From: Siphonodentalium dalli
Lineage: Eukaryota; Mollusca; Scaphopoda; Gadilida; Siphonodentaliidae
Reading direction: 5' to 3'
Length of the DNA stretch: 64,000 nt
Assembly: GCA_032622095.1 (NCBI GenBank)
Contig: CP136061.1
Location: 255,761,582 to 255,825,581, forward strand
Shown here: positions 1 to 64,000 of the stretch, piece after piece
How positions within the stretch are numbered: position 1 is the stretch's first letter
Layout: every line of letters starts with the position of its first letter
Program-made: the position numbers and the translations under genes
The notes under the pieces: generated by a model
Database searches by the model: none
The model's input: the letters and a program-made list of their open reading frames with translations, nothing else
What the model was told of the DNA's origin: nothing

Positions 1-93
1 GATATCCATATTTGTATGGTTCTATTGAGACAGACCGAAGATATTTTAGGCTGTTGAAGCTTTATTTGGCCGGTTTGTTGGGTAAAGGGTTAA
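1..93 (+). mobile_element. Family A TTAA element, right part only (cut by window edge)
   Basis: The first 93 bases match the right-hand segment of family A elements such as 59970-60370 and end in TGTTGGGTAAAGGG followed by TTAA. The left part lies outside the window. The terminal TTAA (90-93) is shared with the next element, family B, so two TTAA elements abut on one target site. No coding capacity. Confidence 0.9.
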
Positions 94-736
94 CCCTTTG
101 AGTGCCAGGTCCAATTTTTGTATCAACCCATATACCCTGTGCCAATGCATTCTCTTATATATGCGAGTCGACCATAGGTCGCCTCGCATATATAAGAGAA
201 TGCATTGGCTTAACAATTATTATTATTTTTTTTTTTTTTACAAATTTTTACAATTTTAATATATTTTATTATATTCTTTAACCCTTTACCCAACAGAAGG
301 GCCCTGTGCCAATGCATTCTCTTATATATGCGAGTCGACCATAGGTCGCCTCGCATATATAAGAGAATGCATTGGTTTAACACATTAATAATTATAAAAT
401 TGTTAAAGAATGTAATAAAAAATGGTAAAAAGTGTTAAAAAAAGATTTTGTTTAGGCCAATGCATTCTCTTATATATGCGAGGCGACCTATGATCGACTC
501 GCATATATAAGAAAATGCATTGGCACAGGGCATAACTGTAACTATCACAATGTGGTCAAGGAGCCGGTTCCGATGATATCCATATGTGTATGGTTCTATT
601 GAGACAGACCGAAGATATTTTAGGCTGTTGAAGCTTTATTTGGCCGGTTTTGGCCGGTTTGTTGGGTAAAGGGTTAACAGACTTATTGTGTAGGTTTAGG
701 GCCGATAATATCGGCCCCTGGCACTCAAAGGGTTAA
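90..736 (+). mobile_element. Family B TTAA element split by a family A insertion
   Basis: Starts TTAA-CCCTTTGAGTGCCAGG and ends CCTGGCACTCAAAGGG-TTAA, which are inverted termini. It contains one hairpin module (about 145-210) and a T-rich spacer. At 278-677 it is interrupted by a complete family A element. The intact copy at 48698-48948 has a single TTAA where this copy has two, so the insertion site and duplication are directly visible. TTAA targets and CCC-starting ends fit the piggyBac superfamily; no transposase is present. Confidence 0.92.
278..677 (+). mobile_element. Family A TTAA element, full length, nested in family B
   Basis: Bounded by TTAA (278-281 and 674-677), with inverted ends CCCTTTACCCAACA and TGTTGGGTAAAGGG. 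It contains two hairpin modules (about 307-375 and 457-524). The second is the reverse complement of the first, so the middle of the element also folds back. A conserved tail follows, with TTTGGCCGG repeated. There is no coding capacity. Piggybac-like MITE is the inferred class. Confidence 0.93.
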
Positions 737-1535
737 AGGAAGATAATTTACGTATTTAAATTATGCTCAATGTTCACGTAAACCAAACACGAGTCTCATC
801 ATCACTCAAATCTCCCGAGTGAAACTCGCAGCAAACGATGATTACAGAAAACGTATTCATGTCTGAAATCATCGATGATTACCGCACCTCTCGTGGTGAC
901 TTGATGAAAGTCTGCTTAAATTGAGGCTCAAATTATGTGTTAATTAATAAAATGAGCTTCTTTATTGGGAAGCGTTAGGAAATGGAAGTGATCATTGAAG
1001 GTACCAACTGTTAACATCCCTCATCTCTACTGTGAAAACCAGGGGTGGTGCAAGGGGAGGGGTCAGGTTAATAGCCCCCCCCCACATTGCTGTAATTATT
1101 TCCCACAGGGTTAACATATAAATGGCCTGCAGTCCTGAGTATCCATGATTTGTGATAATTAAATCACCAGGATTGGCATTGGCGCAAAGCTTCTGTATGA
1201 AAAAAATCATATTGTCGGGCATGAAATGTACCTTTAAATTTTGGATTTATAATTGAGAGTCAGAATTGCATGAATAAAATATTGACATTTTTAACCTCAC
1301 ACCGAAAAAATTCAAACTAGGAATTGCGTGCATTAAAATGTTCCAATATGTTTTTGTTGGCATCTGAAATTTTTAGGAATGATTGCAGGTATTTTGTATG
1401 TTTTAATATCAAAACTACTATTAACCAATCAGGGCCCAGAATTTGTTTTAATTCTCTCCTGCATCTTGCCCCAAAATCTGTTGGATGGCGCTGCACCAAT
1501 CAAATGACTTCACTGTAACCTTTAACATAAACAGC
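737..1535. other. Unassigned AT-rich stretch
   Basis: No gene or clear repeat family recognised. It contains a C-run (about 1073-1083) and short unrelated ORFs on both strands without coding character. Confidence 0.5.
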
Positions 1536-2118
1536 AGAACAAACAGGGTGAATTTTGTAAATAGTACTGTGGGACTGTTTATCAGTGTTTATGTCCAGAA
1601 CACAACATATGTATCACACTTATGATTGATTTGACGTATCAACTCCTGACAGTCATGCCCCAAGAAGGAACCATAAAAGATTGCATCTACCAGGCAGACA
1701 CTCCCTCGGGGAGGAGAAGCTGTAGAACAAACAGGGTGAATTTTGTAACTGGTATTGTGGGACTGTTGATCAGTGTTTATGTCGCCAACACCACGATTAA
1801 TTTGACATATCAACTCGTGAAAACAAAGGAAATCCATGACACTCATGGGCCAAGAAGGAACAATAAAAGATTGCATCTACAGTAATGCCCCAAGTAATGA
1901 ACTCCTTAACCACAGCAGAATTATGGGTAACTTTTCAGGATTTAGTCGGAAATATGGCTTGTTGCCATTCATCGGAAAGCTCTCAGTGAGAGCTTTCTGA
2001 TGAATGGCAACAAGCCATATTTCCGACTAAATCCTGAAAAGTTACCCATAATTCTTCTGTGGTTAAGGAGTCGATTACTTAGGGCATTACATGTACCAGG
2101 CAGACACTCCCTCGGGAT
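1536..2118. repeat. Tandem duplication of a ~190-bp unit, second unit carrying a family C insertion
   Basis: The segment starting AGAACAAACAGGGTGAAT at 1536 recurs at 1724 (period 188-190). Unit 1 reads through ATTGCATCTACCAGGCAG without interruption. Unit 2 has family C inserted at the same TA (1878-1879). Unit 1 is therefore a paralogous empty site for that insertion. ORFs at 1589-1885 on both strands reflect this repeat and are not considered genes. Confidence 0.85.
1880..2093. mobile_element. Family C TA element, full length
   Basis: Begins CAGTAATGCCC after TA and ends in a slightly altered GGGCATTACATG before TA. The two halves form a near-perfect ~100-bp inverted repeat meeting at CTCTCAGTGAGAG. 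Target TA and short palindromic structure suggest a Tc1/mariner-type MITE. No transposase. Confidence 0.9.
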
Positions 2119-2236
2119 GAGAAGCGAATTGTCTGGGATGGAGCCGAGTCTCAGGTTGCAGAAATGAAGAGTCATGACCAGGAATGTAAACACCCACACC
2201 TCTCACCCCCCACCCCCGGTCAAGTGGTGTATTTCT

Positions 2237-2513
2237 TTAACCATTTCATGAGGTTCACGATGGGAGCTGAGCTGGTGCAGCATTAGAGACCCTGTGCCAG
2301 AGCATTCTCTAATATATGCAAGTCTCCCATAGGGAACCTGTTATATATAATAGAATTCACTGGCTTACAAAGTCAAGGTAAATATTGTTCGTCCAATGTA
2401 TTCTCTTATATATGCGAGACTCAATATAGGAGACTTGCATATATACATAAGACAATATATTGGCACAGGGTTTTCACAAATATTTCAGGATGCTCCAGTA
2501 ATGGAAGGGTTAA
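2237..2513 (-). mobile_element. Family E TTAA element, diverged
   Basis: Flanked by TTAA on both sides. The left end is diverged and the right end reads GCTCCAGTAATGGAAGGG. It contains two E-type hairpins (about 2291-2356 and 2394-2466), the first degraded. Orientation follows the GGTGCAGCATTA side being on the left. Confidence 0.82.
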
Positions 2514-3051
2514 TAGTATAACTTTGTCGGGGTCAGAGTGGCGTGGGTAGATTCTGATATTGCCCGTCATTTTATACTGTGAAGAGAGTGATCGTGAATT
2601 CCATTTGGTCCACAGAAAATTCCAAGGTGAGCATTCTCACCATGTTCCCTTGACAGAAACACTTCATTTCCCACCCTTAAATACATTTTGACACCCCGCT
2701 GGTACGTTAGTCTCCTTATAAGAACTATAATCCATGATCATGTTTCACAATGTCTTATGTTTGATCATTTCGAGACATTGAAAGTCCTTTTCCTTTTTTT
2801 ATGAAACATTTTTCAAAAATTTCAAAAGATTTGTTTTGAAAAACATGAAAAAAATTAAAATTCAGGGGCAGGTCTTTAAAATAGTGTCGGTATGGCAAAC
2901 ACAACCACCAATATTTCCCCAGCCAAGGGCAAGGGGACTGGACACTGTGAATGCCCCATGGCTCTAAACCTATGAAATTATTCTAATAAGAAAATTGACT
3001 AAAAGTCCCTCTTGTTCATCCGGTTAGAGGGTTCATCGAGTGAAAATACAC

Positions 3052-3300
3052 TTAACCCTTTCATGATGGGAGCTGCGCTGGTGCAGCATTACAGACCCTG
3101 TGCCAGTGCATCCTCTTAAATATGCGAGGCTCCCTATATAAGAGAATGCACTGGCTTACAAGGTCAAGGAAAATATTGTTAGGCCAATGCATTCTCTTAT
3201 ATATGCAAGGTGCCCTATGGGCAACTTGTATATATAAGAGAATGCATTGGCACAGGGTTTTACGCAAAATTTCAGGAAGCTCCAGTCATGAAAGGGTTAA
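3052..3300 (-). mobile_element. Family E TTAA element, full length
   Basis: TTAA on both sides, with ends CCCTTTCATGATGGGAGCT and AGCTCCAGTCATGAAAGGG. Two E-type hairpins with TATATAAGAGAATGCA arms are present; the first is shortened. Plus- and minus-strand ORFs here are symmetric products of the hairpins. Confidence 0.92.
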
Positions 3301-3332
3301 TCTCAGACAGTCTTTTCTGGTGGGGTAGTTGG

Positions 3333-3586
3333 CAAGCCTTGAAATAGTGTGTCTGTCATTTGCAGAATGAGGTTCCCAGAGGGTGAATTTAGTGATGCTA
3401 CCCCGCATAGCGGGCTAGCATCACCATATTCACCCTCTGGGGACCTCATTCTGCATACACCTCAGCAGAATAAGGTTCCCAGAGGGTGAATTTGGTTATG
3501 CTAGCCCACTATGCGGGGTAGCATCACTAACTTCACCCTCTGGGGACCTCATTCTGCAAATGACAGACACCCTATTTCAAGGCTTG
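3333..3586. mobile_element. Family D element, double-hairpin form, with 8-bp target duplication
   Basis: Inverted ends CAAGCCTTGAAATAGTGTG and its complement enclose two copies of the module GAATGAGGTNCCCAGAGGG / CCCTCTGGGGACCTCATTC. The flanks are GTAGTTGG at 3325-3332 and 3587-3594, a perfect 8-bp duplication. CA-starting ends plus 8-bp duplications suggest a hAT-like MITE. No coding region. Confidence 0.93.
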
Positions 3587-4285
3587 GTAGTTGGTGTCTC
3601 AGGTGACGTTAGTGGGTGAGAAACTCATGGCCATATCTGAATGATAAAGTTGGCGAGAAGCACGAAGATTCGAGTAAAAAACTCGAGAGAAGATCTTTTG
3701 CACTCAGATAACCTGCTATAATGGTCAACCATCTGAGTACTAATGATGTTCTCTCCAGTTTTTTAGTCAAATCTTTGCCCTATGAAATTATTCTGCTCTC
3801 AGCAGCCAAGAAGTCAACAATTTACCTGTAATAATGATTTACCTGTAATAATGATCTATCTGTAATAATGATGGCCTGAGTTCAAACAGGTGTATAGTGA
3901 TGATTGGCACTGTTTTTTGCAGCTCATGAAAGATGGGATCTAAACTATAAAAGTCTGGCACGAATCTGAGGAATCAGAAATTCAATTGCTCTCGGTAACA
4001 TAATATAGACATTTTTTTTTTTAAATCTTGACATGGTTTTCATGTTTCCTTTTTTATATTGAGATCAGATTAATTTTAATTGTCTTTAAATCTACCCATT
4101 TCGGGACATAGAAAAGTCCTTTTCCCTTTTTTTATGAAAAAATTTCAAAATATTATTTTGAAAAGTATGAAAAAAATTTAATTTCAGGGTCGGGTATTTA
4201 AAATATTGTCGGAATGGAAAACACAACCACAAATATTGTCCCAGCCAAGGGCAAAGGGACAGGACCCTGTGTATGCCCCATTGCT

Positions 4286-4537
4286 TTAACCCTTTGAGTG
4301 CCAGGTCAATTTTTGTATCAACCCATATACCCTGTGCCAATGCATTCTCTTATATATGCGAGTCGACGCGAGTCGACCATAGGTCGCCTCGCATATAAAA
4401 GAGAATGCATTGGCCTAACAATATTTTTTTTTTTTTTTTTTTTTTACAATTTTAATAATTTATTCTTATATTCTTTAACAGACTTATTTTGTAGGTTTAG
4501 GGCCGATGAGATCGGCCCCTGGCACTCAAAGGGTTAA
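4286..4537 (+). mobile_element. Family B TTAA element, full length
   Basis: TTAA-CCCTTTGAGTGCCAGG at the left and CCTGGCACTCAAAGGG-TTAA at the right, with one hairpin (about 4337-4413), a T-run and a GGGCCGATGAGATCGGCCC palindrome near the right end. The paralogous duplicate at about 2961 reads GGCTCTAAACC without the insert, showing the target was a single TTAA-like site. Confidence 0.93.
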
Positions 4538-4849
4538 ACCTATGAAAATGTTCTACCCTCAGCAGCAAAGCAGTAAAGAAGTCAATGATTTACCTGTAAT
4601 AATGAGTTCAAACAGGTGTAGTGATGATTGGCAGAGTTTTTTGCAGCTCATGACAGATGGGATCTAAACTAAAGTCTGGCACGAATCTGAGGAATCAGAA
4701 ATTCAATTGCCTTCCATGTCATAATATAGATAATATTGGCTCTAAATGTGCACTGAGATCTGTCATACTAGGATCTGCTGCAAAAAGGTTTAAAAATTGG
4801 AGGCAAGAGTTAATTGGTAAGCTTCAGCAGATGTTTATGTGAGAATTAG

Positions 4850-5665
4850 GGATAGGATTATCCAGTTCCGGTCTGATATGATAGCATGCAATCCTACAAA
4901 TAGGGTTATGAGCTGAACAGACATCGGATGGATCAAACATCCAACATTTCCAGATAAACAAAGATGAATTACTCTAGAATGGAAAAGCAGAACAGAACAA
5001 TGGAACCCCCTATTGAATGTCCTCATAGCAGTGAACATCTATACCAAATCCCATTGAGATCCCAGTACAACTGTTGAAGTTACAACATGAACAGACACCA
5101 GACGAACCAAAAAGCCAACATTTCCAGATGAACAAAGATGTATAACTCTAGAATGGAAAATCCGAACAAAACGATGGAACCCTCTATTGAATGCCCTCAT
5201 AGTAGTGAACATCCATACAAAATTTCATTGAGATCCGAGCACTACTGTTCAGGTTATGACATGAACAGACACCAGATGGACCAAAAATCCAACATTTCAA
5301 GATAAACATTTAAAGATGAATAACTCTAGAATGGAAAATCCAAACAAAACGATGGAACCCTCTATTTAATGTCCTCATAGTTGTGAACATCCACACCACA
5401 TTTGGTTGAGATCCCAGCACAACTGTTGAAGTTACGACATGAACAGACACCAGACGGACCAAAAAGCCACTATTTCCAGATAAACAAAGATGAACAACTC
5501 TAGAATGGAAAATCCAAACAAAACGATGGAACCCTCTATTTAATTTAGTGAACATCCATACCTAATTTCATTGAGATCCGAGCACTACTGTTCGTTATGA
5601 CACGAACAGACATCGGACGGACGTACGGGCTCACGCACGGCTAGACGGACGGACGGACAGGTGCA
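4850..5665. repeat. Tandem repeat, ~174-bp unit, 4-5 copies
   Basis: Copies of 'catgaacagacaccag' start near 4913, 5086, 5260, 5438 and 5601, giving spacings of 173, 174, 178 and 163. The unit includes 'taactctagaatggaaaa' and 'cattgagatcc'. The array ends in a GGACGGACGGAC tail. A single related copy lies at 35400-35745, so the unit is part of a dispersed family. ORFs read through this array only because it repeats. Confidence 0.88.
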
Positions 5666-5675
5666 AAACAGAAAA

Positions 5676-5810
5676 TGAGGCCTAAGCAGAATAAAGTCCC
5701 AAGAGGATGAATTTGGTGACAATATCCCACCGCCACGCAGGATAGCATCACTAAATTCACCCTCTGGGGACCTCATTCTGCAAATGACAGACACACTATT
5801 TGCAGGACTG
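5676..5810. mobile_element. Family D element, right half
   Basis: Begins within the AATGAGGCCTAAGCAGAAT portion and runs through the CCCTCTGGGGACCTCATTC arm to a diverged end (TGCAGGACTG). The left half is missing, and it abuts the tandem array upstream. Confidence 0.8.
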
Positions 5811-6080
5811 ATAGCATGCTATACCACAAGGCCCTGCGGACTTGAGCAATCAGACTTGCCAGGCCGATTGCTCGTGAGTCGTGTTCTCAGCAGACTTGAG
5901 CAATTTGGCTCCCTACTCTATGACTTTAACTGGTTCGCTGCTAAATATCCTACATACACGTAATAAAATGCGTATATATATTTCAACAAACAGAAAATTA
6001 TTGAAATTTATGCTCGGAGTTGATAAGTTGCACTCTTTTCTCAAATTTGACCCCAATATATATACATTTGTAATTATGTT

Positions 6081-6427
6081 ATGAGCCTGGATGTCTAACT
6101 AGGCTATGGTTATGAGCTTCGATGTCTCAATAGGCTATGGTTATGAGTCTGGCTGTCTCATTAGTCTATGGCTATGCCTATGGGCCTGGATGTCTCATTA
6201 GCCATTAGGCTATGGTTATGAGCCTTGATGTCTCATTAGACTATGGTTATGGGTCTCGATATCTCATTAGGTAATGATTATGAGTCTGGATGTCTCATTA
6301 GGCAATGGTTATAGGCCTGGATGTCTCATTAGGCTATGGTTATGAGCCTGGTTGTCTGTTTGTCAAAGTAGGTTATCGATATGAGCCTGGATGTCTGATT
6401 AGGTTATGGTTATGAGCTTGGTTGTCG
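6081..6427. repeat. Tandem repeat, 31-bp unit, ~11 copies
   Basis: Unit 'ggctatggttatgagcct' plus 'ggatgtctcatta' repeats with period 31 and frequent substitutions. One unit is extended by a small insertion near 6353-6366. No gene. Confidence 0.9.
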
Positions 6428-6959
6428 GCCGCCCTTAGGGCAAAACATTTGTAATTTTTCTGAAACTTTTCGCGATATAAGTACCTTTTCTGACAATTTT
6501 ATTGGTCGGCATCCATTCAAACTTCACAATGTCCCAATTTAATTATATATGTAACAATATTTCTGAAATATTACCTGACAAACGCTATTTAAATGATCAA
6601 ACTAAACAAGAGTTGACTAAACAAGACAGTGTCATCGCCAAAGCCCATATCTGGGCTTCCAGCACTCTTACATAGGGTCCAAATATGGGCTTTCAGCACT
6701 GAACCAGTTAAGCGATTCCAGCCAGACCTATATCACATGACTTACGCCTTACTATCACAATAAACTTAGAAAGTGACACTTGCACACTTGAGCAATTGGC
6801 ATAATAACAAACATGTTTGATATGCGAGTCCGATTGTTCGCGAGTCAGATTGCTCAGTGAAATAACCCCGAAGACTTGAACAATCGGGCTGGTGAGCAAT
6901 AGTGCTGTTTGATTGCTCAAGTGTGTGCAGGCCTTTAAAGGCACAGATGGCCTTCACTG
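6428..6959. other. Unassigned stretch with CTTGAGCAAT motifs
   Basis: No gene recognised. Short motifs such as 'ttgagcaat', 'gattgctc' and 'cgagtcagattgctc' recur here (6781-6930) and at 5835-5910, suggesting remnants of a small unclassified repeat. Confidence 0.4.
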
Positions 6960-7211
6960 TTAAAATAGTCACACCCATTAAAACTGCCATCAATAGAAAG
7001 AATATTAAATAATAGACGTTTTGATCTTATACCAATCATAAATATTGCGTAAATTGTATGTTATTGTCAAGTTCATATACTGTGTTATGTAAACAAAAGC
7101 CAGGTTCTGTAACATTTTTGTGAGATTTATGATTGGTATAAGAACAAAATCTGTCTATATTTTAATATTATTTCTGTTTATGGCAGTTTTAACGCATATG
7201 ACTATTTTAAC
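6960..7211. repeat. Long imperfect inverted repeat (MITE-like)
   Basis: Outer arms GTTAAAATAGTCA and TGACTATTTTAAC, then AACTGCCAT / ATGGCAGTT and TTATACCAATCATAAAT / ATTTATGATTGGTATAA. The whole 250 bp can fold. A TTAA lies at each outer edge. No family assignment. Confidence 0.75.
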
Positions 7212-8124
7212 ATAATACCCACCACGAAAGCCATCCATGCCTTTAAGGCCACTATTAAATCTATTTTGTGGAAAGTTCAGCAATTTATCAATTATTGGCT
7301 GGCATCAAGCTTTCCAATTGTTGGAAATTTTGAGACCTGACACCCCCCCCCCCCCCCCCCCAAGCTTGAACAATTTCCAACTGTTTCTGACAGCCATTTC
7401 AGTCCAAATTTTGTTACCAAAAATAGGGAAATATGCAAATGTTGGTCTAAAAACTACAAATTATCCACTAATAAATTGTTCGAAAATCAAACTACGAAAA
7501 CAATTTCAACCTATTGTTTGTGTGAAATTTCCAACAAATGTTGTGTCAGTTATATCAAATTTCCAAATGTTGAACATTTGACCAAAGTTGGGGAGGGGGG
7601 TTAAGACACCCCACCCCTGTCGTCACGTCCCTGTCTCAACCCATTGTACAAGGACATAAATATATCGTGGATTTATCTATGCATTGCACATTTGAATACA
7701 ATTACCGTTTAGTTACCTTATCGTATGTAGGTGGGGACTGGGGACTGAATTCTCATTTTAATATATATTTACTATCTGAACGGACATGGCGCATTTGAAC
7801 CACAATACTTGTGTATACTGTAGTGGGGATAATATAGGTCGCCAAATACACGAAATACCTATACATACTCTACAAAATCTAAGCATATAAGCAGAGCGAG
7901 TTTCAGCTGTTTTCTGTGTTTCGCACAGAAGTGAAGCAAACGCTCTTTATTCAATCCGTATAATAAACAGACTACATTTTGACACCTTTTTTGTTACCAA
8001 GTTAAACATTCCAACCTACCTCCGGGTTTAGATCCCGACAACAATCCCATTTCTTGGGATAAATATTCCCTTGCCCCGACGGGCCGACCCTTCGATCTGT
8101 TGAAAGATTCCAAACAAGGGTTAC
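7212..8124. other. Unassigned region with long C-run
   Basis: A C-run of about 20 bases at 7342-7361 drives a proline stretch in a spurious ORF. Motifs such as 'gccatttcagtccaaa' and 'gttggaaatt' also occur near 29310 and 30790, so part of this is probably an old dispersed repeat. No gene seen. Confidence 0.45.
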
Positions 8125-8512
8125 TTAAAGCTACTCAAACCGGTCCCAATATCATAAAGTTACAACAAGAACATTTCTTCAAAATACGCTTTTGTTATCA
8201 GAATCGATTAATTACAACAAAATAATGCTAACTGCTGTCAACTATAGTATAAAATTTTGGCCGCATTACCACTTGATTTTAGAGTTAAGCATCTTCGTCC
8301 GCAATTTTGTCCGAGACCGTTGGTTTGATGACTCTTTTCTGGGCCGCAAATAATTACACAATTCAAGAAATAACAAACTTCAAAAATCGATATCTGATCA
8401 CTCTGCGCTTTGATGGTGGGTTCCTCGATTCGAATCAAATATTTAGTTTTACCCCCGAAGCAACAAAAAAAATAGTAACTTGGGAGCGTTAATTCGGATT
8501 ATGCATCTTTAA
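8125..8512 (-). mobile_element. Family L element (TTAAAG ends), copy 1
   Basis: Runs from TTAAAGCTACTCA to GCATCTTTAA. Its reverse complement matches 23921-24327 over essentially the whole length, including 'gatcagatat', 'ggtctcggacaaaattg' and 'ctctaaaatcaagtgg'. Short inverted ends TTAAAG. Both strands show ORFs of about 60 codons that are not conserved between copies. Confidence 0.85.
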
Positions 8513-8988
8513 TATGACTAAATATTCCCCAACTAAAATAAGGGACAAATGCGGTATTATATCGAACTGAAAGTACATGTAGGACAATATTAGACCCTTG
8601 GTCTAAAACAATACATTTTACACCGAATATATAACGTAATTGTATATTTGAGCTATCATAATCTATTTTCTAAGTTTAAAAATTCCAACCGATTTATTGT
8701 CAACACTCGATCGGTCTATGACTTGTAGAATCCAATTGTTGAAAATGTTACCAATATGAGTGAAAGAAAAGCAACGTCCTCTTCCAACTGCCACCTAGCT
8801 CGTCCTTGATGAAAGCAACTGATTATCATGGGGCTCATCTAATCTAAATACATATTTCCAACAACCCATAACGCTAAGTATAACATAGGCCAATAACGCG
8901 AATAACAATCTATATCATAAATTTTTTTTTGTTGCAGTTGGCTCACCATACATTACCAGTCGATGTGACGAATTCTACCGGTAAAACA
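8513..8988. other. Unassigned AT-rich stretch
   Basis: Nothing recognised: no ORF of note, no repeat matching other parts of the window. Confidence 0.4.
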
Positions 8989-9069
8989 GTTTGCGATTTC
9001 AAAACGTGTACCGGTACGGGTAGCTACCCGTACGCGTACCGGTACCCGTACCGGTTTGAAATCGCAAAC
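8989..9069. repeat. Cruciform with TACCGG microsatellite core
   Basis: Perfect 15-bp arms GTTTGCGATTTCAAA (8989-9003) and TTTGAAATCGCAAAC (9055-9069) flank a core made almost only of 'gtaccggtac' and 'gggtagctaccc' palindromes. Core and arms together are highly self-complementary. Confidence 0.85.
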
Positions 9070-9618
9070 TCGCTATTATTACAGTAGGTGTATTTTGAAG
9101 TGCAAACTGCCACATATGGCTTTAAGAAAGGTCCTTTAATCGAATCAAATGACAATGGGAGTAAAGTTAGCACACGATATAATGGTATCTAAGTTGTTCA
9201 CCCCCCTCCCCCCACAGTGGAGATCATCCTAACCACGTCCCTGATATAAATTTTAAAGTAGTGGGAAAATGTAGGGGGTCATTGTAGCACCGGAAAGAGA
9301 GAGAAGAGAGAGAAGTAGCATACACCTGTTCTTCAATCCCATTGCGAAATGTATGTAATTATACATGTATGCATATATGGTGAATAAATCTGTTTAAACA
9401 CCAGAACTAATGGAGGAACCAAATTGGTTGCAATTTCACAGCACATTCCCTCAAACAGTCTGGATATCTGCGAATAAAGGCTTACCCCGGGGTTATGTAC
9501 AGAGAGTGAGCGGCATGAGTGCATTATCCCCAGGGCTGTGTACAGTCAATGATATCAGTGCAGCAGGCCGCTATTGCAAAAATCTTAGTTTGCTCAACGT
9601 AAAAAGTTAGGATAGGTA
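9070..9618. other. Unassigned stretch
   Basis: Contains C-runs (9200-9215) and a GA-rich microsatellite (9295-9316). No gene or family recognised. Confidence 0.4.
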
Positions 9619-9620
9619 TA

Positions 9621-9753
9621 CAGTAATGCCCTAAATAATCGACTCGTTAACCAGAGCAGAATTATGGGAAATTTTTCAGGATTTAGTCGGAAATATGGCT
9701 TGTTGCTCTCAGTGAGAGCTTTCTGATGAATGGCATCATTTAGGGCATTACTG
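9621..9753. mobile_element. Family C TA element with internal deletion
   Basis: TA-CAGTAATGCCC on the left and GGGCATTACTG-TA on the right, but most of the right arm between the centre and the terminus is lost, giving 133 bp. Confidence 0.88.
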
Positions 9754-9824
9754 TAGGTCCTCTAATATTTCTTTTATTTTCTTCATTTTCATCTTGAATT
9801 TTGTTTATAATTTAACTCTGATAT

Positions 9825-9909
9825 TCATGACGGGAGCTGCGCTGGTGCAGCATTAAAGATCCTGTGCCACTGTGCATTCTCTTATATATGTGAGTCGCCC
9901 AAAGGGAAT
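9825..9909 (-). mobile_element. Family E fragment (GGTGCAGCATTA end)
   Basis: ATTCATGACGGGAGCTGCGC through part of the first hairpin arm, broken where family M sequence begins. The TTAA target is not preserved. Confidence 0.75.
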
Positions 9910-9911
9910 CA

Positions 9912-10426
9912 TAAATTCATTTTCATTATAATTACCATGTTGGTTGCATCAATCATAGAGCACTTGAGTCACCCCTGGTTAATTGGTCCTGCTAATATGC
10001 TATGATGCTGGTGGTCCTGCTGAATTGATATGATGGGGTATATAGGGCAATCTAACATTGTCATTTTTGAGGTGTTTGTCTAATCCAAGAGTTTTTGGGA
10101 AAAAACCAGTGTGTGTATGAAACATTCAAAAACATATCTGCTTTTGAATGGCTTTTCCTGTATATGTTCAGATTATCGGCACACCGCGAAAAAGGCAAAT
10201 TAAAAAAATATAACCGTCGTTTTGTTAACAGCATCAGTTTGCCCTAACAGCATCATAGCAATTCAGCAGGACTCAAATGCATCATAACCAGGGGTGTGAG
10301 TGTATTTTGCACTCGATCATCCATGGCTCAAATTCATTCATTTGTTGCATACATGTATATATTCTGTTGAGTAATAAAAGGAGATGGTCCCATAAATGGA
10401 TGGGTTTAGGGTACAGTCCCCCTTAA
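9912..10426. mobile_element. Family M copy 2, carrying a family N insertion
   Basis: The left arm 'ttcattttcattataatta' and the right end 'ggagatggtcccataaatg' to 'cagtccccctta' match family M at 13972-14752. The match is interrupted at about 9974-10292 by family N. The left terminus is missing. Confidence 0.7.
9974..10292. mobile_element. Family N fold-back element
   Basis: Bounded by CCTGGTTA and its inverted counterpart TAACCAGG, with 'ggtcctgct', 'gctatgatgctg' and 'gggcaa' motifs inverted between halves. The reverse complement of the right half matches 51961-52098. No coding capacity; class unknown. Confidence 0.6.
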
Positions 10427-10730
10427 ATAATCACTGCAGGAGTTCTATTATTAGATACCGTGACATCAGTGTATTACATAATACTTAACCCTTTATTGTT
10501 ATGATATGTTCAGGTAATAAGTTCAACAAATTACCAAAGGCATCATAGCGCATTTCCCAGTCTGGGTGAACGTCGACTCTATATTTGAAATATAGAGTCT
10601 GGAGCTTATGTAGCCAAAACCATTTCTATTCAGCGAAGAGCTTCCCCAAAATGACGTCACGGATTAAAAAAAATACATCGATGATTGACAGGTGTCCCCA
10701 CGTGTTATTTGTTGTGCTTCGCAATAGTAA
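10427..10730. other. Unassigned stretch upstream of the candidate exon
   Basis: Contains a small copy of the 'ataagttcaacaaat' motif also seen at 13402 and 39542. ORFs here have no recognisable domain. Confidence 0.4.
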
Positions 10731-10995
10731 TGGCCTGTGTCGCGACATAAAATTACAGCAGATAATATTTGTCGTGTGTGCGACTATTCTTTTTCGGGAG
10801 ATGAACTCGCTGCATCACCCGGAAAGCTGCATCCGAGAGCAAAAAATAAGGTCGTCATCAAAAATGATGCTTTAGAACTATTTAAAAGCATAAAATTAAG
10901 TCATTTCCTCGGTGTTAACTTTCAGATGACTTTTTTTACGACAAATAATTTGATTTGCAAACCATGGTACAACAAAGTAAATCAAATACACGGAC
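10731..10995 (+). CDS. Candidate exon or pseudogene fragment with a CxxC zinc-binding domain (ZAD-like)
   Basis: The frame is open from 10731, after a TAA at 10728, and encodes NICRVCDYSF, then about 50 residues including DALELFKSIKLSHFLGVN, then NNLICKPWYNKV. The pattern CxxC - ~60 residues - CxxW resembles an N-terminal zinc-associated domain in which the second pair should be CxxC; here the last Cys would be Trp (TGG). The frame runs into GGAC|GTGAGT at 10996, a strong splice donor. There is no in-frame ATG; a GTG lies at 10737 and a weak acceptor ends at 10758. It could be an internal exon or a decayed fragment. Domain naming is inference from pattern, not a search. Confidence 0.4.
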
Positions 10996-11003
10996 GTGAG
11001 TGA

Positions 11004-11787
11004 GTTCTATTTATATTTATGGGAGGCCAAGTTGGTACCATGCGCAGGCCTATCTATCAGGTCTAGCACATCCTTCAAATTAATCCGAATCGTACCGAAT
11101 ATATAATTTCGAAGCCATTGTTTCTGTCTGTTGTATTTGCAAGCATCGCTTTCGATCGGAGAAATTCCGCTCTGTTACTATATTTAGAGGTGACATTATG
11201 GGAGTCTCCACCCACTGACACTTGTTTATTAACCCATACGGTTTCATTGGACGGAAAATAATTTACGCAATCAATCAGATTACGGAATCCCGAGGACTTG
11301 GAAATGAGATATCGATGTTATCCGTCAGACCTTATGTTCAATGTTGTAATGAATATTTAGGTATGAGTTTACTCAGACTGCGCATTTCCCACCTTTCAAT
11401 AGGAACCTTTTGCACATTTAATCTCTGTCTGTTGTCTGCTTATATTTCCTGGACTCCTGAATAAGTTCTCGATAAAGCAGCCATTTCTACAAGTTTATTG
11501 TTCTGTGACAAGGACCAGCCTAGAAGTTTCAAATTGAGGGAAGTCACTTAATTCTCTCTGTTTGGTCGTTAGGGAGAAGTGGACTGTAATCATGGAGAAG
11601 TAACAATGGCTGATGTTCAGTTTACACACCAACATCACCCTTCTATGATCCAATAAGTATTATGCAATACAAGAGCCCATTTATAAAACCAGTATGGCGA
11701 GTAAGAACCCTATTATAATCAGGAAATTAGAGCTCTTTCCATCAATGTATCACATTATTATAATCAATAAATTTGAAAAATGATCAA
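11004..11787. other. Unassigned stretch downstream of the candidate exon
   Basis: No repeat family matched. A plus-strand frame at 11222-11464 (80 codons) has no recognisable domain. This could be intronic if the upstream exon is real. Confidence 0.4.
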
Positions 11788-11834
11788 GGAAATATGGGTT
11801 GATACAAAAATCGGACTTGGCACTGAAAGGGTTA
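11788..11834 (-). mobile_element. Family B terminal fragment
   Basis: ATATGGGTTGATACAAAAAT followed by TTGGCACTGAAAGGG-TTAA matches the left terminus of family B in reverse. Only about 45 bp remain. Confidence 0.8.
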
Positions 11835-12253
11835 ATAAAACAAATCAATTCACAATATTTAGTTGTTAGTCGAGCGAATGACATCAGTGCATTACACAAT
11901 ATTTTGTAGTGTTACTGGGGCGACTATCATTGATACTTCAGCATGCAGTTTGATGAAAACAATGCTGTCTATTATACCACGCATTAACAAGCTAATTAGG
12001 TAGGGCCTCGAGCGATCAAATGTCATAACCAATCAGACACGATATGCGGATCCGGGCTCAGATGCGTTAGGACAATACCTGGGGAGATGTATCGTTAAAG
12101 CGACGTACAAATTTCAAGGTCAACATGCAGCTCAGTTCTGGGTAAACCCGACTCGAATAGGTGCGCAAAACGTGGTCTGGAGAAAATGCCCATGTCTCGA
12201 TGCTACTATACCAAATAGCTCTGTGTCGAAATATATAACTTCTCATGGGATCC
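11835..12253. other. Unassigned stretch
   Basis: No family recognised and no gene seen. Confidence 0.4.
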
Positions 12254-12255
12254 TA

Positions 12256-12405
12256 GATCATGCCATGAATCTCTACTCTGTCTAACACCTGTAGAGATCA
12301 AATTCCACCAGTACAAAACCTGGGAACCTTTTGAAGTTTTGACAGGGAGCCTTATAAAGTTGAAATAATAATGCGGGAAATTTATTTCTCAGTTATTATC
12401 GGCTC
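12256..12405. mobile_element. Family H element, one arm
   Basis: TA followed by GATCATGCCATGAATCTC, then 'tagagatcaaattccaccag', 'cctgggaacct' and 'cagttattatc'. This matches the left arm of the complete copy at 45593-46119; the other arm is absent. Confidence 0.82.
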
Positions 12406-12559
12406 ATTTAAATAAGGCCAAACTTTTTTATTTTTCTGCTTTACGGATTTTTTTAACCTTGTTTTGGTAGGGTCGGTCGGAAAAAAAATAAAAATAAAAC
12501 TGCTTGAATCATTTTTTTTTTTTGGACAATCGCTAATTAAGCAGACTTTCATTTTTGAG

Positions 12560-12910
12560 GCGCGCGATCGCTCTTGCGCACCTTCGCATTAATTTTTCAC
12601 ATGGCTGCCTTATACACAGTCCAGTTTTTCATGAGCGCCATACGCTGCATTAACTATATACAATACAATATTTCAATTTAGAAATTTTTTACGGTTTAAT
12701 TAACATTCGAAGTTGGTCACTGACCAACATTCACAATTGCATCATCAATGCAACGTCACGCCATGCCAGAAATATACACTCTCTGTGGTGGTGGTGATAA
12801 TGCTGATCGCATCAACACGGTCGAGTAATTCAGTAATATCCGTGGTCAACGTCGTTAAGGAGGGTCGATTAATTACAGCATAGCTGTATCTTCTACTTTT
12901 TTCATGGAAC
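12560..12910 (-). mobile_element. Family P element, copy 1
   Basis: The reverse complement matches 48255-48590, for example CATGGCTGCCTTA, 'gtccagtttttc', 'catgccagaaatatacac' and GGTCAACGTCGTTAAGGAG. One end reads GGTCGATTAATTACAGCATA before GCTGTA, resembling family C-type termini, so a TA-target element is likely. Confidence 0.75.
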
Positions 12911-13174
12911 TAAATGGATTCTTCCATCAGTTACATAAGTTATATAAAGTCATATATATTCCGAATTCCGATGTGTTATCTACACGTACCTTGATTTCTC
13001 GAGTGATTTATGAACGATAATTATAGTGAATTATGTCACTTTAACTAGCACGCTGTGTATTCATATGTGCTATCAAAATTTATATGTCATGGATATATGG
13101 CGGTATTATTCAAATTTCTGGTAAATCTGATGTTTATATTGGAATATAATAAACAGAATAATCTTTTGATTGAA

Positions 13175-13283
13175 CTGGAGACATGAAATAATTCTCTCGT
13201 GGCAGGGACTATTTTGTAAAACACTCAAGTGAATTCATGTTTGTACAACGTCCCTGCCTCTCAAGAATTATTTCATGTCACCA
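13175..13283. repeat. Inverted repeat with 21-bp arms
   Basis: Arm CTGGAGACATGAAATAATTC at 13175 pairs with GAATTATTTCATGTCACCAG at 13264-13283 (one mismatch). Inner arms GGCAGGGAC and GTCCCTGCC pair as well. Class unknown. Confidence 0.8.
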
Positions 13284-13395
13284 GTGCAATGAAGTGATTA
13301 TTCTCTATGTACATTAGAATGAAACACAAGCAGACGACAGATACACATATATATATTAAATTAATTGAGTGCTTGCAGTCCTATTCATCAGTGAG

Positions 13396-13454
13396 AAATG
13401 TTCAGATAATAAGTTCAACAAATGGCCTGTGAACTTATTATCTGAAAACATTTC
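13396..13454. repeat. Small hairpin, dispersed motif
   Basis: AAATGTTCAGATAATAAGTT pairs with AACTTATTATCTGAAAACAT. Related single arms occur at about 10507 and 39530, so this is a dispersed fold-back unit. Confidence 0.7.
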
Positions 13455-13466
13455 CATACGGAGCTG

Positions 13467-13666
13467 CAGTAATGCCCTAATTAATCGACTGCTTAACCAC
13501 AGCAGAATTATGGGTAACTTTTCAGGATTTAGTTAGAAATATGGCTTGTTGCCATTCATCGGAAAGCTTTCTGATGAATGGCAACAAGCCATATTTCTGA
13601 CAAAATCCTGAAAAGTTACCCATAATTCTGCTGTGGTTAAGCAGTCGATTAATTAGGGCATTACTG
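13467..13666. mobile_element. Family C TA element, full length
   Basis: CAGTAATGCCC start and GGGCATTACTG end followed by TA. The left dinucleotide is TG rather than TA. Arms are near perfect; the centre has lost the CTCAGTGAG part. Confidence 0.92.
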
Positions 13667-13698
13667 TACTTGTCAATCAGTATTTAGTGTAGAATGTG

Positions 13699-13974
13699 TT
13701 AACCCTTCCATGACTGGAGCTTCCTGAAATTTTGCGAAAACCCTGTGCCAATGAATTCTCTTATATATTGTATATTCGAGTCTCCCATAGGGAGCCTCGG
13801 ATATATAAGAGAATATATTGGCCTAACAATATTTACCATAACCTTGTAATTAAGCCAGTGCATTCTCTTACAAATGCGATTCTCCTTATGGGAGACTTGC
13901 ATAAATCCGTATATATAAAAAAATTAATGTTGCGCCTGCAGACTGTAGTGCTGCTCCCGTCATGAAAGAGTTAA
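13699..13974 (+). mobile_element. Family E TTAA element, full length
   Basis: TTAA-CCCTTCCATGACTGGAGC at the left and GCTCCCGTCATGAAAGAG-TTAA at the right. Two hairpins, the second diverged. The right TTAA is immediately followed by the family M terminus. Confidence 0.9.
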
Positions 13975-14752
13975 AGGGGAACTGTACACTAAATCCGGCC
14001 ATTTATGGGACCATCTCCTTTTATACTTACCAGAATATATGCAACAAATGAATGAATTTGAGCCATGGATGAGAGCAAAATACACTCATTTACAATTTGA
14101 GCAATACAAGCAACACGGTTATTATAATGAAAATGAATTTATGACTCCAGCCATAAATTCATTTTCATTATAATTACCATGTTGTAAGCATGCAACGCTC
14201 ATAGAGTAAATGAGTGTATTTTGCACTCATCCATGGCTCAAATTCATTCATTTGTTGCATATATTCTGTTAAGTATATAGATAGAACGACACAAGTGTGT
14301 GAACTGGTTAACTTTATTGCACGAGTTTGTTGTGACGTGATGGTAAAACGAGAACCGGAGGTTCGAGTTTTACCTCGCGGCACGACAAACGAGTGCAACA
14401 ACGTTAATATGTTCACACAACTGTGTTCTTCTATGTTTATTGCACACTCTGAAGATTGCAGCTTGTAACATACTAACATTTAGGTCGATATTGTTGTATT
14501 TAATTGAAAAAACGTGTGCTTAATGTAGACTATATCCCATAATTTAGCGAAGACATTTCTGTTAAGTTGACGTCGCCAGAGACGTTGTTGACGTAATATG
14601 TTTGTATTGTTCAAGAACAATACACATTTTTTATTGAACGTTTCAATTCTTCTGTATTTTGCTGTATTTCGCACACATAAGCCATTGGGTGTGCAATAAA
14701 AAAGGAGATGGTCCCATAAATGGCCGGATTTTGGTGTACGGTACCCCTTTAA
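13972..14752. mobile_element. Family M element with ~50-bp inverted ends
   Basis: The left end reads AAAGGGGAACTGTACAC and later CATTTATGGGACCATCTCC. The right end is its inverted counterpart, GGAGATGGTCCCATAAATG to GGTACCCCTTT. An internal fold-back of 'gcaacaaatgaatgaattt' and its complement lies at 14040-14270, and a second hairpin is at 14318-14404. ORFs at 14174-14479 follow these symmetries. No transposase. Confidence 0.8.
14318..14404. repeat. Hairpin inside family M
   Basis: Arm 'tttgttgtgacgtgatggt' plus 'aaaacgagaacc' pairs with 'ggttcgagtttt' plus 'acctcgcggcacgacaaa'. GGTTCGAG resembles a tRNA B-box, but no cloverleaf can be drawn. Confidence 0.65.
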
Positions 14753-14810
14753 GTCAGAAACAAAATTCAGGATGAAAATAAAATAAATATTAGACGACCT
14801 ACTAGTACCT

Positions 14811-14891
14811 ACGACTCGCATATATAAGAAAATGCACCAGCACGGGATCGTTAATGTTACACCGGTGCAGCTCCCGTCATGAAAGTGTTAA
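14811..14891 (+). mobile_element. Family E right-end fragment
   Basis: Half a hairpin (CGACTCGCATATATAAGAAA), then GGTGCAGCTCCCGTCATGAA and a TTAA. Confidence 0.82.
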
Positions 14892-15279
14892 ATCAACCAG
14901 AAAAACTTACAGAAGTGAGAAATATTCTCCAGAATAATGAATAATGAAGAAGACTTGTGGTTCTTTCCGCGATCAGATGTCATAACCAATCTGCCGATAA
15001 GCCCTCAGACATGTAAAGAGCAATACCCAGGGAGATGGATCACTACGGCTGATGCAGTTCAATTCACCTAAACACCCATCCCCCTTGACAGTGTGATTGA
15101 AGAGAACTTAACACCAAACATCGGGGGTATATCAATTACATGTGCATAATGGCAGTTTCAACCAATCGTGACATTTGATATAGCACGCATGTTTTTGTCA
15201 CCTGACATCCAATCCTTATAAGGTCGGCTACTGAATTCTTCGTATTGATGTCCATTAAGGGGTATCCATGCCTGAGCTA
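14892..15279. other. Unassigned stretch, partly family G-like at the end
   Basis: Mostly unrecognised. The last ~30 bases (TTAAGGGGTATCCATGCCTG) resemble the start of family G at 53535, so the TA element that follows may have landed in a family G copy. Confidence 0.45.
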
Positions 15280-17321
15280 CTGTTATGCCCTAAGTAAATG
15301 GCCCATCTAACTGAAGTGGCACCCCAGTTTAACTGCGTTCCGTTTTAACCTAACCGCGGTTATAAGATGCGTTTAAAACGCGAGAACCGAATAAATTGTG
15401 CGGTTAAAACGGATACGTCGCGGTTAAACCGGTATATGTCGCTCTTAATGGAACAGATACTAATACCATATGGCGTATATGGCGTGTCATGTTTTAGTTG
15501 CCATGCTCGTTAGACAAGTTAGCACAAATAACATGGCAGTGTCCCTTTCAATATCAATATTTTTTGTTGTGGATCTTCTATTTATTTTGGATAAATAACA
15601 GTTGGGCTAACCCCAATGGGTAATCGGAATTCTTATGGCCCATTTTCGACTTTAACCATCGATAAAATAAATATTTATATAATTATATATAAATACTAGA
15701 AGGTGACCCGACTTCGTCCGGGCTATTCAAAAACCAAATTTCAAGTCGATAGCTCCACCCGTTTCCTAGATCTGGTCTGCGCATGCGCGAAGCTGGTGTC
15801 GCACGTGCTCGGCGACCCGATAAAATTCGTATCCGGGGCAAGATACATTCACATACCAAATTTCAAGTCGATAGCTACACCCGTTTCCGAGATATATAGC
15901 CCAATGTCATTTGCGGATACCTCGGCCGGTGATGAGTTAACGCGACACAGTCAAATGCATCGGCAGGGTGAGAGTTAACGTAATCTAACTTTATGACCTC
16001 TGACGACGTCATAGAAATTACGCATTGATTTTATCCCGATAAAAGCATCGGACCACTTGTACCTAATAATTGAGGCAGATAACTAAAACGGATACATACA
16101 TATTATATATCGTTGGAAAGAGGACACGCCACAGATTCTAACCGTGCAAATTATATGACTGGCAATTTATTATTCGCGCTATATCGAATCGATTTGTGAG
16201 CACCGAACTGAAATATATTAGCGCAAAAACGGCGTAAAAACAGATTTGACCTCCGCACGTGAAAAGTTGACCTCGCACGGACAAATAAATATGCCTATGT
16301 TCGTCTCCGGCCGAAAATACCCTAAAATACAAAATTTCATCGAAATTGGCTTAGTCGTTTTGGAGTCCATCGATTTCAAACACACACACAAACAAACAAA
16401 CACACACACAAACAAACAGATCTTTCAAAATATATAATAGATAATTATTCGACAATTTAGCTGACGAGTGCCGGTCACTTTCAATGTAAGGAAACGCGTT
16501 TAAAATGGAACAACCGCAAAACGGATAAAACGCATTTCAAACGGATTCGAGTGGATAATTATATAATAATATATAGTGGGGGTTAGAGTCCCACACATGC
16601 ATCATAAATGTAAAGTGAGGGAAACAAAAATGCGTTTAAACGGAACAACCACACTCTTCAAACGTCGGGCATTATTCGGATATCGGAAACCGATATTTAA
16701 GTTTTCCGATCTTGCATTCGTTGCTATATAATCATAATTAACTACAAACGTGACACGCCAGTTACATATACATCAAAAATATACAAAATTATACATAATT
16801 AACTACAAACGTGACACGCCAGATAGATTCGCGAATTGCGTATGTACTATTAATAGTATTAAATTCAGCACTTTACTTTGCTTCAAACATAAGCATGTAT
16901 TTTTTCACAAGCCGATCAACAGACGTATACTAGAACATATACGTCAAAATTATACAGTTTTCAACAAGTCGGGATTAAAACATAAAATATATCGTGTTGA
17001 GTACCGATGGTGATAACAAAAACATACAATCAACTCCTGGTCGATTATGAAGTTACCACTTTGCGTGATCGCTAAAACACAAAACGATAACATACACTGG
17101 TAGATGCATGGGTAGTACCCCTCTCTTTCCCATTAAATATTCAAATACCGGAAGGTTAACGTTTACGTGCGGTTAAGGGTTATTAACTGCGGTAACCTAA
17201 CCGCATGTAACTGCGATGCCACCGCAGTTACGGCAAATAACTGCGGTGCTGTTACGGTTTAACCGCAGTTGTAAATGGATTATAACTGCAGTTAATGGGT
17301 CATTTACTTAGGGCATAACAG
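15280..17321. mobile_element. Family F: 2-kb TA-flanked element with GCGGTTA-rich arms
   Basis: TA-CTGTTATGCCCTAAGTAAAT on the left is mirrored by ATTTACTTAGGGCATAACAG-TA on the right, a 20-bp inverted terminus. Subterminal regions (15320-15440 and 17160-17290) are dense in 'gcggtta' and 'aactgcg' repeats on opposite strands. The interior holds an unrelated segment (15698-16437) and no transposase ORF. A non-autonomous TA-target element is inferred. Confidence 0.75.
15698..16437 (+). repeat. Interior dispersed-type repeat ending in an ACAC/AAAC microsatellite
   Basis: Starts 'ctagaaggtgacccgactt' and contains 'accaaatttcaagtcgatag' twice (15737 and 15856). It ends 'atttcatcgaaattgg' followed by an (ACAC/AAAC) run and 'atatataatagat'. 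This architecture resembles tails of dispersed invertebrate retroelements, but I cannot assign the class. The 91-codon frame at 15703-15978 has no recognised domain. Confidence 0.5.
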
Positions 17322-17337
17322 TATGTTTCATATTATA

Positions 17338-17790
17338 TTAAGGGGTGGAGCCTGAGTTATGTCAGGAGGTGAAAAGTTTAGATGGACAAACACAGAAAAC
17401 TACTTTATTGTTAAGCTACAGTTAAATGCCCTAAATAATTGACTCCTTAACCACAGCAGAATTATGGGTAATTTTTCAGGATTTAGTCGGAAATATGGCT
17501 TGTTGCCATTCGTCGGAAATCTCTCAGTGAGAGCTTTCCGATGAATGGCAACAAGCCGTATTTCCGACTAAATCCTGAAAAATTACCCATAATTCTGCTG
17601 TGTTTAAGGAGTCGATTATTTAGGGCATTACTGTAGTACATCACATGAAATGATGAAGGAATATGTGCTATCTGTAGACCATGCACATCAAGCATATTAT
17701 ATAACAATAAATATGTCCAAAAGATTACTTTAAACATAGTTTTAGAAGGGATATTTTGGGAAGAGCATCCTCAGCAAGTACCAATGTACA
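17338..17790 (+). mobile_element. Family G repeat copy 1, carrying a family C insertion
   Basis: Matches 53535-53760 on both sides of the insertion: TTAAGGGG, 'aggaggtgaaaagtttaga', then 'aagcatattatataacaat' and 'cctcagcaagta'. Family C sits at the TA of TTAAGCTA (17417-17418); copy 2 reads 'gtaagttagtgca' there without an insert. Confidence 0.75.
17419..17633. mobile_element. Family C TA element, full length
   Basis: TA-CAGTTAAATGCCC (two extra bases near the start) to GGGCATTACTG-TA. ~100-bp arms meet at CTCTCAGTGAGAG. Confidence 0.92.
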
Positions 17791-17862
17791 CAAATTGGGT
17801 GGAAATGAATAACTGCCAATAAAGGTACATGATCTGAACTAGTAAAAGGCTCGAACGGCAAT

Positions 17863-18241
17863 TTTACCCTTTACCCAACAGAACGGCCCTGTGCCAATGC
17901 ATTCTCTTATACATGTATATGCGAGTCGACAATAGGTCGCCTCGCATATATAAGAGAATGCATTGGCTTAACACATTAAAAATTATAAAATTGTTAAAGA
18001 ATGTAAGAAAACATTTTAGGCCAATGCATTCTCTTATATATGCGAGGCGACCTATGGTCGACTCGCATATATAAGAGAATGCATTGGCACAGGGCATAAC
18101 TGTAACTATCACAATGTGGTCAAGGAGCCGGTTCCAATGATATCCATATTTGTATGGTTCTATTGAGACAGACCGAAGATATTTTAGGCTGTTGAAGCTT
18201 TATTTGGCCGGTTTTGGCCGGTTTGTTGGGTAAAGGGTTAA
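17863..18241 (+). mobile_element. Family A TTAA element, full length
   Basis: Left end CCCTTTACCCAACA preceded by TTTA (one mismatch to TTAA); right end TGTTGGGTAAAGGG-TTAA. Both hairpin modules are present. Confidence 0.93.
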
Positions 18242-18591
18242 TTGAGTTCAATACTGCTTCAAGAATCTCAACATTATGTTTGGTGTGCGCTGCAAAATTG
18301 TGAACATCCATATTGCAAGAATTGATATAAACCTTTGGACTGAGGTGAGTTTTAGCCTCACTTTTAGGTCATATGTCCACAGCCAAATTCCCAAATGTCC
18401 CGCTATCTCCAACAGTGTGGCCAATAAATACAGTTGATTGCTCCCAGCTTGAGTGGACTGACCTCCTTGATGTAACAGTTCATTGTAATGGCTTCTCACA
18501 ACGTTTTAGATCAAAATTATCTGACTGAAATGGACAGCAATTTCAAGCCAGTGTAGGGGGGGGGGGAGTAGATTTGAAATTTCCAACAGTT
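18242..18591. other. Unassigned stretch
   Basis: No family or gene recognised. It ends with a 13-base G-run just before the tandem array. Confidence 0.4.
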
Positions 18592-19047
18592 GGAGAGCTC
18601 GATGTACCAGTGTATTGGGGGGGAGAGCTCGATGTACCAGTGTATTGGGGGGGGGGGAGAGCTCGATGTACCAGTGTATTGGGGGGGGGGGAGAGCTCGA
18701 TGTACCAGTGTATTGGGGGGAGAGCTCGATGTACCAGTGTATTGGGGGGGGGGAGAGCTCGATGTACCAGTGTATTGGGGGGGGAGAGCTCGATGTACCA
18801 GTGTATTGGGGGGGAGAGCTCGATGTACCAGTGTATTGGGGGGGAGAGCTCGATGTACCAGTGTATTGGGGGGGAGAGCTCGATGTACCAGTGTATTGGG
18901 GGGGAGAGCTCGATGTACCAGTGTATTGGGGGGGGGAGCTCGATGTACCAGTGTATTGGGGGGGAAAGCTCGATGTACCAGTGTATTGGAGGGGGGAGAG
19001 CTCGATGTACCAGTGTATTGGGGGGGGAGAGCTCGATGTACCAGTGC
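18592..19047 (+). repeat. Minisatellite, 30-34-bp unit with variable G-run, 15 copies
   Basis: Unit GAGAGCTCGATGTACCAGTG, then TATT and a run of 6-12 G. Fifteen copies of GATGTACCAG are counted. Length variation lies almost only in the G-run. All frames stay open on both strands, producing misleading ORFs of 159-181 codons. Confidence 0.95.
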
Positions 19048-19352
19048 AAATGATATTTCTCAGACTGAGAAATCTTAATTTGGTTCAAAGTGGGAGGGGG
19101 GTAACGATGTTGTAGGAAATTCCAAACTGGACACGTCCCTTCAACAGACAGCCTCTATACTTTAGATATGCAGAATTGGATATCTTGATTTAATGTATCA
19201 AACAAGGCTCGGATCACTAAAATAATAGAGCAGTTGAGATACATGTACATATAGCTACCTTAGATATGGGGAATATACGGAATATATGTATCAGATAAGG
19301 CTTGGATTCCTAAACAATATACAAGCTCAGTTTGGAGAAAATGATTCTCACA
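19048..19352. other. Unassigned stretch
   Basis: Short internal repetition ('tagatatg', 'aggctcggat' / 'aggcttggat') but no family or gene recognised. Confidence 0.4.
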
Positions 19353-19400
19353 TTAACCCTTTAATGGCGGGAGCTGCGCTGGTGCAGCATTAAAGATCGT
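19353..19400 (-). mobile_element. Family E terminal fragment
   Basis: TTAA-CCCTTTAATGGCGGGAGCT, then 'gcgctggtgcagcattaaag'. The rest is missing. Confidence 0.8.
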
Positions 19401-19821
19401 GAATAATACAAGTGTCAGAACATCCTGATTGAAGTGGCCTACACATGATAAACTATTATTCTATCAAAGTGTCAATTTATATAATTGGAAATATAGTGTC
19501 AAGTTGGCGAGAGCAAATCAGGCACAATGCAATGCCAGCATTGGAGCATTTGATTAACAATATAAAGTTTTCTGTAAATTCTGCACGTTTTCGCCACACT
19601 TAACCCAGTAGAACTAGTCTATGTGTCAATATATTCAATGTAATGTAATACTGAATGTAATCCAGAAATATATACTTAAATATCAATCAAATTAACTATA
19701 AAAGTCCCCGTAATGACACTCCATTGCTAATGACCAAACAGTGTATCACCAGACATCTGCATATAAGTACCGTGCCGTGGCCGAGATAAAGTCTGTAGAC
19801 ACCGTTATGACATTCTGGGAG

Positions 19822-20268
19822 TAAGCCTTCAAATAGTGTGTCTGTCATTTGCAGAATGAGGTCCCCAGAGGGTGAATTTAGTGACGCTATCCTACACAGC
19901 GGGTTAACATAACTAAATTCACGCTCTGGGGACCTCATGCTACTAGGACCTCATCTTCTGAGAACTGTGTATAGTCTCAAATTAACATTGTTTCTAGTTA
20001 CTTTTCCCTTTCTGTTCAGTTTCTTTATGCCCTAATTTGCAAAAGATAAAATGCATAATGGAGGTGACCAATGGGTGAACATTTAACTTTAACTAGGGAA
20101 CTTCAATCTGATGCTTACATGTAGGTCTAGCAGTTTAAAAGACTTAACAGAATGCGGTCCCCAGAGGGTGAACTTGGTGATGCTAGCCTACCATGCGGGA
20201 TAGAGTCACTAAATTCACCCTCTGGGGACCTCATTCTGCAATAGACAGACACACTATTGCAGGGCTTG
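19822..20268 (-). mobile_element. Family D element, long form
   Basis: The left arm (19822-19935) and right arm (20149-20268) both carry the GAGGTCCCCAGAGGGTGAA module. The ~210-bp middle contains 'gcaaaagataaaatgcataa' and matches the middle of the copy at 44018-45060 without its insertion. No target duplication is visible at the ends. Confidence 0.88.
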
Positions 20269-20384
20269 CCAGACAGCCTGTTATAGTCGAGATACTATCG
20301 TTATTTATAGTAATTACGAGATGCATGTCTGTCATAAATGATGGCTTTCTTAGATTTATTAATATCCTTCTGAGTTGACATCTT

Positions 20385-20764
20385 TTAAAGTGATGTGAAA
20401 CACTCCGACAGGGTGATCAAATAGAAATGGAGAATAATCTTGTTCAAAGTCGTAAACTTTACAAATAGTATATCCAAATTTACAACACACACCATCATTA
20501 TTATATATGAATATTAAATGCAGTGACTCTCGATGGCGAAATCGTTTTCGCTAGTTTATCGCCGATAGATGCGTCCCGAATCGAGTAGTAAATATTTACA
20601 ATTGAGCGTAGTTCTGATGATGTTTTCTATGGAGTGGTAAGGTCGATTTGCTTCAAATTTTCGGCGATGTTAGTAGAATGTTACATTCATCCAGTTGTCA
20701 TAGCGCCTGAATACTAAGTTATCAGTTTCACGCACTCGAACAAGTACATATAACATGTCTTAAA
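20385..20764 (+). mobile_element. Family J element, copy 1
   Basis: Starts TTAAAGTGATGTGAAACACT and ends near CATGTCTTAAAA. It matches 38187-38574 along its length, for example 'ctctcgatggcgaaatcg' and 'gatgatgttttct'. Its first 55 bp are the monomer of the satellite at 61183-63085. No convincing coding frame is shared by copies. Confidence 0.85.
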
Positions 20765-20788
20765 AGATTATTCTGAGGTGGTGTACAG

Positions 20789-20894
20789 AATGTGGTAAAT
20801 AATCAACTCCTTAACCACAGCAGAATTATGGGTAACTTTTTCAGGATTTAGTTGGAAATATGGCTTGTTGCCATTCATCGGAAAGATCTCAGTG
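20789..20894. mobile_element. Family C left half
   Basis: From 'gtaaataatcaactcctta' through the arm to 'gatctcagtg', where it stops. The outer terminus is also eroded. Confidence 0.8.
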
Positions 20895-20979
20895 TCCCGC
20901 CAGTAGCAAAAGTCATATAAATCATATACAATTATTTTTATTATGAATATTAAGTAAATTTACAATATATCCTGCCCTT

Positions 20980-21183
20980 CAGTAATGCCCTAAATAATTG
21001 ACTCCTTAACCACAGCAGAATTATGGGTAACTTTTCAGGATTTAGTCGGAAATATGGCTTGTGCGGAAAGCTCTCACTGAGAGCTTTCCGATGAATGGCA
21101 ACAACCCATATTTCCGACTAAATCCTGAAAAGTTACCCATAATTCTGCTGTGGTTAAGGAGTCGATTATTTAGGGCATTACTG
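20980..21183. mobile_element. Family C TA element, full length
   Basis: CAGTAATGCCC to GGGCATTACTG-TA (left dinucleotide TT). A small deletion near the centre of the left arm. Confidence 0.92.
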
Positions 21184-21643
21184 TATATGATACTATTAAC
21201 GTAAAGCAGGCGCGCATATAGTTTGGGCATATAGTGGCAGTGCAAAGGGGGTGGGCAGCGGAGCGCGTTACAGGCCCCTGTGATACATGTTAAGATACAG
21301 AATTCAGAAAGCTGGGTTAAACCTATAGCCAATTCACTGAAACACTTAGCCTTAGAATAGAGGAAATCTATTGAGTAGTTTGATGTTGAATGACGGCAAT
21401 AAACTCCCGTAAAAGCAGAAGCCAGACCAGGGCAGACAGAGTGAACAAAGGAACACAAGCAGAGAAGCAGTGACATATGGCCTCTTGAGGCATAATTAAA
21501 TGCTCAAACACTCAGGAGCCAGTCTGTGGTCAAAAGGGAGAGAGGGAATGTAACCCAGTATAACAGAGTAGTATTGTATAAATGGCTGCCGAATATATTA
21601 ATCATAGGGCTTTAAAAAAAAATAATGTTTCCCATCTCCTGAC
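21184..21643. other. Unassigned stretch
   Basis: The minus-strand 144-codon frame at 21042-21476 begins here but runs into the family C arm and has no recognisable domain, so I do not call it a gene. Confidence 0.4.
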
Positions 21644-23049
21644 CAAGCCTCAGTTTAGTGTGCCTGTCATTTGCAGAATGAGGTCCCCAGGATAGCGGGA
21701 TATCACTAAATTCACCCTCTGGAGACCTCATTCTGCTTAGGCCATCTTCTCTGGAAAGTTTATTTATCAAATTTCTTTTGCACATAGATTCTATTTCTTA
21801 TTTAGTTTAGTTTCTCTACATCCCCAAATTGGCATTGCATAATCAAGCAGTGTTGCAGCTGTCGGTAGCCAAATTGGCCAATGGCCAATCTTTTTCGAAT
21901 TTGGCTAATAAAAATTTCATTTGGCCAAATTTTTGTATGCGTTGAAGAGAGTTGTTATCAATGAGCACAATTAATGAATAGGTGAATACCTAGTGATGAC
22001 GCTGTTGTTTTATGGAGTATTTTTAAATGTCCAATACATTGGTGGATCGGAATAGTATCCATCATTCACGTTCACTGCACATAATCACACTTCACCGAGA
22101 CAGCAACAGGTAAGCTCTAACATTTAACCAGCATAATCGTCAAAATGCTTAATCTGTATACTGGTTATGTAATTTTTTGTTGATTATATAGGCAGTCTGT
22201 TTTAAAGATAAAATACCTAAATCCATTGTTCCCTTAATTGGATGTACAGGCAAACAGTTCTTAACTCAATGGTTACGTAATGTGTCATAAACTGCATCCG
22301 GTCTAATATCCACCTGGCTTCACATCATAAAAGGTTTGAATACAATAGATATCCAACAGTTATCACCTTACTATGATAAGCAATAGTTAGCGACTGTTAT
22401 GGTGTCAGCGACATAGAGTTATTACAACTGGTTTATCGGATTTATGTGATTATAATTACATAGAATGTTAGTTTAATGTTTGCGAATTTCGTTTCAGGTA
22501 ACAACTCCCATAGTGCATCTGAACAAATGTTGAAGGAGAGTAAAAACATGAAGGAAATACAAGTAACAACTATATAGCCAAAGCAGAACAGTCCATCGTC
22601 TCCGCGATGAAAAATTTCTGACTTTAATTTTCACCGGGCTTTTTGTTGGATGTGAAATCCCGCGGTATTTTGTATTAATGCTTTACATGAATTGATCTGT
22701 CTGTGCGATATAACGCATACCTATGTTCATATAATATTGTTCTTAAAGTTGTTTATGTGTTGTTTTAGTTATATTTTTATTCTGAGTAACAAATAAAGTT
22801 TAAAACAATTATTTTAGTATTATTTGTGAAGCGCCGAGAAAATGAGGATTTAATTTGGCCGAAGTTTTTTTTAATTTGGCCAATTTTTTTTTCATTTGGC
22901 TATAATAAAATTTTCATTTGGCTAAACTTTTGGCCACAAAATTTGTCGGTCCAGCACGAACAATGTAATCAAGGTTCCCAATGGATGTACATCACAATAT
23001 TCACCATTTGTGAACTTCAATCAGTCTATGTCTCCATGCAGAATGAGGT
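21644..23049 (-). mobile_element. Family D element interrupted by a hAT-like element
   Basis: The left end CAAGCCTCAGTTTAGTGTG and a shortened first hairpin lead into the middle segment (TTTAGTTTAGTTTCTCTACA). That is broken at 21848 and resumes at 22966 with 'taatcaaggttcccaatgg', 'acatcacaatattcaccat' and 'gcagaatgaggt'. The right end is lost. The copy ending at 51232 shows the uninterrupted order. Confidence 0.82.
21848..22965. mobile_element. hAT-like non-autonomous element, 1118 bp, with 8-bp target duplication
   Basis: Ends CAGTGTTGCAGCTG and CAGCACGAACAATG form short, imperfect inverted termini of hAT type. The flanking duplication TAATCAAG is exact (21840-21847 and 22966-22973). Subterminal zones are packed with 'atttggc' motifs (21888-21935 and 22850-22935). 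No transposase ORF; the interior is AT-rich. It lies inside a family D copy, so it is younger than that copy. Confidence 0.88.
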
Positions 23050-23485
23050 GACTTCTTACAAAAATAGTACAGACATGCACGCACGCCGTTAAGAGAGGTC
23101 ACGCAATGTGTGATCAGTTCCAACCAATTAATTTTGGAATAGAAGTTGATGAAAAGTATTGCCATTAACAAGAATATGGTATGCTTTGATGGTTGATGAG
23201 CGGATACATGCATAATACTTATTTACGAATCAGTATTCATGTTTTATCCATGCAAATAGACATGTTATATGGCACCATGCTAGTTACACATGGAAATACT
23301 ATGTGTTTACATTCGTGACAACACTTGTTGGGGAATTCCAATTTGATTTAGGAATCACCATGTATGGAAGTTGTAAACCACACTCGCTCACCTCCAATCT
23401 GCCAAGAAAAACTGAATTGGATGTTGGTGAAATTCCGTTGTTGTAACTGGATGATACTGGGACCATCAAATTGGATTATGTATCA

Positions 23486-23779
23486 TTAACCCTTTGAGTG
23501 CCAGGGGCCAATCTCATCGGCCCTAAACCTACAAAATAAGTCTGTTAAAGAATATAAGAATAAATTATTAAAATTGTAAAAAATTGTAAAAAAACAAAAA
23601 AACAAAAAAACAAATTGTTAGGCCAATGCATTCTCTTATATATGTGAGGCGACCTATGGTCGATTCGCATATTCTTATATATGTGAGGCGACCTATGGTC
23701 GATTCGCATATATAAGAGAATGCATTGGGACAGGGTATATGGGTTGATACAAAAATCAACCTGGCACTCAAAGGGTTAA
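23486..23779 (-). mobile_element. Family B TTAA element with a duplicated hairpin segment
   Basis: TTAA-CCCTTTGAGTGCCAGG to CCTGGCACTCAAAGGG-TTAA, in reverse orientation. Within the hairpin a ~42-bp piece ('cttatatatgtgaggcgacc' to 'gattcgcat') is present twice (about 23634-23719), lengthening the arm. Confidence 0.92.
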
Positions 23780-23920
23780 ATATTTATTAGTTTTTTAACA
23801 GCAGCGAGTTTGGTTAAAATAACATTTTTATTTAACAAACAGTGATTTCTGAGGACTCTCTTTGGAAGTATTCAATGGAAATGCTAAAAGGATTAGTAGA
23901 TCTTTGTTGCCTGATTAATA

Positions 23921-24327
23921 TTAAAGATGCATAATCAGAATTAACGCGCCCAAATTACTATTTCTTTGGCTTTGGGGGGTAAAACATATTTGATTCGAGT
24001 CGAGGAACCCACCCATCAAAGCTCAGAGTGATCAGATATTGAAATTTGTTATTTCTCGAAATGTATACTTATTTGTGGCCGAAAAAAGTCGTCAAACCAA
24101 TGGTCTCGGACAAAATTGTGGATGAAGACGGATAAACTCTAAAATCAAGTGGTAATTAATATGGTCAAATTTCATGATACTCAAGTGATAATACGGCCAT
24201 ATTTCGTTGAAAGTGGTTAGCATTACATGTATTTTGTTGTAATTAATTGATTCTGATATAACTAAAGCATATTTTGAAGAAATGTTGTTGGAGATGGGGA
24301 CCGTCTGATCGGACTGAGTACCTTTAA
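23921..24327 (+). mobile_element. Family L element (TTAAAG ends), copy 2
   Basis: TTAAAGATGCATAATC at the left and GAGTACCTTTAA at the right. Inverted match to 8125-8512. Confidence 0.85.
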
Positions 24328-24446
24328 GGGGAAAGACATGAAATGAAATCTAGTTAAAAAATATATTGTTTACATAAATATAAAAAAGTGAAGTCATTGA
24401 ATTATTAAGATATTAAATACTGACAAGATCTTGACCAATAAAACAC

Positions 24447-24807
24447 TTCCAATACTAGAGCTTCCTGAAATTTAGCAAAAACCCTGGGCCAATGCATTCT
24501 CTTATATATGTGAGTCTCCCATAGGGAGCCTCACATATATAAGAGACATTAGCCTAACAATATTTATCTCAACCTTGCAAGCCAGTGCTTTCTCTAATAT
24601 TTGCGAGGCTCCCTATGGGAGCTCACATACAGTAATGCCCTAATTAATCGACAACAAGCCATATTTCCGACTAAATCCTGAAAAGTTATCCATAATTCTG
24701 CTGTGGTTAAGGAGTCGATTACTTAGGGCATTACTGTATATAAGATAATGCAATGGCACAGGATATTTAATGCTGCACCAGCGCAGCTCCAGTCATGAAA
24801 GGGTTAA
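24447..24807 (+). mobile_element. Family E TTAA element carrying a family C insertion
   Basis: Left part 'actagagcttcctgaaattt' without a preserved TTAA; right end GCTCCAGTCATGAAAGGG-TTAA. The second hairpin is interrupted at 24630-24736 by family C. The left side ends CTCACATA and the right resumes TATATAAGATAATG, which rejoins to the normal E hairpin sequence after removing C and one TA. Confidence 0.88.
24630..24736. mobile_element. Family C TA element, half-size, nested in family E
   Basis: Both termini are intact and TA is duplicated, but most of the left arm is deleted (107 bp). It inserted into the TATATA of the E hairpin. Confidence 0.9.
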
Positions 24808-24920
24808 CACCCTACTGTTGTAAGAATGCTGGTTTATGAAAACAAATATTTTACCTACATGTAGTACCTACCGACTCAGCCCCAAAAATATGGGTCGGGA
24901 GAAGAGAAACACAAAATCTT

Positions 24921-25281
24921 TTAACCCTTTACCCAACAGAAGGGCCCTGTGCCAATGCATTCTCTTATATATGCGAGTCGACCATAGGTCGCCTCGCATA
25001 TATAAGAGAATGCATTGGCTTAACACATTAAAAATTATAAAATTGTTAAAGAATGTAAGAAAAAATGGTAAAAAAAGATTTTTTTTAGGCCAATGCATTC
25101 TCTTATATATGCGAGGCAACCTATTGGCACAGGGCATAACTGTAACTATCACAATGTGGTCAATGAGCCGGTTCCAATGATATCCATATTTGCATGGTTC
25201 TATTGAGACAGACCGAAGATATTTTAGGCTGTTGAAGCTTTATTTGGCCGGTTTTGGCCGGTTTGTTGGGTAAAGGGTTAA
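24921..25281 (+). mobile_element. Family A TTAA element, second hairpin truncated
   Basis: TTAA at both ends and both A termini intact. The second hairpin lacks one arm ('gcgaggcaacctattggcac'), shortening the element to about 360 bp. Confidence 0.93.
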
Positions 25282-25471
25282 GGATGGCCTAGTGAAGATA
25301 TCTACTTCGATAAACAGTAGCCCTGCTGGTCAACAGTCTGGTCAGTGGTTCCAGACAGTCTGATTAAACAAGGTAACATCATAAATCAGAGTAATAAATC
25401 AGGGGTCAAGGTTTGCTTTCAACATGTGTACATATAAGATTGGCTGAGAGTGTACACCACAGTGCAATATA

Positions 25472-25672
25472 CAGTGATGCCCTAATTAATCGACTCCTTA
25501 ACCACAGCACAATTATGGGTAACTTTTCAGGATTTATACGGAAATATGGGAGATCTAATTTCTCGGGGAGAGCTTTCCGATGAATGGCAACAAGCCATAT
25601 TTCCAACTAAATCCTGAAAAGTTACCCATAATTCTGCTGTGGTTAAGGAGTCGATTACTTAGGGCATTACTG
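25472..25672. mobile_element. Family C TA element, full length
   Basis: TA-CAGTGATGCCC to GGGCATTACTG-TA. The left arm is diverged near the centre. Confidence 0.9.
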
Positions 25673-25786
25673 TATAAAGTTTGCTTTTAACCATTGTATT
25701 TATCGGAATAGCCACCATGTTAAAAAAATGGTGAAAAGGGCGGGAGCAATCGAACCAATTGAACACAGTATAATAGAGGAGTCTCT

Positions 25787-25952
25787 TGCCAAAAATTTTG
25801 CCAAATTAAATTATTTTTTGCCAAATTAAAAAAATATTTGCCAAATTTAATTGCTGTTTATAATTGGGGAAATTATCGTGTTTATATATTGTTATATACC
25901 ATCAAAACTAACCACATATACACAGGTAAAATGATCACTGGAAAAGCAAGAC
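25787..25952. mobile_element. hAT-like subterminal fragment, inverted copy of 27700-27850
   Basis: The segment with 'ttgccaaattaaa' repeats followed by 'ttataattggggaaattat' and 'aatgatcactggaaaagcaa' is a near-identical inverted copy of the right subterminal part of the element at 26960-27863. The outermost terminus is not conserved here. The sequence after 25952 is not shared. Confidence 0.75.
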
Positions 25953-26250
25953 CTTTCCACAGCTGCCGCCCTCTTGTTGCGATTATTAAACAGGCGCTTA
26001 TTTTCTGCTCACAGGTCTACCAGCCGTTGTTCCTTGTCGATCGATCAGAATTCTTGATTTAATTTTGAATAGTGGTCGCCGCGAACTATTCCGACATTTT
26101 GAATGAGGTTTTGGTCATGTGACGGCCATGTGACAAACAAAACACGCGCGTTGCCATCGTCACGAGCCGGATTTTCCTAGTGAAAAACCACTCCAAAGTT
26201 AGACGCACACGGTCCCGATTGTCCCCGATTATCGGGGGATCGTGTGAGCC
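25953..26250. other. Probable continuation of the hAT-like fragment
   Basis: GC-richer than its surroundings, with 'tcatgtgacggccatgtgac'. No domain or matching copy in this window. Confidence 0.35.
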
Positions 26251-26256
26251 GACACT

Positions 26257-26272
26257 TAGGGCATTACTGTAT
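26257..26272. mobile_element. Solo family C terminus
   Basis: ACTTAGGGCATTACTG followed by TA, with no other C sequence attached. Confidence 0.65.
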
Positions 26273-26589
26273 ATAAATGGTTGACTTTAATATTAGTTTA
26301 TCAGATTGGCTGTGTGCCAGGAATTAAACCAATTATTATATAAAATGGCCGAGGATCGAATACCAATTCTAGTGAAGATATATACTTTTATAATTTGACT
26401 TTGTGTCACTTATATTACCCCCCCCCCCCCAATTCATGTGTATTATAACACTGGCTCACAAAGTCCCCTAAATCATGTAATCTTGAACAGGGACCTCCAC
26501 ATACTGTGAAATACATCAATATTCAGAAACAGGTATTTAAATTAATTACACCTGAGTATAAATAAGACAACAGGTGTGATTGATGTATG

Positions 26590-26735
26590 TAAGAATGTTC
26601 AAGGACGCCGGAAGCACCAAAGGGCAAGGGGGGCAAACCAGTCAGGAGGGCACTTTTCGGGTACCCACTGGACTCTCCTGGGCCAGGGCAAGGGGGCAAA
26701 TGCCCCTGCATGCCCCCTTCTCCGGCATCCCTGAG
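26590..26735. repeat. GC-rich inverted-ended segment
   Basis: 'gacgccggaag' and 'cttctccggcatcc' face each other around a G-rich stretch with 'gggcaagggggcaaa' twice. No other copy in the window. Confidence 0.45.
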
Positions 26736-26959
26736 AATGTTTGTTAGAGGCTGTGTGGTTTATTCATGAGTGCATGCTGTACTGTTTTAAAAAAATAAAG
26801 TAATAAATAGTCGTTGCCAAATTAAATGCCAAGTCAATTTTAAAAACAGAAAATTGTGTAATTGGCTCATTGATGAACATAATAGCGAGGTTGAGCAACA
26901 TGTACTTGTAACTTGTGACTCACATGTTCATTTCGCATATAAATGTTCAGCATTACGAA

Positions 26960-27863
26960 CAGGGTTCGCGCTGCCGCTTGCCAATGGCAAAAAATATTTT
27001 CATTTGGCAAAAATTTTGGCAAGTGAGTTTTTAATTATGGGATGTGAGCTATCTAGTCGCAAAACATCATTGAACGTGGGTTATTCGTTACGTGTGTCGA
27101 CTTACAGACAATACAATGGGAAACCAAAACAAGAAATCTATCAATTTACCTGTATAGCGCAGTTAGCAGTGTTATGTCGACAGTTATATGTAATCTTTCT
27201 TTAGTTTTCACAAAACGGTAATCCCATCTTTCTCAAACTTTCTTCAAACAGCTGATCGACCGCGGTTAAAATGTGAGTCGGAAAAAAGCAATGTTCTGTA
27301 ATTTTTTTATTGAGGCTGTTGTAAATACTTTATAACATGATCTCAATAAAAACACAGCAAAAGGTAATCATTAATATGTTTTGACAGTTAATCCTCCCTT
27401 TGTCCATTTGGATTATGGACGCATGTAGTCATTGTAACAATGCATATTAATGGCAACATGACATAGCACATATTTATGATGTCAGTGTTATATTACCAGC
27501 GAGTAAAACAATAGGTTAATCGGCAGAATGTGAACGACGGATTAATTTATGGCTAGTTGATATCAGCAGTAATACAAGGCAAAATAATATGTATGCTTGA
27601 TGACTGTGTAGTAAAATTAAACGTAGTGTCCATGCAGGCAGGTGTCGCTTAGATATTTATTGCTATACTTTGATATTTATTAATAATACTAACTTGCTTT
27701 TCCAGTGATCATTTTACCTGTGTATATGTGGTTAGTTTTGATGGTATATAACAATATATAAACAAGATAATTTCCCCAATTATAAACAGCAATTAAATTT
27801 GGCAAATATTTTTTTAATTTGGCAAAAAATTATTTAATTTGGCAAAAATTTTGGCCAACCCTG
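26960..27863. mobile_element. hAT-like non-autonomous element, 904 bp, with 8-bp target duplication
   Basis: Starts CAGGGTTCGCGCTGCCG and ends GGCCAACCCTG; only the outer ~7 bp (CAGGGTT) are inverted. ATTACGAA flanks it exactly (26952-26959 and 27864-27871). Both subterminal zones carry 'atttggcaaaa' repeats. The 116-codon frame at 26854-27204 crosses the boundary and is not a transposase. Confidence 0.88.
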
Positions 27864-28012
27864 ATTACGAAACTTGTAGTAAAGAAAGTTGACTGCGATC
27901 CCACTACGGAAAGCTTGTCTCTACCACCAATGTATGGATTAAAGGTGCTGCTATACTAGTCGGGCCGATATCTCAAAACACCGTCTCAGCACCGTTAAAC
28001 AGTAGAATGAGA

Positions 28013-28718
28013 GATCATGTCATGAATCTATCTCTACGCTGGCTAACATCTGTAGAGATCATACAGTAATGCCCTAAGTAATCGACTCCTTAAACACAGC
28101 AGAATTATGGGTAACTTTTCAGGATTTAGTCGGAAATATGGCTTGTTGCCATTCATCGGAAAGCTCTCCCCGAGAGCTTTCTGATGAATGGCAACAAGCC
28201 ATATTTCCGGCTAAATCCTGAAAAGTTCGATTACTTAGGGCATTACTGTACTCCACCATTACAAAACCTGGGAACCTTTTGGTGTTCTGACTGGGAACTT
28301 TATAACATTGAACAAACAAGGCAGGGAATATAGTTCTTTGTTAATAATTGTTCCTCAATAATCTACTTCACATTAGGGGGTGGTCCCAGGATGAGATTGC
28401 ATGCATTTTTGTGACTTTTGTGAGCTGATATTGCAAGAAACATTGAATTAATTACCCTGGAAAAAATCCATGATTGTAAGCGACGCAGAACGAAATCGCT
28501 CACAAAGTCACTTAAATCATGCAGTTTCGAGTTGGGACCTCACATACAGTAATGTACATTATCCTGGAACAGATATTAACTGAGAAATGTAATACCCGCA
28601 CTGTTTTCTTCAATGTTATACACTTCCCGGTCACAAAATCAAGAACTTCCCCGTTTTGTTCTGCATGGTGGAATAATCTCTACGAGCAATTGTTAACGTA
28701 GAGATTCATGACATGATC
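28013..28718. mobile_element. Family H element, full length, carrying a family C insertion
   Basis: The left terminus GATCATGTCATGAATC (preceded by GA) and right terminus GATTCATGACATGATC-TA enclose two arms (to ~28360 and from ~28545), with a middle containing 'aagcgacgcagaacgaaat'. Family C occupies 28064-28248 of the left arm. Confidence 0.85.
28064..28248. mobile_element. Family C TA element nested in family H
   Basis: TA-CAGTAATGCCC to GGGCATTACTG-TA. The right arm has lost about 30 bp (from GTTACCC to AAGGAG). Element H at 45593 reads 'gatgatattccacc' at the site without an insert. Confidence 0.9.
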
Positions 28719-28777
28719 TATAAGATGAGGTACTTCAGACTTGAATGCTGTTTTACAAATCGATATTTCAATTTATA

Positions 28778-29092
28778 TTTTCTATATTTTCATTATAAAT
28801 ATTGGCAAGAGTTTTCTTCAGTAAAATCAACACTATTTGTTTGCTTCATTGTTAATCAGTCATTTTATCGGAGAAAGCATCCAGTTTATTATAAAGCCAA
28901 GAGCTTTGAGGAAATACAACATGCAGAGAATAGAATGTATAACTGTCAGAACAGAGCATGGGCACGAATCACATGTCGATCAATTTGTTAATAAAGTGTG
29001 CAAACAATGTGCACACAGTCTATATATATCAGAGTAAATCCTTAAGAAATCCCACAAGTTCACTTCAGAGATTTACAATTCTTTGGAATAAG
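28778..29092 (+). repeat. Dispersed duplication, copy 1 (~315 bp)
   Basis: Nearly identical to 29503-29814, about 725-730 bp downstream. It includes 'ataaagccaagagctttgag' and 'gtgcacacagtctatatata'. Both copies keep a short shared plus-strand frame (AKSFEEIQHAENRMYNCQN), but high DNA identity alone explains that. Confidence 0.88.
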
Positions 29093-29502
29093 ATCAAATC
29101 ACACAAAAATAGATTTTCGATGTTGAATCTTTGTAGACCTATATATAGGTATCTCCATTATACAAGGAATCTAATAGTCTGGTTTAAAGTTGTCGAAATG
29201 GTATCGTCCCAAGTCAGGTATGGTGTCAGGATAGGCACCAAAAGCCAAAAAAAGTCTACATTTATTTTGAGTAAGGCATGGATATTTCTGATCTGACACC
29301 CTTCTGTGGTTAAAAACTGATGGCCATTTCAGTTCAACTTAAGATTAGACAATGTATTTAGGGTATAAAATGTACAAATTTCAAACTAAATACTGGTTGT
29401 AAGTAACAATTCGAACAATTGCACAAAAAATAGCAAGAAGTTTGCTTTAGAAAGAAGGTTATCATACGTGAAATATTAAGATGGATAAATATTTCAGTTC
29501 GT
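29093..29502. other. Spacer between the two direct duplicates
   Basis: No gene. It includes 'ctgatggccatttcagttc', similar to motifs at 7390 and 30800. Confidence 0.4.
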
Positions 29503-29814
29503 ATTTCTATATTTCCATTATAAATATTGATAAGAGTTTTCTTCAGTAAAATCGACACTATTTGTTTGCTTCATTGTTTATCAGTCATTTTATCGGAGAA
29601 AGCATCCAGTTCAAGTTATTATAAAGCCAAGAGCTTTGAGGAAATACAACATGCAGAGAATAGAATGTATAACTGTCAGAACAGAGCATGGGCACTAATC
29701 ACATGTCGATCAATTTGTTAATAAAGTGTGCAAACAATGTGCACACAGTCTATATATATCAGAGTAAATCCGATAGAAATCCCACAAATTCACTTCAGAG
29801 ATTTACAATTGCTA
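29503..29814 (+). repeat. Dispersed duplication, copy 2 (~312 bp)
   Basis: Direct copy of 28778-29092 with a 5-bp insertion ('aagtt' after 'ccagttc') and few substitutions. Confidence 0.88.
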
Positions 29815-30108
29815 GCAATAATGTTGAATCACAGCAAAAATGTCAATATGTTTTTGTGAGTTGCCAGTGAAATGAAACAGGAAAATTGAGGAAATGAGTT
29901 ACAGAATTTTAAAATGTCAATCTCGTGCCAAGACAGATAAAGTTGATTCTTTCCAAAGGATTCTTAATATTCTTAAGTAACGAGATCCATCAGGAATGTT
30001 AGATACCGTATGTGGGGGTTGTGTCCACCAATCGTAAAATATATTAGCTGTTATTGGAATCCTGTCTTATGGATGTCATGGAGGGATATCCAGCAGGGGC
30101 CTTATGAT

Positions 30109-30539
30109 CAAGTCTGAGTTTAGTGTGCCTGTCATTTGCGGAATAAGGTCCCCCAGAGGGTAAATTTAGTGATCCCGCATAGGGGTCTAGCATTACCAAA
30201 TCACCCTCTGGGGACCTCATTCTGCATGGCCTCATCTGCTATGGGAGACATAGACTCAGATTGAAGTTCCCAAATGGTGAATATTGGGATGACATTAGGA
30301 ACCTCGATTATGCAATGTATCATCTGCCAATTTGGGGATATAGAGAAACTAAACTAAACAGAATCTCTGTGAAGAAATTTGACAATAAAGCCACTTTTCA
30401 GAGAAGATGAGGCCTAAGCGGAATGAGGTCCCCAGAGGGTGAATTTAGTTATGCTAGCCCGCTATGTGGGATAGCATCACTAAATTCACCCTCTGGGGAC
30501 CTCATTCTGCAAACGACAGGCACACTAAACTCAGGCTTG
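30109..30539 (+). mobile_element. Family D element, long form, with target duplication
   Basis: CAAGTCTGAGTTTAGTGTG to AACTCAGGCTTG. Two hairpin modules surround a ~200-bp middle with 'ggggatatagagaaactaaa'. The flanks are CTTATGAT (30101-30108) and GTTATGAT (30540-30547), seven of eight identical. Confidence 0.9.
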
Positions 30540-30547
30540 GTTATGAT

Positions 30548-31043
30548 GCAGGAGTGTGGGTTGGGGCGGAGGGAGAAAGGGAAGTGATGGGAGTCAGCAG
30601 TTTGTTTAGGGGTGGGTATCTCACCTTCCAACTTTGGACAAAATGTTCAAGAATTGGATATTTCATGCCTGACACAACATTATTTGGAAGAAATTTCAGA
30701 CCAAAACACGGTTGGATTTGTTCAGATAGTATTGATATTCAAACCAGTATTTAGTGTAAAATTTCTTGTTTTTTGACCAAAGGTATATTCCAGTCAGATG
30801 TTTGGACTGAAATGGCTATTTCCAACCAAAGTGGAGGGGTGTTATGTTGGATACTTCCATCAATTGAAAAATTAAGCTGCCAATTTCAAAATTCCAACCC
30901 AAAATGGGGGAGGGGGAGGTAATATGGATTCAATTAAGGAGGGTGGTGCAGCCGAACATTCCAAGATGGACATCAAGAATCCCCTTCCCCCACAAGACAA
31001 TTAACTGATATCCGGTTCTAGGATTAGTCAAGCTGTTTAGGTA
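30548..31043. other. Unassigned stretch
   Basis: Repeated 'ttccaaccaaagtgg' / 'ttccaacccaaaatggggg' phrases, probably an old degenerate repeat. No gene. Confidence 0.4.
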
Positions 31044-31443
31044 TTAACCCTTTACCCAACAAACCGGCCAAAACCGGCCAAATAAAGCTTCAACAGCCTA
31101 AAATATCTTCGGTCTGTCTCAATAGAACCATACAAATATGGATATCATTGGAATCGGCTCCTTGACCACATTGTGATAGTTACAGTTATGCCCTGTGCCA
31201 ATGCATTCTCTTATATATGCGAGTCGACCATAGGTCGCCTCGCATATATAAGAGAATGCATTGGCCTAAAAAAAATCTTTTTTTAACACTTTTTACCATT
31301 TTTTCTTACATTCTTTAACAATTTTATAATTTTTAATGTGTTAAGCCAATGCATTCTCTTATATATGCGAGGCGACCTATGGTCGACTCGCATATATAAG
31401 AGAATGCATTGGCACAGGGCCGTTCTGTTGGGTAAAGGGTTAA
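31044..31443 (-). mobile_element. Family A TTAA element, full length
   Basis: Both TTAA sites, both termini and both hairpins intact. 400 bp, one of the best preserved copies. Confidence 0.95.
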
Positions 31444-31635
31444 GCTGGCATTATAGGTAAATTATTAACCGCTTATATATAAGCCATCTAATCATATCTC
31501 TGCTCTCATTAAATTAGTTTTTTCACAATCTCTACATTTTTTAGAATATTGACTGAATGTATATGTGATATTATAACATGTTTGTCCATTGTCTTCATAA
31601 TTATTTCTTCAAGAAATCATTGCGCATTCAGTATA

Positions 31636-31824
31636 CAGTAATGCTCTAAGTAATCGACTTCTTAACCACAGCAGAATTATGAGTAACTTTTCAGGATTTA
31701 GTCGAAATATGAAATACGAGAGCTTTCCGATGAATGGCATCAAGCCATATTTCCAACTAAATCCTGAAAAGTTACCCATAATTCTGCTGTGGTTGTTAGA
31801 AGCCGATTACTTAGAGCATTACTG
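31636..31824. mobile_element. Family C TA element, diverged
   Basis: TA-CAGTAATGCTC to GAGCATTACTG-TA. The C-to-T change is mirrored in both termini. Confidence 0.9.
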
Positions 31825-31942
31825 TATTTAAAATAATAAAGCTTTATAGTTAAATATTGACAATTGTGCGGAGATTCAAAGAATTTACAGGGGTACTAGG
31901 CGAGTGTATTGAAGTAATTATTTATGTTGAGAACAGCTGTAA

Positions 31943-32694
31943 CCCTTTGAACCCTGACGTCCTGAATGTTAAATGGTCCACACCCTGACATTATATAGCA
32001 TTTCCGATGACGTAACTCATAATGCTCTTAACTGGGATGTATATACATGTATACACGCTAAACTATACAGCAATCTACTATGCTAACTGAACTAGTGTTT
32101 GGTGAAATAATTATGTCAAGCTATTTCAACGAGATGGTCAATTCCATGTTCAATATACATGTAGATTATAGTGCGGCTCCCTTTGGTCGTGCTATATATT
32201 TATAATGAAATTCTTATCCTTTCCTTACAATAAAAGGCGTTTCTCAACATGCACCTATGTGCATGCACGAAGAAACAGCCCCCTGTCACCAATTAATGCA
32301 AGTTGGCTGCTAAAATCAGAGGTATGAACATATGTGTGACTCATTTGTGTAAAGTAGAAGCATTATTCTAATTAATTTGTGCTTTGATTGCAAAATTTCT
32401 AAGGAAATACTTCCCATTTTCCGATGATAAAAAGTTATTTTATTTCTCAAAATAGGCATCTGGGCATGCGCGAAGAAACAGACCCTCTGTCATCAGTTTG
32501 TCTGTCAGTCACATGGGTAAACATGTGATGCTTGTGTGCAAAGTAGAAGTTCAACTCTAGTTGATACGTGTGCACGTTTATTGTGCTGTAATTTCATGTC
32601 AAATATTGTATGATTTCCGGACCAGCATTCCGGTCTCCCGGGATATAGGAATATAAGGATTGGACCGGTATTCCGGTCTCACGGGTTCAAAGGG
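31943..32694. mobile_element. Family R: CCCTTTGAACCC-ended element, 752 bp
   Basis: CCCTTTGAACCCTGACGTC on the left and TCACGGGTTCAAAGGG on the right are inverted. The flanks (GTAA, TGAA) look like eroded TTAA. Internally, two diverged direct repeats carry 'gcatgcgcgaagaaacag' or 'gcatgcacgaagaaacag' and 'gtgtaaagtagaag'. A piggyBac-like MITE is inferred. Confidence 0.65.
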
Positions 32695-33020
32695 TGAAGG
32701 ACTTTTCATGACAATTAGGGCTGAAATTCAAGGACTTTCATTTCCTTAAAGTAAACCTGAGTATTGATTGGAAGATACATTGTTAATAATTTCATGCTCA
32801 AGTCGCGCATATTGTGATTGAATGTGCGAGCATTTCATGCTCGAGTCACGCTTGTCATGATTGAATGTGCGAGAAAACTCAAGATCTTTTTAATTGTTTT
32901 CAGCTTCAAAAAGAGATTAAAGTCCCATATAAATAAATTACTACATTCGATCTCTCATCCCAACTTATTTGGAAAATTGGGACAGGCAGCTGCAGGCGGG
33001 GTGAATTTTATTCCTTTTAT

Positions 33021-33256
33021 TTAACCCTTTCAGTGCCAGCTAGGTCCGATTTTTGTATCAACCCATATACCCTGTGCCAATGCATTCTCTTATATATGCG
33101 ATTCGACCATAGGTCGCTCGCATATACATGTATAAGAGAATGCATTGGCCTAACAATTTTTCATCATTTGTTATTATTTTTTACAATTTTTTACAATTTT
33201 AATAATTTTTTCTTATATTCTTTAACAGACTTATTTTGTAAGTTTAGTGCCAGGGA
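33021..33256 (+). mobile_element. Family B TTAA element, right end truncated
   Basis: TTAA-CCCTTTCAGTGCCAGCTA start, one hairpin, T-rich spacer, then 'acttattttgtaagtttagtg', where it breaks before the GGCCGAT palindrome. Confidence 0.88.
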
Positions 33257-33459
33257 ATCTCACGTTTTTCATGGGCATCAAAATTATTACTATGAATACT
33301 TGGTGATAGTTTTGAGTTATAACATGCCCCTAAGGTTTTATCCAGTTTGTTTTTAAATTCGCTATAGCATGCTTAAGCATACCCCAAAAAAATTCAACCA
33401 TTGAAGTTCTCGAAAATCAGAATAATACGCGACTGTCTGCAAAAAAATTATGCGTTTTC

Positions 33460-33686
33460 TTAACCCTTTCATGATGGGAGCAGCATTAAAGACTCTCTGC
33501 CAGTGCATTATCTTATATATACGAGTCTCCCATAGGGAACTTCGCATTTAACAGAATGAACTGGCTTACAAGGTCAAGGTAGAGAGTGTTAGGCGAGGGA
33601 CACTCGCACATATAAGAGAATGTATCTGGCAGTTTGGCACAGGGCTTTCACAAAATTTCAGGAAGCTCCAGTCATGGAATTGTTAA
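33460..33686 (-). mobile_element. Family E TTAA element, diverged
   Basis: TTAA-CCCTTTCATGATGGGAGC to GCTCCAGTCATGGAATTG-TTAA. Both hairpins are eroded. Confidence 0.82.
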
Positions 33687-33900
33687 ACTACCTTTATGGA
33701 GCCTCTCACAGACATGAGCAGACGAGAGTCAGCAATACCAGCTATCACCTGTATGGGGCTCCCTACAGGAAGCTCCAGTCATGGAATTGTTAAACTACCT
33801 TTATGGAGCCTCTCACAGACATGAGCAGACGAGAGTCAGCAATACCAGCTATCACCTGTATGGGGCTCCCTACAGGAAGCTCCAGTCATAGAAGGGTTAA
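33659..33900. repeat. 107-bp tandem duplication seeded by the family E terminus
   Basis: CAGGAAGCTCCAGTCATGGA recurs at 33659, 33766 and 33873 (period 107). The first two are followed by an identical 'actacctttatggagcctc' segment. The third ends in GAAGGG-TTAA, the normal E end. Confidence 0.88.
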
Positions 33901-33940
33901 CTGGAAACAAGTTTAACTTCACACACTTATTTGCTTTCTC

Positions 33941-34341
33941 TTAACCCTTTACCCAACAAACCGGCCAAAACCGGCCAAATAAAGCTTCAACAGCCTAAAA
34001 TATCTTCGGTCTGTCTCAATAGAACCATACAAATATGGATATCATTCGAACCGGCTCCTTGACCACATTGTGATAGTTACAGTTATGCTCTGTGCCAATG
34101 CATTCTCTTATATATGCGAGTCGACCATAGGTCGCCTCGCATATATAAGAGAATGCATTGGCCTAAAAAATATCTTTTTTTTAACACTTTTTACCATTTT
34201 TTCTTACATTCTTTAACAATTTTATAATTTTTAATGTGTTAAGCCAATGCATTCTCTTATATATGCGAGGCGACCTATGGTCGACTCGCATATATAAGAG
34301 AATGCATTGGCACAGGGCCATTCTGTTGGGTAAAGGGTTAA
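33941..34341 (-). mobile_element. Family A TTAA element, full length
   Basis: TTAA at both ends, both termini and both hairpins intact, 401 bp. Confidence 0.95.
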
Positions 34342-34412
34342 ACAAAATTCAAAATTTGTAACCGGCACAAACAAAACAATCTCAGATATATAAGAAACAA
34401 AATACATTCTTT

Positions 34413-34548
34413 TGGCGCTATATCAACAAGTTTGTTCTTCCATGTAGGCACTAGTATGTGTTTTATTGCACACCCAATGGTTTATTTGTGCGAAATACAG
34501 CAAAATACAGAAGAATTGAAACGTTCAATAAAATAATGTGTATTAAGA
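34413..34548. mobile_element. Family M fragment
   Basis: 'attgcacacccaatgg', 'tgtgcgaaatacagcaaaat' and 'aattgaaacgttcaataaaa' are the reverse complement of 14605-14695. Confidence 0.8.
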
Positions 34549-34735
34549 TCCTGTGACAATGCATTCTCTATGGGAGACTTGCATATATAAGAGAATTACT
34601 GGCTTACGAGGTCAAAGTAAATATTGTTAAGCCAATACATGTATGTATTCGTTTAGAGACTCACATATATATGAGAATGCATTGGCACAGGGTTTTCGCA
34701 AAATTTCAGGCAGCTTCAGTCATGGAAGGTTTAAT
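34546..34735 (-). mobile_element. Family E fragment
   Basis: Partial first hairpin, spacer ('aggtcaaagtaaatattgtt'), eroded second hairpin and the end TTCAGTCATGGAAGG followed by TTTAA. Confidence 0.75.
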
Positions 34736-34811
34736 AAGGGAGGTAACTTCAGTCATGGAAGGTTCAACTGGAAACTTTTATCTTCACACTCTGCTTTCTC
34801 TTCAAAAAAAC

Positions 34812-34998
34812 GGGAGCCTCATATATATAAAAGAATGTACTGGCTTACAAGGTCAAGGTAAATATTGTTAAGCCAATACATGTATGTATTCTCTTATATA
34901 TGCAAGGCTCTCTATACAAGAGACTCACATATATAAGAGAATGCATTGGTCCAGGGTTTTCGCAAAATTTCAGGAAGCTTCAGTCATGGAAGTGTTAA
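34812..34998 (-). mobile_element. Family E fragment, second copy in tandem
   Basis: The same order as 34546-34735, ending TTCAGTCATGGAAGTG-TTAA. Both share 'gccaatacatgtatgtattc', a change not seen in other E copies, so the pair probably arose by local duplication. Confidence 0.78.
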
Positions 34999-35399
34999 CG
35001 AATGAGAAAAAAGGTTTACATCAAAAATATTCAAATAAAAAAAATTCGAGGAGGGGACCGCAGAATAGGGTCGGGCGGGGAAGAAAATCAAGCATGTTTC
35101 TATTATATTGGCCTAAAAGCTGCCTAAGTACATTGTAAAATTATATGATAACAATTGTGGAGATCAAAGCGGTTTAATTTTAATGACGTGAGCGTTTACG
35201 TAGAAATGAGAAAATTATTCAATAATATTCAAGTACTGCACATGGTGCTCTGTCATCAATTGTGAGCTCTATGGAAATTGAATTGAACAGTAAATTAAAA
35301 ATCAATTTCTATCAAGTATTATAGTTATGTACAGAACCGTGTAATTGTCATAAACTACAAGCATGACAAGAATAATTCGAGCATGATTATAATTTTCCA

Positions 35400-35745
35400 A
35401 AGGGTTTAGGTCAAATTGACCTTAACACAACAAGAGATGAACTGTCATCCGGTGCATATACCACCTTGTGGCATACCACCTAGTGCGGGCATATCTATAA
35501 CCTTGAGATCCGAGCATTACTGTTAAAGTTATGACCTGAACAGACATCAGACAGACCAAAAAGGCAGCATTTCCAGATAAATAAAGATGAATAACTCTAG
35601 AATGGAAAAGCCGAACAAAACGATGGAACCCTCTGTTTAATGTCCTCATACATAGTGAACATCCACATCAGGATGGACGGACGGATGTCTAGACATATGC
35701 AAAAAAGTATCCTGCCACCTTTTTAAAAAAAAGGGGGCATAATGA
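35400..35745 (-). repeat. Dispersed copy of the 4850-5665 unit with GGAC tail
   Basis: 'ttatgacctgaacagacatc', 'taactctagaatggaaaa' and 'tttaatgtcctcata' as in the tandem array, followed by GGATGGACGGACGGATG and a hairpin-like 'ccacctttttaaaaaaaagg' tail. Confidence 0.8.
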
Positions 35746-36299
35746 TGAAATTCAGTAGTCATAATAGTGGGAAGATAAAAGCAATATTTCATACATAAAT
35801 ATATTTGTCACTTTATATGTTATGTTTTTTTGTATTTAATGTGTAGCAGTTAAATGTGGCATTTCTGTTCATAACTTTATTAAAGACTGAGTGGCAGACA
35901 ACAAAATTAATACCATTGAAGTCAGCTGTTAAAGTTGGTCAATTCATTTCAATTTATTATATACTCTCATCGTATGACAATACACATTGAGAATAAAGGT
36001 GTCTCAATTCAATGCAATTCACACTGATATACAGATGAATATATTGGTATATAGTGGTGATATTAATATATCGTAAATCATAATTATCTATATGAATCAA
36101 CGGGATATTCGCGTATTCATAAACAAGTTTGAGGTACATGTATATCAGCAGCCATGCGTGTATAGACAATAGTATATACTATGATTTTTTTATTTTGATG
36201 TTCACCCATTAGTCACCTCGATTATGTATGTATAGGTACTTCCCAACTATATGAATGTAGTGTTGACCTCCAGATATAGTAGATTTTATGGATATTTAA
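35746..36299. other. AT-rich unassigned stretch
   Basis: No gene or family recognised; very AT-rich with 'tatata' runs. Confidence 0.45.
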
Positions 36300-36431
36300 T
36301 TTTCCCAAAAGTTCAAAACATGGGAACTTTCTGATATTCTGCCAGGGAGGTTCATAAATTGAAAAAAACAGTGCAGGTAATATCTTCTGATATTATTCCT
36401 TAATACTATTCCCAGTAGGGGAAGGTCCATG

Positions 36432-36530
36432 CAGTGTCCGCACTGTAGGTGGCCAACAAAATTCATTTGGCCAAACTGTTTTTTTCACCACAAATGGAGA
36501 CAGAAATCTAATTCAAAAATAGGTCACGCC
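36432..36530 (+). mobile_element. hAT-like left terminus
   Basis: CAGTGTCCGCACTGTAGGTG, then GGCC, 'aaattcatttggccaaac' and 'aaaaataggtcacgcc'. The terminus resembles 21848. The right end was not found. Confidence 0.55.
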
Positions 36531-37071
36531 AAAGTTTTATGTAGTTCTCGCAATGATTCTCACTTATCGCTCAATCAAGTCCCAAAAGGAGACATTCAAA
36601 ATCATGACATTAGTTCAATGAGCTGCCCGTCTGTAGTTAATAATGCCAGTAGTATTGATTATATTAGTCTGTGTAACCTATTAGTATGCGTTACCTAATC
36701 ACAAATCAGAAAAACGAAAAATAGGTTACGCATAATTTTGAAATCTGCAGGCCTGTAAATATCTATTTCCTGTTCGCAAAAGTCAACATGAAGAATATAA
36801 ATCAGAGGTAGATTGTTTTCTTTTTCTGAGCCGATCTCACAATAAACATTGAATTAATTACTCAGGAGAAATTCCATATAATTTTGTAAGCGACACAAAG
36901 CAAAATCACTCTCAAATTAAAATCATGAAATCTCAAGTTGGGACCCTTCACCTACAGTGAAGTACATTATTAAGGAACAGATAATAACGAAGAAATATAA
37001 TGCCCGCGTTATTTTTTCCAACTATATAAGGTTCCCTGTCAAATCATCAAAAAGTTCCCAGGTTTTTGTAC

Positions 37072-37221
37072 TGGTGGAATATGATCTCTACGGGCATTAG
37101 ACAGAGTAGAGATTCATGGCATGGTGGAATATTATCTCTACGGGCGTTATCCAGAGTAGAGATTCATGGCATGGTGGAATATGATATCTACGGGCGTTAG
37201 CCAGAGTAGAGATTCATGGCA
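37072..37221. repeat. 50-bp tandem triplication inside a family H terminus
   Basis: TGGTGGAATATGATCTCTAC, then 'cgggc', starts at 37072, 37122 and 37172 with 'agagtagagattcatggca' completing each unit. Other H copies have one. Confidence 0.9.
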
Positions 37222-37226
37222 TGATC

Positions 37227-37722
37227 TACTGTATTGCTTGTCCTTTGATAAATCTGCAGTGTAGATTGTGAACTCCTAACACTTTATATAAATATCTTTT
37301 CCTATTTGCAAAAGACAACATGGAGAATATAAATCAGAGATAATTTCCCTCACAGACCATTAGTAATTCCAAATCCAAGTTACAATAACTGTTTTCAAAG
37401 GAACTCGAGGGAAAATCGACCGACTGGGAGAATAAGAAATGCAGTTATATAAATTGTTTCCACTAGATTAGATCCGATTGTATCTGCATTAGAATATAAC
37501 CCGAGGACTCAAGGTCGATCTAAGGTACTTAAGGAGGCGCCACATTCTTGAATTTTCAAAATATCTCAATTTCAAACTATCAGTTTGAAGGAGAAAATCA
37601 TTATCCTCCATAACAATGCATTGGTATAGAACTATAACAACATATATTTACCCTCACACTGTGAGAGATATCAAATTATCTAACAAAGTGGGGGGTTTTC
37701 TTGAGGTAGGTCCATAGAGAGT
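37227..37722. other. Unassigned stretch
   Basis: 37290-37340 repeats 36755-36805 ('caaaagacaacatgg', 'agaatataaatcaga'), so a small direct duplication brackets the H right half. No gene. Confidence 0.45.
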
Positions 37723-38091
37723 TTAACCCTTTACCCAACAAACCGGCCAAAAACGGCCAAATAAAGCTGCAACAGCCTAAATTATCTTGGGTCTGTCTCA
37801 ATAAAACCATACAAATATGGATATCATTGGAACCGGCTCATTGACCACATTGTGATGATTACAGCTATGCCCTGTGCCAATGCATTCTCTTATATTATAA
37901 GAGAATGCATTGGCCTAAAAAAATCTTTTTTTAACACTTTTTACCATTTTTTCTTACATTCTTTAACAATTTTATAATTTTTAATGTTATAAGCCAATGC
38001 ATTCTCTTATATATGCGAGGCGACCTATGGTCGACTCGCATATATAAGAGAATGCATTGGCACAGGGCCGTTCTGTTGGGTAAAGGGTTAA
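37723..38091 (-). mobile_element. Family A TTAA element, first hairpin collapsed
   Basis: TTAA and termini intact. The internal hairpin at 37877-37914 has lost its loop and inner arms, leaving a 38-bp perfect palindrome around TTATAA. Confidence 0.94.
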
Positions 38092-38186
38092 CAGGAAATA
38101 ATTTTTAAAACCCACTGCATTATCTAGACTATGAACCCAACTAGGGTATGCACTCAATCTAACATCTGAAATCATGACTGGCTGCG

Positions 38187-38574
38187 TTAAAGTGATGTGA
38201 AACATTCCGGTAGGGTGATCAAATAGAATGTAGATTATTCTTGTTCAAAGTTTAAGTATTTTTTACAAATATTATATCCAAATTGACAACAAACACCGTC
38301 ATTCTTATATATTAATTAAATGCAGTGACTGTCGATGGCGCAATCATTTTCGTTAGTTTATCACCGATAGATACATCCCGAATCGAGTATAAATATTTAC
38401 AATGGAGCGTAGTTCAGATGATGTTTTCTGTGGAGTGGTACAGTCGATTTGCTTCAGATCTTCAGCGATGTTTAATAGTAGAATGTTACATTCCTCCCGT
38501 TGGCATAGCTCCTGAATACTATCTTATCAGTTTCACTCACCGGAACAAGTACATACAATGTAATATGTCTTTAA
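38187..38574 (+). mobile_element. Family J element, copy 2
   Basis: TTAAAGTGATGTGAAACATT to ATGTCTTTAA. Matches 20385-20764. The 118-codon frame at 38325 is not kept in copy 1. Confidence 0.85.
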
Positions 38575-38881
38575 AATTCAAATCAAACATTTTTCATTGT
38601 ATATTTTTGTTTTTTGGCAGCCATTTTCAAAGCTATATTTTTATCGTGTGTCAGAAGGAACAATACAACAAAAAACAATAGAACAAGAGGTTGATCTAAG
38701 GACTTAATAGTCAATCTGTATTTGAGTACAATGAAAGTGACATATAGTATTTAAAGATATGTTCAGGGTTCCAGGGTTCAGGCCTCCAGTCACAATAACA
38801 TGCAAAATTTAATTTAACATCGTTTTATAAATTTTTCTGTTGAAAAACTGTTGAAAACCAAATATAATTATCGCCCCTATA

Positions 38882-39052
38882 TAGTAATGCCCTAAATAAT
38901 CAACTCCTTAACCACAGCAGAATTATGGGTAATTTTTCAGGATTTAGTCGGAAATATGGCCAATCAATAACAAGCCATATTTCCGACTAAATCCTGAAAA
39001 TTTTCCCATAATTCTGCTGTGGTTTAGGGGTCGATTATTTAGGACATTACTG
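38882..39052. mobile_element. Family C TA element, full length
   Basis: TA-TAGTAATGCCC to GGACATTACTG-TA. The centre is shortened. Confidence 0.9.
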
Positions 39053-39194
39053 TAATACCAATACCAGGGGCGTGATATAATAACTACGGTAATTGCATCT
39101 TAAAAATCTCCACTAATACCATTAATGGAAGAGTTAACTGAAATGGGTCGTCTTGGTTGACAAATATTATTAAACTTTCTTGAGGAATCAAAAG

Positions 39195-39291
39195 TGACTT
39201 TGACAAAATATTTGCGAAATGAAAATATTTTGTGCCAAATGTGAATTATTTTTTACATTCGCATATTTGGCAAGTGGCAGCGCGAACCTTG
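39195..39291 (-). mobile_element. Solo hAT-like terminus
   Basis: 'tttggcaagtggcagcg' then CGAACCTTG is the inverted counterpart of the left end of 26960-27863 (CAGGGTTCGCGCTGCC). The other end was not found. Confidence 0.65.
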
Positions 39292-39793
39292 CATAGAATC
39301 CCATGCGTTGATCACAAAATAGCGATAATATCTATGACTTCAACAGCGTCTTTCTCAAGAATAAATCATTTGAATATTTGTCAGATGTTTGAAATTCCCA
39401 AATTCCCTTTCTATGCTAAATGGATTCTCCCAGTCAGTGTACATCGGAATGGTCTACTATTGATTGTACAAGTAATATAAGCAGACCACAGATAAATAAA
39501 AGTACAGAAGGAGTCCTCTTTATTGAGGGAAATGTTTAGATAATAAGTTCAACAAATGTGGTCTTATTATCAAAGCTATTCCTACAGAAAAACTACACGT
39601 CAATGATGCTTTAGAATAGAAAGGTGTGCATTATCTTTGAAGTGAGAAATTTAAGACCATCATAGACCATTAGCAAATCCATATCTAAATAGAATAATAA
39701 CTGTATATGTATTTTTTTCATACATAGTTTAAAATCAAAAGCAAGACGGCAATTAACATTCCAAGCATTTTAATACATCTATTAGAATTAACA

Positions 39794-40063
39794 TTAACCC
39801 TTCCATGACTGGATCTTCCTGAAATTTAGCAAAAACAATGTGCCAATGCATTCTCTTATATATGTGAGTCTCCCATAGGGAGCCCTCGCATATATACTAG
39901 TAAGAGAATAGATTGGCCTAACAATATTGATCTTGAACTTGTAAGCCAGTGAATTCGCTTATATATGCGAGGCTCCCTATGGGAGACCCGCATATATATG
40001 AGAATACACTGGCACAGGATCTTTAATGCTGCACCGGTGCAGCTCCCATCGTGAAAGGGTTAA
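39794..40063 (+). mobile_element. Family E TTAA element, full length
   Basis: TTAA-CCCTTCCATGACTGGATC to GCTCCCATCGTGAAAGGG-TTAA, with two hairpins largely intact. Confidence 0.93.
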
Positions 40064-40147
40064 TCTCGATTCACGAATACACAAAGTGTTATTTACTTGT
40101 TATTTATTTACAAATGTAAAACAGACATGGCTCATTTGAACCTTCTA

Positions 40148-40308
40148 ATAATAACTACGGTAATTTGGAGGGGCGTGATATAATAACTACGGTAATTTGG
40201 AGGGGCGTGATATAATAACTACGGTAATTTGGAGGGGCGTGATATAATAACTACGGTAATTTGGAGGGGCGTGATATAATAACTACGGTAATTTGGAGGG
40301 GCGTGATA
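40148..40308 (+). repeat. 32-bp tandem repeat, 5 copies
   Basis: 'ataactacggtaatttggag' plus 'gggcgtgatata' repeats exactly five times. A single diverged unit occurs at 39067-39094, about 1.1 kb upstream. Confidence 0.95.
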
Positions 40309-40314
40309 ACAACT

Positions 40315-40436
40315 CAGACCTGAGAATAAGGTGTCTGCCATTTGCAGAATGAGGTCCCCAGAGGTTGAATTTAGTGATGCTCTCCCGCATAGCAGGCTAG
40401 CATCACTAAATTCTGCTTAGTCCTCAGAAGCTTAAG
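40315..40436. mobile_element. Family D element, truncated
   Basis: Left arm with GAGGTCCCCAGAGGTTGAAT and loop. The right arm is cut after 'catcactaaattctgctta'. Confidence 0.8.
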
Positions 40437-40487
40437 AGCACCAACAAAACAAGTTTAAGGGCTAGTTTTAATATTTATATTAGCATA

Positions 40488-40700
40488 CAGTAACGCCCTA
40501 AGTAATCAACTCCTTAACCACAGCATAATTATGGGTAACTTTTAAGGATTTAGTCGGAAATATGGTTTGTTGCCATTCATCGGAAAGCTCTCGGGGATAG
40601 CTTTCCGATGAATGGCAACAAGCCATATTTCCGACTAAATCCTGAAAAGTTACCCATAATTCTGCTGTGGTTAAGGAGTTGATTACTTAGGGCATTACTG
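40488..40700. mobile_element. Family C TA element, full length
   Basis: TA-CAGTAACGCCC to GGGCATTACTG-TA, 213 bp, arms ~100 bp. Confidence 0.93.
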
Positions 40701-41180
40701 TACCACATATACAACATATATTATCTCTATAAACTCTGTTATTATAATTTGATGTGTATATGTCTATGTGTTATGTAAACTCTTCAGTACTGGAGAAAAA
40801 TAAACAGATATTTGCAGACATATTATTATGAACGTCCAGGATTAATGAGCTTAAGCCCTCAATCCTTGTCTTGAATGCAATTAAGGACAGCGTGGACAAA
40901 AAAAAAATTTGGTCCAAACTTTCGTGATTTTTAGAAAGTTGTGTTAGAATGATTTATAGACCCCAAAAAATCAGTTAATATAGAATTTACAAACAGGTTT
41001 AAGGGCTTAAGCTCTTAAACCCAAAAAACCCCTAAACCATATTTAAACCAAAGTTCAAACCCATAAACCCCTTTCATTGGTGAGGATGGACAGATGGTCG
41101 GACGGGTGAGTTGATTCCAGTATACACCCCCCCCCCCCCAACAACTCGTTGCGGGGGGGTATAATTAATTGTTTACTCAC
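40701..41180. other. Unassigned stretch with C-run hairpin tail
   Basis: 'gatggacagatggtcggacgg' motif, then a C-run facing 'gcgggggggtata' (41118-41163), similar in design to other GGAC-tailed repeats in the window. No gene here. Confidence 0.45.
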
Positions 41181-41267
41181 GTGAAGTATTCTTCATCCTG
41201 ATCTTTCTGAGAATCACTCGGAGAATTACTCAAACCGTTTTGTCCAATTTCCACGTCCGAACAATGT
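41181..41267 (-). CDS. Candidate internal exon, 87 bp
   Basis: On the minus strand the segment is preceded by TTCTTCCATTTGTTTTTCAG, a strong polypyrimidine tract plus acceptor, and followed directly by GTGAGTAAAC, a strong donor. One frame is open throughout and reads HCSDVEIGQNGLSNSP then SDSQKDQDEEYF, acidic and serine-rich, unlike repeat-derived frames in the window. Length is a multiple of three with one base before and two after the full codons (phase 2-2). I do not recognise the protein. No neighbouring exon is identified within the window. Confidence 0.45.
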
Positions 41268-41380
41268 CTGAAAAACAAATGGAAGAATTCCAAGCAAACC
41301 GTCACGCACCAATGGGTGAAAAACCTCCACAGTTTAGGAGCAATCTCAAAGTCAACAGAAGACATCGGAATGAGTTTTAC

Positions 41381-41522
41381 ACAAGGCTGATGCTATATAT
41401 GTTCATTAAATCTGCAACACGAGGCTGATTGTATATATGTTCATTAAATCAGTAACACGAGGCTGATTGTATATATGTTCATTAAATCCGCAACACAAGG
41501 CTTATCGTATATATGTTCAGTG
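41381..41522 (+). repeat. 38-bp tandem repeat, ~4 copies
   Basis: 'ggctgattgtatatatgttc' plus 'attaaatcagtaacacga' repeats four times with few changes, about 115 bp from the candidate exon. Confidence 0.9.
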
Positions 41523-41629
41523 ACATACGGTTTCAGCGTATTTTAAAACACAGTGATAATCCAGTAGGTGTTGCACAGTAAAATAGGACTTCGGCAAAAG
41601 TTTTAATACCACTTATTTCGGAAGCACAT

Positions 41630-42790
41630 TATGATAGTGCACTGGCTATGGGTACAGTTAGCATAATTCTAGTCCACTCGGTATAATGCTAGTCCACTAG
41701 CTACCAATTAGAAAGATGATTACTGTTGATTAGTCTTTTAGGTACGATGCTAGTCCACTAGCTACATTGTAAATGTAGCTATTAGAAATACGATTATAGT
41801 CTTTCAGGTAAAATGCTAGTCCACTACCTACAGGTTAGAATGCACAAACCACCAGCTAAAACGCGAATCTATTATCTACAGGTTACAACATAATTATAGT
41901 CAACTATGTATGATGCTTGTCCGTTAGCTGCAGGTATCATATGTATTATAGGCGTCCAAGTAATAAGCTAGTCCATTAGCATGAGAATGATAGTTCACTA
42001 GCTACAGGTATCATGAGAATTATAGTCGTTCAGGTAAAAAGCTAGTCCATTAGCATGAGAACGATAGTTTACTAGCTACAGGTAGCAGAGAATTGTAGTG
42101 GTCCAGGTAATAAGCTAGTCCATTAGCATGAGAACGATAGTTCACTGGCTATATATACAGGTAGCAGAGAATTGTAGTCATCCAGGTAATAAGCTAATCC
42201 ATTAGCATGACAATGATAGGTCATTAGTTACAGGTAGCAGAGAATTATAGTCATCCAGGTACAAAGCTAGTCTAGTCCATTAGCACAAGAACAATAGTTC
42301 ACTGGCTTAAAGTAGCAGAGAATTGTAGTCGTCCAGGTTATAAGCTAGTCCATTAGCATGAGAACGATAGTTCACTGGCTATATATACAGGTAGCAGAGA
42401 ATTGTAGTCATCCATGTAATAAGCTAGTCCATTAGCATGACAATGATAGGTCATTAGCAACAGGTAGCATGAGAATTATAGTCATCCAGGTACAAAGCTA
42501 GTCTAGTCCATTAGCACAAGAACAATAGTTCACTGGCTTAAAGTAGCAGAGAATTGTAGTCGTCCAGGTAATAAGCTAGTCCATTAGCATGACAATGATA
42601 GGTCGTTAGTTACAGGTAGCAGAGAATTATAGTCGTCCAGGTAATAAGCTAGTCCATTAGCATGAGAACGATAGTTCACTGGCTACAGGTAGCATGAGAA
42701 TTGTAGTCGTCCAGGTTATAAGCTAGTCCATTAGCATGACAATGATAGGTCATTAGCTACAGGTAACAGGAGAATTTTAATTCACAAGGT
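41630..42790 (+). repeat. Complex tandem array, ~70-80-bp unit
   Basis: Unit 'taagctagtccattagcatg' + 'agaacgatagttcactggct' + 'acaggtagcagagaattgta' + 'gtcgtccagg'. About 10 recognisable units with higher-order pairing (a ~150-bp pair recurs), and a more diverged head at 41630-41970. Confidence 0.9.
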
Positions 42791-42954
42791 ATACATGTAT
42801 AATGTAAGTCCAGACAGTTAGAAATAGACTGGTTTGCTTCCTTCACTAACTCTAATAATAACTTTCACTAAAGACAGTGGTAGTTTAACAAGGTGAACCC
42901 TATACTAGTAGGTACATGTACATGTACTTTCACATTGAAACACTATTACCCTCC

Positions 42955-43585
42955 AGGCCTACACTAGGTATATTGTGCCACAAGGATGAATTGTCAACAC
43001 TTAAAATCACCGATATTATTCACCAGTTAGAGAGTCAACTTCAGGTAACTCGGTAACACTGATAGTTGAATAAGTAGCAATGGCCAGACTTTAGTGTTAA
43101 ATACTGTAACGGTGAAACTAAATGACCCTCCTCAATGTAGATGGAGTTAACACTGAACACTGAAAGTCACTGTTATTCCATTTCATTGTAGATAGAGGGC
43201 AGCATGACACTTTAGTTCACTTAAGGTAACTCAGTAACTCAATAATAGTTGAATCAGTAGCACTGCATCGTTAGAATATAGTGTTAAATACTGTAACACT
43301 GACAAACGTGTATGCGTTATTATCACTGAAAATCACCGATAGTCCAGGTAGAAGATAGCATTAGCCGATACTGATATTCCCTTAGGTTGAGGGTATCAAT
43401 AGATCCTTTATTCCACTTAAGGTAACTCAGTAACTCAATAATAGTTGAATTATTAGCACTGGCCAGACTTTAGTGTTAAATACTGTAATGCTGAATCAAA
43501 ATGACCCTCCTGCAGGAACGTGGTATTAACACTGAAAATCACGGAGAGTCCAGGTAGAAGGCAGCATGAGGTTTCAGTGTGAACA
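42955..43585 (+). repeat. Diverged tandem repeat, ~200-bp unit, 3 copies
   Basis: 'ggtaactcagtaactcaata' + 'atagttgaat', 'tagtgttaaatactgtaa' and 'aatgaccctcct' recur three times with gaps. Older than the neighbouring array judging by divergence. Confidence 0.75.
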
Positions 43586-44009
43586 AATCCCTGTTAGAAA
43601 TCCCTGTTACTGTGCTTATCATCTATCGGCTGCGAGATCATTTGCCATGATTACCAGACAGATGCTATGCCACGCAGTAAACCAGCCAATTGATGTAATA
43701 CACTATTATAAGCCATCCAGAGGATGCCTCCAATAATCAGGTGTAGTCTCCATTGTAATGCCTACGATTGTAGTCCTGTGCTGAAGGTCCCATAGGACTT
43801 AATTAATTAGTGTAACTCCATTAATTAATTGCTTCCGTTGTGTCACCATGCTATTATACAGAATGCCAATGAATGCCCTGTGTGATTTCTGTCACAAGCC
43901 GTCAGGAAATAACCATATACGACATTACACGACATTAAACATGGCATAATAGCCTATCCTCGGAGGTCCTGATATGATAGACTTGTTTGTGTGTTTGGTC
44001 AATATGATT
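43586..44009. other. Unassigned stretch
   Basis: No gene or family recognised before the nested cluster. Confidence 0.45.
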
Positions 44010-44239
44010 ATTGTTACCAAGTCTGCAAATAGTGTGTTTGTCATTTGCAGAATGAGGTCCCCAGAGGGTGAATTTAGTGATGGTATCCCTCACCGCGGGC
44101 TAGCATCACCATATGGGGACCTCATTTTGCTTAGGCCTCATCTTTTGGGAAGTATCTATACTCTCAAATTTAACATTTTTGTTAGTCACTTTTTCTTTTC
44201 TGTTAATTAATTTCTATATCTCCTAATTTGCAGAAGATA

Positions 44240-44848
44240 CAGTAATGCCCTAAGTAATCGACTCCTTAACCCTTTACCCAACAATCCGGCCAAAACCGGC
44301 CAAATAAAGCTTCAACAGCCTAAAATATCTTCGGTCTGTCTCAATAAAACCATACACATATGGATATCATTGGAACCGGCTCATTGACCACATTGTGATG
44401 GTTATAGTTATGCCCTGTGCCAATGCATTCTCTTATATATGCGAGTCGACCATAGGTCGCCTCGCATATATAAGAGAATGCATTGGCCTAAAAAAAATCT
44501 TTTTTTAACACTTTTTACCATTTTTTCTTACATTCTTTAACAATTTTATAATTTTTAATGTGTTAAGCCAATGCATTCTCTTATATATGCGAGGCGACCT
44601 ATGGTCGACTCGCATATATAAGAGAATGCATTGGCACAGGGCCCTTCTGTTGGGTAAAGGGTTAAACACAGCAGAATTATGGGTAACTTTTCAGGATTTA
44701 GTCAGAAATATGGCTTGTTGCCATTCATCGGAAAGCTCTCCCCGAGAGCTTTCCGATGAATGGCAACAAGCCATATTTCCGACTAAATCCTGAAAAGTTA
44801 CCCATAATTCTGCTGTGTTTAAGGAGTCGATTACTTGGTGCATTACTG
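44240..44848. mobile_element. Family C TA element, middle layer of the nest
   Basis: TA-CAGTAATGCCC to TGCATTACTG-TA. It is split at CTCCTTAA by a family A element; after it the sequence resumes TTAA-ACACAGCAGAATTATG. Confidence 0.95.
44266..44665 (-). mobile_element. Family A TTAA element, innermost layer of the nest
   Basis: 400 bp, TTAA at 44266-44269 and 44662-44665, both hairpins intact. It used the TTAA in the left arm of family C. Confidence 0.96.
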
Positions 44849-45151
44849 TACAATGCATAATAGAGGTGATTAATGGGTGAACATCACCAACTTAAACTTC
44901 AATCTGATCGTAAGTCTCCCATAGCAGTTGAGGCCTCAGCAGAATGAGGTTACCAGAGGGTGAATTTGGTGATGCTAGCCCACCAGGCAAGATAGCATAA
45001 CAAAATTCACCCTCTGGGGACCTCATACTGCAAGTGACAGACACACTATTAGTAGGCTTGATTGTTACTGATGATTCCACTGGGATGGCAAATGGTTAGA
45101 AGGAAGTAAAAATTATCTAAAAGCCACAGTGTGTAATTAAATGTATCCTCA

Positions 45152-45525
45152 TTAGCCCTTTACCCAACAGAATGGCCCTGTGCCAATGCATTATCTTATA
45201 TATGCGAGTCGACCATAGGTCGCCTCGCATATATAAGAGAATGCATTGGTTTAACACATTAAAAATTATAAAATTGTTAAAGAATGTAAGAAAAAATGGT
45301 AAAAAGTGTTAAAATTTTTTTTTTTTAGGCCAATGTATTCTCTTATATATGCGAGGCGACCTATGCATTGGCACAGGGCATAACTGTAACTATCACAATG
45401 TGGTCAAGGAGCCGATTCCAATGATATCCATATTTATATGGTTCTATTGATGCAGACCGAAGATATTTTAGGCTGTTGAAGCTTTATTTGACCGGTTTTG
45501 GCCGTTTTGTTGGGTAAAGGGTTAA
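45152..45525 (+). mobile_element. Family A TTAA element, second hairpin truncated
   Basis: The left target reads TTAG, the right TTAA. Termini intact. The second hairpin lacks its right arm, as in the copy at 24921. Confidence 0.92.
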
Positions 45526-45592
45526 AAATAACTTGCAGGGCGACACAAAATTTAGATAAAGTTAAAAAGGAAGTGCTAATTGGTACATGTTA

Positions 45593-46119
45593 GATCATGC
45601 CATGAATCTCTACTGTGACAGTAGACACCCATAGAGATGATATTCCACCAGTATTAAACCTGGGAACTTTTTTAAGTTTTGACAGGGAACCTTATAAAGT
45701 CATAAAAAATAATGTGGGGAATATATTTCTTAGTTATTATCTGTTCCTTGATAATGTACTTCAATATAAGTGAAGGTCCCAACTTGAAATTTCACGATTT
45801 AAGTGAATTTGTGAGCGAGTTGGCTTGGCGTCGCTTACAATAATGGAATTTCTCCTGGGTAATTAATTTGATGTTTAATGCGATATCGGCTCACAAAAGT
45901 CATAGAAAAGCATGCAATTTTGAGTTGGGACATTTACCTAATGTAACCTACAGTGAAGTACATTATTAAGGAACAGATAATAACTAAGAAATATATTCCC
46001 TGCGTTATTTTTCGACTTTATAAGGTTCCCTGTCAAAACTTCAAAAAGTTCCAAGGTTTCGTACTGAAGGAATATGATCTCTGCGGGCGATAGCCAGAGT
46101 AGAGATTCATGGTATGATC
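45593..46119. mobile_element. Family H element, full length
   Basis: TA-GATCATGCCATGAATCTC on the left, GATTCATGGTATGATC-TA on the right. Arms of about 180 bp each are inverted copies ('cctgggaac', 'gacagggaaccttataaagt', 'cttagttattatctgttcct'). The ~170-bp middle has 'ggcgtcgcttacaataatgg'. Long arms and TA flanks; class unresolved, Tc1/mariner-like possible. Confidence 0.88.
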
Positions 46120-46306
46120 TAGGTTCATGTATGAAAAACAAACATTTGTCAAAATAACTGACTTGGCCACAGCAATTTTATTATTGGTTTACGAACATCA
46201 GGGAGAAAAAAACCCAGGCAGGTCCTGGTATATCGAATGGTAATTCCAATGGTGAATGAAAATCTCATATATTCACTTGAAATAATTGATTACAAATAAA
46301 ACCCAA

Positions 46307-46495
46307 CATTAATATCTCAATTATTCTCATTTTCCCCATGCTATTATGACTGACAAACACATTAATATCTCAATTATTCTCATTTTCCCCATGCTATTAT
46401 GACTGACAAACACATTAATATCTCAATTATTCTCATTTTTCCCATGCTATTATGACTGACAAACACATTAATATCTCAATTATTCTCATTTTCCC
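46307..46495 (+). repeat. 53-bp tandem repeat, 3.5 copies
   Basis: 'cattaatatctcaattattc' ... 'ccatgctattatgactgaca' repeats at 46307, 46360, 46413 and 46466 with only one or two substitutions. Confidence 0.95.
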
Positions 46496-46676
46496 TGATT
46501 GATATAACGGTTTGGTGAGAATCTTTTACAATCTGAACCCCATGGCAAAAACATTTTATTTAAAAAAAATTACATTTTCAGTAAAAACAAAAAGTTGCCA
46601 ACTAATTACAACTGGACATCAATTGAATTAGTTTTTCCCTTCTGGGAGTTTCTATATCCCTTGACAATTGATATCA

Positions 46677-46707
46677 CCGTATATAAGAGAATGCATTGGC
46701 ACAGGGT
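46677..46707. mobile_element. Hairpin-arm fragment of a TTAA family
   Basis: CGTATATAAGAGAATGCATT then GGCACAGGG, the outer arm of the module shared by families A, B and E. The family cannot be told. Confidence 0.65.
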
Positions 46708-46751
46708 AAAAAAATCCCGACTTCCGACTGGATTTGATATGGCGGGTCACA

Positions 46752-46957
46752 TATGTCCTATATGTTGGTGATAGGCTCAGAGAGCGTCACTAAATTCACC
46801 CTCTGGGGGACCTCATTCTGCTTACATGCAATGTAAGCCTCATCTTCTGCCAGTATGCATATGTCCAATATGTTGGTGATGCTATCCCATCGTGTGGGAT
46901 AGTCTCAGATAGCGTCACTAAATTCACCCTCTGGGGGGACCTCATTCTGCAAATGTC
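46752..46957. mobile_element. Family D fragments in tandem
   Basis: Two copies of 'gcgtcactaaattcaccctc' and 'gacctcattctgc' separated by ~145 bp, each preceded by a 'catatgtcc(t/a)atatgttgg' segment. Local duplication of a D right arm. Confidence 0.75.
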
Positions 46958-47125
46958 ACTTGGATGTCACTCCTTTATCAAATTGTGTTTCTCAAGGAAT
47001 CGAAAATTGGTTTGAAAAATTAATTTTCAGTTGTAAATGATGCGAGCTGTCAATTCGGGGAGAGATTTAAGAGTTACAGAATGTGTTCTGATCATATTAC
47101 AAAGACTTACTAAATGTCAGAAGTA

Positions 47126-47478
47126 CAGTAATGCCCTAAATAATATGGCTTGTTGTGAGAGCTTTCCGATGAATGGCAACAAGCCATATTGTATGGTATG
47201 CCGTATGGTATGATGAAATTCCGCCGTTGACTTGTCGGCGCACCCTCATCAAATGGGGTAGAATCGTACAATGTACTATATACAAACACATGTTTTTATA
47301 TCGTAACGTCACCCTCTACATGCGTAGCCACAGTAGACCTGAAATGAGCCTTTGACCTGCGCACAGTGGACCTCAAACTTGGATGAGCCTTTGATCTGTG
47401 TTGCCGCACATGTAAGCGTACCCGCCGACGTTGCTGAAACGTCCCATTACATATTTCTGATTATTTAGGGCATTACTG
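47126..47478. mobile_element. Family C TA element with ~265 bp of foreign internal sequence
   Basis: TA-CAGTAATGCCC, then a central 'gagagctttccgatgaatgg' arm piece, then sequence unrelated to other C copies (about 47193-47455), then GATTATTTAGGGCATTACTG-TA. The foreign part contains 'atgagcctttgacctg' and 'atgagcctttgatctg' and is GC-richer than the element. Confidence 0.8.
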
Positions 47479-47480
47479 TA

Positions 47481-48250
47481 CAAGCCTGTAAATAGTGTGT
47501 CTGTCATTTGCATAATGACCCAGAGGGTGAATTTAGTGATGCTATCGCGCACAGCAGGCTAACATCATCAAATTCACCCTCTGGGAACCTCATTCTGCTT
47601 TGGCCTTAACCCTTTACCCAACAAAATGGCCAAAACCGGCCAAATAAAGCTTCAACAGTCTAAAATATCTTCGGTCTGTCTCAATAGAACCATACAAATA
47701 TGGATATCATTGCAACCGGCTCCTTGACCACATTGTGATAGTTACAGTTATGCCCTGTGCCAATGCATTCTCTTATATATGTGAGTCGACCATAGGTCGC
47801 CTCGCATATATAAGAGAATGCATTGGCCTAAAAAACACTTTTTACCATTTTTCTTACATTCTTTAACAATTTTATAATTTTTAATGTGTTAAGCAAATGC
47901 ATTCTCTTATATATGCGAGGCGACCTATGGTCGACTCGCATATATAAGAGAATGCATTGGCACAGGGCCCTTCTGTTGGGTAAAGGGTTAACTCCCCTCG
48001 ATATGCAATGTATAGTCTGCAAATAAGAGGATGCAGAAACTTCCCAGAAAAAGTAACTAATTGCTTGATTATGCAAAGTGACGTCTGTCAATTTGGGGAT
48101 ATAGAGAAACTAAACTAAACAAGACATAGAATCTACATGTATGTGAAGAAGTTTCTATAGAATTTGATAATAAGAAGAAGAGGTCTAAGCAGAATGAGGT
48201 CCCCAGAGGGTGAATTTAGTGAGGTCCCCAGAGGGTGAATTTAGTGAGGG
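47481..48250 (+). mobile_element. Family D element interrupted by family A
   Basis: CAAGCCTGTAAATAGTGTG starts directly after the TA of the preceding family C. The left hairpin is followed by TTAA (47606), family A, then the D middle ('ggggatatagagaaactaaa'). The right hairpin arm is duplicated (GAGGTCCCCAGAGGGTGAAT twice), then truncated. Confidence 0.85.
47606..47991 (-). mobile_element. Family A TTAA element, full length, nested in family D
   Basis: TTAA at both ends and both termini and hairpins present. A short deletion in the T-rich spacer. Confidence 0.94.
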
Positions 48251-48254
48251 TGAA

Positions 48255-48590
48255 CAGTGTACCCGCCTTTTAGAAAAAAACTACAGCTATACTCCTTAAC
48301 GACGTTGACCACCGATATTACTGCGTTACTTGACCGAATTGATGCAACCAGCATTATCACCACCACAGAGCGTGTATATTTCTGGCATGGCGTGATGCTG
48401 CATTGATGATACAATTGTGAATGTCGGTCAGCGACCAACTTTGAATGTTGATTAAACCATAAAACATTTATTAATTGAAATATTGTCTTGTATATAGTTA
48501 ATGCAGTGCATGGCGCTCACGAAAAACTGGACTGTGTGTAAGGCAGCCATGTGAAATATTAATGCGAAGTACGGTGGTCGCAAATATTAT
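48255..48590 (+). mobile_element. Family P element, copy 2
   Basis: Inverted match to 12560-12910. It starts around CTACAGCTATACTCCTTAAC and runs through 'ggactgtgtgtaaggcagcc'. It may extend past family B to the GGGTTGATTAATTAGAGCAT remnant at 48953. Confidence 0.75.
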
Positions 48591-48697
48591 TACTTAAGTA
48601 CCACAGTAAGATTTAATACCAGCGGATGCGGCATGTCAACCACTTGACCGTGGTTGAATGGCAGTACAACCGATGTCATTAAGGCCCTACATTATTG

Positions 48698-48948
48698 TTA
48701 ACCCTTTGAGTGCCAGGTCCGATTTGTATATCAACCCATATACCCTGTGCCAATGCATTCTCTTATATATGCGAGTCGACCATAGGTCGCCTCGCATATA
48801 TAAGAGAATGCATTGGCTTAACATTTGTTTTTTTTTGTTTTTTTTTTACATTTTTTTACAATTTTAATATATTTTATTATATTCTTTAACAGACTTATTG
48901 TGTAGGTTTAGGGCCGATAATATCGGCCCCTGGCACTCAAAGGGTTAA
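48698..48948 (+). mobile_element. Family B TTAA element, intact reference copy
   Basis: 251 bp with TTAA at both ends, full termini, one hairpin (48747-48814), T-run, and GGGCCGATAATATCGGCCCC near the right end. It has a single TTAA (48886-48889) at the place where family A is inserted in the copy at 90-736. Confidence 0.95.
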
Positions 48949-48974
48949 AGGGGTTGATTAATTAGAGCATAGCT

Positions 48975-50511
48975 TTATCTAGTCATCATTGGGTTAATTA
49001 TAAATATTAATTAGTTTAGGAGTTATGTGATTGTGATCTATCGAATGCTGAGTTTGTGTTTCGTGCATATTCAATAAGTTTATTCGTAATGACCGGATAA
49101 TAAGGTGAGGATTACCTGGCAGTGCGGTGCCAATTTAAATCAATTATTGACGAGATTGGGTAAAAATCATGGCGTCTGTCATGTAATGCATTACCACATT
49201 TTCTTTGGTGAGATTAATATTTTATTTTGTTGTCTGTGTATCTGTATGATGGATGTCTTGAGGAGTACAGTCATAATGAGCGAAAGAATATCAATTATTA
49301 GTGAATGCAACTCAATGTAGTCATGCAGGTAGTAACCCTTTATTTTATATGCGAGTCTATACATGTATGTATATATATATATAAATATAATATGACCATA
49401 CGCTAGCGTAATTAACGAACCACAGCTAAAACACACGCACAAGCTAGGATATATCTGCCTTTATTAAATCTTATAAAAAATAACTTCATACATTCGTATT
49501 CCCATCAAATAAGATTCAATTAGGCCTTATGTCGTGGTATGATTAATTACACTTCAGACATGCACAATGGAATGGTTCATCAAATTTTGTATATCAATTA
49601 GGCCAATCACACATCAGGGCATGTGAGAAATCGGAGATTCACAATGCAAACAGACTACGAGCTCACAACGTCAGACTTAAAACCTAAAAAAAAATTTTTA
49701 AAAGCTGTACCTTTTGTGCAAATTATTATAGAATATAAACTCCCAACATCAAACTGAAAGTGTTCAAAAGACAAGACTGTTGGCTATTGTCGAGAGGGGA
49801 GTATTTTAGTGAAATTAACCATTATATTATTGACGCTGTGTGCACCATCCGATTGAGATGTGTACTATACGAAGAATGTTCATTTCATTCATAAAATGCC
49901 ATCATGTCGATTTCAACGAAACTCGACGAACAACTTCATCATGTAGCTTTCATTATAGACCGATTTCGCGATAACCTGAATGTATCTTCTGCTTTGTTGT
50001 TAAGTTAAGTATGTGTGCCTTGTGAATTCATGGAAATAGAAGGATATCAAAGGATTATCAGATTCACGTATGTAATATTAGGATAATTTGAATGCGATAT
50101 AACGTTTGCATGTATCACAAATTTCGATTTCAATACCAACATTGTCTCCTGTCCTGCCAGAGTCATTGGTATTTTCCCATTGCATGCACGATTTTTATTT
50201 TAGGCCATTCCAATGCAAATAGTTGAGTCCTTAATATGTCATAATTATGTTCTCAATAAAATGTAAACCGCAGCTACAAATGAACTCTGCATAATTCAGA
50301 TTGTAACTTCCCCCATTTTGTAATACCGGGAATTGAAAGACACACACGTTTATTTCCGATTACGACATTAATGCTTTAAGCCCACCGATCTACTGTGCGA
50401 CAAAGGCGCTCGCAAAATTTCAAAACAACAGTGTCGTATTAGATAATAATTGGTGACATAACAAAATCAGCTATAGTCTATATACGACCCAAAGCGTCCG
50501 GCTATGGTTCG
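48975..50511. other. Long unassigned stretch
   Basis: No repeat family of this window matches apart from a short 'atatgcgagtctatacatg' remnant at 49350. Frames of 70-83 codons at 49105-49442 lack recognisable domains. Candidate unique intronic or intergenic DNA. Confidence 0.5.
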
Positions 50512-50677
50512 TTATAAGAGAATGCATTGACCTAACAATATTTACCTTGATCTTGTAAGCCAGTGCATTCTCTTATATATGTGAGGCTCCCTATGAGCGA
50601 CACGCATATATAAGAGAATACACTGGAACATGATCCTTAATGCTGCACCAGCGCTGCTCCCATCATGAAAGGGTCAA
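50512..50677 (+). mobile_element. Family E right part
   Basis: Starts in the right arm of the first hairpin, then 'ttaccttgatcttgtaagcc', the second hairpin and CTCCCATCATGAAAGGG followed by TCAA (eroded TTAA). Confidence 0.85.
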
Positions 50678-50880
50678 TATTTCATTCTGTCATTTTATCT
50701 GCATATTACATACATATTTCACTGTTCAAAATCTGTTTGACCATGCAGTATCATAACCGCATGGTACTGTAACTCCACCTCAGTGAACTCCTTAATACCG
50801 CTGTGGATACCGTATACTACCAGTAATACCCAGCTTTGAGAATAGCGGTATATGGTTATAAATTATTCAGAGGTTGCTTC

Positions 50881-51232
50881 AGTGGGCTAGCATCACTAAA
50901 TTCACCTTCTGGGGACCTCATTCTGCTTAGGCCTCATCTTCTCTGGAAAGTTTCTTTATTATCAAATTTCTATAGAAACTTCTTCACATGGATTCTATTT
51001 ATTTTTAGTTTAGTTTCTCTATATCTCCATTGGATAATCGAGGTTCCCAATGGGAGTACATCACAATATTCACCATTTGGGAACTGCGTCTCAAAAGCAG
51101 ATGAGGCCATGCAGAATGAGGTCCCCAGGGGGTAAATTTGGTGATGCTAGCCCATTATGTGGGATAGCGTCACTAAATTCGCCCTCTGGGGACCTCATTC
51201 TGCAAATGACAGGCACACTAAACTCAGGCTTG
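50881..51232 (-). mobile_element. Family D element, left end truncated
   Basis: Starts in the left hairpin's right arm (GGGCTAGCATCACTAAATTC), continues through the middle ('ttagtttagtttctctatat') to a complete right hairpin and AACTCAGGCTTG. Confidence 0.88.
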
Positions 51233-51309
51233 AGTGGTATAGAACAATTACTTTGAGATTGAGAATAGTGGTGTATGGCATAAATTTGTGCAAGGTTGCA
51301 TGCAGCACA

Positions 51310-51492
51310 GTGATAATTTATAGACCTATTAGCAGGGGACATCATTAAACAGGAAGCTACTGACTGGGAACACCTGCTTCATCACTATAACATTAAACAC
51401 TCCAACACTCCAACTCATTAATTAAGAGGTAACATCTCCACAACCATAGATTAATTCAGACCATATTGACATCAAAGCTCAATCTGATCTCA
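51310..51492 (+). repeat. Family U dispersed repeat, copy 1
   Basis: 'ctgggaacacctgcttcatc', 'aggtaacatctccacaacc' and 'caaagctcaatctgatc' match 60935-61130. Confidence 0.8.
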
Positions 51493-51510
51493 ACAATATA
51501 AAGTGAGGTT

Positions 51511-51779
51511 ATAACTCTTTAATGACCGGAGCTGCGCTGGTGCAGCATTAAAGATCCTGTGCCAGTGCATTCTCTTATATATGTGAGTCTCCCATAGGGA
51601 GCCTTGCATATATAAGAGAATGCACTGGTTTACAAGGTCAAGGTAAATATTGTTAGGCCAATGTATTCTCTTATACATGTATATGCGAGGCTCCCTATGG
51701 GAGACTTGCATATATAAGATAATGCATTGGCACAGGGTTTTCACAAAATTTCAGGAAGCTCCAGTCATGGAAGGGTTAA
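51511..51779 (-). mobile_element. Family E TTAA element, full length
   Basis: The left target is eroded (ATAA), then CTCTTTAATGACCGGAGCT. The right end is GCTCCAGTCATGGAAGGG-TTAA. Two good hairpins. Confidence 0.9.
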
Positions 51780-51786
51780 ACACACC

Positions 51787-51937
51787 CAAGCCTTGAAATA
51801 GTGTGTCTGTCATTTGCAGAATGAGGTCCTGAGAGGGTGAATTTGGTGATGCTAGCCCACTATGCGGGATAGCATCACTAAATTCACCCTCTGGGGACCT
51901 CGTTCTGCAAATGACAGACACACTATTTCAAGGCTTG
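51787..51937. mobile_element. Family D element, single-hairpin form, with target duplication
   Basis: A 151-bp near-perfect fold-back from CAAGCCTTGAAATAGTGTG to its complement. The flanks are AACACACC (51779-51786) and AACACATC (51938-51945), seven of eight identical. The left flank overlaps the last base of the adjacent E element's TTAA. Confidence 0.93.
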
Positions 51938-51960
51938 AACACATCTGGTGACCGGCACCC

Positions 51961-52098
51961 AAAGAAAACAAACCCTGGTCAAATGGTCCTGCTGATTGTA
52001 TGGGGCAAACTGATGCTGTTAAGAAAAAGTAGCATTTTTGTTTTCTGAACTTGCCATTTTCGCAGTGTTTGGTTAATCTGTAAGGCCAATATAAAACA
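51961..52098. mobile_element. Family N fragment
   Basis: 'ggtcctgctgattgtatggg', 'gcaaactgatgctgttaa' and 'cgcagtgtttggttaatctg' match the reverse complement of the right half of 9974-10292. Confidence 0.7.
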
Positions 52099-52110
52099 AT
52101 TGCTTGATTT

Positions 52111-52857
52111 GCATCCCCTCCCTACTGCACCCGACCCTACTTACATCCCCTCCCGACTGCTCCCGACCATATTTACATCCCATCCCGACTGCTCGCGACC
52201 CTATTTACATCCCCTCCAGACTGCTCCCGACCCTATTTACATCCCCTCCCGACTGCTCCCGACCCTATTTACATCCCGTCCTGACTGCTCCCGACCATAT
52301 TTACATCCCATCCCGACCATATTTACATCCCATCCCGACTGCTCCCGACCCTATTTACATCCCCTCCAGACTGCTCCCGACCCTATTTACATCCCCTCCC
52401 GACTGCTCCCGACCATATTTACATCCCATCCTGACTGATCCTGACCATATTTACATCCCATCCCGACTGCTCCCGACCCTATTTACATCCCCTCCAGACT
52501 GCTCCCGACCCTATTTACATCCCCTCCAGACTGCTCCCGACCATATTTACATCCCCTCCAGACTGCTCCCGACCCTATTTACATCCCCTCCAGACTGCTC
52601 CCGACCCTATTTACATCCCCTCCAGACTGCTCCCGACCCTATTTACATCCCCTCCAGACTGCTCCCGACCCTATTTACATCCCCTCCCGATTGCTCCCGA
52701 CCCTATTTACATCCCATCCCGACCATATTTACATCCCCTCCCGACTGCTCCCGACCATATTTACATCCCCTCCCGACTGCTCCCAACCATATTTACATCC
52801 CCTCCCGACTGCTCCCGACCATATTTACATCCCCTCCCGACTGATCCCGACCATATT
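52111..52857 (+). repeat. 32-bp minisatellite, ~23 copies
   Basis: Unit GACTGCTCCCGACCCTATTT + ACATCCCCTCCC, variants mainly C/A in CCCTA versus CCATA, and CAGA versus CCGA. Because 32 is not a multiple of 3 and no frame contains a stop, a 246-codon frame runs through with a 32-residue period. It is not a gene on this evidence. Confidence 0.95.
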
Positions 52858-53149
52858 TTTAGTCCCATCTTTTACGTAAACTTTATTCTCATGTCTTAAC
52901 CGACAATTACATTTCATTGACACATTAATCAGTCTATTTTAATCAAATTGGACTATCTAAATCACCTTGTATTAATATAAGATAAGATACATGTAGCATA
53001 CTGCTTCAATATCTAGAACTGTCTATGACCATTTATGTTTGGAAGAATAAAATCTAAAAAATAAATTTGCCCTCCCGCCAGCTCCCGGCCCCCCTATTTT
53101 TCTGAAAATGTAAATCTAGAAATTTATTTATATTGGACTTTAGTTCCGA

Positions 53150-53520
53150 GAAAAAAGCCAGTGTCCGCATGTATTAAACATTCAAAAAAACATTTATATT
53201 TAATCAAAGGGCCATAACTCCATTAAATAATATCGGATCAAACCCATATTCGAACTCGATCCGTATTTTGGGCTGAGAAACTCGCATACCAAATTTGGTT
53301 CCGATCAGATAAAAATTGTTTGAGTTATTGCAGCATGCATGAATTCTAAGTCGAAAAAGGGCCATAACTCTGCAAAAAAAAATTGGATCAAACCCATATT
53401 CAAACTCGATCTGTATTTTGGGCTGAGAAACCCATATACAAAATAGAAAATGTTTGAGTTATCGCATTATGCGAAAAGAGTTATCGCATTATGCGTAAAG
53501 TACCATACTATGGTATGGGT
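53150..53520 (+). repeat. Dispersed repeat S, two tandem units
   Basis: 'gggccataactc', 'ggatcaaacccatattc', 'tattttgggctgagaaac' and 'ttccgatcagataaaaat' occur twice (53210-53330 and 53360-53470). A third copy is at 54825-55040. Confidence 0.8.
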
Positions 53521-53534
53521 ACACATAAAAATAT

Positions 53535-53760
53535 TTTAAGGGGTTTCCATGCCTGAGCAATCTCAGGAGGTGTAAAGTTTAGATGAATCTACATAGAAAA
53601 CTAATTAATTGGTAAGTTAGTGCACCATCTGAAGGAATCTATGCTATATGAAGACCACATTAAGCATATTATATAACAATAAAAATGTCAAAAAGATGAC
53701 AAAAAGATGACATCTTTTTATAAGGGAAGTTTTAGGAAAAGCATTCTCAGCAAGTATAAA
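53535..53760 (+). mobile_element. Family G repeat, copy 2
   Basis: TTAAGGGGTTTCCATGCCTG through 'ggaggtgtaaagtttagatg' and 'aagcatattatataacaat' to 'ttctcagcaagtataaacga'. Uninterrupted counterpart of 17338-17790. Confidence 0.78.
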
Positions 53761-53822
53761 CGAGAGACCGATCATGATCGGCAGATGTTTAACCCATACC
53801 TTGGTGATAGTAATTAGCTATT
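53757..53822 (+). repeat. Family K motif, copy 1, with 16-bp perfect palindrome
   Basis: AACGAGAGACCGATCATGAT, then CGGCAGATGTTTAACCCATA, 'ccttggtgatagt'. The 14-bp core CCGATCATGATCGG is a perfect palindrome. Confidence 0.75.
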
Positions 53823-53867
53823 TTCAGTTTGGACACTAAAATCCATAAGCCATAACTCAGTTAAAAA

Positions 53868-53930
53868 CGAGAGGCCGATCACGATCGGCAGATGTTAACC
53901 CATCCCTTGGCGATAGTAAATTACTATGAT
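53868..53930 (+). repeat. Family K motif, copy 2
   Basis: AACGAGAGGCCGATCACGAT, then CGGCAGATGTTAACCCATCC, 'cttggcgatag'. The palindrome carries one central change (CACG). Confidence 0.75.
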
Positions 53931-54020
53931 CGGAATCATAAATGAGAGTTTTGGTGTTGAATTATACTGTTATGTACTATTATAGACAAATGTACATAAC
54001 ACAAATTATTGGAATTTAAG

Positions 54021-54094
54021 GGTCACTCGCATTTATATAAGAGAATGCACTGGTACAGGATATGTAATGCTGCACCACCACAGCCTTGGGTTAA
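54021..54094 (+). mobile_element. Family E right-end fragment
   Basis: Half hairpin (ACTCGCATTTATATAAGAGA), 'ggatatgtaatgctgcacca' and an eroded end before TTAA. Confidence 0.75.
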
Positions 54095-54824
54095 ATGTGA
54101 AAGGTGACCTGGACATGGAATACTTGGGTTAAGAGAGTCCAATTTAAGTTTACAATGATAATGTATTAAATTCTACCAACAATATAGATCAAGATAAGCC
54201 ACCTCACTGCTGACCCATTAATATCAATTATATGGCGGAGCTGTCAACAAATCACAGGAATTGTTTATGTTGAAAGCTGACATCTCTATTAAACCAATAA
54301 CATTTATAATGACCTCAGACCATCTGTAGAGTGATATCTTCAGCTGTGCAAGGCAGCACAGATGCCCAAGTCTACTGTTAATATCATGTGATGTGTATTG
54401 TTGAATCTTTATTTTAAATTAGATACCATAGCTTTCTTTATCAGATTATCTGCACATTGGCATAAGAGACATCAGAAAATAATATAGCCTTATCAATAGC
54501 TAAGTAGTCCAAAGGCATGGGATGGAATTGCTGGTGAATTGGATTTAATGTCGCTCCAAACAAATTTACCAGTACATAACACAAGATTTTGGACCGATTT
54601 AAACAAATTTGGTCTGGTGACTCGGGGTACCCTTGGGCAGAGTTATATGGTGTTAGTTTTTCAAATTTTGTTAACTTAAAAAAAAAAAAATTTAATTATT
54701 GAATTTTTTTTGTTTTATTATATATATTTTTTAATTTATTTATTTTTTGTCCTTTTTTTGTTGTTGTTAAATTGAGCAAGGAATTAAATCTAAATTTTTT
54801 TTTAAGAGTGAATATTTTTTCGAA
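54095..54824. other. Unassigned, T/A-run rich
   Basis: No gene; poly-A and poly-T runs at 54670-54800. Confidence 0.45.
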
Positions 54825-55040
54825 AAAGGGCCATAACTCAGTTAAAAATATTAGGATCAAACCCATATTCGAACTCGATCTGTCTTTTGTGCTGAGAAAT
54901 TCATATACAAAATTTGGTTCCGATCAGATAAAAAATATTTGAGTTATCGCACCATGCGTAAAGTGTCTACGGACAGTCAGACGGTATGACGGACTAACGA
55001 CGAGTGGTTAATCCTGACGATACTATGTTTACTAGTACCA
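54825..55040 (+). repeat. Dispersed repeat S, third copy
   Basis: 'gggccataactcagttaaaa', 'ttcgaactcgatctgtcttt' and 'ttggttccgatcagataaaa', then 'gtctacggacagtcagacgg' and the palindromic 'accatactatggt'. Confidence 0.8.
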
Positions 55041-55057
55041 TACTATGGTATGGGTAA

Positions 55058-55125
55058 ACATAACGAGAGGCCGATCACGATCGGCAGATGTTTAACCCAT
55101 ACCTTGGCGATAGCGATTAGCTATA
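55058..55125 (+). repeat. Family K motif, copy 3
   Basis: AACGAGAGGCCGATCACGAT, CGGCAGATGTTTAACCCATA, 'ccttggcgatagcgattagc'. It follows repeat S by about 20 bp. Confidence 0.75.
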
Positions 55126-55216
55126 ACTGATAATTGGTCAACGATATGATCACAGTAATACATATATCAGTACTTAAACTTAAAATGAAAAGCTCAAATA
55201 ATTTGTCTTAAGAAGG

Positions 55217-55317
55217 GGTTTCCGATGAATGGCAACAAGCCATATTTCCGACTAAATCCTGAAAAGTCACCCATAATTCTGCTGTGGTTAAGAAGTCGAT
55301 TAATTAGGGCATTACTG
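55217..55317. mobile_element. Family C right half
   Basis: From 'ttccgatgaatggcaacaag' to AGGGCATTACTG-TA. The left arm is absent. Confidence 0.88.
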
Positions 55318-56794
55318 TACAAGCACCCATTTTGCAAGCACTGTTACCTTGAAGAACGAGGTCGATTAATACAAATGTTAGAATGCAGGTCATTCACTGA
55401 AGCAGAGAGTAAACTACTGTAAATATGACACAGTGTTAGATAGACCCCGAAGCCACGACAAATAGTTTTCATGGCTGGCTCAACCAATTTCATGGCTGGT
55501 TAGCTAGCTAAGCCGTCTCAGTCGCGACATTCGTGGCTGACGAAATATGGCGGCTCAGTCGGCTGAGATTTATATCATTCAGCGTATTTCCATTTCCGAA
55601 ATTGTCCTAATCCCCGGTTATATACATGTAGACCCCATTTGTTTAAGCGTTTGTGGTGAACCGTAGAATTCAAGACCAATCATGCTCTTTTGGTGTGGGG
55701 CTTTTCCATTATGTCGAAAATACTCGAAGGACTGGCATGGGTGTACTATGTAGTTTCCCATCTAATCGGTATAAGTTACATTGGGACTTCTGTCGACTTC
55801 AGACTGCTATCATCATAGTCATTCACTGGCATCTTGAGAATATATGCATGCATCATTGAATGATGAATCCGACAGTAATGATATAATATTTCAAACTATT
55901 TTCTATTCTCTCCTGCACGTTATGTGCATATATTGACAAATGTCAGCGATGTCTGAGACTGAGTTGTGTCATAATAAATAATTTATACTTTAACCCATGC
56001 ATTGGAATAGTCTATTCCACATTGAGAGGCCCGGGTGTTCTGATAATATAACAACTATGATGTGTCCATGCGAGTATGCCAATATTAGGCAATGCGGTTT
56101 AGTTCTTTGCGATTAAGTTGATTAACAGTACAGTTGTGCTTGACATATAAGCCCATGCACACGGGTCAGCCATTTTACAATTCCGGCAGCGGAGATTTTT
56201 TTCATGTGGCTGGCGTTAGAGATAATATGGCTGGCGGCGACTTGTGGCCAATATCAGGTCAGGCACATCCTGAATTCCACTATTATAGCGATATTCCACT
56301 ATTATAGTGGTATTTGACCATTACCGTTTTGTTAATTTGATAAAAGATGGATAATCCAAAATCATATTTGCCACAAATATTATTCAAAATCAGATCGCAC
56401 TATCTTGATACCATGCATATAGTTTGTCCAGGAGAATTATTAATCATGACGGCACACAATAAGCAACTCAATTAGCATGCAATTATTTGAAATATTGTTA
56501 TGAAGGAGCGATTGAGTCATCCTGCTATTGTCATTTAGAACGGGATATATTAGTAATAGTATAATATTATTGAATATCAAAGCTGGCGCAAGAGATTGCA
56601 AAACGAATTTTGTTGGAAGACTGTTCATTCGCTGCGATATTGTTATGAGTGACATTTGGCTGTGCACTGGTATGCGTCGTCTTCTATTCCCGACGCAAAT
56701 AAAGGAAACATGAATATGTTATAGTCAATTATCACTATACTTGGACAAATTTCACGGTACCAGTAGTGATTGTTGAGTACTGCAGTACATGGTA
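55318..56794. other. Unassigned stretch with GGCTGG-rich patches
   Basis: 'catggctgg' recurs at 55471-55500 and 'atggctggcgg' at 56204-56232 on opposite sides of 0.7 kb, possibly subterminal repeats of another hAT-like element, but no termini or duplication could be fixed. No gene. Confidence 0.4.
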
Positions 56795-56908
56795 CAGTAA
56801 TGCCCTAAGTAATCGATGAATGGCAACAAGCCATATTTCCGACTAAATCCTGAAAAGTTACCCATAATTCTGCTGTGGTTAAAGAGTCGATTACTTAGGG
56901 CATTACTG
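56795..56908. mobile_element. Family C TA element, half-size
   Basis: TA-CAGTAATGCCC, direct jump into the right arm (GATGAATGGCAACAAGCC), then AGGGCATTACTG-TA. 114 bp; similar deletion to 24630-24736. Confidence 0.92.
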
Positions 56909-57198
56909 TACTAGGCGGTACTCTAATTAGTAGTCTATAAACATTTACATAAGTGATGGATAATAGATGATATTTGCAGCTTTAATAAACCCAAATTTGA
57001 ACCAGTTTGTTTTTGCTAAATAAATGGTGCTTGTATACATATGGCGACGATATTCGCATAGCAGCAAACCCAATTTGCAATTTACCCGACCAAAACGGAA
57101 GGCAATACGATCTATAGGTAGAGTACATTGTACTTATTTTGTTGTGAAGTTGGATAAATTAAATTACACACATTGTCTGCATATATTATCGGGTGCCA

Positions 57199-57296
57199 CT
57201 GTAGCCCCAACCCAAAGTGTCTATGAGTATAGGAACATACACATACTGTAGCCCCAACCCAAAGTGTCTATGAGTATAGGAACATACACATACTGT
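57199..57296 (+). repeat. 47-bp tandem duplication
   Basis: 'ctgtagccccaacccaaagt' + 'gtctatgagtataggaacat' repeats exactly twice. Confidence 0.92.
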
Positions 57297-57553
57297 AACC
57301 TAGCTAAACATAAAAGACAATTACATATGACCAATCGCTGACTGAGCAACAAGTCACGATGCACGTCCCAACTGACGTCACGTGCAGTAACTGCAGCTGA
57401 ATCAATGTTGAGGGAGATATACCAAGTATATTTCTATACTTCAATCGAAGTTCAAAGACACCAAATGACCAATCTGCAACTGACATGCACTTGTCCTCAA
57501 GGGTCGATTGGAATGATTGTTTTGTGGTTTTTTCTCTTTTATGTTGAAATAAT

Positions 57554-57890
57554 TTAACCTCTTCACTGCTATGACGTCCGTAACTATTACGGACGTAAAA
57601 GTGCACGCCGTGTGCTATATGGTCCGTAGATACTACGGACCTACTTCAACACACTAGCAGTAGGCCATTATACATAACTGGAACTCAGAGATTGGTGCAT
57701 CGGAACAACTGTATCTCAAATTTTCAAACAGTGTATGATGTTCAACGATTGTGAACGATAATAGCCTTTCAACTGAGTCAGTTTTATGGTTCTTTTTGTA
57801 TTCCCGTTATATTTTCCCATTGGAAAATGGCAATAACGTCAACAGCCCAGCACATGACGTCATAACGTCATTTAGCAGCGAAGAGGTTAA
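57554..57890. mobile_element. Family Q: TTAA-flanked element, 337 bp
   Basis: TTAA-CCTCTTCACTGCTA on the left, TAGCAGCGAAGAGG-TTAA on the right. Internal palindromes TCCGTAACTATTACGGA and GGTCCGTAGATACTACGGAC, plus 'tgacgtcataacgtca' near the right end. TTAA target and CC-starting termini suggest a piggyBac-like MITE. Only copy in the window. Confidence 0.8.
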
Positions 57891-58428
57891 ATGATTGGTC
57901 AATAGACTCAATACAGATTACAGACAGCTTCAGAATTATATCATTGTATTTTATTTATTTAAATGGATTCCACAGTCACAATTTTAATATTGTCAGTGAA
58001 CCTGTGTTCGTGAATATAAACTGTTCATAATTAATTATATTCGATCGCAGAGGAAGCTTTTTCAACTGCTTTGTAAAAAATACCAAAGCAGAAAAGCTTA
58101 CCAACCCACCAACAATCTTGAATCTTCGCTACATATCATATTCATACATAGGAATGATGTTGCTTGTTACCATTTTGCATATAAAATCATTACATTTATG
58201 CCGACTATGTCATCTACACCCACAATATGTTTTACAGTCACCTTAATTCAAATCACGCAGATTGTTCGCATGTATCACCGCATGTATCATCGACTCATCG
58301 GCTTTACTCACCAAAACAAAGCGATAAGTAAAATCATCAGTTAGCGATGCTTAGGTGGAATCTTACACTCATTGTTCAAAGACATGTTCAAATGAAAAAT
58401 TGCCAACTGCAATTTGCATGATGTTATA
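57891..58428. other. Unassigned stretch
   Basis: No gene or repeat family recognised. Confidence 0.45.
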
Positions 58429-58611
58429 CAGTAATGCTCTAATTAATCGACCCCTTAACCTTAATCGGAAATATGGCTTGTTGCCATTCATCAGAAAGCT
58501 CTCAGTGAGAGCTTTCCGATGAATGGCAACAAGCCATATTTCCGACTAAATCCTGAAAAGTTACCCATAATTATGCTGTGGTTAAGGGGTCGATTAATTA
58601 GAGCATTACTG
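58429..58611. mobile_element. Family C TA element, near full length
   Basis: TA-CAGTAATGCTC to GAGCATTACTG-TA, with the same mirrored C-to-T change as 31636-31824. The left arm lacks ~30 bp. Confidence 0.92.
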
Positions 58612-59969
58612 TATGTATATCTTTGCTTGATTCATAATGCTTGTTTTGAAGTGTTTGTTATGTTGAAAGTAAATGATTGGTCAATCGATTGGCGAAATTC
58701 ATTATTTAAATTCTTCTAAATCCACACAATTATCTAATTCCAGCCATAAGATCAAACTGTATTTCGTACCTGGAACATTGTACATATAACTCATATCAAT
58801 CAAGAAATATAAGCAATTGAGACTTTTAGTACCGGAACCGCTACCACGGTAACATAGTATATGTGGAACTGTCCCAGTACCGATAGGTCTGGAACCGTTG
58901 GTACTTTGAGAAGCCTGTTAGTAACAGACATTGTTCAGCAGGATGCTATGGACTATACAGAGCAATAATCATCACCCTAGTCGAATCGGCTTACCTATTT
59001 CCGACTATAGTCTATACACAAACTCCAGGCAGAGTTATCTCCCATCGCTTCGCTTAGATATCACTGCCATAAGGACATTTGGTAAGGATTTCTTACGTGT
59101 TCTTAGTTCTTATGTTTTAGGATTAAAATTTTCTATGTCTGGCTCAGTCTATTACAAAAAATTTTGGTGGTCAAAATAAGATAATATATGACTAAATATA
59201 GTTACGACGATATGTAAAAATAGATGTATCGGTCCGCAAAGTACCATCCTTGTGGCAGTGCAATATCGCAGTGATAACATAGAGGGCGCTGCATGGAGTT
59301 TGGTGAATGACATGTTCCATAGATACAACATGCATGCACGGCATTGTTTCATGTATAGAGCCAAACTCCATGCAGGGTTTACCTCCCTTGATGACTCGGT
59401 AATACCGTTGCAACCGGCGACATTTCACCCACATTTGGTGGACTTCCGCGAAAATAAGATATATACTAAGCGAACAGAGCAACATGCTGCTCTTGTTAAG
59501 CATACAAAACATCGAACAAAATTTGTGTAAATTTTGAACCTTAAGTTTGAAAAGTCCCACTAAAACCGAAGAACTATATTTCGAAACGGTGTGATTCGGT
59601 TCTCCGATTATTTTATCAACACAAAAGTCAAAACGCACATGGACGACAATGTCACGACAACACGCATGGCAAGTCAGACACAAGAGTTCTAATTTGCTCC
59701 AATTTTGACGAGTTGCTTGCGAAAATCGTCAACAAAACTACCGCTCTGATCCTCCATTCTGTCATTAAGTTTTTAGTGCGGGAATCGTTCTCAAAGCACA
59801 TAGGAAATTATACTTTGGGGCGATCGGTTTTTGCCATTTTGTTCGGAAAACCCCACGCTAAATATAGAAACGGAAACTAGTACCCAGCCGGTGAAGAAAG
59901 GAAGTATGACTGGTGTGCTCTGGTAGAGTTTGGTATAGAGCATTAATTCTGTGCTATTATTAGATTAAT
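58612..59969. other. Long unassigned stretch with overlapping ORFs
   Basis: A minus-strand frame of 163 codons (59192-59683, Cys/His-rich) overlaps a plus-strand frame of 92 codons (59252-59530). Neither shows a domain I recognise, and they exclude each other. CATGGAGTTTGG and CCAAACTCCATG (59294-59376) form a hairpin inside. Best treated as non-coding unless transcripts say otherwise. Confidence 0.45.
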
Positions 59970-60370
59970 TTAACCCTTTACCCAACAGAAGGGCCCTGTG
60001 CCAATGCATTCTCTTATATATGCGAGTCGACCATAGGTCGCCTCGCATATATAAGAGAATGTATTGGCTTAACACATTAAAAATTATAAAATTGTTAAAG
60101 AATGTAAGAAAAAATGGTAAAAAGTGTTAAAAAAAAGATTTTTTTTAGGCCAATGCATTCTCTTATATATGCGAGGCGACCTATGGTCGACTCGCATATA
60201 TAAGAGAATGCATTGGCACAGGGCATAACTGTAACTATCACAATGTGGTCAAGGAGCCGGTTCCAATGATATCCATATTTGTATGGTTCTATTGAGACAG
60301 ACCGAAGATATTTTAGGCTGTTGAAGCTTTATTTGGCCGGTTTTGGCCGGTTTGTTGGGTAAAGGGTTAA
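59970..60370 (+). mobile_element. Family A TTAA element, full length
   Basis: 401 bp with TTAA at both ends and both hairpins, the best-preserved plus-orientation copy. Confidence 0.96.
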
Positions 60371-60573
60371 TAGCAGATGGAAATTTAATCCGTAGAGATT
60401 GGTATAGACCTTCCACATTATTCCACACCTGATTGAAATATGTATGCCGGTATGCCGATGTCAACATGAGGAAATTAATGTCAGAAAATGTTAGGAATAA
60501 GAGTAACACTCCAAATAAGAATATAGGTGAACAGACTTATTCTCACCACCACCACACAATGGTCGGTAATATA

Positions 60574-60823
60574 CAGTAATGCCCTAAATAATCGACTCCT
60601 TAACCACAGCAGAATTATGGGTAACTTTTCAGGATTTAGTCGGAAATATGGCTTGTTGCCATTCATCGGAAAGCTTTCACTGAGAGCTTTCCGATGAATG
60701 GCAACAAGCCATATCACTGAGAGCTTTCCGATGAATGGCAACAAGCCATATTTCCGACTAAATCCTGAAAAGTTACCCATAATTCTGCTGTGGTTAAGGA
60801 GTCGATTAATTAGGGCATTACAG
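60574..60823. mobile_element. Family C TA element with internal tandem duplication
   Basis: TA-CAGTAATGCCC to GGGCATTACAG-TA. The segment 'gagctttccgatgaatggca' to 'acaagccatat' near the centre is present twice, lengthening the element to 250 bp. Confidence 0.93.
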
Positions 60824-60934
60824 TATGAATATTCAAAAGGGCAAGGTAATTTTCCAATATCATATCACTGTGTGCTTCCGAGTTTACATTCAGCGGAATC
60901 AACAGAGTAATGAGGAGTCGGATTCGACTACAGA

Positions 60935-61130
60935 GCTGTTAGTAAGGGACATTGTTCATGGGGAAGCAGTTATAATTTACAGAGCTATTAGGAACAGACA
61001 TTGTTCAGGTGGAAGCTAAACACTGGGAACACCTGCTTCATCATCAAAGCATTAAACGCTCCAGTAACATGTTAATTAAAGGGTAACATCTGGACAACCA
61101 TAGATCAATTCAAAGCTCAATCAGATCAAT
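60935..61130 (+). repeat. Family U dispersed repeat, copy 2
   Basis: Matches 51310-51492 ('ctgggaacacctgcttcatc', 'gggtaacatctggacaacc', 'aaagctcaatcagatc'). Its first part also has an internal near-duplicate 'acattgttca' phrase. Confidence 0.8.
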
Positions 61131-61180
61131 CCATGAAATAGTGTGTCTCACATTGGAAGAATGAGGTCCCCAGAGGGTGT
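61131..61180. mobile_element. Family D left-end fragment
   Basis: 'atgaaatagtgtgtctc' then GAATGAGGTCCCCAGAGGGT, cut where family J sequence begins. Confidence 0.78.
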
Positions 61181-61182
61181 TT

Positions 61183-63085
61183 AATTAATATATAAGAATG
61201 ACAGTGTGTGTTGTCAATTTGGATATGATATTTGTTAAAATAACTAAATTGAGCAAGATTTTCCTCCCTTTCTATTTGATCACCATACCCGAGTGTGTCA
61301 CATCACTTTCAGATTATTTTTTTATTTTTCATTTTATCACTTTAAGATTATTCACCATTTCTATTTGATCAAAATACTGAATGCTTCACATCACTTCAAG
61401 ATTATTCTCCCTTTCTAAGTTGATCACCATGTATACCGGAGAGTTTCACATCACTTTAAGATTATTCTCCCTTTCTATTTGATCACCATGCATACCGGAG
61501 TGTTTCACATCACTTTAAGATTATTCTCCATTTCTAATTGATCACCATGCATACCGGAGTGTTTCACATCACTTTAAGATTATTCTCCATTACTATTTGA
61601 TCACCATACCAAGTGTTTCACATCACTTTAAGATTATTCTCCCTTTCTACTTGATCACCATACCAGAGTGTTTCACATCACTTCAAGATTATTCTCCCTT
61701 TCTATTTGATCACCATGCCGGAGTGTTTCACTTCACTTTAAGATTATTCTCCATTTCTATTTGATCACCATGCATACCGGAGTGTTTCACATCACTTTAA
61801 GATTATTCTCCATTTCTATTTGATCACCATACCGAGTGTTTCAGATCATTTTAAGATTATTCTCCCTTTCTATTTGATCACAATACCGGAATGTTTCACA
61901 TCACTTTAAGATTATTCTCCCTTTCTATTTGATTACCATAACGGAGTGTTTCACATCACTTTAAGATTATTCTCCCTTTCTATCTGATCACCATACCGAG
62001 TGTTTCATATCACTTTAAGATTATTCTCCCTTTCTATTTGATCACCATACTGGAGTGTTTCACATCACTTTAAGATTAATCTCCCTTTCTGTTTGATCAC
62101 CATACCGGAGTGTTTCACGTCACTTTAAGATTATTCTCCATTTATATTTGATCACCATAACGGAGTGTTTCACATCACTTTAAGATTATTCTCCCTTTCT
62201 ATTTGATCACCATACCGAGTGTTTCACATCACTTTAAGATTTTCTCCCTTTCTATTGATCACCATGCATACCGGAGTGTTTCACATCACTTTAAGATTAT
62301 TCTCCATTTCTATTTGATCACCATGCCGGAGTGTTTCACTTCACTTTAAGATTATTCTCCATTTCTATTTGATCACCATGCATACCGGAGTGTTTCACAT
62401 CACTTTAAGATTATTCTCCATTTCTATTTGATCACCATACCGAGTGTTTCAGATCATTTTAAGATTATTCTCCCTTTCTATTTGATCACAATACCGGAAT
62501 GTTTCACATCACTTTAAGATTATTCTCCCTTTCTATTTGATCACCATAACGGAGTGTTTCACATCACTTTAAGATTATTCTCCCTTTCTATTTGATCACC
62601 ATACCGAGTGTTTCACATCACTTTAAGATTATTCTCCCTTTCTATTGATCACAATGCATACCGGAGTGTTTCACATCACTTTAAGATTATTCTCCCTTTC
62701 CATTTGATCACCATGCATACCGGAGTGTTTCACATCACTTTAAGATTATTCTCCATTTCTATTTGATCAGCATACTGGAGTGTTTCACATCACTTTAAGA
62801 TTATTCTCCATTTCTATTTGATCACCATACCAGACTGTTGCACATCACATTAAGATTATTCTCCCTTGCCATTTGATCACCATGGATACTGGAGTGTTTC
62901 ACATTACTTTAAGATTATTCTCCCTTGCCAATTGATCACCATGCATACCGGAGTGTTTCACATTACTTTAAGATTATTCTCCCTTTCTATTTGATCACCA
63001 TGCATACAGGAGTGTTTCACATCACTTTCAGATTATTCCCCCTTTCTATTTGATGACCAAACCGATGTGTTTCACATCACTTTAA
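61183..63085 (-). repeat. 55-bp satellite (~33 copies) grown from the end of a family J element
   Basis: 61183-61240 is the reverse complement of family J interior (as at 38266-38320). From about 61255 the unit TTTCTATTTGATCACCATAC + CGGAGTGTTTCACATCACTT + TAAGATTATTCTCCC repeats to CACATCACTTTAA at 63085, the normal J terminus. The unit equals the first ~55 bp of J. Variants with CATGCATACC versus CATACC form higher-order patterns; a block at about 61690-62000 recurs at about 62290-62600. Confidence 0.95.
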
Positions 63086-63516
63086 GGGCATATGTTTATG
63101 TGGCAGGCGATTTAAGAACAATAAGTGAGAAGTAAGCATAACTAGTAAATAAAAAATAACCAAGGTTTATTGTACTAGTAGACATGATCAGGGTTTCTAT
63201 GGGTGTTGCTAGGTGTGTTAAATGCCCACTTAATTTTCGAACCCCCATATTACATTATATAAAATATCTGCCATATTATATACCATTTGAAAGAGGAATC
63301 TCCAAAACATTGCATTATCAAATTATCCGGGGTAATAAACTGTGAACATGTCGTTTGTGTTCAGGTACTGACATGTTTTTGTGCTTAAGTTTCATCTGGT
63401 TTCTACTGCAAAGTCTATAATTTTCAATGGAAGGGGAATAAGTCTATATCTTAGTTTGAATTCTGTTGCATTCTGGGAGTGAGATGGGGGGGGGGGGGGA
63501 ATGTTTCTATCAGAGT
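63086..63516. other. Unassigned stretch
   Basis: Contains a 13-base G-run (63487-63499). No gene or family recognised. Confidence 0.45.
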
Positions 63517-63524
63517 AATCAAGT

Positions 63525-63778
63525 CAAGCCTTGAAATAGGGTGTCTGTCATTTGCAGAATGAGGTCCACAGAGGGTGAATTTAGTGATGCTACCCCACAT
63601 AGCAGGCTAGCATCACCAAATTCACCCTCTGGGGACCTCATTCTGCTTACACCTCAGCAGAATGAGGTTCCCAGAGGGTGAATTTGGTGATGCTAGCCTG
63701 CTATGTGGGGTAGCATCACAAAATTCACCCTCTGGGGACCTTATTCTGCAAATGACAGACACGCTATTTCAAGGCTTG
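63525..63778. mobile_element. Family D element, double-hairpin form, perfect target duplication
   Basis: CAAGCCTTGAAATAGGGTG to TATTTCAAGGCTTG, same layout as 3333-3586 including the CTTACACCTCAGCAGAATGA junction between hairpins. AATCAAGT at 63517-63524 and 63779-63786. Confidence 0.95.
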
Positions 63779-63796
63779 AATCAAGTGTTTCCTACA

Positions 63797-63910
63797 ATTA
63801 CGTTAAATAATTCACGGGAGGCGAGAGACATCGGTAAGAAATGAGTGCGCGTAAGAGCATGAATTTCTTACCTATACGTCTCTCACCTCGAGTGAATTAT
63901 TTAACATAAT
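63797..63910. repeat. Inverted repeat with ~20-bp outer arms
   Basis: ATTACGTTAAATAATTCAC pairs with GTGAATTATTTAACATAAT, and 'ggaggcgagagac' with 'gtctctcacctcg'. Resembles the hairpin at 13175 in size but not in sequence. Confidence 0.78.
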
Positions 63911-64000
63911 TCTCGGATTCTAATTGATTACTCTATTTATTACACTTCTGCATCAATTTAGTTCGCCAAATATGATTAAAACACACAGAATTAATGCATG

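Follow-up and report, generated by a model that had tools for sequence, protein, structure and literature searches.

Why do three families of TTAA elements with different terminal repeats carry the same hairpin, and why does the stem of this hairpin differ between families on both arms at once? The question is raised by a hairpin of 67 bp at positions 309-375 of the window (the whole stretch of DNA analysed, 64 kb), preceded at 307-308 by the TG of a shared CCCTGTG. In a preliminary description the matched changes had been ascribed either to a constraint on pairing or to conversion between arms, and the hairpin had been proposed as a module moving between families.

TTAA families and their common hairpin

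Judged by their sequence, the three families (A, B and E) are non-autonomous MITEs of the piggyBac (TTAA) type. All their tips start with CCCTT, fitting the terminal motif CC[C/T]T of piggyBac-type MITEs as defined in PMC2872659. Family A has TTAACCCTTTACCCAACA ends and is represented by 10 copies with both ends (361-401 bp), eight of them with TTAA on both sides, A2 and A8 having TTTA and TTAG respectively at one end. All 10 contain two inverted hairpin sites, the right one being incomplete in A3, A6 and A8 (Table 1). Family B (ends TTAACCCTTTGAGTGCCAGG, about 250 bp) contains one hairpin and was found in five copies, one of them without the right end. The ends of E resemble TTAACCCTTTCATGAyGGGAGC (14 tips at up to 3 mismatches, 0.00 expected) and complete elements have two hairpins in about 270 bp. 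The elements are short and non-coding; the stop-to-stop frames of at least 100 aa that overlap A2 and A3 come from a mechanical listing and were not taken as genes. No transposase was detected among 10 ORFs scanned from the window, none of which matched Pfam at or above the curated cut-off. A1 interrupts B1 at a TTAA, and the rejoined flanks of B1 match the uninterrupted B5, demonstrating target duplication and past movement.

A 20-base word from the hairpin arm matched 77 times in the window with up to 3 mismatches, against a mean of 0.00 and a maximum of 0 in 100 shuffles, confirming that the same hairpin of about 67 bp is carried by A, B and E. With 26 bases of the arm and up to 8 mismatches, a scan recovered 83 arms, from which 36 pairs were computed. 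Curation by hand removed a tandem duplicate and an interrupted pair, added two pairs and trimmed three, ending again at 36 hairpins; the list excludes 11 unpaired or decayed arms that had no usable partner. The hairpins belong to A (18), B (5) and E (13), and 23/36 are exactly 67 bp long. On the outer side, an exact CCCTGTG precedes 27 of them and variants of it the other nine. Hairpins are arranged as inverted pairs in both A and E, a feature absent from the preliminary description.

The hairpin stem has 31 pairs. CGACC-ATA-GGTCG, described before as the inner stem of A and B, was indeed found in 15 of the 18 A hairpins and in all five of B (six occurrences, one B being tandemly duplicated). 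CTCCC-ATA-GGGAG, attributed to E, is the commonest form in this family (6/13) but not the only one, since two copies have GGGAA as right arm, one (E2R) has TGCCC/GGGCA, a third inner form, and the remainder are decayed or deleted. The T/C mismatch said to be common to both stem forms was retained in 20 of the 21 hairpins that have both letters (22 hairpins compared), the exception being E1R with T/T.

An identical 6-bp insertion, generating TATACATGTATA, is found in one hairpin arm of A2, B4 and E10 (at 17910, 33125 and 51674). For the word TACATGTA, 23 occurrences were counted in the window where trinucleotide composition predicts 2.0, an excess indicating that a local mechanism or the spread of a motif may be at work; no occurrence of it was shown among the matches listed in a literature search.

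Table 1 Elements and hairpins of families A, B and E in the window
Feature	Positions	Strand	Remarks
Left hairpin of A1	309..375	+	Hairpin that raised the question; inner CGACC/GGTCG, T/C mismatch, ATA loop
Right hairpin of A1, inverted	457..523	-	Two one-sided changes
Element A1	278..677	+	400 bp, TTAACCCTTTACCCAACA ends; sits in TTAA of B1
Element B1	90..736	+	Ends TTAACCCTTTGAGTGCCAGG; split by A1; own hairpin 142-208
Element E1	2237..2513	+	Hairpins 2297-2363, 2393-2463
Element E2	3052..3300	+	Left hairpin 3103-3154 without centre; right 3184-3250 with TGCCC/GGGCA
Element B2	4286..4537	+	10-bp tandem duplication within hairpin 4337-4413
E fragment (E11)	9869..9912	+	Inner CGCCC / GGGAA, pair 29/39 = G.A, read by eye
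Element E3	13699..13974	-	
Element A2	17863..18241	+	Hairpins 17894-17966, 18021-18087; 6-bp insertion in one arm
Element B3	23486..23779	-	Hairpin centre duplicated in tandem: two identical 39-bp units, 23634-23711
Element E4	24435..24807	-	One hairpin split by another repeat
Element A3	24921..25281	+	Right hairpin without one arm
Element A4	31044..31443	-	
Element B4	33021..33251	+	Without right end; 6-bp insertion in one arm
Element E5	33460..33690	+	Decayed
Element A5	33941..34341	-	
E-type element E7, partial	34812..34998	+	Hairpin 34881-34949
Element A6	37723..38091	-	Right hairpin without inner stem
Element E8	39794..40063	-	
Element A7	44266..44665	-	
Element A8	45152..45525	+	Right hairpin without one arm
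Element A9	47606..47991	-	
Element B5	48698..48948	+	Uninterrupted; shows the B1 site as it would be without A1
Element E9, partial	50511..50677	-	Inner CGCTC/GGGAG, pair 29/39 = G.A
Element E10	51510..51779	+	Hairpins 51562-51628, 51658-51730
Element A10	59970..60370	+	

Core and ends of the elements

A and B have the same hairpin consensus, from which that of the right E hairpin deviates at 4/67 positions. Past the first nine or ten bases, five comparisons between the outer parts of different families gave P values from 0.41 to 0.93, in agreement with the different terminal repeats noted at the outset. Beyond TTAACCCTT(T) the outer parts are unrelated, so descent from a single ancestor with drift at the ends only finds no support here. 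The two ends of E do resemble each other (P=0.003). Next to its right hairpin, A has a spacer that can be aligned with B2 along 44 bp (P=0.002) and, in a T-rich alignment whose register differs from that with B2, with the spacer of B5 (P=0.014). Furthermore, B2 has the same 13 bases that come first inside the right hairpin of E (P=0.001); the E and A spacers compare at P=0.056. Because the shared stretch exceeds the hairpin, including the spacer between A and B and the 13 bp between B and E, the common unit is a core and not the hairpin alone. This core consists of two inverted hairpins with short flanks in A and E and of one palindrome in B, A and B sharing also the spacer, and a shared core with replaced ends is the account of the family relationships that fits best.

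The proposed movement of the hairpin between families was not borne out. All 36 listed hairpins are within A, B or E and the shared stretch is larger than the hairpin; hopping of the hairpin alone was rejected for lack of a single case among them. The classification of E as a separate, unrelated repeat was also rejected given the 13 bp beside the hairpin that E and B2 have in common. A separate solo arm was found at 46674, with a flank that has no assigned family.

Matched changes between families, one-sided changes in copies

The two inner-stem positions reported to have changed on both arms were recovered as neighbouring pairs that differ between A/B and E, 29/39 (G:C against T:A) and 30/38 (A:T against C:G). 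Among the 12 E hairpins with a centre, C:G at 30/38 is present in all and T:A at 29/39 in 10, the two others having G.A (E9L) and G:C (E2R). A further pair that had escaped the preliminary description, 4/64 in the outer stem, distinguishes the hairpins within E, being G:C in 6/6 left and A:T in 7/7 right ones. Within the stem the consensus forms differ at these three pairs only, always on both sides and always as Watson-Crick pairs. With random placement over 67 sites, complementarity not counted, four differences would fall into two pairs with a probability of 6.1e-4 and two differences into one pair with 1.4e-2. Covariation was evaluated with five measures and 500 shuffles in the 23 ungapped copies (11 distinct), which are related to each other. 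The score (0.163 against 0.097 shuffled) was reached by 0/500 shuffles, and the paired cells and the cells changed on both sides exceeded 500/500. Pairs with both sides changed numbered 5, a value reached by 63/500, and the number of extra pair types was reached by 419/500. As the copies are related to one another, few events are represented.

This kinship, which inflates covariation scores, and the two of five measures reached by many shuffles speak for a reading of the changes as three inherited accidents, in which each founder happened to carry a newly formed palindrome, built from a different half by inverted duplication and neither constrained nor converted afterwards. Few differences separate the families, all of them fixed, and the same inner form is found in both hairpins of a family, as would result from duplication. 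However, palindromes formed anew would not keep this T/C mismatch and ATA loop oriented alike, from the outside inwards, in B and in the two hairpins of A and of E, making this origin improbable.

Changes private to single copies were counted against the family consensus in 22 of the 36 hairpins, namely 13/13 of E and 9 variant copies among the 23 of A/B. The A/B hairpins omitted are mostly unchanged; B3, with one-sided changes at 26 and 45 in each of its tandem units, was omitted as well, and in B4 a change facing a gap was uncounted. In E, 46 pairs had changed on one side, 6 on both sides to Watson-Crick pairs and 5 on both sides to unpaired letters, while A/B gave 8 one-sided and 0 two-sided changes. 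Three of the six matched E pairs (24, 28 and 29 relative to the E consensus) are in E2R, which has one one-sided change; outside it there are only 3 matched changes (E1R, E4R and E7R) against 45 one-sided. When arms were swapped between copies (12 of the 13 E hairpins, pair 4/64 left out), pairing went from 306/355 cells (86.2%) to 84.2% (P=0.0495, or P=0.31 without E2R).

The matched changes therefore mark off families, not resident copies. As the private changes of resident copies are one-sided, matching is a property of the family founders, and the nearly equal pairing of swapped arms indicates that resident copies are neither corrected nor visibly constrained. The initial alternative between pairing constraint and arm conversion stands only in part: the double changes hold and a constraint is possible, but frequent or ongoing conversion is unsupported, and continuous homogenisation of arms in resident copies was rejected on the same counts (46 against 6 in E, 8 against 0 in A/B).

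Conservation of the hairpins relative to the rest of the element varied with the family. In A, 9 of 1256 hairpin bases were changed, compared with 53 of 2527 in the rest of the element (P=0.001); counting distinct variants the values were 9 and 42 (P=0.016), and P=0.06 when compared with the outer flanks only. All 9 variants shared among A copies were located outside the hairpins, but neither the table of shared against private variants (P=0.33) nor singletons alone (P=0.14) reached significance. Hairpins were no less changed than the rest in E (86/961 against 75/900, P=0.68) or in B (9/335 against 23/644, P=0.57).

Possible filtering of symmetry during amplification, and comparison with known systems

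The contrast between founders and residents suggests that the symmetry of the hairpin mattered in the copies that multiply and was shed freely by those left behind. We tentatively infer, with somewhat less than even confidence, that the symmetry of the core is filtered when elements multiply and not afterwards. The core is made of near-perfect palindromes, each with CCCTGTG on its outer side, two of them inverted in A and E and one in B, and source elements in which they stayed symmetric would have transposed better. Most simply, a putative dimeric transposase domain would read the palindrome as duplex DNA; as a second possibility, extruded or paired arms would select for symmetry. Changes would become fixed in both half-sites stepwise, through one-sided intermediates, inserted copies would decay uncorrected, and a core acquiring other ends would give rise to new families. 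Cysteine-rich domains of piggyBac and piggyBat have been described as binding subterminal palindromes (PMC11707139), and if two such domains bound this one, both half-sites would change together in the duplex with no need of a hairpin. A constraint on pairing is possible, but a dyad-symmetric duplex site or a few template switches could account for the same data.

The states of pair 29/39 provide a possible stepwise path, from G:C (A, B and E2R) through G.A (E9L, and E11 at 9869 by eye) to T:A (10/12 of E), although G.A could instead reflect private mutations at one site. That these mispaired intermediates exist implies either that full symmetry is not essential or that the G.A copies were inserted otherwise. 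The lower rate of change in the A hairpins speaks for filtering of symmetry, which is weakened by the number of founder-level pair changes, three only, by the lack of hairpin conservation in E and B, by the tests on shared variants and singletons in A that fell short of significance and by the failure to detect a transposase among the 10 ORFs scanned.

These three changes fit equally well rare template switching at replication, in which one arm was copied onto the other in source elements, a purely mutational process with no selection needed that we regard as possible, if less probable than symmetry filtering. The mechanism has been described for RNA hairpins, where clusters of compensatory changes are enriched (PMC8794818). 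Here the changed pairs 29 and 30 adjoin each other, E2R combines three matched pairs with a single one-sided change, and rearrangements linked to the hairpin are common (centres lost in A6 and E2, arms lost in A3 and A8, a 39-bp duplication in B3). However, frequent switching would have left matched private changes, and outside E2R these are 3 against 45 in E and 0 against 8 in A/B; the T/C mismatch and the ATA loop stayed unconverted, and G29 of E2R may be ancestral, which reduces the number of events. As in the cases treated in the accessible text of PMC8794818, matched two-arm clusters could derive from one event, but those cases are rRNA and microRNA genes, and here we deal with a transposon repeat in which resident changes are mostly one-sided.

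Selection of RNA pairing, in a putative small-RNA precursor or structured transcript, is very unlikely. An A copy folds at -50.9 kcal/mol against -11.7 for shuffles, with the 31-pair stem, but such folding is expected of any palindrome of 67 bp; moreover, no Rfam family was found at its threshold in the window and G-U pairs were never used by the founder-level changes.

The closest precedent, as far as the accessible text of its description goes, are the CMITEs of Acropora corals (Wang et al. 2010, PMC2872659), TTAA MITEs with CCCTTT-type ends assigned to piggyBac. Their interior is conserved across families with differing terminal repeats, a role in transposition was suggested, and composites arise by insertion of one MITE in another. 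TTAA, CCCTTT-type ends, conserved interior, changing ends and composites all recur in A/B/E, where the hairpin, with 4/67 differences between A/B and right E, is likewise more conserved across families than the terminal repeats. CMITEs are smaller (about 100 bp with an interior of 75 bases, against about 250-400 bp with one or two 67-bp palindromes), and that text describes no double changes on two arms like those between the A/B/E consensus forms. A CMITE-like 16-mer was found in none of the 10 A elements nor at the listed B and E coordinates, pointing to a similar architecture with another interior sequence. PiggyBac and piggyBat ends have the TTAA target in common with A/B/E, and their subterminal palindromes, bound by two cysteine-rich domains, are 19 bp and about 14 bp long (PMC11707139), whereas those of A/B/E are 67 bp with 31 paired positions. 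The interior of the coral TTAA MITEs was left unexplained in 2010; here the interior is palindromic, differs in matched fashion from one family to another and is present in many copies in 64 kb. Genome-wide numbers of shared and of private changes would tell selection acting on source elements apart from template switching. This distinction is usually difficult to address, as the copies resident in a genome decay. A more specific idea, rather unlikely at present, is that the core with its two palindromes is a portable module for transposition, acquired by piggyBac-type ends that differ in specificity, its half-sites changing in matched pairs as they adapt to each transposase. If so, natural families would be a readable record of the co-evolution of a symmetric site and its transposase.

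Among the openly accessible papers listed in literature searches, we saw no prior report of the A/B/E hairpin. Of six motif strings, only CCCTTTGAGTGCC was found there, in two papers with titles on microRNAs in heart muscle. Exact scans of prokaryotic and viral contig collections gave 0 matches, which given the scope of these collections says little about an animal-like genome, and the first 760 bases had no plasmid match.

Other repeats are also present in the window. A 50-bp tandem repeat at 37072-37223 contains GGCGTTAGCCAGAGTA-like words, found also at 12274, 28035 and 46086, that are close to the coral CMITE interior word GGCGTTAGACAGAGTA (PMC2872659); the CMITE-like 16-mer has 6 matches in the window with up to 3 mismatches against 0.16 expected. 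Another palindromic repeat, GGAAATATGGCTTGTTGCC with its inverse, is located at 1900-2090, 24620-24740, 44240-44690 and 60677-60751, one copy splitting E4 and another containing A7. Finally, a satellite-like array of about 31 copies of a 55-bp unit extends from 61336 to 63086, and a similar 103-bp tandem repeat appears twice, near both ends of the window (3362-3558 and 63554-63749).
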